From positions 1 to 51,359 of the forward strand of contig JAPOUT010000117.1 of NCBI GenBank assembly GCA_026708545.1: DNA of 51,359 nucleotides, read 5' to 3'. Shown in pieces: positions 1-51,359 of the stretch (positions are counted from its first letter, which is position 1; every line of letters starts with the position of its first letter). Source of the DNA: Hyphomicrobiales bacterium (lineage in GTDB: Bacteria > Pseudomonadota > Alphaproteobacteria > JAPOUT01). The notes under the pieces are model-generated. The model searched no databases. It had not been told where the DNA came from and saw only the letters and a program-made list of their open reading frames with translations. The position numbers and the translations under genes are program-made.

Positions 1-12
1 GGAAGAAATTAC

Positions 13-51
13 ACCTTGCAATTTGGGAGTTTTAGTCCCAAATTGCAAGGT
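13..51. repeat. Perfect 16-bp inverted repeat before the DUF4143 ATPase gene
   Basis: The arms at 13-28 and 36-51 are exact reverse complements, separated by the 7-base loop GTTTTAG. The right arm ends one base before the ATG at 52. The arms carry a TTTGGGA/TCCCAAA core. As RNA this would be a very stable hairpin that hides the start region. As DNA it could be an operator or a recombination site. No ribosome-binding site can be seen outside the repeat. The window starts only 12 bases upstream, so any further repeat units are not visible. Confidence 0.9.
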
Positions 52-1221
52 ATGTTAAAACGACTGATAACAAAACGCCTCAAAGAAGAAATGGAGATTG
101 CTCCCGCTGTAGCGTTGCTTGGCGCACGCCAAGTAGGCAAGACAACGCTCGCCCGGATGATAGCGAAGCAAGAACCCTCCGTCTATCTTGACCTTGAATC
201 GCCGAGGGATTTGGCAAGGCTGGCCGACCCCGTAAAGTTCCTGGAAGAGACCGGTGATAAACTGGTCATTCTCGACGAAATTCAGCGGGCCCCCGATTTG
301 TTCATGGTTTTGCGGGGCGTGATCGATAAGAATCGCGCCGCCGGCAAGGAAGGCGGGCAATTTCTGCTGCTCGGCTCCGCATCCATGGATTTGCTTCGCC
401 AATCCTCGGAGAGTCTTGCGGGGCGCATCGGTTATGTGGAGATGGGCGGCCTGAACGCCTTGGAAACAGGCGCAGAAAACACCCAATCACTTTGGCAGCG
501 CGGAGGGCTTCCGAACAGTTATCTGGCAAAGAATGATAATTTTGCCATGCGGCAGATTGAAAGCATCATTCGCACTTATTTGGAACGGGATATTCCCCAG
601 ACAGGATTCAATGTTCCTTCCGCAAGACTGCGACGTCTGTGGACGATGCTTGCCCACCTGCAGGGAGAGAATGTGAATTACTCCAATGTGGCAAATAATT
701 TGGAAGTCACTCGTAAAACCATCAATCATTACATCGACATCCTGATTGGCCTCTTCCTGATCAGGCGCGTTGAACCGTTGCATGTTGATGTCAAAAAGAG
801 GCTGGTAAAATTACCACGTTATTATGTACGTGACAGCGGCATCCTGCACCGTTTGCTGAACATCGAAAATCATAACGCACTTTTATCCAATTATATTCTT
901 GGCAAAAGCTGGGAAGGGTTTGTCATCGAAAACATACATTCGGTGCTGCCCCCGCTTTCTGAAACCTATTTTTACCGCACATCCGCGGGAGCGGAAATTG
1001 ATCTGGTTATCAAAATGCCAAATGCAGAAGTGTGGGCGGTGGAAATCAAATACGGTGTCGCTCCGAAATTAAACAAGCACTACAGTCGGACATGCGATGA
1101 CGTCGGTGCAACTCAAAAATACGTCGTCTACGGCGGTAATGACGAGTTCCCCGTCAGAGACAACATACGCGTTATTTCTCTTGAGAAAATGATGAAAAAA
1201 CTAATTTCCTTTCAATCATAA
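52..1221 (+). CDS. AAA+ ATPase with DUF4143 C-terminal domain
   Basis: This is a 389-residue protein of the AAA_14/DUF4143 family, ATPases of poorly known role that are common in mobile or variable gene pools. The Walker A motif GARQVGKTT lies near residues 24-32 and the Walker B motif LVILDEIQ near 71-78. The C-terminal part carries GAEIDLVI followed by VEIKYG (about residues 315-332), the D...ExK pattern of a PD-(D/E)XK-like fold. Family members are usually 370-420 residues, so it looks complete. An upstream TTG at 16 is in frame but lies inside the left arm of the inverted repeat, so ATG 52 is preferred. It stands alone, convergent with the oxidase gene to its right. Its AT-richer codon use differs from the neighbouring metabolic genes, which suggests transfer. 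The biological function is unknown. Confidence 0.88.
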   Translation: MLKRLITKRLKEEMEIAPAVALLGARQVGKTTLARMIAKQEPSVYLDLESPRDLARLADPVKFLEETGDKLVILDEIQRAPDLFMVLRGVIDKNRAAGKEGGQFLLLGSASMDLLRQSSESLAGRIGYVEMGGLNALETGAENTQSLWQRGGLPNSYLAKNDNFAMRQIESIIRTYLERDIPQTGFNVPSARLRRLWTMLAHLQGENVNYSNVANNLEVTRKTINHYIDILIGLFLIRRVEPLHVDVKKRLVKLPRYYVRDSGILHRLLNIENHNALLSNYILGKSWEGFVIENIHSVLPPLSETYFYRTSAGAEIDLVIKMPNAEVWAVEIKYGVAPKLNKHYSRTCDDVGATQKYVVYGGNDEFPVRDNIRVISLEKMMKKLISFQS

Positions 1222-1316
1222 CATCTCCGAAGCACCCAATCGGACGCCTGTCCGGCGCAATCGGCGCGCGTGGACTACAATTTCAAAGGAGGGATGAAAT
1301 TCGAATGCTTCGGGAT

Positions 1317-2459
1317 TCAAACGGCGATGTTTGCGCGCGAGAGTTCCGAAAGAGAGGAGACTCCCATTAGTTTCATATCCCGCTCCACTTCGGATTTGAG
1401 GGTATTGAGAGCGTGCTCAACACCTTCCCTTCCGGCGGCGGCAAGAGCGAAGAGATAGTAGCGGCCGATTCCCACGGCTTTCGCCCCCATCGCCAGGGCC
1501 TTGAGGACGTGGGTGCCCCGCCTGATTCCACCGTCCATCATGACATCAATGTCGTCGCCGACAGCATCAACCACTTCGCCGAGTTGATCAAAAGCGGTGC
1601 GTGAGCCGTCCAACTGCCGCCCGCCATGGTTGGAGAGAATAATTCCCGTACAGCCGATATCGACGGCGTGCTTGGCATCGGCGACCGACATCACACCCTT
1701 CAAACAAAACTGTCCATCCCATCGCGCGACCATATCGGCGGCATCATCCCAATTCATGGCAGGATCGAACATTGTGTTAGCGTAAGCGCTGGCCGGGATT
1801 GCCCCTTTGCTCATATCGATGTGATCTTCCAGCTGCGGCAAACGAAATTTTTCTTGACGGAGGTAGTCAAAGACCCAGCGAGGCTTTAGCGCAAACGACA
1901 TCATCCCTCCAAACGTCAAGCGCAACGGAATGGTGAAACCGGCACGAAGGTCGCGCTCTCGATTGCCACCGGTGATGGTATCGACCGTGAGCATCATGAC
2001 TTCGACGCCTGCGGTTTTGGCGCGCTCCAACATCGCCCGGTTTATACCTCTATCCTTGTGGAAGTAGAACTGGTATGCCTGCGGTGTCTTGTATCTGCGA
2101 CGCAGTTCTTCGATGCTCACCGTTCCCAGTGACGAAACTCCGAACATTGTGCCCATCGCATCTGCCGCCGCGCCGACGGCATGTTCGCCGTCGGGATGAA
2201 ACAATCTCTGCAGCGCCGTTGGCGAGCAATAAAACGGCACCGAGAGTTTTTGCCCCATCACCCGCACCGACATGTCCACATCGCCGACGCCGCGCAAAAC
2301 ATTGGGAACGAGGTCAACGTCATCGAAACTCTCGGTATTCTTGCGGCGGGTGACCTCGTCGTCGGCTCCGCCGTCAATGTAATGAAACATCGGAGCGGGA
2401 AGGCGTCGGCGAGCCAGCGCACGGTAATCTTCAAAGTTACAGCAGTGTTTCAAACGCAT
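1317..2459 (-). CDS. FMN-dependent alpha-hydroxyacid oxidase/dehydrogenase (LldD-like)
   Basis: The 380-residue protein belongs to the FMN-dependent alpha-hydroxyacid dehydrogenase family (L-lactate dehydrogenase LldD, glycolate oxidase, mandelate dehydrogenase). These enzymes oxidise an L-2-hydroxyacid to the 2-oxoacid. Visible marks are the N-terminal FHYIDGGADDE segment, the active-site block SNHGGRQLDG with the catalytic histidine, and the phosphate-binding stretch DGGIRRGTHVLKALAMGAKA. Length matches LldD. It is the last gene of the long minus-strand unit, 138 bases after otnI. In that context a likely role is oxidising lactate, glycolate or a related hydroxyacid produced from sugar acids. 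The exact substrate cannot be read from the sequence. No strong ribosome-binding site precedes the ATG. Confidence 0.87.
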   Translation of the reverse strand: MRLKHCCNFEDYRALARRRLPAPMFHYIDGGADDEVTRRKNTESFDDVDLVPNVLRGVGDVDMSVRVMGQKLSVPFYCSPTALQRLFHPDGEHAVGAAADAMGTMFGVSSLGTVSIEELRRRYKTPQAYQFYFHKDRGINRAMLERAKTAGVEVMMLTVDTITGGNRERDLRAGFTIPLRLTFGGMMSFALKPRWVFDYLRQEKFRLPQLEDHIDMSKGAIPASAYANTMFDPAMNWDDAADMVARWDGQFCLKGVMSVADAKHAVDIGCTGIILSNHGGRQLDGSRTAFDQLGEVVDAVGDDIDVMMDGGIRRGTHVLKALAMGAKAVGIGRYYLFALAAAGREGVEHALNTLKSEVERDMKLMGVSSLSELSRANIAV

Positions 2460-2597
2460 CGTGCGAGCATAAGCGAAAATACGGGAAAATCACACAACTG
2501 TTCCCGTGCGAGCACCCTTGAATCTCTTTTCAACGACACCATGAAAACATCCTTCCATATATGCGTACTCTTATGAGCGTCGCCCGGACAAGCAGAT

Positions 2598-3359
2598 TCA
2601 TCTCCATTTGAGCAGCCAATCCAGCGTTGCATCCGTGGGAGTGTTCGATTTGTATTCAGCACCAAGCGGGGCGGTGTAACCCAGTTCGGCGATGACGCGA
2701 AACACATGTGCGTAATTAATTTCTCCATGATCGGGAGGTCCCCGGTCGGGAACCGAGGCGAACTGGATGTGTCCAATTCTGGGAAGAAGAGATCTGATGC
2801 GATGGGTTAAATCTCCTTCCATAAGTTGGACGTGGTAACAATCGAACATCAGTTTGACGTTGTCTGCGCCGACTGCGTCCATCACATTTATTGCCTGTTC
2901 CGTTGTCGTTAGAAAGTAACCCGGCGCGTCATACTTGTTGAGCGGTTCTATCAGGATGCTGACAGCGTGTTTTGAGGCTTTTTCACATGCGGATTGCAGG
3001 TTTGCAACGAAGGTTTTTTCGGCCTCGGGCCCGTTAGCAAAACCCGCCATGACGTGAACGTTTGACGCTCCGACATCCACGGCGTAAGCAACGGCTTCAT
3101 CGATAGCGGCGCGCGCTTCGGCTTCACGTCCCGGGATGGCGGAAAGGCCGTTGTCGCCAGCATCGACATCCCCGCGACGGGTATTGAGGCCCAGCATAGG
3201 CAGCCCGGTTTCCGACAACGCCGCCCTCACCTCCTCCGCAGGCGCGTCATAAGGCCAATGGCATTCGACCGCATCGAATCCGGCCCTTTTGGCGGCTCGG
3301 ACGGCATCGGGCAAAGAACGGTCGTTCCAGAGAAACCCGAGATTGGCGGAAAACTTCAC
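2598..3359 (-). CDS. otnI: 2-oxo-tetronate isomerase, hydroxypyruvate isomerase family
   Basis: This is a TIM-barrel sugar isomerase of the Hyi/OtnI family, 253 residues from the chosen start. Conserved features include AGFDAVECHWPY near the N-terminus, the metal-ligand glutamate in LIEPLNKYDAPGYFL, the MFDCYHVQ strand and the GHIQFASVPDR strand. In the D-erythronate/L-threonate pathway OtnI interconverts 2-oxo-tetronate isomers before phosphorylation. Assignment rests on family plus the direct neighbours otnC, otnK and ltnD. The start is a GTG that overlaps the otnC stop codon as GTGA, with GGAG eight bases upstream. A second GTG three codons earlier is possible. A generic hydroxypyruvate isomerase would look the same outside this context. 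Confidence 0.8.
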   Translation of the reverse strand: MKFSANLGFLWNDRSLPDAVRAAKRAGFDAVECHWPYDAPAEEVRAALSETGLPMLGLNTRRGDVDAGDNGLSAIPGREAEARAAIDEAVAYAVDVGASNVHVMAGFANGPEAEKTFVANLQSACEKASKHAVSILIEPLNKYDAPGYFLTTTEQAINVMDAVGADNVKLMFDCYHVQLMEGDLTHRIRSLLPRIGHIQFASVPDRGPPDHGEINYAHVFRVIAELGYTAPLGAEYKSNTPTDATLDWLLKWR

Positions 3360-4006
3360 GCCTCCCACTCCACATCGAATTTCGCGACCAACGCCTTCAC
3401 CTGCGCATCGGTCAGCGCGCGGGGAGACTGCCCGCGGGTCATCATTGCCAGCCGTGCCGTGTATTCGAGTTCTTCGATCGCGTTGCAGGCGGCCTCGATA
3501 TCCTTGCCGGCAACTACGGGACCGTGATTGGCAAGCATCACCGCAGACCTTTTACCTGCCAGCCCGCGCACCGCCTCGCCCATGGCCTGATCACCGGGAA
3601 GGAAAAAAGGCAGCAACTTTACCTTGCCCAGTTTCATGATCGCGTACGGAGTCAGGGAAGGCAAAAAATTATCCTCGTCGGCATCGGGCATCATGGACAA
3701 TGCGACCGAATAGCAGGAATGCAGATGAACCACGGCCCCCGCGGTCGTTCTGGTATCGTAGAATGCCGCATGCAGCGGCATTTCCTTTGTCGGCGGATCA
3801 CCGTCAATCAAATTACCCTGCGCATCGAACCGGCTAAGCCGTCCGGGATCGAGTCGGCCAAAACTGGTGCCTGTCGGACTGACAAGCAATCCCCCCTCGG
3901 ACGTGCGCGCCGAGATATTGCCCGTGCTGCCGCCGGTCAGCCCGCGGTCGAACATTGATTTTGCGAGCAGGCACATCTGCTCGCGCAGTTTGGCTTCTTC
4001 GCTCAT
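3356..4006 (-). CDS. otnC: 3-oxo-tetronate 4-phosphate decarboxylase, class II aldolase family
   Basis: This is a class II aldolase/adducin-family protein of 216 residues. The family's zinc-binding histidines appear as VVHLHSCYS and ANHGPVVAGK, and the GGSTGNISAR loop near the N-terminus is typical of the fold. In the OtnK-OtnC route the enzyme decarboxylates 3-oxo-tetronate 4-phosphate to dihydroxyacetone phosphate. The ATG at 4006 overlaps the otnK stop as ATGA, which is why it was chosen over an in-frame start 36 codons upstream that would run deep into otnK. The otnI start in turn overlaps this gene's stop. Tight coupling with otnK, otnI and ltnD makes the pathway assignment stronger than the family alone. 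Confidence 0.84.
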   Translation of the reverse strand: MSEEAKLREQMCLLAKSMFDRGLTGGSTGNISARTSEGGLLVSPTGTSFGRLDPGRLSRFDAQGNLIDGDPPTKEMPLHAAFYDTRTTAGAVVHLHSCYSVALSMMPDADEDNFLPSLTPYAIMKLGKVKLLPFFLPGDQAMGEAVRGLAGKRSAVMLANHGPVVAGKDIEAACNAIEELEYTARLAMMTRGQSPRALTDAQVKALVAKFDVEWEA

Positions 4007-5274
4007 GCGCTTTTCAGCTTTGCCCGGGCATCGGTAAAGAAAGTCTCCGCGCCGAAGTTGCCCGATTTTAACGTCAAGGCTATCCGGTGTCCGCCGGACC
4101 GGCAAAACGTCCAAGGCACACCCGGCGCAATCTCGACTCCGATATCAAGACGGCTGACGCCGAGAGCCTTGGCAACCGAGCCCGAAGTTTCACCGCCCGC
4201 GACGACAAACCGCCGCGCCCCTGCATCGCGCGCCGCGACCGCGCAAACGGCAAGAGCCTGTTCCACGGTTTCACCGGCTTGGGCCGCGCCCAGCTTTTCC
4301 TGCGCCGCCTTGACGCCGGAAGGCTCGTCCGTGGCATAAAGAATGGGCGCTCGCGACAAGTCCTGGCCAGCCAGCCACTCCAAAGCGGATTGCGGACCGT
4401 TCTCGGCCAAATCAAGCGGATCAAGCCGGAATGCAGGCGCACCGCGCGCCGTGTAATCGGCAACCTGTTTGTTGGTCATGGCCGAGCAACTTCCCGACAA
4501 AACGACAATGCCCTCCCCTATCCGCGGAACCGCGGCTTGCGATGCGTCCCGCGACAGAATTCCATCGGCTAGATACAGCGACGGCAAGGGCATGGCTACC
4601 GCCGATCCGCCCGTCATCAAGGGCATGTCCCGACAAGCTTCGGCGATCACGTTGAGGTCAGCATTGGCGATAGCATCAACCACCACATGCGCTACACCTT
4701 GCGCTTTTAGTTCCGCCAATGCCGAGCGCAAAGATTTAACACCGCGCGCCACCGCCAACCGGTCGACCAAGCCTACCGGGCGTGTTACTTGCGGTTGCAG
4801 CAACCGTGCCAGATTGCTGTCCCGCATGGGAGTCAGCGGATGATCCTTCATCGGGCTTTCTGCCAGCGGCTGCCGGCCCACAAAAAGATTTCCCATGAAG
4901 ACGGCGCGTCCGTTTTCGGGAAAGGCCGGACAATAAATCGTCTGGTCCGTTCCCAAATCCGCCATCAATGCTTCGGCCACCGGACCAATGTTGCCTTCAG
5001 AGGTTGAGTCAAAAGTTGAACAGTATTTCCAGAAAAATCGTTGCGCCCCGGCCGCCCGAAGCCATTTCAATGCCGCGCGGGTTTTCGCTACAGCTTTGCT
5101 CACCGGTGCAGTGCGAGATTTGAGCGCGATGATCTCGAAGGCGGCGGTGTCGGAAGGCGGCTCCGAGGGCACATCTATCCGGAGCGAAACCCGCACGCCG
5201 CTGCGTGCCAGCAACCCAGCCAGATCGGTGGCACCTGTGAAGTCATCGGCAATGCAGCCCAGAATGGTTGCCAT
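4003..5274 (-). CDS. otnK: 3-oxo-tetronate kinase, four-carbon acid sugar kinase family (DUF1537)
   Basis: This is a four-carbon acid sugar kinase of 423 residues. The family hallmark CIADDFTGATDLAGLL lies at the N-terminus, and the C-terminal nucleotide-binding domain carries VVAGGETSGSVAKALGV. OtnK phosphorylates 3-oxo-tetronate made by LtnD, and OtnC then decarboxylates the product. The start MATILGC at 5274 is chosen because it places the hallmark near residue 10 and has AAAGGAA upstream. A longer frame to 5346 adds 24 residues with no family similarity. The gap to ltnD is 88 bases and the overlap with otnC is four bases. The combination kinase + aldolase + dehydrogenase + isomerase is the described D-erythronate/L-threonate gene set. 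Confidence 0.88.
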   Translation of the reverse strand: MATILGCIADDFTGATDLAGLLARSGVRVSLRIDVPSEPPSDTAAFEIIALKSRTAPVSKAVAKTRAALKWLRAAGAQRFFWKYCSTFDSTSEGNIGPVAEALMADLGTDQTIYCPAFPENGRAVFMGNLFVGRQPLAESPMKDHPLTPMRDSNLARLLQPQVTRPVGLVDRLAVARGVKSLRSALAELKAQGVAHVVVDAIANADLNVIAEACRDMPLMTGGSAVAMPLPSLYLADGILSRDASQAAVPRIGEGIVVLSGSCSAMTNKQVADYTARGAPAFRLDPLDLAENGPQSALEWLAGQDLSRAPILYATDEPSGVKAAQEKLGAAQAGETVEQALAVCAVAARDAGARRFVVAGGETSGSVAKALGVSRLDIGVEIAPGVPWTFCRSGGHRIALTLKSGNFGAETFFTDARAKLKSA

Positions 5275-5362
5275 CGGCTTGTTCCTTTTCAGTTGGCTCT
5301 GCAATCCGGCATCAGCGGATTGTCCGTTTAACTCCGAGAGCGGCACAAGCGGCCATAGGAGA

Positions 5363-6277
5363 TTACTCCTCTCCGGGCAGGGTCAAACCTGCGTTGCGAG
5401 CATAGACTTTGGCCACGGCGGCATCGTCTTCCCGCCCGTGCCCCATCTCGGCGGCGGTCATGAATTGCCGCAAAGCGGCAGTGGTGATCGGCGCGTCGAA
5501 CCGAACCGATTTGGCGATGTCCAGCACGATGCCGAGATCCTTAGGCCAGATGTTGACCGAACTGTGCGGCGTGTAATCCCCCGATACAATGTGCGGCGCG
5601 CGATTCTCGAGCATCCAACTGGTGCCGGCGCATTTGCTAATCACCTCGACAAATTTCTCCGGAGTTACACCCTGGGTCATCCCGAAAGTTAAAGCCTCGG
5701 CCATCGTAGCGATATGAACACCGGCCAAAAGCTGGTTCACGGCTTTCATGGCACTCCCCGTGCCGGGCTCGTCGCCCAACTCGAAAACAATCTCGGCAGT
5801 GCTATCGAGAATGGGACGTGCCGCCGCAAAGGCATCGGCGGATCCCGAAGCCATGATCGACAACTGCCCGTTGGCAGCCTTAACCGACCCGCCCGAAATC
5901 GGCGCGTCAAGATACAGCACGCCGGCCTCGGCACAACGCGCGGCCATGTCCCCGGCAAAAGACGGAGACACGGTCGTGCAAGCCAGCACCACCGCGCCGG
6001 GTTTGAGAGAAGCGACAATTCCCCCGTCTCCAAACATTACGTCTTGAGTCTGCTCGGCATTCAACACGACAACGACCACCGCATCCAGTTCGCACGCCGC
6101 GCCGGTTATTTCGGAGGGCTGTCCGCCGTCACTGCGGAATTTATCGACCCGTTTGGCGTCGACATCAACACCCCAGACCATATGGCCGCTCCGCAAAACG
6201 GAAACCGCGATGCCGTAGCCCATGGAGCCCAGTCCGATAACCGCAACCTTGCGGGGGGATTGCACGGCTTCGCTCAT
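5363..6277 (-). CDS. ltnD: L-threonate (tetronate) dehydrogenase, beta-hydroxyacid dehydrogenase family
   Basis: The protein has 304 residues and belongs to the 3-hydroxyisobutyrate dehydrogenase superfamily. The NAD-binding motif VIGLGSMGYGIA lies near residue 12. The substrate-binding signature DAPISGGSVKAANG and the catalytic lysine in SAMKAVNQLLAG are intact. Next to otnK-otnC-otnI the natural call is LtnD, which oxidises L-threonate (or DenD for D-erythronate) at C2 or C3 to the oxo-tetronate used by OtnI and OtnK. The ATG overlaps the stop of the preceding 2-hydroxyacid dehydrogenase as ATGA. Two other members of this superfamily are in the window (38107-38991 and 44544-45440), neither next to an otnK. 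Confidence 0.82.
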   Translation of the reverse strand: MSEAVQSPRKVAVIGLGSMGYGIAVSVLRSGHMVWGVDVDAKRVDKFRSDGGQPSEITGAACELDAVVVVVLNAEQTQDVMFGDGGIVASLKPGAVVLACTTVSPSFAGDMAARCAEAGVLYLDAPISGGSVKAANGQLSIMASGSADAFAAARPILDSTAEIVFELGDEPGTGSAMKAVNQLLAGVHIATMAEALTFGMTQGVTPEKFVEVISKCAGTSWMLENRAPHIVSGDYTPHSSVNIWPKDLGIVLDIAKSVRFDAPITTAALRQFMTAAEMGHGREDDAAVAKVYARNAGLTLPGEE

Positions 6278-7233
6278 GCCGGTTTCCCCCGTGCCATTTC
6301 GGGAACGGCTGAAATCACGCTTCCGTCCGCAAAGTGCCGAACCAAATTATCGACCGCGAGGTCGCCCATCGCCCGGCGGGTTTCCACCGTGGCACTGCCG
6401 ACATGCGGGACGAGCACGACGTTTTCCATCAATCTCAGAGCCTCGGGCACATGGGGTTCGTTTTCAAACACATCCAATCCCGCCGCACCAAGCGCATTGT
6501 TTTGCAGAGCCTCAATAAGCGCTTTTTCATCAACAACGCTGCCGCGTGACACGTTGATTAATATTCCCTCCGGCCCCAGTGCCTTTAATATGTCTGCATT
6601 CACCAAATGCCGCGTCGACTCGCCGCCGGGCGTGATGCAAATCAGAGCATCCGCTTCCCCGGCCATCGCCTCGAGGCTTTCAAAATACCGATAAGGCACG
6701 TTGCGCTTGTTGCGTGCATGGTAGAAAATCTCGGGTTGAAAAGGTGCGAGCTTGCCGGCAATGGCCCGGCCGATGCGCCCCATGCCCAGAATGCCGATTT
6801 TACGGTTGTCCGCCGAGCGTGAAAGACGAAAATTGCCTTTAGCCTCCCAGTCCCCCGAGCGCACATGGTTTTCATTCGCCCTTAATTCTCGAAAGCAGCT
6901 CAGCAGCAGCAGCAAAGCCGTTGTGGCAACCTCGGCATCCAAGACGCCCGGCGTGTGGGTGACCAGGACGTTTTGTTCCAGCGCCATATCAACGTTTATG
7001 GCATCATAACCCACGCCGTAATTGCTGATAAGTTTGAGGTTTGGAAGAAGCGCAAAATAATCGTCTTCAATGCCGTCATGACCGTTGGTCAAAACATAAG
7101 GAACGCCGTCTCCATTCTTCTCGAGCCAGGATTTCGGAGACTCCAAGTCATCCGCGTATACCAGTTGAAACTCCGGCTCCAATCTGGATTTCATGGAGTC
7201 GGTAATTCCGCCGATAACGAATATTTTGGGCAT
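6274..7233 (-). CDS. D-isomer specific 2-hydroxyacid dehydrogenase (hydroxypyruvate/glyoxylate reductase-like)
   Basis: This is a 319-residue NAD(P)-dependent 2-hydroxyacid dehydrogenase. The Rossmann motif GILGMGRIGRAIAGKL and the catalytic triad are all present: arginine in INVSRGSVVDEKAL, glutamate in LDVFENEPHVPEAL and histidine in LVPHVGSATVETR. The start MPKIFVIGG at 7233 lies 10 bases after the dehydratase stop. The frame is open further upstream but would overlap the dehydratase. It probably reduces hydroxypyruvate, glyoxylate or another 2-oxoacid made during sugar-acid breakdown. Substrate is inferred from the neighbours only. It is translationally coupled to ltnD downstream. Confidence 0.85.
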   Translation of the reverse strand: MPKIFVIGGITDSMKSRLEPEFQLVYADDLESPKSWLEKNGDGVPYVLTNGHDGIEDDYFALLPNLKLISNYGVGYDAINVDMALEQNVLVTHTPGVLDAEVATTALLLLLSCFRELRANENHVRSGDWEAKGNFRLSRSADNRKIGILGMGRIGRAIAGKLAPFQPEIFYHARNKRNVPYRYFESLEAMAGEADALICITPGGESTRHLVNADILKALGPEGILINVSRGSVVDEKALIEALQNNALGAAGLDVFENEPHVPEALRLMENVVLVPHVGSATVETRRAMGDLAVDNLVRHFADGSVISAVPEMARGKPA

Positions 7234-7243
7234 GAGCGTCTTC

Positions 7244-9055
7244 CTAATGGTTGTCCCTCGGGAGGGATTTTCGGGAAACATCCCGATAGGTTTCGGCATC
7301 CTTGAGGGTCATGCCTTTGTCGAACTGTCCGGTTAGCTCGCGGAAATATTGCTGCCACGGCGTTTGGCTTTGGGGACCCGTGAATCCGCCGCGCGCGTTC
7401 AACTCCGCCCGGCGTTCCGCAATTTCATCTTCCGCAACCAGCATGTCGGCCGTCGAGTTTTCGAGATCAACGCAAATGATGTCGCCGTTTTTCAAAATCG
7501 CGAGATTGCCGCCGTCGGCCGCCTCGGGCGAAGCGTTCAGTATCGAGGGAGATCCCGAAGTTCCCGACTGCCTGCCGTCGCCAATGCACGGCAACGCTTC
7601 AATTCCCTGCTTCAGCAAATAGCTTGGCGGACGCATATTGACGACCTCCGCGCCGCCCGGAAACCCCTTGGGACCCGCGCCGCGCATCACCAAAATGCAA
7701 TTCTCGTCAATTTGCTCGTTTGGATCGTCAATGCGCTTGTGATAATCCTCAACACCGTCAAACACGACAGCGCGCCCCTTGAAGCTGTTCGGGGTGTCGG
7801 GCGAAGAGAGGTATTTCTTTCGGAAATTTTCACTGATCACGCTGGTTTTCATAATGGCGCTGGCAAACAGATTGCCGCTCAAATTGATAAATCCCGCATT
7901 TTCACGAACGGGACGGCTCACCGGCTTGATGACGTCTTGATCGGTTGAACGAAACGCGCCGCAGTTTTCGGCGAGCGTCTTTCCGTTGACCGTAACAACG
8001 TCGGGGTGCGGCATGAGGCCCGCATCAAGAAGTTCTCCGACCACCGCCCTAACGCCGCCGGCGCGATGGTAATCCTCGCCGAGATAATCGCCGGCCGGCT
8101 GCAAATTAACCAAAAGCGGAATGTGGTGCCCGATGCTTTGCCAGTCGTTATTGTCGAGCTTCACTCCCAAATGCCGCGCGACGGCGTTGAGGTGGATGGG
8201 CGCATTGGTTGAACCGCCGATGGCGGAATTTACAACGATTGCGTTTTCGAAAGCGTGCCGCGACATGATTGCGTCCGGCCGCATGTCCTCCCAAACCATA
8301 TCGACAATGCGCAATCCCGTTTCATAACTGATTTGTCCGCGTTCGCGATAGGGCGCCGGGATTGCGGCGGAACCGGGGAGTTGCATTCCCAGAACTTCAG
8401 CGAGCGAATTCATCGTTGATGCCGTGCCCATCGTGTTGCAAAATCCGACCGAAGGCGCAGCGCTTGCAACCAGCTTAATGAACCCCTCGCCGTCAATCTC
8501 GCCGCGCGCGCGCATTTCACGCGCTTTCCAAATAATAGTTCCCGAACCCGTGCGTTTGTTGTTGAACCAGCCGTTGAGCATCGGCCCGACGCTTAGTGCA
8601 ATGGCGGGGATGTTCACGGTAGCCGCCGCCATGAGCAACGCGGGCGTGGTTTTGTCGCAACCGATGTTGAGCACGACCCCGTCAATGGGATACCCGAACA
8701 AAGTCTCGACGAGCGACAAGTAGGCCAGGTTGCGATCGAGCATGGCGGTGGGGCGCTTGCCGCTTTCCTGAATCGGATGCACGGGAATCTCAATCGCGGT
8801 TCCCCCCGCCGCGACAATCCCGTCCCGGACGCGCTTGCTCAATTCGATGTGGTGGCGGTTGCACGGCGAGAGATCGCTCCCCGTTTGCGCAATCCCGATA
8901 ATCGGCTTGCCGGATTGCAGTTCTTCGCGTGTCAGGCCGTAGTTGAGATAGCGCTCCAAATAAAGCGCCGTCATTTCCGGATCGTCAGGGTTGTTGAACC
9001 AATTTCGCGATCTTAATTTTTGCGGGTCGTGTTTTTTCGGATCATGCGGCGGCAT
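7244..9055 (-). CDS. IlvD/Edd-family sugar-acid dehydratase (pentonate dehydratase type)
   Basis: This is a 603-residue dehydratase of the IlvD/Edd family, which removes water from a sugar acid to give a 2-keto-3-deoxy acid. Three cysteine sites fit the iron-sulfur ligands: [19 protein letters not shown] and [11 protein letters not shown]. The N-terminal segment with [19 protein letters not shown] and the length fit the L-arabinonate/D-xylonate dehydratase branch rather than the biosynthetic IlvD enzyme (about 560 residues). GGGAG lies eight bases before the ATG. It is followed by hydroxyacid dehydrogenases and the tetronate genes, and preceded by the sugar transporter. It therefore probably handles a pentonate or hexonate delivered or formed by that system. 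The exact sugar acid cannot be decided. Confidence 0.87.
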
Positions 9056-9181
9056 CGGATTTCTCCCGGTGGTTGCTGTGCAAATCCCCGGGGTTTTTTA
9101 AAATCCGGGATTTTGCCGTGGTTTTGGTTTTCATCATGGTTTCGCCTGGATTTGAAAGTCAGTGGCGTGTTGCAAGGGGAA

Positions 9182-9820
9182 TTATACCGATGAGTCGGCA
9201 AATTTCCAAAATTCCCCCCTCTTGCGCAATTCGATAACGGAACCCCGGGCCGGCGCCGCCTCAATAACGAATTGCGCATTCACAAGGTCGTTCTCCCTGG
9301 CGCGCTTCTCCGCCGCCTCCCGTGAAAAGCCCTGCTCCAGCCAACGCGCGATGCAACGTGCCTCAATCTCCCCCATCGGCGCATCAAGCCAAAAGGCCAA
9401 ATCCCAATATTGCGACAGTTCATTCCACGGCGCCCGGTCGATCAGCAGATAGTTGCCCTCAACCATAATGATTTTTTGTTGGAAAATTTCGATGGCGCCC
9501 GCGCGCGCCAGATCGGCTTCACGGTCAAAAACGGGCGCATAAACATGTTCTCCCCGCGCAACACGTTCCACGGTTTCAACGAATCCGGCGGCGTCAAAGG
9601 TTTCATGCGCGCCCTTTCGCTGCAACAATCCCTTCCGCACCAAAACAGAATTGTCCAAATGAAAACCGTCCATGGGAAGCACCGCAGCGTCTTCACCGTA
9701 ATGCTCCAAAAGCCGTGCGGCCAAAGTGGATTTTCCCGAAGCGGGCGCGCCCGCGATTGCCACCAGTTTGCGATTCTTGTTCGGCAGTGAATCGATTTTA
9801 GCGGCAATCTCCCCAATCAT
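9182..9820 (-). CDS. frcK: FrcK-like P-loop kinase (uridine kinase-like nucleoside/sugar kinase)
   Basis: This is a 212-residue P-loop kinase related to uridine kinase and pantothenate kinase. The Walker A motif GAPASGKSTLAARL lies near residue 23, followed by VLPMDGFHLDNSVL. The lid region has ALEQ-type helices rich in arginine. In Sinorhizobium-type frcBCAK operons this gene is frcK, of uncertain substrate. Its position directly after the transporter ATPase matches that order. The chosen ATG overlaps the ATPase stop as ATGA; a longer frame to 9901 would overlap it by 85 bases. A 126-base gap separates it from the dehydratase, so a promoter could lie there, though none was recognised. Confidence 0.78.
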   Translation of the reverse strand: MIGEIAAKIDSLPNKNRKLVAIAGAPASGKSTLAARLLEHYGEDAAVLPMDGFHLDNSVLVRKGLLQRKGAHETFDAAGFVETVERVARGEHVYAPVFDREADLARAGAIEIFQQKIIMVEGNYLLIDRAPWNELSQYWDLAFWLDAPMGEIEARCIARWLEQGFSREAAEKRARENDLVNAQFVIEAAPARGSVIELRKRGEFWKFADSSV

Positions 9821-10584
9821 GCGGCTTTCGGCGGTTCCATCGCGCCCGTCATGAGCGCCACCGCATCGGACATCGAATATTCCTTCGGGTCGACCACGCA
9901 AAGCCGCTTGCCCAGGCGATGGACGTGAACCCTGTCCGCCACTTCAAAAACATGCGGCATGTTATGCGAGATCAATACAATGGGCAGTCCGCGCGACTTT
10001 ACGTCCTGGATGAGCTCGAGCACTCTGCGGCTTTCCTTGACGCCCAAAGCGGCGGTCGGCTCGTCCATGATCACCACCTTCGAACCGAAAGCCGCCGCGC
10101 GGGCCACCGCAACGCCCTGCCTCTGCCCGCCCGAAAGCGTTTCAACGGCCTGGTCGATGTTTTGAATGGTCATCAATCCGAGTTCGGAAAGCTTGTCGCG
10201 CGCGATGCGCTGCATTTCCGCGCGGTCGAGCATTTTGAACCATTTGCCAAGCCACCCCTTTTTGCGAATTTCCCGCCCCATGAACATGTTGTCCGCAATG
10301 CTCAGCGCCGGTGAAAGTGCAAGGTTTTGATAAACGGTTTCAATGCCCGCTTCGCGGGCATCCATGGGGGACGAAAAAACAATTTGCTTCCCTTCGAGGG
10401 CGATCTCCCCTTCGTCAACCTGCACCGCTCCCGAGAGCGCTTTGATAAGGCTGGACTTTCCCGCACCGTTATCGCCGATCACCCCAAGCACTTCGCCCGG
10501 ATACAGTTCAAAATCGGCACGGTCCAAAGCCGTTACCTTGCCGTAACGCTTGACCAGCCCCTTTGCCCGCAAAACCGGTTCCAC
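9817..10584 (-). CDS. frcA: Sugar ABC transporter ATP-binding protein (FrcA-like)
   Basis: This is a single-domain ABC ATPase of about 255 residues. It has Walker A GDNGAGKSSLIKALSG, signature LSGGQRQGVAVARA, Walker B VVIMDEPTAALGV and the switch histidine in LISHNMPHVFEVADR. The one-domain form, rather than the double-domain RbsA type, is characteristic of FrcA. The start is taken as the GTG that shares its first base with the last base of the permease stop (TAGTG). An ATG 24 bases upstream (10608) is in frame but has no ribosome-binding site and overlaps frcC. It energises uptake of a monosaccharide with FrcC and a periplasmic binding protein that is not adjacent. Confidence 0.85.
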   Translation of the reverse strand: MEPVLRAKGLVKRYGKVTALDRADFELYPGEVLGVIGDNGAGKSSLIKALSGAVQVDEGEIALEGKQIVFSSPMDAREAGIETVYQNLALSPALSIADNMFMGREIRKKGWLGKWFKMLDRAEMQRIARDKLSELGLMTIQNIDQAVETLSGGQRQGVAVARAAAFGSKVVIMDEPTAALGVKESRRVLELIQDVKSRGLPIVLISHNMPHVFEVADRVHVHRLGKRLCVVDPKEYSMSDAVALMTGAMEPPKAA

Positions 10585-11642
10585 TATGCCGACACCTTTC
10601 TTATCCATTGGTCGATGGCGACGGCTATGATGATGAGCCACCCTATCGTGAAAACCTGCCATTGCACGTCTAGGCCCGCCTGGCGCAAACCCGCTTCAAA
10701 AACGCCCACGATCAAAGTGCCGAACAGCGGCCCGAGGATCGATCCGCGTCCGCCGAAAAGGGAAATGCCGCCGATCACCACGGCGGTGATGGACTGCAGA
10801 TTGGCTTCGGCAAACGCGTTGGGAGAAACCGAACCCACGCGTCCGATCGACGACCAAGCGGCGATCGCGCAAATCGCTCCCGCGAGAACATAAACCCAGA
10901 CAAGTTGCCTGTTGGTACGAATTCCGGAAAGTTCCGCTGCCTCCACATCGTCGCCCACGGCATAGACATGACGTCCCCAGGCGGTTTTATTGAGAACGTA
11001 CCAAAGCACCGCGAACACGGCAAACATGAGCACCGAGCCGTAAGTGATTTTCGCGCCCAAAACCAAGAAACCTTCCCCAAACCATTTGAGCATGGGAGCC
11101 GCCGCGTCAATGTCCTGCGAACGGATGGATTGCGAGCCGGAGATTAGACGGTTGGTTGCGAGGAATATGCTCCACGTTCCCAGCGTTACAATGAAGGGAG
11201 GGAGTTTGAAGCGCGTGATCAAAAATCCGTTCAACGCCCCGCAGAACACGCCGATACAGAATCCGAAGAGCAAGGCCAAAGGCGCGTCCACACCCATTTG
11301 CACCGCCAGGGTTCCCATCAGCACGGCAACAAGCGTCATGATCGCTCCCACGGAGAGGTCGATGCCCGCCGTCAGGATGATGATGGCTTGCGCCGCAGCC
11401 AACACGCCGATAATCGACACCTGCTGCATGATCAAAGAGACGTTGAACGGATGGAAAAACTTTCCGCCCACGACCAGGCCAAAACCGACCAAGGAAGCAA
11501 ACAAAATAAAAACCGGCACGACCGTCGGGTAGCTGTGCAGGAAATGTTGCAGGCGTCCTACAAAGGACCTGCGCTCCGCCTCAAACTGCACGACGGATTT
11601 GTCACCGTCACCAAGTTTGTTTTCAAAATCTTGTCTGGCCAT
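10584..11642 (-). CDS. frcC: Sugar ABC transporter permease (FrcC-like)
   Basis: This is a 352-residue inner-membrane permease of the RbsC/AraH family with many hydrophobic segments. The family block TAGIDLSVGAIMTL lies in the first third and GRRGSILG-like VVIGGISLFGGRGSILGP near the C-terminus. ATG 11642 has GAGAAAG upstream and is preferred to a GTG two codons earlier. It heads the minus-strand unit that continues into frcA, frcK and the sugar-acid enzymes. In described frc operons the binding-protein gene frcB sits directly upstream. Here the upstream side holds the AT-rich Panacea locus, and the only FrcB-like gene is at 36897-37916. The likely substrate is fructose, ribose, mannose or a related sugar or sugar acid. 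Confidence 0.85.
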   Translation of the reverse strand: MARQDFENKLGDGDKSVVQFEAERRSFVGRLQHFLHSYPTVVPVFILFASLVGFGLVVGGKFFHPFNVSLIMQQVSIIGVLAAAQAIIILTAGIDLSVGAIMTLVAVLMGTLAVQMGVDAPLALLFGFCIGVFCGALNGFLITRFKLPPFIVTLGTWSIFLATNRLISGSQSIRSQDIDAAAPMLKWFGEGFLVLGAKITYGSVLMFAVFAVLWYVLNKTAWGRHVYAVGDDVEAAELSGIRTNRQLVWVYVLAGAICAIAAWSSIGRVGSVSPNAFAEANLQSITAVVIGGISLFGGRGSILGPLFGTLIVGVFEAGLRQAGLDVQWQVFTIGWLIIIAVAIDQWIRKVSA

Positions 11643-11887
11643 AAGCACTTTCTCTCAGCCCGTCCGCCATACTAGCAAATAAAGCGGGAATTACCCACCT
11701 GTGTGTTCAAAATCGGGACCCATGCGTTAGAGTATCTGAAAATCACCTGATTCGTTCCTGATTCCTCAAATTTTCGTTACCAAAAAGCATTCCGTTTTCC
11801 GATGGCAATTGTGCGAATGTCCGGAGATGCCTAAGAAAATCATTGACATTTTGTTTAAAATTTCGTAGGATTTTATCATGGTTCGGC

Positions 11888-11989
11888 GATGATTCCGTTG
11901 AAAACGTACCTGCCGTACGGCTCGTGATGAAGCAAGGCGGCGCCTTTGGTATGAACAATATAGTTGGAACATATGGAGGAGTAGGGTAA
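11888..11989 (+). pseudogene. Possible 3' remnant of an amidohydrolase gene
   Basis: The 376 bases between frcC and the Panacea gene contain no intact gene. A short frame ending at TAA 11987-11989 includes VENVPAVRLVMKQGGAFG. This resembles the usual C-terminal strand of amidohydrolases (...I..VRLVMK.G..). The frame is open back to 11762, but the residues before about 11888 look like non-coding AT-rich sequence. If real, it is the tail of a gene cut off by insertion of foreign DNA. The match is short and could be chance. Confidence 0.2.
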
Positions 11990-12018
11990 TTACGATGCGG
12001 GATTTTTCACCCTGTTGA

Positions 12019-12531
12019 GTGATAACTGCGACAAATGGCAACGTAATGATCTCATGTCTTCAAGGGGCAAAAACTCTTGTTCAGTTAGCTGATGCTGAAG
12101 GGAGAGGCCTGACAAATTTGCAAGTTCAGAAAATCTTATATTTTGCCAATATGCTTTTCATTGGCAGGAGTGGACCTGACAATCCCTTAATCGAAGATAA
12201 GTTTTTAACCTGGGTGTATGGTCCCGCTGTTGATTTGCTTTATGAGCGCATAAAAAGATACGGAAAAGATTCCGTCAAAAGAGAAGCATTTGACGACATT
12301 ATTCCGATAATGAATGAAGACACCCAAGAGCCGGAAGAAGGATATAAGACGCATGTCGAAGTCCTGAAAGATGCTTACAAAAGATGGGGAAAGTTTGATT
12401 CGTACAAACTGGTGGGAATTAGTCATTGGCGAAAAGGAGCATGGAAAAAATCCGTGGATAGCGAAGAAAAAGAGATAAGCAATATTTTGATTAAGGAAGA
12501 ATTTGATGCCCGATACTCACACGAAGGGTGA
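12019..12531 (+). CDS. Panacea (SocA/DUF4065)-domain protein, candidate antitoxin
   Basis: This is a 170-residue protein whose body is a Panacea/SocA-like domain. Markers are GLTNLQVQKILYFANMLF, the LTWVYGPAVDLLYERIK block and the C-terminal HWRKGAWKKS. Panacea domains act as promiscuous antitoxins (PanA) paired with varied toxins, and SocA is the proteolysis adaptor for SocB. The GTG at 12019 directly follows a TGA that ends a seven-codon frame. An ATG at 12046 would give a 161-residue product; neither has a clear ribosome-binding site. The end of the gene overlaps the start of a small membrane-protein gene by 26 bases, the layout of a toxin-antitoxin operon. The region is AT-rich compared with both flanking operons, suggesting acquisition. 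Confidence 0.82.
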   Translation: MITATNGNVMISCLQGAKTLVQLADAEGRGLTNLQVQKILYFANMLFIGRSGPDNPLIEDKFLTWVYGPAVDLLYERIKRYGKDSVKREAFDDIIPIMNEDTQEPEEGYKTHVEVLKDAYKRWGKFDSYKLVGISHWRKGAWKKSVDSEEKEISNILIKEEFDARYSHEG

Positions 12532-12895
12532 TGAAAAAAGCGAACATATAAGTGAAGAAAAACGGTTTGCAGGGGAATATGTAAACCTTGCCAGGTATAT
12601 TGGCTTTTCTGCATTCCAGAAAAAAGTAGTTTCGTGCACTATAACAGGAGGGCTTCCCGTTTTGTTGTTTGGCTCGTTTTGCTTTCTTCTATCATTTTTT
12701 GTAACATCGCTTTCTTCGTGTTCTGAGTCTACGCTTAATGCTGAACGATTTTATAAGAATCCGGAATCAATGAGCGGTATTATTCAGGCTGACAGCCTTA
12801 CCCTTTCTCCTGAATACAAGCATGATGAAGAACCTCCCCAAGCAACTATTGGAAACAACGCGGAAAGCCTTACAGGACCGCAAGGGGCGGAATAA
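12506..12895 (+). CDS. Small membrane protein downstream of the Panacea gene, candidate toxin
   Basis: This 129-residue protein has no recognised family. It has a charged N-terminus (about residues 1-40) and one strongly hydrophobic segment at roughly 45-70 (TGGLPVLLFGSFCFLLSFFV and following residues). The polar, acidic C-terminal half contains several prolines. AGGAAG lies seven bases before the ATG, a better ribosome-binding site than the Panacea gene has. The gene begins inside the last 26 bases of that gene in another frame. Some known Panacea partners are membrane-acting proteins, so a toxin role is plausible but not shown. It ends about 110 bases before the Liv promoter candidate. Codon use is AT-rich like its partner. 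Confidence 0.6.
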   Translation: MPDTHTKGDEKSEHISEEKRFAGEYVNLARYIGFSAFQKKVVSCTITGGLPVLLFGSFCFLLSFFVTSLSSCSESTLNAERFYKNPESMSGIIQADSLTLSPEYKHDEEPPQATIGNNAESLTGPQGAE

Positions 12896-13007
12896 AGTCC
12901 AGATTATCAAACAATCCGCCTGTGTATTTTTACAACTTTTGGCCAAATCCTTTGGCGCAACACGATGGAAACTTCTCAGACAGCGAAGATATCCCTCCGG
13001 CTTCGAC

Positions 13008-13037
13008 TTGCCCATGCGGTGCATTTTACTCCATAAT
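13008..13037 (+). promoter_or_regulatory. Candidate sigma70-type promoter of the Liv/ligase operon
   Basis: TTGCCC (13008-13013) and CATAAT (13032-13037) are separated by 18 bases and lie 40 bases before the first ATG at 13078. Each box differs from consensus at one or two positions. This was judged by eye. Confidence 0.3.
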
Positions 13038-13077
13038 CCCCCGGCTATACAACACGAACATCCGTAAGATTGAAGGA

Positions 13078-13884
13078 ATGATTACAAATACCAACCGCTC
13101 CCCGGAAGTTGAATACGTGCTTACCTCGGAAAATGTAAGTCTGCGTTTCGGTGGCATCAAAGCCCTTACCGATGTGAGTTTTCGCGTCCGTCGCGGAGAA
13201 ACCTTCAGCATCATAGGCATGAACGGCGCAGGCAAGACCAGCATGCTTAACTGCATCTCCGGCCGTTACAAGCCCCAGGAAGGTGAAATCATATATTTAG
13301 GAAAAAGCCTGAAGGGCAAATCGATCAACAGCCGCGCGCAATTGGGAATCGGGCGGACATTCCAAAATTTGGCACTGTTCGGTCACATGAGCGTTCTCGA
13401 CAATATCATGGTGGGTCGGCACCACATGCTGAAGAACAATTTTCTCACCGGTTCGCTCTATTGGTTTGGCGCGCGCCAGGAAGAGTTGCGGCACCGCGCC
13501 AAGGTGGAAGACATCATTGATTTTCTTGAACTTCAACAGGTGCGCCATGCGCAGGCGGGCACACTGTCCTACGGTTTGAGAAAGCGGGTCGAGCTGGCGC
13601 GGGCCATTGCCATCGAGCCGGAGTTGATCCTGCTGGACGAGCCCATGGCGGGAATGAACCTGGAAGAAAAAGAAGACATGGCACGCTATATCAACGACCT
13701 GAATGCCGAGCTGGGCATGACCGTAATCATGATCGAGCATGACATGGGCGTGGTGATGGATATTTCGGATCATGTGGTGGTGCTGGACTTCGGCTGCAAA
13801 ATCGCCGAAGGCTCGCCCGCGGAGGTGATGGACGACGACAAGGTAAAAGACGCCTATCTCGGCAAAGCGGAAAATATCGCATGA
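13078..13884 (+). CDS. Branched-chain-type ABC transporter ATP-binding protein (LivG-like)
   Basis: This is a 268-residue ABC ATPase of the LivG/BraF type. It has Walker A GMNGAGKTSMLNCISG, the LivG-like GIGRTFQNLALF Q-loop region, signature LSYGLRKRVELARA and Walker B LILLDEPMAGMN. The signature has Y where most ABC proteins have G. The ATG at 13078 follows a close GAAGGA; the frame is open for 52 codons upstream but without similarity. It is the first gene of a nine-gene plus-strand cluster and overlaps the ligase start as ATGA. With LivH/LivM/LivF-type partners it should import a hydrophobic acid or amino acid. The interleaved ligases favour a carboxylic acid over leucine. Confidence 0.86.
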   Translation: MITNTNRSPEVEYVLTSENVSLRFGGIKALTDVSFRVRRGETFSIIGMNGAGKTSMLNCISGRYKPQEGEIIYLGKSLKGKSINSRAQLGIGRTFQNLALFGHMSVLDNIMVGRHHMLKNNFLTGSLYWFGARQEELRHRAKVEDIIDFLELQQVRHAQAGTLSYGLRKRVELARAIAIEPELILLDEPMAGMNLEEKEDMARYINDLNAELGMTVIMIEHDMGVVMDISDHVVVLDFGCKIAEGSPAEVMDDDKVKDAYLGKAENIA

Positions 13885-15800
13885 CCTCGTACGACCACAT
13901 TACGCCGCAGTTCACCACCCATGCCCTGCTGGAATACAACGCGGAGCATTTCCCCCTCGACATAGCCCTGCGCGAAAAGAATCTGGGCATCTGGCAGGCG
14001 ACGACTTGGAGCGAATACAGAGACAATGTCGCCGCGATTGCCCTGGCTTTGAAACAAATGGATTTGGGCGCGCATCCGGCCGCGGCCATCATCGGAGACA
14101 ATCGTCCCGAATGGCTGTTTGCCGCGATTGCCGTTCATGCCTCGGGCGGCATGTCGCTTGGGATATACCGCGATGTTTTGGAGGAAGAGCTTTTCTACCT
14201 TCTGGATTATGCCAAGTCTCCGATAGTGTTTTGCGAAGACGAAGAACAGGTGGACAAATTCCTTAACCTGGAAGGCCGCATTCCCTGGGTGAAGCATATC
14301 TTTTACGACGATCCCCGCGGCATGAGAAAATACGACGACCCGCGCCTGCGTCCGCTTTCGGACCTGCTCTCCCGGGGCAGGCAGATACACGCCGAAAACC
14401 CGAACGCGTGGCCGGAACTAATCAAAGAAGGCGATGCGGAGCGAACGGCCGTTTTGTGCACGACGTCGGGAACGACATTGCAGCCCAAACTATCGATGAT
14501 TAACCATCGGGCTTTGCTGCTCCATTCGGTCAGCTATTTGAACAACGACCCCAAGGACAGCGACGACGAATATGTCAGCAGCCTGCCCCTGCCGTGGATT
14601 ATGGAGCAAATGTACGGCATCGGCTGGAATTTGGTCTCGCGGATGAAGGTGAACTTCGTCGAAGAGCCCGAAGTGACGATGCATGATTTACGCGAGATCG
14701 GACCAACGTTCGCCTTGTTCGCCCCCAGGGTGTGGGAGCAGCTCGCCGGCGACGTCCGCGCACGGATTATGGATTCGAGTTGGTTGAAAAGGAAGCTTTA
14801 TGATATCGGCATGAAGCTCGGCTTGGAAGCCGTCGAAAAAGGCAAGCGTTCGCTGGTTGCCGAATATCTTCTGTTTCGGGCATTGCGCGACCGTTTGGGC
14901 CTGAGCCATATGCGCAGCGCCGCCACCGGGGGCGCCGCCTTGGGGCCTGACACGTTCAAATTCTTCCTGGCGATGGGTGTTCCCATGCGCCAACTGTACG
15001 GACAGACCGAACTGCTGGGCGCCTACACCCTGCACCGCCCCGACGACGTTGATTTTGACAGCGTCGGAGTTCCTTTCGAAGGGGTGGAATTGAACATCAG
15101 AAACCCTGACCGGGACGGCTTGGGAGAGATTGTCACCCGTCATCCAAACATGATGCAGGGATATTACAAAGACCCCGAAGCTACCGCGGAAAACCTCGAC
15201 AGCGAAGGCCGGCTTCTTTCCGGCGACGCGGGCTATATCAACGAGGCCGGGCACTTGGTGGTGATCGACCGGGTGAAGGATTTGGCGACGACCAGTAACC
15301 GGCACCGTTTCAGCCCGCAGTTTATTGAAAACAAATTAAAGTTCAGCCCCTACGTAGCCGAGGCCGTCATTCTGGGGCACGAGCGCCCGTTTCTCGCCGC
15401 GATGATTTGCATCCGCTTCACGGTGCTGTCGAAATGGGCCGAAAAGAACCGGATTTCCTTTACAACCTATTCGGATCTTTGCACCAAACCGGAAATTCAG
15501 GACATGGTTAAAAAAGAAGTCGCGATTGTGAATGCGACCCTGCCCGAGCACCAGCGCATCAACCGCTTTATTTTGCTTTACAAGGAGCTGGATGCGGATG
15601 ACGGCGAGCTTACCCGCACCAAGAAGGTCCGCCGCAAGACGATTGCCGAAAAATATGCCGATATCATCAATTGCCTCTATAGTGACGCGGAGGCGGTGGA
15701 TATCGATACCACCATCCATTTTCAGGACGGAACCAGCCAGCGCATCGTCACCCTCCTGAAAATCATCAGAATGGAAACCGCACGGGACAAGGCCGCGTAG
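13881..15800 (+). CDS. AMP-dependent acyl-CoA synthetase, long-chain type
   Basis: This is a 639-residue adenylate-forming ligase, long enough for the long-chain acyl-CoA synthetase branch. The P-loop reads TTSGTTLQPKL, keeping the TSGTT core and PK but with L where the usual TSGTTGxPKG has G at two places. The later motif QLYGQTELLGAY and the aspartate in LLSGDAGYIN are normal. The C-terminal ELTRTKKVRRK supplies the candidate catalytic lysines. The gene sits between the ATPase and permease genes (ATGA overlap before, one base gap after). Transport and CoA activation are therefore probably coupled. The substrate could be a fatty, cyclic or aromatic acid; the sequence does not decide. Confidence 0.86.
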   Translation: MTSYDHITPQFTTHALLEYNAEHFPLDIALREKNLGIWQATTWSEYRDNVAAIALALKQMDLGAHPAAAIIGDNRPEWLFAAIAVHASGGMSLGIYRDVLEEELFYLLDYAKSPIVFCEDEEQVDKFLNLEGRIPWVKHIFYDDPRGMRKYDDPRLRPLSDLLSRGRQIHAENPNAWPELIKEGDAERTAVLCTTSGTTLQPKLSMINHRALLLHSVSYLNNDPKDSDDEYVSSLPLPWIMEQMYGIGWNLVSRMKVNFVEEPEVTMHDLREIGPTFALFAPRVWEQLAGDVRARIMDSSWLKRKLYDIGMKLGLEAVEKGKRSLVAEYLLFRALRDRLGLSHMRSAATGGAALGPDTFKFFLAMGVPMRQLYGQTELLGAYTLHRPDDVDFDSVGVPFEGVELNIRNPDRDGLGEIVTRHPNMMQGYYKDPEATAENLDSEGRLLSGDAGYINEAGHLVVIDRVKDLATTSNRHRFSPQFIENKLKFSPYVAEAVILGHERPFLAAMICIRFTVLSKWAEKNRISFTTYSDLCTKPEIQDMVKKEVAIVNATLPEHQRINRFILLYKELDADDGELTRTKKVRRKTIAEKYADIINCLYSDAEAVDIDTTIHFQDGTSQRIVTLLKIIRMETARDKAA

Positions 15801-15801
15801 A

Positions 15802-16689
15802 ATGGAATTATTCGTACAGTTAATGATTAACGGTTTGATTGTCGGGTCCTTGTACGGCGTGGTGGCCATGTGCTTTGTGCTCGTCTACAAATCCACCCAG
15901 GTGGTGAACTTCGCCCAGGGAGAATTTTTGCTGGTTGGAGCCTGGACCTGCCTGAGCTTGCTGACGTATTTCGAGTTGCCGTTCTGGCTGGGCTTTTTGG
16001 TCACATTGGCGTTTATGACAGTGTTCGGCATTTTGTTGCAAGCCTTGGTGCTGCGCCCGCTGATTGGGGAGTCCGCCATCAGCGTGGTCATGGTCACCGT
16101 CGGACTCGCCATCTTCTTTCAAGCGGCCCTGAACATGATTTTCGGCAGTTTTGCCAAGCCCTTCCCCCAAGTCTTCAGCCAGGAAACCATTGAAATATTC
16201 GGACTGCAAATAGAAACGGCCTATCTGATGAGCATCGTGCCCTCGATCATCATCATGGTCGCCTTCTATATTTTCTTCAAGCGCTCGCGCTGGGGACTGG
16301 CGATGCGCGCGACCGCCTACGACCAGCAGGTTGCACAATCACTGGGGATTTCCGTGAAGAACGTCTTCGCAATGGCCTGGGCGATCAGCGCCGTGGTCTC
16401 GGGCGTTGCCGGCATCGTTCTGGGAATGGTGAACACGGTCAGCAACGGCCTGGCGTTCATCGGCATCAAGGTTTTTCCGGCAACCATCGTCGGCGGATTG
16501 GATTCGATTGTCGGCGCGGTTATCGGAGGATTGATTATCGGCGTTTTGGAAAACATGGCGGAGTTTGTTGACGGGCAGTTCCTGCACTTCGGCAACCTGT
16601 ATGCGATCGCCCCGTTCTACATCCTGATTATCTTCCTGATGGTCAAACCCTACGGACTGTTCGGCACCAAGGACATAGAGAGGCTCTGA
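15802..16689 (+). CDS. Branched-chain-type ABC transporter permease (LivH-like)
   Basis: This is a 295-residue inner-membrane protein of the LivH family with about eight hydrophobic segments. The N-terminal block LINGLIVGSLYGVVAMCFVL and YKSTQVVNFAQGEF are typical. The cytoplasmic coupling loop contains RATAYDQQVAQSLGI, and the C-terminal FPATIVGGLDSIVGAVIGG is another family block. Its stop overlaps the next permease start (TGATG). Together with the 353-residue permease it forms the membrane channel. Length is normal for LivH. Confidence 0.9.
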   Translation: MELFVQLMINGLIVGSLYGVVAMCFVLVYKSTQVVNFAQGEFLLVGAWTCLSLLTYFELPFWLGFLVTLAFMTVFGILLQALVLRPLIGESAISVVMVTVGLAIFFQAALNMIFGSFAKPFPQVFSQETIEIFGLQIETAYLMSIVPSIIIMVAFYIFFKRSRWGLAMRATAYDQQVAQSLGISVKNVFAMAWAISAVVSGVAGIVLGMVNTVSNGLAFIGIKVFPATIVGGLDSIVGAVIGGLIIGVLENMAEFVDGQFLHFGNLYAIAPFYILIIFLMVKPYGLFGTKDIERL

Positions 16690-17750
16690 TGACCGTTTCC
16701 AATCCCCGCCCCTGCGGAGACTTTCGCACGGATTACGCCGGTGACACCCGGTTGTTTTCGGACCGCGCGCACACCGGAGGCTTTTTCTGCCTGCTTGCCC
16801 TTGCCCTGGTCGTCCCGTTCGTTTTCGATGGCTACGTCGTTAGTCTGATGATCCTAATCGGCATCTACGGCATCGCCGCCCTGGGATTGAACATCCTCGT
16901 CGGCTTCACCGGACAGATCAGCCTGGGACAAGCCGCATTCTTCGGTTTTGGCGCGTTCTCCAGCGCGTGGCTGAACACCAACACCGGGATTCCCGTAATG
17001 ATCACCATTCTCCTCGCCGGAATAATGACAACGGCCGTTGGAATGATATTCGGCATTCCCGCCGCGCGCATCAAGGGGCTTTATCTTGCGATTGCGACTT
17101 TGGCAGCCCAGTTCATTCTGGAGGACTTTTACGCCCGCGCTGAATGGTTTACGGGAGGCAGCGCGGGAAGCCTTGCCGAAACGCCCGAATTGTTCGGTTT
17201 CGTATTCGACAGCGACCAGCGTTATTACTATCTGGTGCTCTTCTGGGTCTGCGTCAGTTTCCTGCTGGCAAGCAATCTGATGCGCAGCCGCGACGGACGG
17301 GCGTTTATCGCGGTGCGGGATCATTATCTTTCCGCCGAAGTCATGGGCATCAACCTGACGAAATACCGCATTCTCTCTTTCGGCATCAGCAGTTTCTTTG
17401 CCGGCATCGGCGGAGCGTTGATGGGACACTATTTGGGCTATGTAAGCGCCGAAAGCTTCACGATTTTCTTTTCGGTTCTGTTTCTCGCGATGATTATCAT
17501 CGGCGGTTTGGGCAGCATTGCAGGCACGTTGCTCGGCACGGCCTTCATCGTTCTCCTGCCGCAATTCATGGAATTTTTGGTAGGCCTGCTTTCGGGCCCG
17601 GTGCCGTTTCTGCTCGACGTGCAACCCTACATCAAGGAAATGGCAATCGGTTCCGCCATCATCATTTTCCTGATTTTCGAGCCCGAAGGACTGATTCACC
17701 GGTGGCGGTTGATTCGCGCCTACTGGCGCCTCTACCCGTTTTCATATTAA
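16689..17750 (+). CDS. Branched-chain-type ABC transporter permease (LivM-like)
   Basis: This is a 353-residue LivM-family permease with a hydrophilic N-terminal extension of about 35 residues. The family block ALGLNILVGFTGQISLGQAA follows, and AIRDHYLSAEVMGIN-type coupling-loop sequence appears as VRDHYLSAEVMGINLTKYR. The C-terminal IIIGGLGSIAGTLLGTAF is the usual permease block. The ATG overlaps the LivH stop by one base. It pairs with LivH to make the transmembrane pore. A 57-base gap follows before the binding-protein gene. Confidence 0.9.
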   Translation: MTVSNPRPCGDFRTDYAGDTRLFSDRAHTGGFFCLLALALVVPFVFDGYVVSLMILIGIYGIAALGLNILVGFTGQISLGQAAFFGFGAFSSAWLNTNTGIPVMITILLAGIMTTAVGMIFGIPAARIKGLYLAIATLAAQFILEDFYARAEWFTGGSAGSLAETPELFGFVFDSDQRYYYLVLFWVCVSFLLASNLMRSRDGRAFIAVRDHYLSAEVMGINLTKYRILSFGISSFFAGIGGALMGHYLGYVSAESFTIFFSVLFLAMIIIGGLGSIAGTLLGTAFIVLLPQFMEFLVGLLSGPVPFLLDVQPYIKEMAIGSAIIIFLIFEPEGLIHRWRLIRAYWRLYPFSY

Positions 17751-17807
17751 TCTGCATCCACCTCGGAGAATTCACCCCACCATAACATCAACACAAGGAG
17801 AATAACC

Positions 17808-19037
17808 ATGAAAAAAATTCTATTATCAGCCCTCGGCGCGTTTTTGCTATCGACGCCCGCTTTGGCCCAAGACAAGGTTTTTGTCGGGCATATGGTTGAC
17901 TACACCGGAGCGACGGCGTTTGTCGGAACGGAATACGGCCCGGGCGTCCGGGATGCCATAGATTTCGTCAACGCCAACGGCGGCATTGACGGCACCATGA
18001 TAGAGATGGAAACCGTGGATTACGCCTACAAGATTGCCGAAGCGATCGCCCACTACAAACGCTGGACCAGCCGCCATGGCATGGTCGCAATGCAAGGCTG
18101 GGGGACCGCTGACACCGAGGCGTTGATTACCTTCGTCGCCCGCGACAAAGTTCCCGTTTGGTCAGCTTCCTATTCCGCGCATCTGACCGATCCGCAAAAA
18201 CTCAACCCCAACACCAAAAAGGCTGCGCCGTACAACTTCTTCTACGGACCTTCCTACTCCGACGGCTGCCGCGCGATGGTGCAATGGGCGGCGGACGATG
18301 CCAAGGAAAAAGGCATCGACAATCCGAAGTTCGTCTACACGGGCGACAACCATCCCTATCCGAACGCTCCGAAAAAAGCCTGCATGGAATTTGCCGAAGA
18401 ACTGGGATTTGAGGTTCTCAATCCGGTTATCGTGCCCTTGAAGCCCGGCGACTTTAAAGCGCAATGCCTGACCATCAAGGAAGGCGGCGCCCAATACGCC
18501 TATGTCGGCAATCTGGGCGGCAGCGTGATCAGCCTGTTGAAATCCTGCGACACGGTGGGCACGGACGTCACCTACATGGCCAACATATGGGGCGGCGGTT
18601 ACAAGACCATCGAAGCAACCCAAACCCAGGGTTACATTTTCCCCTCGGCCTCCCCGTTCTGGGAGCAGGAAGCCCCCGGAATGGAAACGGTGCGGGAAAT
18701 TGCCGCGCTGGCGGACAGGGACGTTGTAGCCGACAAGCCGACCCATCATTACATCCGCGGAATTTGCTCGGCGATGTACATGGTCGATGCCATGAAATAC
18801 GCCAAGGCCAACGGCGGGATTACCGGTGAAAACATCCGCAAGGGAACGTACGCCACCCAAGACTGGGTTCCCGAAGGAATGGAAGGCGTATGCCTGCCTT
18901 CCACGTGGACCGACAAGGACCACCGCGGCACCACGCGTGTCTCGATCAACAGCGGCAGCTTTGTCGATGGCAAAGTTCAAATCGAGAAATTGCGCACCAT
19001 AGTCCTTCCCCGCCGCGCGGACTGGCTGGGCCAGTAG
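17808..19037 (+). CDS. Periplasmic substrate-binding protein of the Liv-type transporter
   Basis: This is a 409-residue type-1 periplasmic binding protein. A Sec signal peptide occupies about residues 1-21 (MKK start, hydrophobic core, cleavage after ALA). Mature-protein marks include GPGVRDAIDFVNANGGIDG. It belongs to the group of LivK-like proteins with large ligands, longer than amino-acid-binding LivK (about 370 residues). AAGGAG lies seven bases before the ATG. A perfect hairpin follows the stop codon (19049-19075), which may keep this gene expressed above the downstream ones. It delivers the ligand to the LivH/LivM pore. Ligand unknown, probably an acid given the ligases in the operon. 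Confidence 0.88.
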   Translation: MKKILLSALGAFLLSTPALAQDKVFVGHMVDYTGATAFVGTEYGPGVRDAIDFVNANGGIDGTMIEMETVDYAYKIAEAIAHYKRWTSRHGMVAMQGWGTADTEALITFVARDKVPVWSASYSAHLTDPQKLNPNTKKAAPYNFFYGPSYSDGCRAMVQWAADDAKEKGIDNPKFVYTGDNHPYPNAPKKACMEFAEELGFEVLNPVIVPLKPGDFKAQCLTIKEGGAQYAYVGNLGGSVISLLKSCDTVGTDVTYMANIWGGGYKTIEATQTQGYIFPSASPFWEQEAPGMETVREIAALADRDVVADKPTHHYIRGICSAMYMVDAMKYAKANGGITGENIRKGTYATQDWVPEGMEGVCLPSTWTDKDHRGTTRVSINSGSFVDGKVQIEKLRTIVLPRRADWLGQ

Positions 19038-19048
19038 ACCCTGAAGCA

Positions 19049-19075
19049 GGCAAGGCCGGCACTGCCGGCCTTGCC
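19049..19075 (+). other. 12-bp perfect hairpin after the binding-protein gene
   Basis: GGCAAGGCCGGC and its exact complement are separated by the loop ACT, 12 bases after the binding-protein stop and 16 before the LivF-like start. No run of T follows, so it is not a standard rho-independent terminator. It may protect the 3' end of the upstream message or partly block read-through. Confidence 0.75.
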
Positions 19076-19091
19076 GCACAGGGATGTTGAA

Positions 19092-19882
<791 letters not shown>

Positions 19883-19886
<4 letters not shown>

Positions 19887-21088
19887 CGAAGCCCTATGAC
19901 GCACTGGAATCCCGCAGCAGGGAACAGCGCGAGGCAGACCATCTGGCCTCGATCAACGGATTGCTGCAAAAACTGTCGCAAAAGCCCGAATGGGAGGATC
20001 GTTTGGGCGGGGTTGCGGCACTGGAGCAATTGTCGGATTTGCAGAAGCTGCCCGTGAGATATAAATCCGACCTGCCGGAGCAGCAGCGAAACAACCCGCC
20101 TTTTGCGAATTTTTTACTGGCCGAGGCGAGCGACCTGCGGCGCATGTTTTTCTCGCCCGGACCAATAGCCGATCCCGAATCCCGCCAGACCGGCTGGTGG
20201 GGAACGGCACGTGCGCTCCATCATGCGGGGTTCAAGCGCGGCGACATCGTGCAAAATTGTTTCAGTTACCACTTCACTCCTGCCGGAGCGATGTTCGAAT
20301 GCGGCCTGTCCGAGCTCGGCATCGCCGTCATTCCCGCGGGAACGGGCCAAAGCGAGCTGCAGGCAAAAGCCGTCGCGCACTTTAAGACCACGGGCTACGT
20401 CGGCACGCCGGATTATTTGCGCACCATACTGGAGTGCGCCGACGAATTGGGTTTGGACTCTTCCAGCCTGGACAAGGCGCTGGTAACGGGCGGGTATTAT
20501 TCTCCGCAATTGAAAGAGTTTTACCAAAAGCGCGGCATTCGCGTGTTCGAATGTTTCGGCACGGCCGATTTGGGAGTGATCGCCTATCAGCGCGAGATGG
20601 ACGACGTGCTTTGGCTGAACGAAAACATCCTTCTTGAAGTCGTCCGCCCGGGAACCGGAATCCCCGTGCCCGTGGGCGAAGTCGGGGAAGCGCTCATAAC
20701 GCGCGTGGACGATGTTGCACCGTTGATACGATTCTCAACAGGGGATTTGACTGCTTTTGCAGACTCCGCAGGTTGCCGGCAGGACGCGATTGTCGGCTGG
20801 CGCGGACGGGCTGACCAGGCCGCCAAAATCAAGGGACAGTTTGTCCGCCCGCAGCATATTCAGGAAATCTGCGAGCGCCACCCCGAGATTGCGCGCGCGA
20901 GACTGGAGATCAGCCAGACCGACGGCAAAGACCGGATGTGTTTGATGATAGAATGCTCAACCGATGATGCCGCACTGTTCGGCGCGATAGAAAACAGCAT
21001 CCAATCGATTACGAATTTGAAAGGTTCCGTGAAGCGGGTGGAGCAACTGCCCAATGACGGACTGGTTATCAAGGATTGCCGGTCATGA
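19883..21088 (+). CDS. PaaK-like adenylate-forming protein with altered P-loop
   Basis: This 401-residue protein aligns by eye with phenylacetate-CoA ligase-type AMP-forming enzymes. The second half is conventional: ECFGTADLGVIAYQ, the RFSTGDLTAF aspartate block and WRGRADQAAKIKG followed by the C-terminal lid. The first half lacks the SSGTTGKP nucleotide-binding loop. At the equivalent place it reads FFSPGPIADPE, with no GTTG and no lysine. It may therefore be a specialised ligase or a non-adenylating partner of the 639-residue ligase in the same operon. It is ATGA-coupled to LivF before and to the hydrolase after. PaaK itself is about 430 residues, so length is close. Confidence 0.75.
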
Positions 21089-21876
21089 ATATTCGCGACC
21101 ATCAACTTGAGGACGGAATTTTTGCGCGTAGCTGGGAGACAGGCAGCGAGCAATGGTGCGTGTTGCTGCATGATGCCTTGGGGTGCGTGGAACTTTGGCG
21201 GGACTTTCCCGAGAAACTGGCAAAACACGGCGGAATGAATGTTTTTGCTTACGACCGCCCCGGCTACGGCCAATCGCGGGACGCCAGAAATCCCAGAGGT
21301 TTTGATTATCATGACTTTGAAGGCCGGGTGAGACTGCCCAAGGTGCTGCAATCGGCAGGGATTGGCCGGGCGTCCGTTGTCGGACACTCCGACGGCGCCT
21401 CCATGGCACTGTGTTATGCCGCCGCCCACCCCGACCGGGTGAGTTCTTTGGTTGTTTACGGTGCGCACATGGATGTGGATACTGTAACCACGCAAGGATT
21501 GAAGAACATGAAGGGCGATGTGGAAAACGCACGAGAAAAAATTCAAAAACTGGAGCGTTATCACGGAAAGAGGGCGCAGTTGCTGTATCAACAATGGCTG
21601 GAGATTTGGCTGGACGAGGAATTTGTGGAAACCTTCAATCTCGCACCGATACTGCCCCGCATTGAAAGCCCGTGTTTTATTTTCCAAGGCGAGACGGATG
21701 AGTATGCCGATCACGACCATCCCTTTCGCATCAAGCGCGCCGTGGGCGGGAACGCCCAAGCCGTGATTGTCCGGCAAATGGGGCACTTCCCCCACATTGA
21801 ACATCCGGAGATGGCACTGGGCCTGGTCCTGGCGCATTTACCCCTACACAAGGAAGGTGCTCATGCAGATAAATGA
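21085..21876 (+). CDS. Alpha/beta hydrolase
   Basis: This is an alpha/beta-fold hydrolase of 263 residues. The nucleophile elbow is GHSDGAS with serine as nucleophile, the oxyanion region is LLHDALGCVELW, and the histidine is in MGHFPHIEHPE. The acid residue is probably in GETDEYADHDHP. The ATG overlaps the preceding stop (ATGA), so the three extra codons of the longer frame are not needed. Position inside the transport/ligase operon suggests an esterase, lactonase or thioesterase acting on the imported acid or its CoA ester. The substrate cannot be told from the sequence. Confidence 0.84.
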   Translation: MNIRDHQLEDGIFARSWETGSEQWCVLLHDALGCVELWRDFPEKLAKHGGMNVFAYDRPGYGQSRDARNPRGFDYHDFEGRVRLPKVLQSAGIGRASVVGHSDGASMALCYAAAHPDRVSSLVVYGAHMDVDTVTTQGLKNMKGDVENAREKIQKLERYHGKRAQLLYQQWLEIWLDEEFVETFNLAPILPRIESPCFIFQGETDEYADHDHPFRIKRAVGGNAQAVIVRQMGHFPHIEHPEMALGLVLAHLPLHKEGAHADK

Positions 21877-22621
21877 TCAAACGGCAGCCGTTATAAGCGG
21901 CGGCGCTTCGGGACTGGGAAAAGCGGTTGCCGAACAACTTGCCCGGCGCAAGGCCAAGGTAACAATTTTCGATTACGATACGGAAAAAGGCACGCAGATA
22001 TCCAAAGAGATCGGCGTTGATTTTGTTCATTGCAATGTCGCCGACGGCGCCGCTGTTGCACAATCATTTGTTCAGGCGCGCAAAAAAAACGGACAGGAAC
22101 GGATTTGCGTCAATTGTGCGGGCATCGCCCCCGCGGCGAAAACGGTTTCCCGGGGCGAAGCGCACGATCCCGGCCTGTTCGCCAAGGTAATCGATATCAA
22201 TTTGCTGGGGACATTTCACATGGCAAGCCAGTCGGCTGCGGGGATGAGCAAACTGGAACTTTCGAAAGAACAGGAACGCGGAGTGATTATTAGCACCGCA
22301 TCCGTTGCCGCCTTTGACGGGCAAAAAGGCCAGATTGCCTATTCGGCTTCCAAGGGCGCGGTTGCGGCAATGATGCTTCCCATGGCCCGCGATCTTGCCA
22401 GCCATGCCATTCGGGTCATGGCGGTCGCCCCGGGAATTTTTCAAACTCCGATGCTGGAAGCATTTCCCGAAGAGTTGCAGCAATCGCTTGCGGAAGTAAT
22501 TCCCAATCCCAAACGTTTGGGTACTCCGGAAGAATTTGCCAAACTGGTCATGCACATCATTGAGAACCCCTATTTGAACGGAGAAACCATCCGCCTTGAT
22601 GGCGCCGTGCGATTGCCCTAG
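21863..22621 (+). CDS. SDR-family dehydrogenase, HSD10-like 3-hydroxyacyl-CoA dehydrogenase type
   Basis: This is a short-chain dehydrogenase of 252 residues. The cofactor motif GGASGLGKAVAEQL lies near residues 13-26, NCAG near 83-86, and the catalytic YSASKGAV (Y-x-x-x-K) near 160. The C-terminal segments APGIFQTPMLEAFPEE and NPYLNGETIRLDGAVRLP closely resemble type II 3-hydroxyacyl-CoA dehydrogenase (HSD17B10-like), which uses NAD to oxidise short 3-hydroxyacyl-CoA. The ATG overlaps the hydrolase by 14 bases and has AAGG upstream. It ends the Liv/ligase operon. A decayed partial copy lies 1.1 kb downstream (see 23627-23893). Confidence 0.86.
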   Translation: MQINDQTAAVISGGASGLGKAVAEQLARRKAKVTIFDYDTEKGTQISKEIGVDFVHCNVADGAAVAQSFVQARKKNGQERICVNCAGIAPAAKTVSRGEAHDPGLFAKVIDINLLGTFHMASQSAAGMSKLELSKEQERGVIISTASVAAFDGQKGQIAYSASKGAVAAMMLPMARDLASHAIRVMAVAPGIFQTPMLEAFPEELQQSLAEVIPNPKRLGTPEEFAKLVMHIIENPYLNGETIRLDGAVRLP

Positions 22622-22725
22622 CACGCCTCGAATAAGGCGCCCTACCAATCAGAGAATCGCTTATTTTTCTCGTAAAATTTTGAAGATCCGCGAGGAATTA
22701 AAGGGGATTTTGGGTAAATTCTCGA

Positions 22726-22761
22726 GAAAATTCAAATTTTCAAATGATTTATTTTGAAAAT
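22726..22761. promoter_or_regulatory. Overlapping AT-rich inverted repeats before abiEi, candidate autoregulatory operator
   Basis: GAAAATT-CA-AATTTTC (22726-22741) overlaps a 9-bp inverted repeat, ATTTTCAAA (22736-22744) with TTTGAAAAT (22753-22761). A promoter-like TTCAAA-16-TATATT (22739-22766) lies across it. AbiEi proteins of known systems repress their own promoter through inverted repeats, so this is the natural operator. The match is by pattern only. Confidence 0.5.
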
Positions 22762-22779
22762 ATATTATTTTGATGGCAT

Positions 22780-23625
22780 ATGAGCCGTCAAAATACATCA
22801 AGATTGAAATCGCTCGTTGATAAGGTTCCACCGGGCTTTCTGGTTGACACAGCATGGTTGAAGAAACGAGAAGGCATTGACCCCAAGACAATCTATAGGT
22901 ACGTGAAACATGGTTGGCTGGAGCCAGTCGTTCGTGGCGTGTACCGCCGACCCTCTCCGGAAAGAATGCATAAATCCGCCGGTGTGAATTGGCAAGCAAC
23001 GTTGCTGTCACTCCAGTGGATTATGGACAAGGAGATACACCTTGGAGGTGAAAGTGCGCTCGACCTCGCGGGCTATGCCCATTATTTACCATTTGAAGAC
23101 AAAACTCGCGTTCATTTTTATGGAGATGCACCTTCGTGGCTGAAACGTCTACCGACACAAACACAGCTTGCCGTACATAACTGTTCTCTGTTCGGAGGCA
23201 ATCCTATCGGCCTCATAGATGAAATCAGGTATATAAAGTCTGGTATGCATACTTTGGATACCTGGCGATGGCCAGTCAAAGCATCATCGCCGGAACGCGC
23301 AATCCTGGAAACGCTAGACGAAATATCACCAAATAGTGCGGGCTTCGATAATATAAGCAAGATATTCGAAAGTCTTACCTCCCTACAGCCAGAGTTACTC
23401 GTTCAACTTCTCAATGTGTGCCGAAGTGTAAAAGTACGACGACTATTCTTCGTTTTTGCCGATCATCATCAGCATGCTTGGCGTAAGTATGTGGATGCAT
23501 CGAATATTGACTTTGGCTCTGGACCACGAGCGCTGATGAAAGGCGGCAAGTTCCATCCGGTCTATAGGATATACGTGCCCGCTGACTTCATGCCTTTGCC
23601 AAAAACAGGTGATATTCATACATAA
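22780..23625 (+). CDS. AbiEi-family antitoxin (type IV toxin-antitoxin), without AbiEii
   Basis: This is a 281-residue AbiEi-family protein. The N-terminal winged-helix part contains PPGFLVDTAWLKKR and VKHGWLEPVVRGVYRRP. The middle carries HLGGESALDLAGYAHYL and the C-terminal domain has RSVKVRRLFFVFADHH and RALMKGGKFHPVY. In AbiE systems this antitoxin represses its operon and counteracts the nucleotidyltransferase AbiEii, encoded directly downstream with overlap. Here no nucleotidyltransferase follows: the next 260 bases are an SDR remnant and then an acyl-CoA synthetase. The toxin gene has been lost or lies elsewhere. The ATG has no good ribosome-binding site. Base composition is AT-richer than the flanking operons. 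Confidence 0.85.
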   Translation: MSRQNTSRLKSLVDKVPPGFLVDTAWLKKREGIDPKTIYRYVKHGWLEPVVRGVYRRPSPERMHKSAGVNWQATLLSLQWIMDKEIHLGGESALDLAGYAHYLPFEDKTRVHFYGDAPSWLKRLPTQTQLAVHNCSLFGGNPIGLIDEIRYIKSGMHTLDTWRWPVKASSPERAILETLDEISPNSAGFDNISKIFESLTSLQPELLVQLLNVCRSVKVRRLFFVFADHHQHAWRKYVDASNIDFGSGPRALMKGGKFHPVYRIYVPADFMPLPKTGDIHT

Positions 23626-23626
23626 A

Positions 23627-23893
23627 GGATTTTCGGCGGCTAGCCACAATGGATTGGCTGTGAACCCCTGCCTGTTGGGGGAAGGGCTGATACTGACGGT
23701 TGATGAAGTGTTCCGAAAATCCAGAAAACCTTATGAAGAAGGTAAGCAAATATCGAAAAAAGCCGGCGTAGATCTTGTTTATTGCAGTACCGCCAATAGT
23801 CCCGCTATTGTGCAGTCATCTGTTCGGGTGCATACAAGAAACGAACAGGAACAGATTTACATCAACGATGCGGGCACTATCTTAACATGTTAG
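23627..23893 (+). pseudogene. Decayed N-terminal fragment of an SDR gene related to the one at 21863-22621
   Basis: The frame from about 23627 to TAG 23891-23893 matches residues 11-89 of the upstream SDR. The clearest part, 23735-23880, shows about 23 identities in 49 residues, e.g. GKQISKKAGVDLVYC against GTQISKEIGVDFVHC, and INDAG against VNCAG. The glycine-rich cofactor loop is destroyed (AASHNGLAV in place of GGASGLGKAV), and no catalytic Y-x-x-x-K part remains. It runs into the first codons of the acyl-CoA synthetase in another frame. The most likely origin is a second SDR copy that lost its 3' two-thirds and then drifted. A functional small protein is unlikely. Confidence 0.7.
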
Positions 23894-25545
23894 AAAAAGC
23901 ACTCTCTTTTTCAGAACTACAGCAGAACTTTTCATGGAATATTCCGAAGCACTACAATATCGGGGTGGATGTTTGCGACAAGTGGGCAGGTCGACAGCCA
24001 GAACGTCTTGCGATTATTGAACACCTCGCAGGCAGTACCCCACGAAAGATTACCTTTGGCGATTTAAAAGAACAGTCAAACCGCCTTGCAAACGCTCTTC
24101 AGCAATTGGGAGTAAATAGCACCGAACTTGATGGAATGCCCGACCGGATAGGCGTGCTTTTACCTCAATCCATCGAAACGGCTGTTTCCCACATAGCTAT
24201 AACCAAAATGGGAGCGATTTCCATTCCCCTGTTTATGTTATTTGGGACAGAAGCCCTACTGCACCGTTTGCGGGATTCCGAAGCAAAGGCTGTGATTACC
24301 AACACCGAAGGAGCAGAAAAGATACTTGCCATCAAATCCGAATTACCAAAACTAAAAGCGATTCTATCCATTGATGATCCCTGCAAGCCCGGTGTGCAGT
24401 CTTTTCACGAACTTTGCAGCAAAGAATCCAGTCGGTTTACCCCCGCAACAACCCGTGCAAACGATCCCGCCTTGCTTATCTATACTTCCGGCACTACGGG
24501 AAACCCCAAAGGAGCATTACACGCCCATCGAGTGTTGCTGGGGCACCTGCCCGGCGTGGAGATCAGCCACGACTTCGTGGACCGCGACCACGACCTCTTT
24601 TGGACTCCGGCAGACTGGGCCTGGATAGGCGGTCTGCTTGATGTTTTGATGCCTGCCCTCCACCATGGCGTTCCCGTTTTGGCTTACCGGTTTGAAAAAT
24701 TCGACCCCGCCATGGCTTTCCGGTTAATGCACGATTACCGGATACGCAACGTCTTTTTACCTCCCACCGCCTTAAAATTGATGAAGCAGGTGCCCGAAGA
24801 TGACATCGTCAAATGTGCCGTACGTTCAGTTGCCAGCGGCGGAGAGACTCTCGGGTCGGAACTCATCACGTGGGGCAAGCGGGTGTTCGGTGTTACTATC
24901 AACGAATTTTACGGCCAAACCGAGTGCAACATGATCGTCTCTTGTTGCGGCGCCCTGGAGTCCCCGAAGGCAGGTTATATGGGACGCGGAGTCGTCGGGC
25001 ACCAGGTGGAAATTATTGACCCCGAAAGGGCTGAAATTCTAGCGGACGGACAAGAAGGAGTGATAGCGGTTCGTGCACCTGATCCGGTAATGTTCCTGGG
25101 TTACTGGAATAATCCGAAAGCCACCGAAGAAAAATTCGTTGTTGTAAAAGGCGAAAAGTGGTTGCTAACCGGAGACATGGGGCATCGCGACCCGGACGGA
25201 CGCATTCGGTTTATCGGTCGCGATGACGACGTGATTAACTTTGCTGGATACCGGATTGGACCCGCGGAAATTGAAAACTGTTTGATTTCACATCCCGCGG
25301 TGCGCCTGGCAGGCGTTGTCGGCAGACCGGACAACATCCGTGGACAAATTATCTCGGCCTACATCGTTCTTGCCGACGGATATACGGGAAACACATCCTT
25401 GGCGGAAGAAATTGCAGCGTATGTAAAATCACGTTTGGCGGCTCATGAATATCCCAGAATAATCCGTTTTATCGAAAAAATGCCTATGACCACCACGGGG
25501 AAAATCATTCGTGCCAGTTTGCGAAAAATGGCCGAGAAAGAGTAA
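23887..25545 (+). CDS. AMP-dependent acyl-CoA synthetase (acetyl-CoA synthetase-like, short/medium chain)
   Basis: This is a 552-residue acyl-CoA synthetase. Adenylation motifs are normal: YTSGTTGNPKGALHAH, NEFYGQTECNMIVS, LLTGDMGHRD, and the hinge and DDVINFAGYRIGPAEIE. The catalytic lysine lies near the end in TTTGKIIRASLR. It resembles the medium-chain acyl-CoA synthetase group rather than Acs, which is about 650 residues. The ATG lies inside the last codons of the SDR remnant and has no strong ribosome-binding site. It faces the branched-chain catabolism genes convergently, with 21 bases between stops. It probably activates a short or branched acid feeding that pathway, but this is inferred from position. 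Confidence 0.86.
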   Translation: MLEKALSFSELQQNFSWNIPKHYNIGVDVCDKWAGRQPERLAIIEHLAGSTPRKITFGDLKEQSNRLANALQQLGVNSTELDGMPDRIGVLLPQSIETAVSHIAITKMGAISIPLFMLFGTEALLHRLRDSEAKAVITNTEGAEKILAIKSELPKLKAILSIDDPCKPGVQSFHELCSKESSRFTPATTRANDPALLIYTSGTTGNPKGALHAHRVLLGHLPGVEISHDFVDRDHDLFWTPADWAWIGGLLDVLMPALHHGVPVLAYRFEKFDPAMAFRLMHDYRIRNVFLPPTALKLMKQVPEDDIVKCAVRSVASGGETLGSELITWGKRVFGVTINEFYGQTECNMIVSCCGALESPKAGYMGRGVVGHQVEIIDPERAEILADGQEGVIAVRAPDPVMFLGYWNNPKATEEKFVVVKGEKWLLTGDMGHRDPDGRIRFIGRDDDVINFAGYRIGPAEIENCLISHPAVRLAGVVGRPDNIRGQIISAYIVLADGYTGNTSLAEEIAAYVKSRLAAHEYPRIIRFIEKMPMTTTGKIIRASLRKMAEKE

Positions 25546-25566
25546 CTCGAGGCACTGCATGCACAA

Positions 25567-26580
25567 TTATATTTTTGCGAGCATCGTTGCAATTTCCCCG
25601 GGTTGAACATCCTTCCAATCGGCATGTTGCCATTGAGGATTATTATCCTTATCGATAATTGTCGCCCGAACACCCTCCAAAAAATCACCAAATTCCGTTG
25701 CACGTGACGTAAAACGGTATTCCCACTCCAGCGCCCGCTCTATTGAGGGCTCTTTGCGCACCTCTCGAACAATCCGCAAGGCACAAGCTGCGGATAAGGG
25801 ACTTGCACGCAATAACATTTTCAGTGCCTTGTCGGAAAATTCTCCCCGGTCGGAACTTAAAGCCTCAGCTATCCGTGAAAGCTCCGCACGGGCAAAAAAA
25901 TCGTCTATCCGGTGCTGGTCCCCGGCCATTGCCGACTCGGGCGCGGGTTTGCCGCAACCACCCATCGCATCAGCGATATCCTTCTTCTGCAAATCTCGTT
26001 TCAACGTCGGCCAATGTTCTTCGGGGATATAATAATCGGCAAAACCCGCATAAATCGCATCGCCCGCCTGCATGCGCGCCCCGGTGGTTCCCAGATATTC
26101 GCCAAGATGCCCGGCAGTCCGGGCCAACAACAACGACCCCCCGACATCAGGTACAAACCCAATGCCGCATTCCGGCATCGCAATCCGGCTGCTTTCCCCG
26201 ACAATCCGGTGCGAACCATGACAAGAAATTCCAACCCCGCCACCCATGGTAAAGCCCTGTAAAAAAGCAATATAGGGCTTTGGGTAATGATAAATTTTCG
26301 CGTTCAGCCGGTATTCGTCCCTCCAGAATTTCTGTCCGTAAGCAAACTCCCCTGCCCGTCCGGTTTCGTAGAGTTTCGCAATATCACCACCGGCGCAAAA
26401 AGCGCGCTCGCCGGCTCCTTCTATCACCACATGGGCGATATCGGCATCATCCCGCCATTGGTCCAGAGCCCCTTCCAGTGCCAAACACATTTCATGCGTT
26501 AAGGCATTTAACACTTGCGGACGGTTCAGGGTAACCCAGCCGGCATGGCCGTGTTGCGTGATAATAATCTCGTCGTTCAT
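25567..26580 (-). CDS. 3-hydroxyisobutyryl-CoA hydrolase (enoyl-CoA hydratase superfamily)
   Basis: This is a 337-residue crotonase-fold protein, longer than hydratases (about 260) and matching HIBCH. The oxyanion regions are AFCAGGDIAKLYE and FTMGGGVGISCHG, and the HIBCH-type MPECGIGFVPDVGGS block carries the catalytic glutamate. It hydrolyses 3-hydroxyisobutyryl-CoA to 3-hydroxyisobutyrate in valine breakdown. The start overlaps the stop of the isobutyryl-CoA dehydrogenase gene as ATGA. It ends the minus-strand group. The next enzyme, 3-hydroxyisobutyrate dehydrogenase, is not adjacent, but two superfamily members lie at 38-45 kb. Confidence 0.86.
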   Translation of the reverse strand: MNDEIIITQHGHAGWVTLNRPQVLNALTHEMCLALEGALDQWRDDADIAHVVIEGAGERAFCAGGDIAKLYETGRAGEFAYGQKFWRDEYRLNAKIYHYPKPYIAFLQGFTMGGGVGISCHGSHRIVGESSRIAMPECGIGFVPDVGGSLLLARTAGHLGEYLGTTGARMQAGDAIYAGFADYYIPEEHWPTLKRDLQKKDIADAMGGCGKPAPESAMAGDQHRIDDFFARAELSRIAEALSSDRGEFSDKALKMLLRASPLSAACALRIVREVRKEPSIERALEWEYRFTSRATEFGDFLEGVRATIIDKDNNPQWQHADWKDVQPGEIATMLAKI

Positions 26581-27722
26581 GAATATTCTTTCAACAATTG
26601 ACGCGCAATGATGACCCGCATAATTTCGTTCGTGCCTTCTAGTATTTGATGCACGCGCAAGTCTCTTACAATCTTCTCTATCCCGTAGTCTGCCAAATAA
26701 CCATATCCGCCATGAAGTTGAAGACAGCTATTGGCAACCTCGAAACAAACATCGGTCACATACAATTTCGCCATGGCGCAGAATTGCGTTGCATCGGGCG
26801 TTTTGCGGTCCAGTTTCCAAGCCGCCTGTCGCAAGAATGTCCGCGCCGATTGTAATTTCACTTCGTTTTCCGCCAAGCGGAATTGCAAACCTTGGAACCG
26901 GTTCAAAGTTTTACCGAAAGCTTTGCGTTCCGACATATATTGCAAGGCGGCATTCTGCGCGGCTTGGGCTCCGCCCAAGGATGAAGCCGCAATATTCAAA
27001 CGCCCTCCGTCCAATCCTGCCATCGCGTAACGAAAACCTTCGCCTTCCTTGCCTATGAGATTTTCGCAGGGCACGCGACAACCGTCAAACTGCACCTGTG
27101 CAGTGGGTTGGGCGCGCCAACCCATTTTCGTTTCGAAAGCCCCGAAGGACAGCCCTTCCGATTCCTGCTCAACCACGATTGCCGATATGCCTGAAGGTCC
27201 GTCCTCTCCGGTGCGCACCATACTGAGATAGCAATCCGAATATCCTCCGCCGGAGATAAAAGCCTTGCTGCCCGAAAGACAATACATCCGACCGTGTTTG
27301 TTCGCCCGTGTTTGCAATGCCGCGGCATCCGACCCCGAACCCGGCTCACTCAAGCAGTAGGAAAAGACCTTCTGCATGCTGCAGGCATCCGGCAGCCATT
27401 TTTGTTTCGAAGCCTCGTCTCCGAAGTTCTCGATCATTGCCGCGCACATGTTATGAATCGATAAAAAGGCTCCCACCGAAGGACATGACATTGCCATGGC
27501 CTCAAAAACCAGGGTGCCGTCCAGCCGGCTTAAGCCCGAACCGCCATAGCTTTCGGATGCGTAAATTCCCCCTAATCCCTGGGCTGCCGCTTCTTGCCAA
27601 AGGGTTCGGGGAATGCTGCCTTCTTCCTCCCATTGGCGGGCATAAGGGGTAATTTGCTGCGAGGAAAAATCTTTTGCCATCTCAAAGATGGCGGTTTGCT
27701 CTTCGCTTAAGGTAAAATCCAT
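26577..27722 (-). CDS. Isobutyryl-CoA dehydrogenase-like acyl-CoA dehydrogenase
   Basis: This is a 381-residue FAD-dependent acyl-CoA dehydrogenase. FAD-binding and domain markers are YCLSEPGSGSDAAALQT and ALQYMSERKAFGKTLNRFQ. The C-terminal HQILEGTNEIMRVIIARQLL holds the catalytic glutamate in EGTNEIM. Similarity to the ACAD8 group and coupling to HIBCH point to the isobutyryl-CoA to methacrylyl-CoA step of valine catabolism. GAGGAG lies six bases before the ATG. Electrons would go to electron-transfer flavoprotein, whose genes are not in the window. Confidence 0.84.
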   Translation of the reverse strand: MDFTLSEEQTAIFEMAKDFSSQQITPYARQWEEEGSIPRTLWQEAAAQGLGGIYASESYGGSGLSRLDGTLVFEAMAMSCPSVGAFLSIHNMCAAMIENFGDEASKQKWLPDACSMQKVFSYCLSEPGSGSDAAALQTRANKHGRMYCLSGSKAFISGGGYSDCYLSMVRTGEDGPSGISAIVVEQESEGLSFGAFETKMGWRAQPTAQVQFDGCRVPCENLIGKEGEGFRYAMAGLDGGRLNIAASSLGGAQAAQNAALQYMSERKAFGKTLNRFQGLQFRLAENEVKLQSARTFLRQAAWKLDRKTPDATQFCAMAKLYVTDVCFEVANSCLQLHGGYGYLADYGIEKIVRDLRVHQILEGTNEIMRVIIARQLLKEYS

Positions 27723-27797
27723 CGAGTTCTCCTCTTTTTTCGCTCTCCCCTTCCCGAAAATTACAGACGAAAGTTTGCACAGATTCCCAATTACACG

Positions 27798-28568
27798 TCA
27801 GCGGTTCTTCCATTCGGGTTTTCGTTTCTCGGAAAAAGCGGTCATACCCTCGCGCCGGTCGTCAAGGGCAAACGTGCTTTCAAACAAATGTTGCTCGGCT
27901 TTCAATCCCTGGCTCAAGGTGGTCTCCATCGCCGCATTCACCGCCTTCTTCGCTGTGCGCACCACGGGACGGGAATATCCCGCGATGGTTTCCGCTAATT
28001 TGGTCACTTCCGAGTGTAAATCATCACGGGCAACCACGCGCGCGACAAGCCCGCTCATCTCGGCTTCCTGCGCGTCCATATTGCGCCCGCTTAGCACCAA
28101 ATCCATTGCCTTGGCTTTTCCCACCGTGCGAGTCAAACGCTGGGTTCCTCCAAGCCCGGGAATCGTTCCCAACTTGATTTCCGGCTGTCCGAACTTTGCC
28201 TCCTGCGTTGCAACAATCATGTCGCAGGCCATAGCAAGCTCGCACCCGCCGCCCAAGGCGTAGCCGTCCACCGCGGCGATAATCGGCGTTTTGACGGTCT
28301 CGATTTTATTGACTGCAAAAATGAACATCTCTTCCTTCTGGTGGGAGACGAAGTCTCTGGGCAGCATCGCCTTGATATCCGCCCCCGCAACAAACGCCCG
28401 CTCCGAACCATACAGCACAATACAGCCGATACTTTCGTCACTGTCATGTCTCTGCAACGCCTCAATCATCGCCTCGACCAAATCTTTATTAAGTGCGTTT
28501 AACGCTTCAGGGCGATTGAGGGTTAAATGCGCCACGCCGTTTTTGCAGTTTTCCAAAATAAGACTCAT
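27798..28568 (-). CDS. Enoyl-CoA hydratase (short-chain, ECHS1-like)
   Basis: This is a 256-residue crotonase-family hydratase. Both catalytic glutamates are in place: GGGCELAMACD and GQPEIKLGTIPGLGG. The oxyanion loop AFVAGADIKAML is typical. It adds water to short enoyl-CoAs; between two acyl-CoA dehydrogenases and HIBCH it most likely hydrates methacrylyl-CoA and other branched enoyl-CoAs. AAGGAG precedes the ATG. The gaps to its neighbours are 75 bases (downstream) and 14 bases (upstream), so one transcript is likely. Confidence 0.86.
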   Translation of the reverse strand: MSLILENCKNGVAHLTLNRPEALNALNKDLVEAMIEALQRHDSDESIGCIVLYGSERAFVAGADIKAMLPRDFVSHQKEEMFIFAVNKIETVKTPIIAAVDGYALGGGCELAMACDMIVATQEAKFGQPEIKLGTIPGLGGTQRLTRTVGKAKAMDLVLSGRNMDAQEAEMSGLVARVVARDDLHSEVTKLAETIAGYSRPVVRTAKKAVNAAMETTLSQGLKAEQHLFESTFALDDRREGMTAFSEKRKPEWKNR

Positions 28569-28582
28569 CGGCTTCTCCTTTC

Positions 28583-29722
28583 TTACTTGCCGTCGGATAA
28601 TTGGCGACTAATCACCATTTTCTGAACCTGCGAGGTTCCTTCGTATATTTGGCATATACGCTGGTCGCGATAGTAACGTTCCACGGGATAGTCGTTGCTG
28701 TAACCGTAACCGCCGTGTATTTGAATGGCTTTGCTGGTTACGCGTTCGGCCATTTCGGAGGCAAACAATTTGGCCATGCAGGCTTCCTTCAAACCGGAGG
28801 CCCCCGCATCCTGCAGACTCGCCGCGTGATAGGTTAATTGCCGGGCCGCCGTCACGTCGGTTGCCATTTCAGCTAGCATAAAGGCTATGGCCTGATGTTG
28901 GTCGATGGTTTTTCCAAATGTTTTCCTCTCGGCGGCGAATTGCTGCGCGGCTTCCAAGGCCGCTTGCGCAATTCCCACAGACTGGGAAGCTATCCCTATC
29001 CGTCCCGCTTCCAGATTGGCCAGCGCAATTTTATAACCCCGGTCAACCTCGCCCACTCGATAACTGTCGGGAACCCGCATTTGGTCAAACAAGAGTTCCG
29101 CAGTGTCACTTGCATGCTGTCCCAGCTTTTTTTCTATCCGCACCACATGAAAACCCGGTGTATCGGTCGGAACGACAAAGCAGGTCAGGGTGTTCTTTTC
29201 CTCTTTCTTTCCGGTTACCGCAAATATCAACGCAATATCGGCCTCTTTGCCGGTGCTGATGAATATTTTGCTTCCCGAGATCACCCAATCTCCGCCGTCG
29301 CGCCCGGCCCGGGTGGCAATTCCCGATGCATCCGAACCCGCGGCGGGCTCGGTTAAACAAAAACACCCCAGTTTTTCCCCCCGGGCCAGAGGAACAAGCA
29401 ATTCCTGCTTTTGTGTCTCGGTGCCGAACTTAAACAGCACCGCACAAACAAGGCTGTTCTGCACGCTGATAACGGTGCTGGTGCTGGCATCTCCACGGGC
29501 GACTTCTTCGATTGTCACCGAAAGGCTGACTTGATCCAGTCCCGCGCCGCCATATTGTTCGGGAATTGTCACTCCCATTGCCCCGAGGGCGGCAAGCCCC
29601 TCGACCGCCTGGCGGGGAAAGGTGCGGTTGCGGTCCCATTCGGCCGCAAACGGAACAATTTGAGCGTCCACAAAACCGCGTAAAGTATCGCGCAAAAATT
29701 CTTGTTGCTCGCTTAAAAGCAT
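28583..29722 (-). CDS. Acyl-CoA dehydrogenase (short/branched chain)
   Basis: This is a 379-residue acyl-CoA dehydrogenase. Key stretches are GCFCLTEPAAGSDASGIATR, FAAERKTFGKTIDQHQAIAF and, near the end, IHGGYGYSNDYPVERYYRD and QIYEGTSQVQKM with the catalytic glutamate. The start is set at ATG 29722 (MLLSEQQEFLRDTL); an open frame for 66 codons upstream has no family similarity. With the downstream hydratase and isobutyryl-CoA dehydrogenase it may serve 2-methylbutyryl-CoA (isoleucine) or short straight chains such as butyryl-CoA. These cannot be separated by eye. A hairpin lies in its leader (29752-29781). Confidence 0.83.
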   Translation of the reverse strand: MLLSEQQEFLRDTLRGFVDAQIVPFAAEWDRNRTFPRQAVEGLAALGAMGVTIPEQYGGAGLDQVSLSVTIEEVARGDASTSTVISVQNSLVCAVLFKFGTETQKQELLVPLARGEKLGCFCLTEPAAGSDASGIATRAGRDGGDWVISGSKIFISTGKEADIALIFAVTGKKEEKNTLTCFVVPTDTPGFHVVRIEKKLGQHASDTAELLFDQMRVPDSYRVGEVDRGYKIALANLEAGRIGIASQSVGIAQAALEAAQQFAAERKTFGKTIDQHQAIAFMLAEMATDVTAARQLTYHAASLQDAGASGLKEACMAKLFASEMAERVTSKAIQIHGGYGYSNDYPVERYYRDQRICQIYEGTSQVQKMVISRQLSDGK

Positions 29723-29751
29723 CTGCTCTCTTATTTCCTTCCCGATTGCGT

Positions 29752-29781
29752 CTTCAAAGCAGGGCCGTTTTCGCTTTGAAG
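29752..29781 (-). promoter_or_regulatory. 9-bp perfect inverted repeat in the leader of the acyl-CoA dehydrogenase operon
   Basis: CTTCAAAGC and GCTTTGAAG flank a 12-base spacer, 29 bases before the ATG at 29722. It could be a repressor operator or a leader hairpin. The rest of the 280-base gap between this operon and liuC (29723-30002) holds no gene that I can recognise. Confidence 0.5.
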
Positions 29782-30002
29782 CATCCCGTCCATGGTTACC
29801 GCATTTGCCCACGTCCACACGGATTCTATACAGATTGGCATCATGCAACAAGCATCTCCAACAGCCCTGACAATTCGAGACCCGGCCACGGTGTCCTATT
29901 CGCTGTTTTGAACATGCCACATCAAGATTAATCCGTCCGGGTTTCGACGGGACCGGCAGACATAGTGTTTGCGGACAGCCTTTTCGAGTTCACGAGTCAA
30001 GT

Positions 30003-30782
30003 TCAAGGAAGCCAAGGCGGGGGTGATTTATCGAAAAACGCTTTAAGCCCTGCCCGGGTTTCCTCGTTGTCCCAGCAGTCGGCGAGCGCGATAATTGCAC
30101 TTTCAATTCGGGCGTCAAGGTCGCCAGCGGTGATTTTGCGGCACAACTGCTTGGCTCGACTCATGGCTTCGGGAGAGGCCTTGAGCGCGGTGTCGACCTC
30201 CCGACGGACAATCGCATCCAACTCGCCGGCCGGGACAACGTGCGACACCAGTCCCAGGCTGCGCGCCCGTGCCGCATCCATGCGGCTACCGGTGATGAAA
30301 ATCTCGCGCACCCGCGCCCCGCCGGTTTTCGCGATAATGAAAGGTCCTATTACCGCCGGAATCAAACCCAGTCGTGTTTCCGGAAGGGCAAAACGGGCGT
30401 TGTCGGCGGCAATGACGATATCCGCCGTCGCCATCAATCCGAGCCCGCCGCCGTAGGCGTCGCCCTGCACCCGTACGATTACGGGTTTCGGCAGGTCGTT
30501 GAGAGTCTTGAGCATGCAGGCCAAACGGCGTGCTTCACGAATCTTGCTGTCGCGGCCGGCGCCGAACTGGCTTTTCATCCAGCCAAGATCACCACCGGCG
30601 CAAAAATGCGAACCCTCCGATGCGAGCAGAATCACACGGACGGCATCATCCCGTGCGCTCGCCTCCAGCGCTTCGGTCAGCGCGTCCATCATTGCCGCAT
30701 CAATGGCATGGTGTTTTTCCGGACGATTGAGATAAATCGTCGTCAATCCGTCAGCGGAGGGAACAATGCGGATTGGACTCAT
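30003..30782 (-). CDS. liuC: Methylglutaconyl-CoA hydratase
   Basis: This is a 259-residue crotonase-family protein at the end of the leucine operon. The oxyanion loop SHFCAGGDLGWMK and the block ALPETRLGLIPAVIGPFI are characteristic of the LiuC/AUH-type hydratase. The block GDAYGGGLGLMATADI has G where ECHS1 has the first catalytic glutamate, also usual for LiuC. It converts 3-methylglutaconyl-CoA to HMG-CoA. Its ATG overlaps the HMG-CoA lyase stop as ATGA. The assignment is supported by the complete liuABDEC gene order. Confidence 0.88.
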   Translation of the reverse strand: MSPIRIVPSADGLTTIYLNRPEKHHAIDAAMMDALTEALEASARDDAVRVILLASEGSHFCAGGDLGWMKSQFGAGRDSKIREARRLACMLKTLNDLPKPVIVRVQGDAYGGGLGLMATADIVIAADNARFALPETRLGLIPAVIGPFIIAKTGGARVREIFITGSRMDAARARSLGLVSHVVPAGELDAIVRREVDTALKASPEAMSRAKQLCRKITAGDLDARIESAIIALADCWDNEETRAGLKAFFDKSPPPWLP

Positions 30783-31651
30783 GACAACACCTCCTCCGGC
30801 ATTGCGCGGATTCCGGCAACAAGTTGTTCGGCTTCGGCCAGAATGTCGATATCGATTCCCGTTTCATAACCGAGTTGATGCAGGCGTTCCACCAGCGACC
30901 GCGTGGCAAGATTGCCCTTGGCGCCAGGCGCGTAAGGACAGCCTCCCAAACCTCCAACCGCACCGTCAAAACAAGCCAGGCCAAAATCCAGCGCTCGTTC
31001 GACATTGGCAACGGCCCGGCCGCCCGTATCATGAAAATGCCCGGCAAGCCGGCTCGCCGGCATGTCGGCGACCATTGCATCCAGCAAACGTGCGACGTCG
31101 TCGGGCCGGCCGGTGCCGGTCGTATCGCCCAGTGAAATTTCATAACAGCCCATATCAAGAAGGCGCAACGCCACATCGCGCACCGCTTCCGGGGCGACCC
31201 GGCCCTCGTAGGGACATGCTATGGCGCAAGATACATAACCGCGCACGGGAATACCGGAGGTTTGCGCCGCCGCCATCACCGAGGTGAAGCGCTCCATGCT
31301 TTCGGCAACGGAACAATTGATGTTCTTCCGGCTGAAGCCTTCGGAAGCGGCGGCAAAAACCGCAACTTCATCAACTCCGGCCTCGAGAGCGGCATCAAAG
31401 CCCCGCAAGTTCGGAACCAGCGCGGCGTAGCGGACGCCGGGGTTTCGCGCAATCCCCGCCATGACCTCGGCGGCATCGGCCATTTGCGGCACCCACCGGG
31501 GAGAAACGAAACCGGTTGCCTCGATCGTTGCAAACCCCGCCCGTCCGAGAATGTTGATCAAGGCAATTTTGGTCGCAGAGGGAATAACCGCCGTTTCGTT
31601 TTGAAGTCCGTCGCGCGGACCGACTTCGTAAACGTTAATGCTTTTGGTCAT
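30779..31651 (-). CDS. liuE: Hydroxymethylglutaryl-CoA lyase
   Basis: This is a 290-residue TIM-barrel lyase of the HMGL family. The N-terminal EVGPRDGLQNE holds the catalytic arginine and aspartate, and EISLGDTTGTGRPDDV and the signature GGLGGCPYAPGAKGNLAT with its cysteine are present. It cleaves HMG-CoA to acetoacetate and acetyl-CoA, the last step of leucine breakdown. It overlaps liuD upstream and liuC downstream by four bases each. Length is normal for the family. Confidence 0.92.
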   Translation of the reverse strand: MTKSINVYEVGPRDGLQNETAVIPSATKIALINILGRAGFATIEATGFVSPRWVPQMADAAEVMAGIARNPGVRYAALVPNLRGFDAALEAGVDEVAVFAAASEGFSRKNINCSVAESMERFTSVMAAAQTSGIPVRGYVSCAIACPYEGRVAPEAVRDVALRLLDMGCYEISLGDTTGTGRPDDVARLLDAMVADMPASRLAGHFHDTGGRAVANVERALDFGLACFDGAVGGLGGCPYAPGAKGNLATRSLVERLHQLGYETGIDIDILAEAEQLVAGIRAMPEEVLS

Positions 31652-33645
31652 GACGCTTCCGGTTTGATTTGAATCAGCACCGCGCCGCCATCAACGGTGA
31701 CGCCCTCGGCGGCGTGGACTTCGGCAACCACCCCGTTGCAGGGCGCCTTAAGGGAGAGTTCCATTTTCATAGCTTCCATTCGCATCAGAATGTCACCGGC
31801 TTTAACGGTATCACCGACCGACGCGTTTGCCAAAGTGACCACCCCGGTCATGGGCGCGGTAACAACGGACGCATCCGCCGCAACTTCAGTGACAGCCAGC
31901 GGGTCGCAACGCTCAACCAGCATTCGCCGGTCGTTGCAAACCAGGCTGACTTGGTTGCCTCCGGCGACTACCGTCAGTCTGCAGCGGTTTCCGTCTGCGG
32001 TGAAACTCCACACCCCCGCGGCCTCTTCGCGGATTTCCCGAACGGTTATGCCGTCTCCGTCACCGAAAATCCGGACAATTTTTTCGCCTCCGGTGCGTCC
32101 TTCGAAAACAAGCCGCCTTTCGATTGTCTCCTGCCGCCGCCGGAAAGTTATAAAACTCGTTCCGGCGCCCCAGAGGCGCCAGCCCGGTTCTCCGGGACGG
32201 GCGCCGTCACCGCCGGCAAGGGCGCCGTTGCATGCGGCGAGTGCAAAAGCCGCCAAATGCGTCATAAAGGCATCGTTCGAATCAACCGAAGTCAGCGCGT
32301 CCCGGTTGCGGTCGATCCAATTCGCATCGATGTTCATGCTACGGACATCGTCATGGCGCACCAGCCCGGCAATAAAGTCGAGGTTTGTCTTTGTGCCGAG
32401 AATGTGCGTTTCCAGCAAACCCGCATGGAGTGATGCCAGCGCCGCCGAACGACTATCGCCGCGGGCGGCAATCTTGGCGATCATCGGATCATAGAACGGC
32501 GTGATTTCATCCGGATTGTTAATCCCATGGTCAACCCGGAGACGGACTGGAAAGCGCGAGCGGTAAACGGGACCGGGGGCGGGCAGAAATCCGGACTGCG
32601 GGTCTTCGGCATAGACTCGCGCTTCGACGGCGTGACCGGAGATTTTGATCTCGTCCTGGCGACGGGGCAGCGTTTCCCCCGCTGCAACCCGAATCTGCCA
32701 CTCAACCAGATCGAGACCGGTGACCATTTCCGTTACCGGATGTTCAACCTGCAGCCGGGTGTTCATTTCCATAAACCAAAACCCGTCGGGCCTGAGGCCA
32801 TTCCGTCCGTCCACGATGAACTCGACGGTGCCCGCCCCTTGATAACCGATGGCTTTGGCCGCGCTCACCGCGGCGCCTGTCATCGCGCTGCGCATTTCAT
32901 CCGTCATGCCCGGAGCCGGAGCCTCTTCGATTACTTTTTGGTGCCGTCTCTGCAACGTGCAGTCGCGTTCATAGAGATGCACCACATGGCCGTGGCTATC
33001 GGCAAAGATTTGAACTTCGATGTGCCGGGGCGCAGCGATAAATTTTTCAATCAGAACATTGTCATCACCAAAAGCGGACGCCGCTTCACGACGCGTAGCG
33101 GCAAGGGCTTCGACAAAACCGTCCGGCCCGTCGACCCTGCGCATGCCTTTGCCTCCGCCGCCGGCGCGCGCCTTGATCATCACCGGATAGCCAATTGCGG
33201 CGGCTTCCCCCATCAAAGTTTTTTCATCCCGGTCGTCACCGTGATAGCCCGGAACGACAGGCACTCCGGCCTCGGCCATCAGCATTTTGGCGCGGTCCTT
33301 TCTTCCCATGGCGCGGACGGCCCCGGCTCCGGGTCCGACGAAGATCAATCCGGCTTCTACGACCGCATCGACAAAATCCGGATTTTCCGACAGGAACCCG
33401 TAACCGGGATGGACGGCCTCGGCCTTGCTTTGTTTTGCCGCGGCCAGAACCGCTTCGATGTTGAGGTAGCTGGAGGCCGAAGTGTCTCCGCCGATGGCTA
33501 CGGCCCGGTCGGCAATGCGAACATGGCGGGCATCGCGATCGGGATCGGAATACACCGCAATGGCAGTGATGCCCATCCGCCGCGCCGTTGCAATGATGCG
33601 GCAGGCGATTTCGGCGCGATTGGCAATTAGAAGGCGGCGGATCAT
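31648..33645 (-). CDS. liuD: Methylcrotonyl-CoA carboxylase, biotin-carrying alpha subunit
   Basis: This is a 665-residue protein made of biotin carboxylase (about residues 1-445), a BT-type linker region, and a biotinyl domain at the end. The ATP-grasp part shows KARAGGGGKGMRRVDG, the carboxylase core has FMEMNTRLQVEHPVTE, and the biotinylation site is EAMKMEL, with the lysine near residue 627. It carboxylates its own biotin, and the beta subunit moves CO2 to 3-methylcrotonyl-CoA. The neighbouring liuB, liuE, liuC and liuA favour MCC over propionyl-CoA carboxylase. The start has no unusual features and lies 72 bases after liuB. Confidence 0.92.
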   Translation of the reverse strand: MIRRLLIANRAEIACRIIATARRMGITAIAVYSDPDRDARHVRIADRAVAIGGDTSASSYLNIEAVLAAAKQSKAEAVHPGYGFLSENPDFVDAVVEAGLIFVGPGAGAVRAMGRKDRAKMLMAEAGVPVVPGYHGDDRDEKTLMGEAAAIGYPVMIKARAGGGGKGMRRVDGPDGFVEALAATRREAASAFGDDNVLIEKFIAAPRHIEVQIFADSHGHVVHLYERDCTLQRRHQKVIEEAPAPGMTDEMRSAMTGAAVSAAKAIGYQGAGTVEFIVDGRNGLRPDGFWFMEMNTRLQVEHPVTEMVTGLDLVEWQIRVAAGETLPRRQDEIKISGHAVEARVYAEDPQSGFLPAPGPVYRSRFPVRLRVDHGINNPDEITPFYDPMIAKIAARGDSRSAALASLHAGLLETHILGTKTNLDFIAGLVRHDDVRSMNIDANWIDRNRDALTSVDSNDAFMTHLAAFALAACNGALAGGDGARPGEPGWRLWGAGTSFITFRRRQETIERRLVFEGRTGGEKIVRIFGDGDGITVREIREEAAGVWSFTADGNRCRLTVVAGGNQVSLVCNDRRMLVERCDPLAVTEVAADASVVTAPMTGVVTLANASVGDTVKAGDILMRMEAMKMELSLKAPCNGVVAEVHAAEGVTVDGGAVLIQIKPEAS

Positions 33646-33717
33646 CGGGCGGGGTTTCCTGCTTTGTCGGTAACGGGTTCGGCGTTCATCGCCATCATGC
33701 CGGTAGTTCCAACCGCC

Positions 33718-35325
33718 TCACATCCGGAAGACGGGAAACACCGTGTCGTCGATCGGGGCATTGGCGGCGACCTCCAGCGACAGGGCGATTACCTCCCGGG
33801 TGTCGCGCGGATCAATGATGCCGTCATCCCAGAGCCGGGCCGATGCGTAGAGAGAATCGCTTTGGCGCTCGAACTGTTCGAGAACGGGCTGCTTGAACGC
33901 CTCTTCATCCTTCTCGGACCAGGTCTCGCCGCGAGCCTCCATGCCGGCACGGCGAACCGTGGCGAGAACGCCCGCCGCCTGCTCTCCGCCCATGACGGCA
34001 ATCCGGGCGTTCGGCCACATCCAGAGAAAACGCGGACCGTAAGCGCGTCCGCACATGCCGTAATTGCCCGCCCCGTAGGAGCCTCCGACAATCACCGTTA
34101 CCTTCGGCACGTTCGCCGCCGATACCGCTGCGACCAGTTTGGCGCCATCCTTGGTGATGCCGCCGGCTTCGTAGCTCGAGCCGACCATGAAACCGGTAAT
34201 GTTTTGAAGAAAAACAAGCGGAATCTTTCGTTTGCAGCATAATTCGATGAAGTGCGCGCCCTTGAGCGCGCTTTCCGAAAACAACACGCCGTTGTTCGCG
34301 AGGATTCCGGCCAGGCGTCCTTTTATCCGGGCAAAACCGGCCACCAGCGTGGTGCCGTAACGGGATTTAAATTCGTCAAAATCGCTGTCATCAACAATGC
34401 GGCCGATGACTTCTTTCATGTCAAACGGTGTCTTGGCGTCTTTCGGAACGACGGCCAGGAGATCTTCGGGATCGAGACGGGGCGGAACGGGCTCTCCGCA
34501 AGGCGGGATTTTCTCCCCCGGCCCCAGATTGCGGATGATTTGTCGTGCCAAAGCCAATGCATGATCGTCATGTTCCGCAAGCATGTCGGCAACGCCGGAC
34601 AGCCGGGTGTGGGTGTCGCCGCCGCCCAGGGTTTCGGCATCGACATCTTCTCCGGTGGCCTGCTTGACCAGCGGCGGTCCGGCAAGAAATATCGTTCCCT
34701 GTTCGCGAACGATGATTGTCTGGTCGCTCATCGCCGGAACGTAGGCGCCGCCCGCGGTGCAGGATCCCATCACCACAGCTATCTGTGCGATGCCCTTGGC
34801 GCTCATTCGCGCCTGGTTGTAGAAGATGCGGCCGAAGTGGTCGCGATCCGGGAAGACATCGTCCTGGCTGGGAAGGTTGGCGCCGCCGCTGTCCACCAAA
34901 TAGATGCAAGGAAGACGGTTTTCTTCCGCAATCTCCTGGGCGCGCAGGTGTTTCTTGACGCTCATCGCGTAATAGGTGCCTCCTTTCACCGTGGCATCGT
35001 TGGATATGATCATGCAGTCGCGTCCTTCAACGCATCCGACGCCGGCGATGAGCCCGGCGGCGGGAAGAGGCTCGTCATAGACATCGTGCGCCGCAAAGAG
35101 TCCGATTTCCAAAAAAGCGCTGCCGGGATCAATCAACCCGTCCACCCGTTCCCGCGGCAACCGCTTGCCCCGGGCGAGATGCCGTTCGCGCGCGCGTTCG
35201 GACCCGCCTTTCATGACCTCCACGGCGAGGCCGGCAAAACGGTCAATCTTCGCCTGCATCGCCTCGCGGTTCGCCCCGGATTCGCCGGCGGCCGGGTCCA
35301 GCATGGTGGCAAGGACGGCCATCAA
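33718..35325 (-). CDS. liuB: Methylcrotonyl-CoA carboxylase, carboxyltransferase beta subunit
   Basis: This is a 535-residue carboxyltransferase of the AccD/PccB type. Recognisable blocks are [19 protein letters not shown] with the acyl-CoA-binding oxyanion turn, [16 protein letters not shown], and the C-terminal-domain [19 protein letters not shown] and [17 protein letters not shown]. The GGANLPSQ and GGITKDGAK patterns are those of MCC beta rather than propionyl-CoA carboxylase beta. It transfers the carboxyl group from biotin on LiuD to 3-methylcrotonyl-CoA. Its start overlaps the liuA stop as ATGA. A 72-base gap without a gene separates it from liuD. Confidence 0.92.
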
Positions 35326-36494
35326 GCCGTCTCGTTGAATAATTCGCGGCCGATCAGCATGCGTCGAATTTCCGATGTTCCCGCGCCAATCTCGTAAAGC
35401 TTGGCGTCGCGCAACAAGCGGCCGGTGTCATAGTCATTAATGTAACCGTTGCCGCCCAGGCACTGGATTGCCTCCAAAGCAATTCCGGTTGCCTTCTCGG
35501 CGGCGTACAGAATGCATCCGGCCGAATCCTTGCGCGTCGTCTCTCCCCGGTCGCATGCGGCGGCGACGGCATAGACATAGGCGCGGCAGGCGTTCATCGT
35601 CGTATACATATCCGCCAGTTTGCCTTGCATCAACTGAAACGTGCCGACGGGCCGGCCAAACTGTTCGCGTTCATGGACATAGGGAACAACGATGTCCATC
35701 GCCGCCGCCATGATGCCGAGCGGTCCCGCGGCCAGCACGACGCGTTCGTAATCCAGTCCCGACATCAACACCTTTGCGCCGCCTCCCTCTTCGCCCAGCA
35801 CATGGTCGAAAGAAACTTCCACGTTATCGAACACCAACTCCGCGGTGTTTGAACCGCGCATTCCCAGCTTGTCGAGTTTTCGGCCAGCGGAAAACCCGGC
35901 CATGCCGCGCTCGATCAAAAAAGCGGTGATGCCGCGTTGTCCGGCTTCCATGTCGGTTTTTGCATAGACCACCAGGGTTGATGCATCGGGGGCGTTGGTG
36001 ATCCACATCTTGCTGCCATTGAGGATGAACCGGTCGTTGCGTTTTTCGGCGCGCAATTTCATCGACACGACATCCGAACCCGCTTCCTGTTCCGACATCG
36101 CCAGCGAGCCGACATGCGCGCCGCTGATCAGTTGCGGCAAGTATCGCGCTTTCTGCCCGGCGCTGCCCCAGCGCGCAATCTGGTTGACGCAAAGATTGGA
36201 ATGGGCGCCGTAGGACAAGCCGACGGAAGCGCTCGCACGACTGACTTCTTCGATGGCCACGCAATGCGCCAGATATCCCATGCCCGCACCGCCGTCGGCT
36301 TCGGGGACGGTAATGCCGTGCAACCCCAAGGTCCCCATTTTTTCCCACAGGTCCGGCGGGAAGGCGTTGTCCCTATCGATGTCCCCGGCGCGCGGCGCAA
36401 TCTCCTCCGCGGCGAAGCGGCGCACGGTTTCCCTGAGGGTGTTGATCTCCTCGCCAAGGTTGAAATTCAGCGTTGCATTAAACATCGGGGGCAT
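35322..36494 (-). CDS. liuA: Isovaleryl-CoA dehydrogenase
   Basis: This is a 390-residue acyl-CoA dehydrogenase. The catalytic glutamate is in the isovaleryl-type position, in [16 protein letters not shown]. The C-terminal site reads [18 protein letters not shown], without the glutamate used by other acyl-CoA dehydrogenases, which is the isovaleryl-CoA dehydrogenase pattern. FAD-binding [17 protein letters not shown] is present. It oxidises isovaleryl-CoA to 3-methylcrotonyl-CoA. It is first in the liuABDEC unit. ATG 36494 is preferred; a TTG six codons upstream and an ATG three codons downstream are alternatives. No LiuR-type regulator lies nearby. Confidence 0.9.
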
Positions 36495-36782
36495 GTCCGC
36501 TCGTGTAACCAAGAGTCAATCTAGCCGATTCCCGGCGAATTGATAAATTCCCGCCGAGCGTCATTTCCCCTGCCGAAAGCCCGTGGTCGGGGAAAACAAA
36601 GCGGGGATTGTCAGGGGAATTTGGAAACGGCGGGAGAATGAAATAGTGAAGGAGGACTCCAAAGCTCCCGCCGCCGTTTGCATTGTATCCGAATTCTTGG
36701 AAGCATTGCCAATTATTTTTTTGGTCACAAGGCCCGAACCCGGGGAAATGGAAGAATTCGGTGAATCACGGACAAATCAGGC

Positions 36783-36808
36783 GAATTCCCGGACCGGTTC
36801 GGGAATTC
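36783..36808. repeat. 26-bp near-perfect palindrome between liuA and frcB
   Basis: GAATTCCCGGACC and its mirror half form a palindrome with one G-T pair as the only mismatch. It lies in the 400-base gap between liuA (36494) and the frcB stop (36897), outside the frcB terminator. Nothing else in 36495-36820 looks like a gene. It may be an operator of the liu operon, although it lies about 290 bases upstream of liuA, or a second structural hairpin. Confidence 0.55.
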
Positions 36809-36820
36809 CAAGTCCCAAAA

Positions 36821-36863
36821 CAATAAAAAACGGGGAGGCGCCGGTTACGGACGCCTCCCCGTT
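36821..36863 (-). terminator. Rho-independent terminator of frcB
   Basis: On the minus strand a perfect 12-bp stem (arms 36852-36863 and 36829-36840, GC-rich core GGGGAGGCG) is followed by TTTTTTATTGTTTT. It starts about 34 bases after the frcB stop codon. It ends the frcB transcript before it could reach liuA. Confidence 0.88.
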
Positions 36864-36896
36864 CCGGGAGAATAACCGCCTATGCGGGCAGGCTAA

Positions 36897-37916
36897 TTAT
36901 CCCCAGCACTTCGCCAAGCCTTCCCTGGAAGTCAGGCTTTCAATGCCGCTTACGGGCTGGTCGGTGATCAATTCAACGCCCGTGTTGAAGAAATCAAGAC
37001 CAGGCGTGTTTTCCGGTTTTGTACCGTCCACGGCCCATGCCCTAATCGCCTCAATGCCTTTGGAAGCCATCAAGAGCGGGAACTGCATGGAAGTCGCGCC
37101 GATTATGCCCTCGGCAATATTCTGAACGCCCGGACAACCGCCGTCCACGGACACAATTATCACGTCCTTTTCACGGCCGACCGCTCTCAACGCCTCGTAA
37201 GCCCCTGCCGCGGCAGGCTCGTTGATTGTGTAAACGAGATTGATTTCGGGGTCGATCTGAAGGAGGTTTTCCATCGCCGTGCGACCGCCCTCTTCATTTC
37301 CGTTCGTAACATCGTTGCCTACGATGCGCGGATCGTCTTCGTCTCCGATATCGGTCGGGTCTTTGATGTCAATGCCGAACCCCTGCAGGAAGCCGTTATT
37401 GCGCAGATAGTCAACCGAGACTTCACTTGCATTCAAATCCAAGAGCGCTATCTTTGCGTTTGCCGCATCGTCGCCCATTCTCGCTGCCGCCCATTGGCCG
37501 ATCAACTCGCCTGCCTTGAAGTTATCAGTTGCAAAAGTTGCATCAACCGCATCCGCGGGCTCAAACGGCGTGTCGAGCGCTATCACGAGCAATCCCGCTT
37601 CGCGCGCCTGCGTAACAACGGGCACAAGCGCCTCGGAATCCGAAGGCGTGATTAAAATGCCCCGTGCACCGGAGGCGATGCAACTTTCAACCGCGGTGAT
37701 TTGCGTTTCGACGTCGCCGTCAATTTTACCCGCAAACGTCTGCAGATCGATGCCGTTTGCTTCGGCGCCCTGCCGGGCACCTTCCTTCATTTTCACGAAA
37801 AACGGGTTCGTGTCCGTCTTCGTGATCAAGCACGCGCCAACGTCCTGGGCCTGTGCCGCCGTAGCCGCCAGAACGCCCATTGCAACAGCGCTTATAAATG
37901 CGAATTTCAATTTCAT
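36897..37916 (-). CDS. frcB: Sugar ABC transporter substrate-binding protein (FrcB-like), unlinked from its transporter
   Basis: This is a 339-residue periplasmic binding protein of the ribose/fructose-binding family. A signal peptide covers about residues 1-24 (MKLKF start, AAQAQ cleavage region). Mature motifs include [58 protein letters not shown] and [10 protein letters not shown], which resemble FrcB of rhizobial fructose transporters. ATG 37916 is chosen because it gives the signal peptide; a longer frame adds 37 unrelated residues. It has its own promoter candidate and a strong terminator, with no permease or ATPase beside it. The natural partner is frcC-frcA at 9.8-11.6 kb. It could also serve a transporter outside the window. 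Confidence 0.85.
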
Positions 37917-37989
37917 CTTTCCCGTCCTCTTTCTGATGTGTACCCCCCTCAATGCGTTTGCGACGGCAGCCACCTGCCGACGCCCTCTC

Positions 37990-38018
37990 AAACTAGGATT
38001 AAAAGATATATTTGTCAA
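37990..38018 (-). promoter_or_regulatory. Candidate sigma70 promoter of frcB
   Basis: On the minus strand a perfect -35 box TTGACA (38013-38018) is followed after 17 bases by TAGTTT (37990-37995). The frcB ATG lies 73 bases downstream. The divergent oxidoreductase starts at 38107, so the 190-base gap probably holds promoters for both. Confidence 0.55.
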
Positions 38019-38106
38019 ACAATTCATTACGCCTTCAATTCGCGTTATGCTCCCGACAGGGGCTTGAAAATCAATGATTGGCCACCAAGGGCCGGGTCAG
38101 GGAAGA

Positions 38107-38991
38107 ATGGGGCAAAACGGAGAAAACACACCGATCGCGTTTCTGGGAATTGGGTTGATGGGGCTGCCCATGGCGGAGCATTTGCTCGAAGCCGGGATCA
38201 ATCTTCGGGTTTGGAACCGTACCGCCGCCAAAGCGAAACCTTTGGGCGCCTGCGGGGCGCATGTTGCGGCAAGCGCGCATGATGCGGTCGCGGGCGCGAA
38301 AATTGTCATCTCGATGCTGTCGGACGGCGGGGCGGTGTTCGGTCTTGTCCAAGATCCGCTTGTGCAGTCCGCACTGCGGGAAGATGCGCTTTGGATCGAT
38401 ATGTCGAGCACGCGTCGCGATGAAGCGGTCGGGATTTCAAAATCACTTCAGACGCAAAAAGTCGAATTTATCGATGCGCCCGTATCGGGAGGAACCAAAG
38501 GCGCCGCGGACGCAAGCCTCGCCATCATGGTCGGCGCGCAGACGCATAATTTTGAACGCGCAAAACCCGTTCTAAAACATCTCGGCAACCCGGTGCATGT
38601 AGGTGGCGTCGGCAGCGGCCAGCTCGCGAAACTGGCCAACCAGTTGATTGTTGCATTGACGATCGGCGCCGTAGCGGAAGCCGTGCTTCTGCTTGAAAAA
38701 GGCGGGGCGGATGCCGGCGCCGTTCGGGATGCGCTGAAGGGCGGATTTGCCGACAGCGTCGTATTGCAGCAGCACGGACGGAGAATGAGCGAGCGCGACT
38801 TTGAACCGGGCGGACTTTCAAGATTGCAATTGAAAGATTTGGAAAACGTGCTTATCCAGGCCAGGGAGACGGGAATTGAATTGCCGATGACGATGTCAAT
38901 CCGGGACCGCTTCGACCACTATGTGAAAGCCATGGGCGGCGGCGAGAAGGATCATTCCGGGCTGTTTGAAGAACTTCTGGCCCGGAATTAG
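38107..38991 (+). CDS. NAD(P)-dependent beta-hydroxyacid dehydrogenase (3-hydroxyisobutyrate dehydrogenase family)
   Basis: This is a 294-residue member of the 3-hydroxyisobutyrate dehydrogenase superfamily. It has FLGIGLMGLPMAEHLLEAG as the cofactor motif, DAPVSGGTKGAADASLAIM as the substrate signature and the catalytic lysine in GQLAKLANQLIV. AGGGAAGA precedes ATG 38107; an upstream in-frame ATG at 38074 lacks one. The long C-terminal helices match the dimer interface of the family. It lies before the TRAP transporter and divergent from frcB. It could be the missing 3-hydroxyisobutyrate dehydrogenase of the valine route, or it could serve the TRAP cluster. The sequence does not decide. Confidence 0.83.
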   Translation: MGQNGENTPIAFLGIGLMGLPMAEHLLEAGINLRVWNRTAAKAKPLGACGAHVAASAHDAVAGAKIVISMLSDGGAVFGLVQDPLVQSALREDALWIDMSSTRRDEAVGISKSLQTQKVEFIDAPVSGGTKGAADASLAIMVGAQTHNFERAKPVLKHLGNPVHVGGVGSGQLAKLANQLIVALTIGAVAEAVLLLEKGGADAGAVRDALKGGFADSVVLQQHGRRMSERDFEPGGLSRLQLKDLENVLIQARETGIELPMTMSIRDRFDHYVKAMGGGEKDHSGLFEELLARN

Positions 38992-39085
38992 AAGCCGCGC
39001 CCGCTTAGCAAAAAACTCAAAACCCTGCGGCATGCGCGAGATTCCCCCCGAATGTCACGAAATGTCATTAAGCCGACAAAAAAGT

Positions 39086-39114
39086 TTCTTGCGAATGAGA
39101 AACCGTGCTAGAAT
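39086..39114 (+). promoter_or_regulatory. Candidate promoter of the TRAP cluster
   Basis: TTCTTG (39086-39091) and TAGAAT (39109-39114) with a 17-base spacer lie 80 bases before the binding-protein ATG. The -10 box is close to consensus; the -35 box is weak. Nothing else in the 200-base gap after 38991 was recognised. Confidence 0.35.
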
Positions 39115-39193
39115 CGCCGCGGCACATCCTGATTTTCGGGCCGTGCAACAAGGTAACAAACCAGTAGTAAAACTCAAGCAGAGGGAAATCACA

Positions 39194-40216
39194 ATGAAAA
39201 TCAAAGAAAAACTAACAACGGCGGTATCGCTTGCCGCCATCCTCGCGTTTGCAACGACGCCCGCTCTCGCGCAGACGACCACGCTGAGGGTTCAGACGCA
39301 TTTTTCGCCCGAGACCCTGTCGGGTCAGATGGCTGCGGAATTCGTTGAGGATGTCGCGGCGATGTCCAACGGCGAAATCCAAATCGAAATGTTCTATTCG
39401 TCATCGGTTGTGAAATCGGCCGAGACGTTCGATGCCGCGGTGAACGGAATTTTGGACTGCGACATGACGGGCGGGTCCTACCAGGCCGGTAAAAACGCCG
39501 CATTCCAATTCGCCGGCGACTTGGCCGGAGGCTACGCAAACCCCTACCAGCAATATTCATGGTTGCTTCACGGGGGAGGTTATGAAGTTTTGAACGAACT
39601 CTACAACCAGTACGACATGGAGTTCGTCGGTTGGTGGATTCCGGGTCCGGAGTCGCTTTCCTCGACAAAACCGATAGCGAACATCGAAGACTTCAAAGAT
39701 TGGAAGTTCCGTTCTCCCCCGGGAATTTTGGCCGAAGTATTCGAAAATCTCGGCGCCTCCCCGATCGTGATGGATTTCAACGAGATTTTCACCGCGCTTG
39801 AAACGGGCATTATTGACGGTGCGGATGCCGCGAACCTGACCAACAACGTCGGTTTGGGCCTTTATGAAATCGCGGAGCACACCAACTACCCGGGCTTCCA
39901 CTCAATGCCCGCCGACCACTTGGCTTGCAACAAGCGCGTTTGGGACGCAATACCCGCGCACCACCAGGCCATTCTGCGGGTCGGGATGCAGGCCCTGGGG
40001 TTGAAGAACTCGACCATCAACGAGGTGAAAAACGCGCAAACGGCAAAAGACCTTCGTGCCAAAGGCATCAATCTTTATGAGTGGCCGCCTGAAGAAATGG
40101 CGAAGTTCCGCGTTGCCGTTGAAAACGCGTGGACGACTTACGCCGACACTCCGGAAGCCAAAAAGTTGCTGAAGAGCCATGTGGACTTCCTCAAGCAACT
40201 CGGCGCCCTAGAGTAG
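39194..40216 (+). CDS. TRAP transporter substrate-binding protein (DctP family)
   Basis: This is a 340-residue periplasmic DctP/TakP-type receptor. The signal peptide spans about residues 1-27 (MKIKEK, hydrophobic core, ALAQ). The mature part has WKFRSPPGILAEVFENLGAS, with the conserved arginine that usually binds the substrate carboxylate, and ALETGIIDGADAAN. The TakP-like pattern (GVYE/LGLYEIAEH and NKRVWDAIP) suggests a 2-oxo or hydroxy acid ligand. ATG 39194 is chosen because it gives the signal peptide. A stable hairpin follows the stop codon. It works with the DctQ and DctM proteins encoded next. Confidence 0.88.
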   Translation: MKIKEKLTTAVSLAAILAFATTPALAQTTTLRVQTHFSPETLSGQMAAEFVEDVAAMSNGEIQIEMFYSSSVVKSAETFDAAVNGILDCDMTGGSYQAGKNAAFQFAGDLAGGYANPYQQYSWLLHGGGYEVLNELYNQYDMEFVGWWIPGPESLSSTKPIANIEDFKDWKFRSPPGILAEVFENLGASPIVMDFNEIFTALETGIIDGADAANLTNNVGLGLYEIAEHTNYPGFHSMPADHLACNKRVWDAIPAHHQAILRVGMQALGLKNSTINEVKNAQTAKDLRAKGINLYEWPPEEMAKFRVAVENAWTTYADTPEAKKLLKSHVDFLKQLGALE

Positions 40217-40236
40217 TCGCTTTCGGTTTCGCAATT

Positions 40237-40265
40237 CGGACGGGGACGTTCTTCGTCCCCGTCCG
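40237..40265 (+). other. 12-bp perfect hairpin after the TRAP binding-protein gene
   Basis: CGGACGGGGACG and its exact complement flank the loop TTCTT, 20 bases after the stop codon. There is no T-run. As with the hairpin at 19049-19075, it sits between a binding-protein gene and the downstream transporter gene. The rest of the 193-base gap to 40410 shows no gene. Confidence 0.75.
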
Positions 40266-40409
40266 TTGCGGGACCACAAAGACAGAAACGCGCAACCGAA
40301 GCCGACGGGTTTTCGGAGCATTTGCGGGTTCTGGCGTTTTGTCGTGCGCATTTCGCATTCGTTCAATCGTGTCGATGTTCGACCGTGTTCATGAGTCGGC
40401 GGGTTAGGC

Positions 40410-40982
40410 ATGAAGGAGCATAAGCGAACGGGATGGGTTGACCAAATAAGCTGGCGCTTCGGGCGCGTGGCCATGGTTATGCCGTTCATCATCGTCGTTA
40501 TCATAATATACGAAGTCTTTATGCGCTACGTGCTGGAACGACCGACCATCTGGGTTAACGAATTGAGTTTGTGGATGGGCGGCTGGATTTATCTGACCGC
40601 CGGACTTTACACCATGCAGCAACGCGGTCACATCCGCATCACCATCTTGTATGAAGTGGTTCCCAAGCGGATTAAGCGGTTGTTCAACGTGCTCTCGACT
40701 TTTTTCCTGCTGGCGTGGGCTGCGGCAACAATCTACGGGGGCTTCAATGAAGCCTCGAGCGCGCTGCTTTCCTGGGAGCGCTACGGCACGGCTTGGAATC
40801 CCCCCATTCCGGCGGTGACACAGCCCCTGATTTTGGTCGTCATGCTGGTCATGGCCATACAAGCGGTTTCGAATCTCGTTATGGATTGGAACGCGCTGGA
40901 CGGCGAAGGCAGCGGCGATTTTAAGCCTTCGGAGAACATTGAGGAAATCATCCGCGCCCAGCACCAGCGGGCGCGGGACTAG
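40410..40982 (+). CDS. TRAP transporter small permease (DctQ family)
   Basis: This is a 190-residue membrane protein with four hydrophobic segments, the DctQ pattern. The conserved block around residues 45-75 reads VNELSLWMGGWIYLTAGLY, followed by the family's QQRGHIRITILYE. DctQ stabilises or couples the receptor to the DctM permease. The C-terminal 35 residues are charged. It ends eight bases before dctM. The ATG has only a weak ribosome-binding site, consistent with lower expression than the receptor. Confidence 0.87.
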   Translation: MKEHKRTGWVDQISWRFGRVAMVMPFIIVVIIIYEVFMRYVLERPTIWVNELSLWMGGWIYLTAGLYTMQQRGHIRITILYEVVPKRIKRLFNVLSTFFLLAWAAATIYGGFNEASSALLSWERYGTAWNPPIPAVTQPLILVVMLVMAIQAVSNLVMDWNALDGEGSGDFKPSENIEEIIRAQHQRARD

Positions 40983-40990
40983 GCCGAGCC

Positions 40991-42574
40991 ATGGATATCG
41001 GAGCAATTTCTCTCATACTGTTGTTTGGGATACTGGCTCTGCTTGCCATCGGGATGCCGTTGGGTTTTGCCTCCGGTTTTCTCGCGGTGGTGGTCTTGGT
41101 GCTGAAATTCGGCCCGGACATCCTCTTTCAAAATTTCGGCTCGGGGCCGTTCAACATTCTAGCGCAGCGAATGTACGGGCTGACGACCGATTACGTCCTC
41201 ATATCCGTGCCGCTGTTCATATTGATGGCCACCTTGCTGGAGCGATCGGGCATTGCGCGCGACATGTATAACTCGTTTTCGGTTTGGCTTAATCGGACAC
41301 GGGGGGGCGTAGCGATTGTTACATCGCTCATGGCCGTGGTCATGGCGGCGATGTCGGGCATCATCGGCGGCGAGATTGTGCTTTTGGGTTTAATCGCCCT
41401 GCCGCAAATGCTGCGTTTGGGTTACAACCAGAACCTTGCCATCGGCACCATTTGCGCTTCCGGTTCGCTCGGCACGATGATTCCCCCCTCCATCGTTTTG
41501 ATTATGTACGGCCTTGTCACCGAAAGCTCGATCCACGCGCTTTTCAGGGGCGCGTTTGTCCCGGGATTCATCCTGGCCATCTGTTACATAACCTACATCA
41601 TGGTGCGCACGCGGATTAATCCCGAACTCGCACCGCTTCCCGAACCATCCGAAGATGATTTGAACGGAAGGGAAAAACTCGTCTACGGTTCGGCGCTCCT
41701 TTCGATGATTGGCGTCGTGGTTATGGGTGCCGCCGTTCTGCGCGGCCTGTTCATCAATTACGTCGGCAAGGTTGACGAAGAAACCGTCTTCGTAACGGGC
41801 GGCGCGTTTGCGGCCTATCTTGCCGTTGCGGGCGTGCTGCTGGCGTATTTGTTCGGAGTCATCAGAATTGAACGCATCAAAGCCGCATGGGAGGCCGGGA
41901 AAGGCCTTGTGGTCCCGTTTGGAATCGTTTTCGTCGTTCTTGGTTCGATTTACGGGGGAATCACCGGAATTACCGAAGCCGCGGCGATGGGAACGGCCGC
42001 CGTTCTGCTTGTCATCGTCATGCGCGGCGAGTTCTCGCTAACCTTGCTGAAAGAAGCATTGATGCGCACATTCAAATCAACGGGCGCCATAATTTGGATA
42101 ACATTCGGGGCGACGGCGCTCGCCGGAGCTTACACCATCGCCGGCGGTCCGACCTATGTCGCCAATTTGATCACCGGACTCGACCTGCCGACGATGGGCG
42201 TTTTGCTCATGATGATGCTGATCTTCCTTTTCCTGGGGGCTTTCATGGACTGGGTCGGCATCGTGCTTTTGGTAATGCCCGTGTTTTTGCCGATTGTCGT
42301 GAGGCTTCCCGTCGAAGACATCGGGTTGTTTGCACCCTTTGCAGACGCACGCAGTTTCGTTCCGATATGGTTTGGAATATTGTTTTGCCTGAACATGCAA
42401 GTCAGCTTTTTGTCGCCGCCCTTCGGTCCCGCCGCATTCTATCTGAAATCCGTAGCACCGCCCCATATCAGCCTGCCCGATATTTTTCGCGGTTTTTTGC
42501 CTTTTATAGGGATTCAACTTCTCATACTTATGCTAGTCTTGTTCATGCCTGAATTTACCATGTTGTTTCGCTAG
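40991..42574 (+). CDS. TRAP transporter large permease (DctM family)
   Basis: This is a 527-residue permease with 12 or more hydrophobic segments. DctM-type sequences include ISVPLFILMATLLERSGIAR, MAAMSGIIGGEIVLLGLIAL, GSLGTMIPPSIVLIMYGL and the late FLGAFMDWVGIVLLVMPVFL. It carries out sodium- or proton-coupled import. It is longer than a typical DctM (about 425 residues); the extra length falls in the middle, around residues 215-300, as in the long TakM-like group. It is followed closely by the dioxygenase gene. Confidence 0.9.
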   Translation: MDIGAISLILLFGILALLAIGMPLGFASGFLAVVVLVLKFGPDILFQNFGSGPFNILAQRMYGLTTDYVLISVPLFILMATLLERSGIARDMYNSFSVWLNRTRGGVAIVTSLMAVVMAAMSGIIGGEIVLLGLIALPQMLRLGYNQNLAIGTICASGSLGTMIPPSIVLIMYGLVTESSIHALFRGAFVPGFILAICYITYIMVRTRINPELAPLPEPSEDDLNGREKLVYGSALLSMIGVVVMGAAVLRGLFINYVGKVDEETVFVTGGAFAAYLAVAGVLLAYLFGVIRIERIKAAWEAGKGLVVPFGIVFVVLGSIYGGITGITEAAAMGTAAVLLVIVMRGEFSLTLLKEALMRTFKSTGAIIWITFGATALAGAYTIAGGPTYVANLITGLDLPTMGVLLMMMLIFLFLGAFMDWVGIVLLVMPVFLPIVVRLPVEDIGLFAPFADARSFVPIWFGILFCLNMQVSFLSPPFGPAAFYLKSVAPPHISLPDIFRGFLPFIGIQLLILMLVLFMPEFTMLFR

Positions 42575-42583
42575 GAGACCGGA

Positions 42584-43531
42584 ATGCTCTCAACCGCACA
42601 AAAGGAACAGTTCCAAAAAGAGGGGTATTTGGTTATTGAAAACCTGGTGGACGAAGCCTCGCTTTCCGCCGTCAAGGATGAGTATCGCTCGGTGTTTGCT
42701 CGGATTTTCAATGACTGGCACAGCGAGGGGCTTGTCAAACAATCCGGCGAGGGCCTCGATTTTTGGCAAATGCTTGATATTGCGTGCGCTTCGGATTTGG
42801 AGTGGTTTCAGCCGCTTGACATCAGCCTTCCCCACGACGGCATCACCGAGGACACCCCGTTCCACTTCGGGCCCGCGGTGTTTGATCTCATCACCGACGA
42901 GCGGGTGCTTGACGTAGCCCAGGATTTGCTGGGACCCGAGATTACCTCCTGTCCGATCCAGCATGTGCGCATCAAGCCTCCGCAAAACCGGGTTCCGGAG
43001 AGCGAAGTGCGCGCGCACGTTCGCGAGACGAGCTGGCACCAGGACCGCGGCGTCACCTTGGAGGAGGCGGACCGAACGGAAATGGTTACGGTTTGGATTG
43101 CCGTAACGGACGCCAACCGCGAGAACGGCTGCCTTCAGGTCATCCCGAATCCCCCCGCGGAAATGTATCCGCATTGCCCCAAGTCCCAAACGACAATGGC
43201 CGATGCCTTTGTCGAGGCCGAGCGCGCGATTCACACCGAGGTCAAAGCGGGCGGCGCGGTCATCATCCATCCCCTCACCCCCCATTCCGCGGGTCCGAAC
43301 GAGTCCGAGGGATACCGTTGGTCGTTTGACATCCGTTTCAGCGCGAGCGGACAACCCACCGGGCGCAGTCAATTCCCCGAATTTATCGCGAGGTCCGCAC
43401 GTGCCCCCCAAAGCGAACTGCATGACTGGAAGGCGTGGAAGCAAAGCTGGGAAGCGGCACGCACCCATTTGTCCAATTCCGAGCACATTCCGCAGCACCG
43501 CTGGGACGGCTCCAGTCCCCTTTGCGCTTAA
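42584..43531 (+). CDS. Phytanoyl-CoA dioxygenase (PhyH) family protein
   Basis: This 315-residue protein belongs to the PhyH family of Fe(II)/2-oxoglutarate oxygenases. The iron-binding HxD is in ETSWHQDRG. The distal histidine is probably in HPLTPHSAGPNESEG, and the following YRWSFDIRF holds an arginine that could bind 2-oxoglutarate. The N-terminus (FQKEGYLVIENLVDEASL) is typical of the family. TAGGAG precedes the ATG, 9 bases after dctM. Members hydroxylate very different substrates, including ectoine, phosphonates and fatty acyl-CoA. In this cluster it probably oxidises the compound brought in by the TRAP transporter. Confidence 0.85.
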   Translation: MLSTAQKEQFQKEGYLVIENLVDEASLSAVKDEYRSVFARIFNDWHSEGLVKQSGEGLDFWQMLDIACASDLEWFQPLDISLPHDGITEDTPFHFGPAVFDLITDERVLDVAQDLLGPEITSCPIQHVRIKPPQNRVPESEVRAHVRETSWHQDRGVTLEEADRTEMVTVWIAVTDANRENGCLQVIPNPPAEMYPHCPKSQTTMADAFVEAERAIHTEVKAGGAVIIHPLTPHSAGPNESEGYRWSFDIRFSASGQPTGRSQFPEFIARSARAPQSELHDWKAWKQSWEAARTHLSNSEHIPQHRWDGSSPLCA

Positions 43532-43537
43532 TTTAAT

Positions 43538-44530
43538 ATGGGGAAGACCCGTATATTGGTAATGGGCGCAGGGCTTATCGGTGTTCGGCACATCCGGGAA
43601 ATCCGGGCGCACGAGGAATGCGACCTGGCCGGAGTGGTCGAAATCGATCCTGCGCGCCGCATTGACGGCGAGGTATGTTATTTTTCCGATTTGAAAGATG
43701 TTGATGTTGGCGTTGACGGCGTCATCATCGCCACGCCCAACGACTGCCATCACATTCACGGCGTGGAAGCCGCAAATAGGGGCTGGCATGTGCTTGTGGA
43801 AAAACCCGTGGCCCAGGATTGCGACGAGGCGGCCGCAATCGAAAAGGCGCTGAAGGCAAAAAACCTGACGGGTCTTGTCGGCCACCACCGGCGCTATCAT
43901 GATTCCATTGAAAAATTGAAAACCGTTATTGACGGAGGACTGATTGGCCGGGTGCTGGCCACATCCGTGATTTGGGCGGTCAAAAAAAACGACGGTTATT
44001 TCGAGGGTAACTGGCGGGTCGACAAAGGCAGCCCGGTTATGATAAACCTCATTCACGACTTGGATTTGCTACAATATGTATTGGGCGAGATAGAAGACGC
44101 GCAAGGGTTTTCAAACGAGATTGTGCGCTGCGCGGGGCGCGTGGAAACGGGCAGCGTCGCGCTTAAATTCGCTTCCGGAATATCGGGGGCTATAAGTTTT
44201 TCGGATGCCGCCCCCTCGCCCTGGTCCTTTGAAGCGGGAACGGGTGAAAATCCGAACATCGCAGAAACAGGACAGGACATGTGGTGGATTATGGGCAGCA
44301 AGGGAAGCGTAAGCTATCCGTCCCTGTCGCTTTGGAGCGGCTCGTCGGACTGGTCCCAGGCTCCCGAAGTATCGAGGATCGATTACGAAAAGGTGAACCC
44401 CTTGAGAGCGCAGCTTGATCATTTTCTTGCGGTGATAAGAGGCGAAGAAACGCCGAAAATCACCGTCGGCGACGCGGCCAGAACGCTAAGCCTCGCGCTC
44501 AAAATTGACCGTCAATTGGCAACCGGATAA
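43538..44530 (+). CDS. Gfo/Idh/MocA family oxidoreductase
   Basis: This is a 330-residue NAD(P)-dependent dehydrogenase of the glucose-fructose oxidoreductase/inositol dehydrogenase family. The cofactor motif VMGAGLIGVRHIREI is at the N-terminus and the hallmark VEKPVAQDCDEA near residue 87. The catalytic region contains HHRRYHDSIEKLK and MINLIHDLDLLQYVLG, with the histidine and aspartate expected of the family. Substrates are usually polyols or sugar derivatives. It lies six bases after phyH and 13 before the next dehydrogenase, so the three are co-transcribed. Confidence 0.86.
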   Translation: MGKTRILVMGAGLIGVRHIREIRAHEECDLAGVVEIDPARRIDGEVCYFSDLKDVDVGVDGVIIATPNDCHHIHGVEAANRGWHVLVEKPVAQDCDEAAAIEKALKAKNLTGLVGHHRRYHDSIEKLKTVIDGGLIGRVLATSVIWAVKKNDGYFEGNWRVDKGSPVMINLIHDLDLLQYVLGEIEDAQGFSNEIVRCAGRVETGSVALKFASGISGAISFSDAAPSPWSFEAGTGENPNIAETGQDMWWIMGSKGSVSYPSLSLWSGSSDWSQAPEVSRIDYEKVNPLRAQLDHFLAVIRGEETPKITVGDAARTLSLALKIDRQLATG

Positions 44531-44543
44531 AGGAAGGTAGATT

Positions 44544-45440
44544 ATGAATAATGCATCAAATTCACCCCGTATCGGCTTCATAGGCCTCGGGCTCATGGGC
44601 TACGCGATGGTGTCGCGTCTTCAAGACAAAGGATATTCGCTGACGGTTCTCGGCAACCGCTCGCGCACGAACATCGAAGCCGCGGTGAAACGCGGAGCCC
44701 GCGAGGCGGAAAACGCCAAGGAACTTGCCGCCGCAAGCGACATCGTCATGATCTGCGTGGACCGAAGCGAAAACGTAGAAGCGCGCATGCGCGGGGAAGA
44801 GGGCGTGCTCTCGGGAGTCAAGAAAGGATGCGTGGTCATCGATTTTGGAACCTCCCTGCCGGAGAGTTCCATCGCCCTGGGCAAGGAAGCGCTGGAGCGC
44901 GGCGTGTTTTATCTTGACGCGCCTCTGGGGCGCACGCCCGCGCATGCCGAAAAAGGAGAACTCAACATCATGGCTTCCGGCGACAAGGCGGCCTATGAAA
45001 AGGTGCTGCCCGTTCTCAACGACCTGGGCGAAAATGTTTTTCATCTGGGCAAGCTCGGGTCGGGCAACACCATCAAGCTTTTTAACAATTTTCTCGGCAT
45101 GGCGACGGCCAACGCCACGGCGGAGATTTACGCCATGGCCGATCGCGCGGGCATTGACCGCAAACTTGTTTACCAGGTCATAGCGGCGGGGCCGCTGCAT
45201 TCGGGAATGATGGATTTCATATCCCGGTACGCGCTTGAAAACGACAACAGCGCCCTGGCGTTTTCAGTCAAAAACGCGGCCAAGGATGTTTCCTACTACC
45301 TGCAGACGACGAAAGCATTAAACGCGAATTCCAATCTTGCAGGCACCATCAGCACGTCAATGAACGGCGCTCTGGACGACGGTTACGGCCCCAAGCATGT
45401 TTGCGAAATGATGGATTATTACATCAGCCTCAAAGATTGA
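44544..45440 (+). CDS. NAD(P)-dependent beta-hydroxyacid dehydrogenase (second 3-HIBADH-family member)
   Basis: This is a 298-residue 3-hydroxyisobutyrate dehydrogenase superfamily enzyme. The cofactor site is IGFIGLGLMGYAMVSRL, the substrate signature DAPLGRTPAHAEKGELNIM and the catalytic lysine is in SGNTIKLFNNFLG. The signature has LGRTP in place of the common SGG, shared with a subset annotated as 2-(hydroxymethyl)glutarate or tartronate semialdehyde-like enzymes. AAAGGAAGG precedes the ATG. It is not a close relative of the enzyme at 38107, since the signature regions differ clearly. It probably reduces or oxidises a 3-hydroxy acid in the TRAP-cluster pathway. Confidence 0.82.
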   Translation: MNNASNSPRIGFIGLGLMGYAMVSRLQDKGYSLTVLGNRSRTNIEAAVKRGAREAENAKELAAASDIVMICVDRSENVEARMRGEEGVLSGVKKGCVVIDFGTSLPESSIALGKEALERGVFYLDAPLGRTPAHAEKGELNIMASGDKAAYEKVLPVLNDLGENVFHLGKLGSGNTIKLFNNFLGMATANATAEIYAMADRAGIDRKLVYQVIAAGPLHSGMMDFISRYALENDNSALAFSVKNAAKDVSYYLQTTKALNANSNLAGTISTSMNGALDDGYGPKHVCEMMDYYISLKD

Positions 45441-45459
45441 AACCGCTTCCGACGGAAAC

Positions 45460-46338
45460 ATGTCAGGCCTTACCGCGCCAATCCTCATGATGCTGTTTGC
45501 AAACTTTTTGTTTGCTCTTTCCGACAGCGCGGCAAAATGGGTGGTTCTAGCGGGAACTCCGGTGGTGCAAATTGTTTTTGTGCGGTATTTTTTCCATCTC
45601 GGAATTTCGTCGGTTCAATCCGGTTTTTTGGGACTCGATTGGAACGCCGTCGGCAGGAATTGGAAGTTTTTGTTTCTAAGAAGCGCGGCGCTCGTCCTGT
45701 CCACGATCGCGAATTTCATTGCATTGCGCTACCTCTCGCTAAGCGTTACCGCTTCCATCATGTTTTGCGCGCCAATTATCGTCTGCCTGATTTCCACCCT
45801 GTTCCTGGGAGAAACAATCGGAAGATGGCGGTGGCTTGCCGTTTACGCGGGATTTGCCGGCGTTTTGCTAATCGTCCGCCCGGAGGGCGAATTTCATCCG
45901 GCAACCCTTTTATCGCTGGCCGCAGCAACCGGCTTGGCGATCTACGCCCTGTTCACGCGAAAACTTTCCGGCGACCTGCGTCCGCATGAACTGCAGTTTT
46001 TCTCGGGACTTCTGGGAACGGTCGGCCTGGCCGGAATTGCAGTGTTCGTCTGGGAGCCCGTTAGTTTCGAGATATTGGGGTTGATGCTCTGGACGGGTTT
46101 TGCAGCCTGGCTGGGTCATGAATTCCTCACCCACGCGCATAATTTTGCAAGCGCGGCCGTGTTGATGCCTTTTTTCTACAGCCTTCTTATTTTCATGACC
46201 CTGCTTGATATCGTCATATATCACAACGTTCCCGATTTCATGACCATTCTTGGCGCCTTAATCATCATGCTTTCCGGGCTGACAATATGGTTCCGAGAAC
46301 AAAAAAAGAGCAACAAGAATTGGAGATTGTATAATTAA
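45460..46338 (+). CDS. EamA/DMT-superfamily transporter
   Basis: This is a 292-residue membrane protein with about ten hydrophobic segments, arranged as two EamA repeats (about residues 5-135 and 145-280). The first repeat includes FANFLFALSDSAAKWVVLAG, and the repeat boundary has FLGETIGRWRWLAVYAGFAG, the classical EamA sequence. Members export or import small metabolites; the direction cannot be told. It closes the TRAP-cluster operon and may remove a by-product. The C-terminus is short and basic. Confidence 0.84.
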   Translation: MSGLTAPILMMLFANFLFALSDSAAKWVVLAGTPVVQIVFVRYFFHLGISSVQSGFLGLDWNAVGRNWKFLFLRSAALVLSTIANFIALRYLSLSVTASIMFCAPIIVCLISTLFLGETIGRWRWLAVYAGFAGVLLIVRPEGEFHPATLLSLAAATGLAIYALFTRKLSGDLRPHELQFFSGLLGTVGLAGIAVFVWEPVSFEILGLMLWTGFAAWLGHEFLTHAHNFASAAVLMPFFYSLLIFMTLLDIVIYHNVPDFMTILGALIIMLSGLTIWFREQKKSNKNWRLYN

Positions 46339-46482
46339 TTCTGATTCTCGTGCGGGCGCCGAAAAAAGCATCGCTTGTGCGGCTTGGCCGCCGCATCTTG
46401 TTCGACCTAATCGAAAAATACGGAGGATCCGGAGCACGACTTCCTGCCACCTTTCCCAAAGAACGCTACGAGAGTGTAACCA

Positions 46483-48198
46483 ATGAGCCTTGCCATTTCC
46501 CGCCAGTTTAACGCGAAACCTGCCCACGAAGTCAGGCGGCAGGAAGGATGTAGCCCGACCGCCTTTGCCGATACGGTTGGGCAAGCCTATGTTGCCGAAA
46601 AATCAGCAATTCACCGAAAGGACCACGGGCTTTATCTGACCCCGCCTCCCGTTGCCGCATTTATGGCTGCAATGATTACCCCGCGCCCGAAAATACGACT
46701 CCTCGACCCGGCAGCCGGAGCAGGTATCCTGCTTTGTGCGGCCGTGGAAGCCTTGGTGAAATCACCGCAACCGCCCGGAAAAATTGACATCGTTGCCTAT
46801 GAAATAGACCCGGAGTTAGCATGGCACCTGCGGCAGGTATTGGATAACCTGACAGTTTGGGCAAAGACCAAAGTCGTGAAGGTAAAGGTAGATATTCGGT
46901 GTTGCGACTTCATTTTGTCCGAAGCCAAATTCTTGAACAGTGGCCTGCATGCCTATGATGCCGTGATTATCAATCCGCCGTATTTCAAGGTTGGAAAGAA
47001 TGATCCCCGCGCAGTTGCCGCCCGTTCTGTCGTGCATGGGCAGCCAAATATCTATGGCCTGTTCATGGCTGTATCCGCAGCCCTGCTTGTTCCTGGCGGG
47101 GATTTTGTGTCCATCACCCCGCGCAGTTTTGCGTCCGGCCCATATTTCAGGAAGTTCCGAGAGGAGTTTTTTGCCATGATGCGGCCCATACGCACCCATG
47201 TTTTCGGTTCACGCAAAGACGCTTTCAGCCGCGATGAAGTGTTACAGGAAAATGTAATCCTGCATGGTATCCATCATGTCGGCTGGCACGAGGGCAAGAA
47301 CAAACACTGCATGACGGTATCCAGTAGCGCCGGGCTATCCGATCTTGGCACCGCTCATGCGTTTGAAATATACCTGTCCCATGCTCTTGATGCAGCCAAT
47401 CTGGCAACCCCGTTCCGCTTGCCAGTGTCCCGTGACGATACGGCAATCCTTGATGCAATAGACGGTTGGGGCGGCAACCTTAAAGCCTATGGCATGGAGA
47501 TTTCTACAGGCCCTGTTGTGCCGTTCCGTGCCACCGAATTTCTGTCCGAAAAAGCCAATGGCGTTACCGTTCCCCTGATATGGATGAACCATGTTCGAAC
47601 AATGGATGTACATTGGCCCAGTGGAGTGAAAAAGCCACAGTGGATTGAACATAGGCCGAAATCCATCCGCCTGTTGGTCACGAACAACAACTATGTAATC
47701 CTGCGCCGTTTCAGCGCCAAGGAAGAGCACAAGCGCTTGACTGCTGTGCCCTTGCTAGCCGGACAACTGGCCGGAGACATGATCGGGCTAGAAAATCACC
47801 TCAACTACATTCACCGCCCCGGCGGACGGTTGGAAGAAGTCGAAACACTTGGGCTGGCCGCACTCTATAACAGTGCCCTGATGGACGGATATTTCCGCTG
47901 CGTGAATGGTAACACGCAGGTGAGCGCAACAGAATTGCGGGCAATGCCCCTGCCCCCGCTAATCGAGATAAAAGCATTGGGCAGGCATCTGCAATCGGAG
48001 CCGCATAATATCGGCATGATTGATGAGTTAGTGAAAGAACTGGCCGCAGGAAGTAGCATAACGAATAAGAGGGAAGCGTGGATAAGAAAATTTTACCGAA
48101 GCACAATAGGTGTTGAAAGCACTGGACTTGCCCTCGACCCAACAAAACCACATAGCCGCACTCACGTTGCTGGCCTTGGTGGAATTGGGGCCAGATGA
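46483..48198 (+). CDS. N6-adenine DNA methyltransferase of the PstI/BsuBI type
   Basis: This is a 571-residue DNA methyltransferase. The SAM-binding motif LLDPAAGAGIL lies near residues 73-83 and the catalytic NPPY at 164-167. The N-terminal KDHGLYLTPPPVAAFMA is the usual start of Eco57I/PstI-type enzymes. The downstream neighbour is the remnant of a PstI/BsuBI restriction gene, so the target may be CTGCAG, by inference. M.PstI-type enzymes have about 500 residues. Here the frame runs about 40 codons into the restriction gene without similarity, suggesting a lost stop codon or frameshift near 48050-48080. No defect is visible in the catalytic core, so the enzyme may still methylate DNA without a restriction partner. 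Confidence 0.85.
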   Translation: MSLAISRQFNAKPAHEVRRQEGCSPTAFADTVGQAYVAEKSAIHRKDHGLYLTPPPVAAFMAAMITPRPKIRLLDPAAGAGILLCAAVEALVKSPQPPGKIDIVAYEIDPELAWHLRQVLDNLTVWAKTKVVKVKVDIRCCDFILSEAKFLNSGLHAYDAVIINPPYFKVGKNDPRAVAARSVVHGQPNIYGLFMAVSAALLVPGGDFVSITPRSFASGPYFRKFREEFFAMMRPIRTHVFGSRKDAFSRDEVLQENVILHGIHHVGWHEGKNKHCMTVSSSAGLSDLGTAHAFEIYLSHALDAANLATPFRLPVSRDDTAILDAIDGWGGNLKAYGMEISTGPVVPFRATEFLSEKANGVTVPLIWMNHVRTMDVHWPSGVKKPQWIEHRPKSIRLLVTNNNYVILRRFSAKEEHKRLTAVPLLAGQLAGDMIGLENHLNYIHRPGGRLEEVETLGLAALYNSALMDGYFRCVNGNTQVSATELRAMPLPPLIEIKALGRHLQSEPHNIGMIDELVKELAAGSSITNKREAWIRKFYRSTIGVESTGLALDPTKPHSRTHVAGLGGIGAR

Positions 48199-48678
48199 TC
48201 CATGGAAGAACGCACGGCGCATCCGTTGTGGCGTGTCTAATGAGATTATGGCCTTTATGGCTGAACGCTATCAGCAGGTATACAAGCCCAACACACGCGA
48301 AACCGTCCGCCGCCAAGTGTTGACCGGTTTGTGCAGACCAAAGTGGCAGACTACAACCCCTTTGAGCCCAACCTGCCTACGAACAGCCCGCGCGCTCATT
48401 ACGCTATCAGTAAATCCACCCTTGCCGTTCTGAAAAGCTTTGGCACAAAACAATGGAACGATGCCGTTGCCATCTTCATTGCCGAGCATGGTGCATTAGC
48501 CAAAACCTACTCGAAGCACCGTTCCACGGACAAGTTAGTGCCAATTACCCTGCCAGACGGTATGCGCGAGTTTAAAAAACACGCGAACGACATTTCCTAG
48601 AAAACAGAAGTCTGGCTGGCCGATATCCCCGACCACATGGTCCATTTCAATGGTGATAGGTTTCTGGGGCCGAGGTGA
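48078..48678 (+). pseudogene. Inactivated PstI/BsuBI-type restriction endonuclease gene
   Basis: Three frames together rebuild a PstI/BsuBI endonuclease, about 200 of the usual 315-325 residues. A likely GTG start at 48078 (VDKKILPKHN) needs one added base near 48108 to join LKALDLPSTQQNHIAALTLL. A second one-base loss near 48325 joins RETVRRQVL to VADYNPFEPNLPTNSP. After TLPDG (about 48555) the family's next 120 or so residues, holding the catalytic PD...ExK region, are missing. The text resumes with REFKKHANDIS. Codon 48598-48600 is TAG where the family has tryptophan. The intact tail KTEVWLADIPDHMVHFNGDR then reads on to TGA 48676-48678. The gene cannot make an active nuclease. Confidence 0.88.
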
Positions 48679-48766
48679 GGGAGCAAAAACAGCAAACAGC
48701 CTAAAGAGAACAATCCAATCAAACTCAATATCTTATGCTCGGAAAACCTTGTGATAATTGATGGTT

Positions 48767-48794
48767 TTTACCTTTGCCCGCTTGGGTGTATGAT
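48767..48794 (+). promoter_or_regulatory. Candidate promoter of the enolase-superfamily gene
   Basis: TTTACC (48767-48772) and TATGAT (48789-48794), 16 bases apart, lie 22 bases before the ATG at 48817. The sequence between the restriction remnant and this site (48679-48766) shows no gene. Confidence 0.38.
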
Positions 48795-48816
48795 TGTCTG
48801 ATATGAAGATGGAACA

Positions 48817-49905
48817 ATGAGTCGGATTTCAGATATAGATGTCGAACTGTTTCGCTTGCCGCTGAAGGAAGTCCTCAGCGACGCGATGCACGGCGACCAC
48901 ACGCACTTTGAATTGGTTGTTGCCGCCGTTCGACTGGAGGACGGCACATCCGGAATTGGCTACACCTACACGGGCGGTAAAGGCGGCCACGCAGTCACGG
49001 CAATGATTGAGCATGACCTCAAGCCTTATTTGCTAGGCAAGGATGCAACCGATATCGAAACTCTCAATGAAGGCATGGGGTGGCACACCCATTATGTAGG
49101 CCGCGGGGGAATTGCGTCCTTTGCGATTTCCGCGCTTGATATTGCACTTTGGGACATCCGTTGCCACGGATTGGGGCAACCTTTGTGGCAGGTGGCCGGA
49201 GGGTCGGGAGACCGTTGCAAAGCATATCGCGGAGGGATCGATTTGAACTACCCGCTCCCAAAACTCCTAAACTCCGTCAGCGGTTATCTGTCCGAAGGAT
49301 ACAACGGCGTGAAGATCAAAGTTGGCAAACCCGATTTGAACGAGGACTTTGCGCGCGCCGGCGCGGTGCGTGACCTCATTGGAGCGGATATTGATTTTAT
49401 GGTCGACGCCAATTACTCCCTTAATCTTGATTGTGCCAAGCAGGCGGCACGCGTGTTCAAAGAGTTAAACGTTGTCTGGTTTGAAGAACCCACGATTCCC
49501 GACAATTATAGAGGTTTCGGCGAGATAGCCCGCGAAACCGGATGTCCGTTGGCGATGGGTGAAAACCTTCACACGATTCACGAATTTGAATACGCATTTG
49601 CGGACGCCGGGCTGTCCTTCATCCAACCCGATGTATCGAATTGCGGTGGCATTACCGTTTGGCTGCAGGTTGCCGAACTGGCGCGCAAGCACAACATACC
49701 GGTTTGCAGTCACGGCATGCAGGAATTGCATGTCAGCCTTGTCTCTTCCCAACCCCACGCCGGCTGGGTTGAGGTGCACAGTTTTCCCATTGATGAGTAC
49801 ACCACCCGCCCTCTGGTGGTAGAAGACTACCTGGCCGTAGCACCGTCTACACCCGGCATCGGAGTTGCGTTCGATTGGGACAAACTGCGACCGCACAGAA
49901 TTTAA
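48817..49905 (+). CDS. Mandelate racemase/muconate lactonizing (enolase superfamily) enzyme, probable sugar-acid dehydratase
   Basis: This is a 362-residue enolase-superfamily protein. The catalytic K-x-K is in VKIKVGKP. Metal ligands are in MVDANYS (aspartate), WFEEPT (glutamate) and MGENLHT (glutamate). The QPDVSNCGG aspartate and SHGMQE histidine form the His-Asp dyad of the mandelate racemase subgroup. Such enzymes include acid-sugar dehydratases (rhamnonate, fuconate, talarate/galactarate) and racemases. The following SDR and FAH-family hydrolase favour a sugar-acid dehydratase. L-fuconate dehydratase proper is longer (about 440), so the substrate may be another sugar acid. It has its own promoter candidate. 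Confidence 0.84.
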
Positions 49906-50016
49906 GGTCGGACAGAGATTTCGTCCCCTGCCCCGTCATCGAAGGAAAAGGCATAAAGACAGTGGTTTTTAGACATTGCGTCCGTTTTTACCGTTGGCGC
50001 GACACGAGGGAACGAT

Positions 50017-50044
50017 TTGATTTTGTCCGTACAGGTGCTATGAT
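50017..50044 (+). promoter_or_regulatory. Candidate promoter with extended -10 before the SDR/FAH genes
   Basis: TTGATT (50017-50022) and TATGAT (50039-50044), 16 bases apart, have TG one base before the -10 box. The SDR start lies 30 bases downstream. This suggests the SDR and hydrolase genes can be transcribed independently of the enolase-type gene, 169 bases upstream. Confidence 0.42.
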
Positions 50045-50056
50045 TGCGGATTGTAG

Positions 50057-50803
<747 letters not shown>

Positions 50804-50825
50804 CATGAGAAAGGAGCAATAAAGT

Positions 50826-51359
50826 ATGAAACTTGCACGCTACGGCGATATCGGTGCGGAGAAGCCCGGACTTTTTGATAACGAAGGCGTTTTGCGCGAC
50901 CTTTCCGGCCATGTTGCCGACATCAACGGGGATTTGTTATCCAATCTCTCGCGGCTAGACGGAATAGATCCGCAGGGTCTTCCGAAGGTTGCCGGCAACC
51001 CGCGCCTCGGTCCTTGCATCACGGGCACGGGCAAACTCATCTGCATCGGCCTTAACTATTCCGACCACGCGGCCGAAACCGGTGTAGCCGTTCCAAGCGA
51101 ACCGGTGATTTTTATGAAGGCGACATCGGCGATTTGCGGGCCGAACGATCCGGCGATTCTGCCGCGCGGATCGGAAAAGATGGACTGGGAGGTTGAGTTG
51201 GGCGTCGTTATCGGCAAGAAGGCGAAATATGTTGCGGAAGACGACGCGCTTGAATATGTGGCCGGTTACTGCACGGTCAACGATTATTCCGAACGTTATT
51301 ACCAGGACGAATGCGAAGGACAATGGACGAAAGGAAAGTCCTGCGACAATTTCGGCCCG
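50826..51359 (+). CDS. Fumarylacetoacetate hydrolase family protein, cut by the window end
   Basis: The first 178 residues of an FAH-family hydrolase are present; the frame is open at the last base. The N-terminal domain (MKLARYGDIGAEKPGLF) is followed by the catalytic-domain start LICIGLNYSDHAAETG. PVIFMKATSAICGPND and the metal-binding region MDWEVELGVVIGKKA, with the E-x-E ligands, are visible, as is CTVNDYSER. AAAGGAG lies nine bases before the ATG. Relatives in sugar-acid clusters hydrolyse 2,4-diketo-3-deoxy-L-fuconate or -rhamnonate to pyruvate and lactate, which suits the neighbouring dehydratase and SDR. Other family members act in aromatic breakdown. Confidence 0.83.
   Translation, partial: MKLARYGDIGAEKPGLFDNEGVLRDLSGHVADINGDLLSNLSRLDGIDPQGLPKVAGNPRLGPCITGTGKLICIGLNYSDHAAETGVAVPSEPVIFMKATSAICGPNDPAILPRGSEKMDWEVELGVVIGKKAKYVAEDDALEYVAGYCTVNDYSERYYQDECEGQWTKGKSCDNFGP

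Follow-up and report, generated by a model that had tools for sequence, protein, structure and literature searches.

A BsuBI/PstI-family restriction gene in pieces beside a conserved methyltransferase gene in a Hyphomicrobiales genome, and similar losses among its relatives

The stretch of DNA analysed here (the window) is the 51,359-nucleotide contig JAPOUT010000117.1 from a Hyphomicrobiales bacterium (GCA_026708545.1). It very probably carries a Type II gene pair of the BsuBI/PstI (SdaI-like) family in which the restriction endonuclease gene, R, was inactivated by at least four changes and a missing start codon and the methyltransferase gene, M, was retained. The decay of R with the survival of M is a textbook, accepted route to solitary methylases, to which this locus adds a clear case, an ordinary member of that known process. 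A first-pass annotation had proposed a PstI/BsuBI-family restriction gene ruined beside a kept methyltransferase. The recovery of R homology in pieces, with lesions that are defined by comparison with intact relatives, bears this out.

M (46483-48198, on the forward strand like all features given below) is read as a protein of 571 aa and is predicted to be an Eco57I-like N6-adenine DNA methyltransferase, with Pfam matches to Eco57I (1.8e-9) and N6_Mtase (5.5e-7). Its nearest relative is the M of a Rhodospirillales MAG, at 55-57% identity. The gene is open across approximately 530 codons with no stop and no frameshift, the SAM motif and NPPY are retained as had been claimed, and 80 of the 80 near-invariant columns (at least 90% conserved among other M proteins) are unchanged. 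The usual M stop is absent. The frame extends 115 nt past the R start position to a TGA at 48196-48198, as against mostly 0-17 nt beyond it in near relatives. The family-like portion of M ends at about residue 532. Beyond it the frame continues for some 36 codons into dead R sequence, and since these extra C-terminal residues are out-of-frame R sequence, the tail has no family likeness. The overrun was not put down to a base loss, because the M-to-R spacing and frame equal those of near relatives without any indel. Judged from its sequence, M is a well-conserved, open methyltransferase gene with an overrun C-terminus and its product may still be active. A short 53-codon ORF directly upstream of M (46350-46511) matched no family, and nothing convincingly like it was seen next to related M genes.

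The remnant of R occupies 48078-48678, with homology spanning 48086-48675 in pieces. We placed these pieces against 59 intact R proteins of relatives and by tblastn of one intact R, which aligned as three pieces. The R N-terminal domain, PF17728, was found in two frames, at 48110-48430 (E 5.3e-19) and at 48331-48597 (E 3.4e-12), and the last 44 profile positions of PF06616 were found in the tail, above the cut-off but in broken frames (E 9e-9). These matches agree with PstI/BsuBI as the protein family of R. In relatives, the start codon of R lies nine codons ahead of model position 20, and the codon at this place in the window, 48083-48085, is TAA and not a start codon. A nonsense codon, TAG, lies near the N-terminus at 48107-48109. 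The first open piece of the helix-turn-helix, DNA-recognition domain (48110-48322, the stronger PF17728 match) is followed by a one-base loss, where intact relatives have two codons and the window has the five bases 48323-48327. The second open piece (48328-48564, the weaker match) aligns by tblastn over 48319-48564 with residues 84-164 of intact R. At the junction 48564-48565 the same alignment passes from residue 164 (48564) to residue 279 (48565). This is an in-frame deletion of 114 codons, or 342 bases, and its size is also 114 residues when measured against each of four intact relatives (L030, L031, L034 and L036). The deletion removes the conserved nuclease centre of R (PDVV...EAVTSHGP...KR). 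Another nonsense codon, TAG at 48598-48600, takes the place of the conserved Trp of (A)WETEVW, and it is followed by the last 25 residues of R and the stop codon (48601-48678), a tail that shares 79% identity across 24 residues with the R on an Acinetobacter plasmid.

Four separate changes thus stand, as the first-pass annotation had counted, including the TAG at the family Trp, but one of them had been mis-typed. Of its two one-base losses, the one near 48325 was recovered at 48323-48327, and the one near 48108 is the TAG of 48107-48109. The deletion of the nuclease centre and the recognisable tail are both present, with sizes of 114 and 25 residues compared to the approximately 120 and 26 that had been given. 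The lack of an R start codon at the family position and the loss of the normal M stop are additional to that account.

The typing of the change near 48108 was decided by the reading frame around it. The family N-terminus is M-S-K-I-E-E-A-Q-E-I-L-K-A-L-G-L-P, and the window in the frame of 48110 reads stop(48083)-E-N-F-T-E-A-Q-stop(48107)-V-L-K-A-L-D-L-P, matching the family consensus SKIEEAQEILKALGLP with the frame already in register from 48086. The 10-residue score near 48108 was +3.5 for the in-register frame versus -7.1 for the frame that a frameshift would require; random 10-mers had a median of -13.5, a 95th percentile of -4.1, and a 99th percentile of 0.8. Intact R aligned by tblastn over 48086-48367 across one TAG. 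The M-to-R anchor distance is 91 nt in the window (remainder 1) and 82-94 nt in near relatives (also remainder 1), for example 91 nt in L049, 88 nt in L030, and 94 nt in L031 and L048. Since spacing and remainder equal those of near relatives, no net indel is needed here. On these grounds, a frameshift at 48108 was dismissed in favor of a nonsense codon.

The locus resembles Type II systems of the BsuBI/PstI/SdaI family (PF17728 plus PF06616 with an Eco57I-like M) in its family domain matches, in having an N6-adenine methyltransferase of the matching M family next to R, and in the tandem overlapping M-R order, with a spacing and frame that agree with the nearest relatives. It differs in that R is broken and without a nuclease centre and M overruns its normal end. 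Homologous M genes (33-39% identity) with R behind them on the same strand are found on Hydrogenophaga pDSM1084, Nitrosospira plasmid 2, and Acinetobacter pYH16056-4, but these pairs are plasmid-borne and their R genes are annotated as intact. Among plasmid and chromosome relatives, R overlaps or adjoins the end of M. The relatives show that M and R originally formed a complete pair with overlapping genes. The two genes would once have overlapped in one operon, and R would then have been inactivated by the nonsense codon at 48107, the one-base loss at 48323-48327, the 114-codon deletion, the nonsense codon at 48598, and the absence of a start codon. R was probably lost first, since the chromosome would have been open to attack by R had M gone earlier, and M probably survives for this reason and because it may still be active. 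The R remnants deviate at four of the 40 conserved positions that they still cover, compared with none of 80 for M; among the 59 intact R proteins, nine have four or more deviations at those 40 positions. Given this small substitution load, decay of R looks recent relative to divergence from known relatives.

We surveyed relatives of the pair by scanning genome contigs and keeping the 80 closest relatives of M. M is in one open frame in all 80, and R is complete next to M, or fused to it, in most. In 12 of the 80, R is wrecked beside an unbroken M: it is reduced to an end piece in L033, L039, L053, and L083, internally deleted or left with a middle piece only in L038, L046, and L051, and split by a frameshift in L044, L047, L056, L060, and L072, where simple frameshifts could include assembly errors. 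Two loci where contig ends cut R (L030 and L049) are not among the 12. On the M tree, the window and these 12 relatives represent at least 12 separate events, seven without simple frameshifts. Loci in this survey were ranked by M score, which favours intact M, and the numbers are small. When we searched with R first, all 20 loci with full-length R had an adjacent M, none of them paired an intact R with a broken M, and one locus, L155, had both genes broken. Post-segregational killing is known to predict an asymmetry of this kind, with R lost and M kept (reviewed in PMC3874152). We also looked for a common pattern in the end points of R deletions among the relatives, and the cases were too few to claim one.

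Other arrangements were seen at related loci. M and R form a single frame of approximately 810-990 codons in L062, L063, L079, L081, L103, L105, L107-L109, and L152, from hosts including Nostoc, Myxococcus, and Chloroflexota, and both domains were over the cut-off in the two that were tested (L062 and L105). M is fused in frame with the final 28 residues of R in L033 (3674-5665), the remaining R being deleted. A second, decayed M gene lies in fragments near an intact M-R pair in L043 (6818-8653). An R C-terminal remnant in a genome of the same class (L176, 1-1688) has no recognisable M in the 3 kb examined. In two Bacteroidota loci of the 80 (L071, 5534-7141; L078, 4911-6521), the gene after M joins the R N-terminal domain to an OLD/RecF-like AAA ATPase (AAA_15, AAA_21) and has no nuclease; it is possibly a different effector that is guided by the R recognition domain and paired with M. 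Comparison with one genome of the same genus gave no insertion boundaries, as it lacks conserved counterparts of the flanking genes, and no relative of the locus was found among viral contigs.

The only solved relative is SdaI, an enzyme that cuts at the 8-base sequence CCTGCAGG. There is good evidence for a decayed R next to a retained M, but the CTGCAG specificity that had been assigned to the system is not implied by the family, because SdaI cuts CCTGCAGG and neither site is avoided. In a 489 kb sample of the genome, we sought avoidance of both and found none: CTGCAG occurs 103 times versus 110 expected, ranking 39 of 64 palindromes, and CCTGCAGG occurs 17 times versus 17 expected. The raw whole-genome count of CTGCAG was 505, and 618 in a reversed control. 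The sampled genome bears no trace of long-lasting restriction at CTGCAG or CCTGCAGG. Avoidance is reported to grow with the residence time of a restriction-modification system (PMC4687349), so R either was resident here only briefly or has another site.

It is possible, though not the history we favor, that both genes are decaying and that M, having lost its stop, is a later casualty in a dying cassette rather than a solitary methylase in use. The overrun of approximately 36 codons, the lack of avoidance at the candidate sites, and L155 with both genes broken are consistent with this; the unchanged near-invariant columns of M and its uninterrupted frame argue against it. That the lesions are sequencing or assembly artefacts is very unlikely. 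The assembly is a 139-contig draft and one lesion is a one-base loss, for which an assembly error is conceivable, but such errors would not typically produce two nonsense codons, the lack of a start, and a deletion of 342 bases, M and the flanking genes are clean, and 12 relatives sequenced in independent projects also combine an unbroken M with a wrecked R. Least credible is a functional shortened R protein, such as a DNA-binding regulator. The N-terminal domain is better kept than the rest of R, and L071 and L078 bear it on another protein, but in the window a one-base loss divides it, a nonsense codon lies near its beginning, and it lacks a normal start codon.

Inactivation of R with retention of M would make M a solitary methyltransferase as defined elsewhere (PMC4176335, PMC3874152), a conserved N6 methyltransferase with no functional R close by. 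By the PF06616 profile, the broken copy was the only R of the family found in the 91%-complete assembly, in the neighbourhood or beyond, and the conserved methyltransferase motifs of M are intact. Unlike the usual solitary methyltransferases, the R remnant is still visible in the window and its origin by decay is therefore directly documented. Corrupted restriction genes are common in REBASE (PMC4687349), and a 2014 survey of 43 pan-genomes concluded that solitary methylase genes rarely arise by R decay (PMC4176335). Contrary to that view, the endonuclease of this family might be lost so often, with no defects in M, that M is repeatedly domesticated and kept in its own right once its partner is gone, although we consider this doubtful. 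The recurrence within the M-R family is a more useful result than the single locus, since the window and the 12 relatives provide a countable set in one family for testing how solitary methylases arise.
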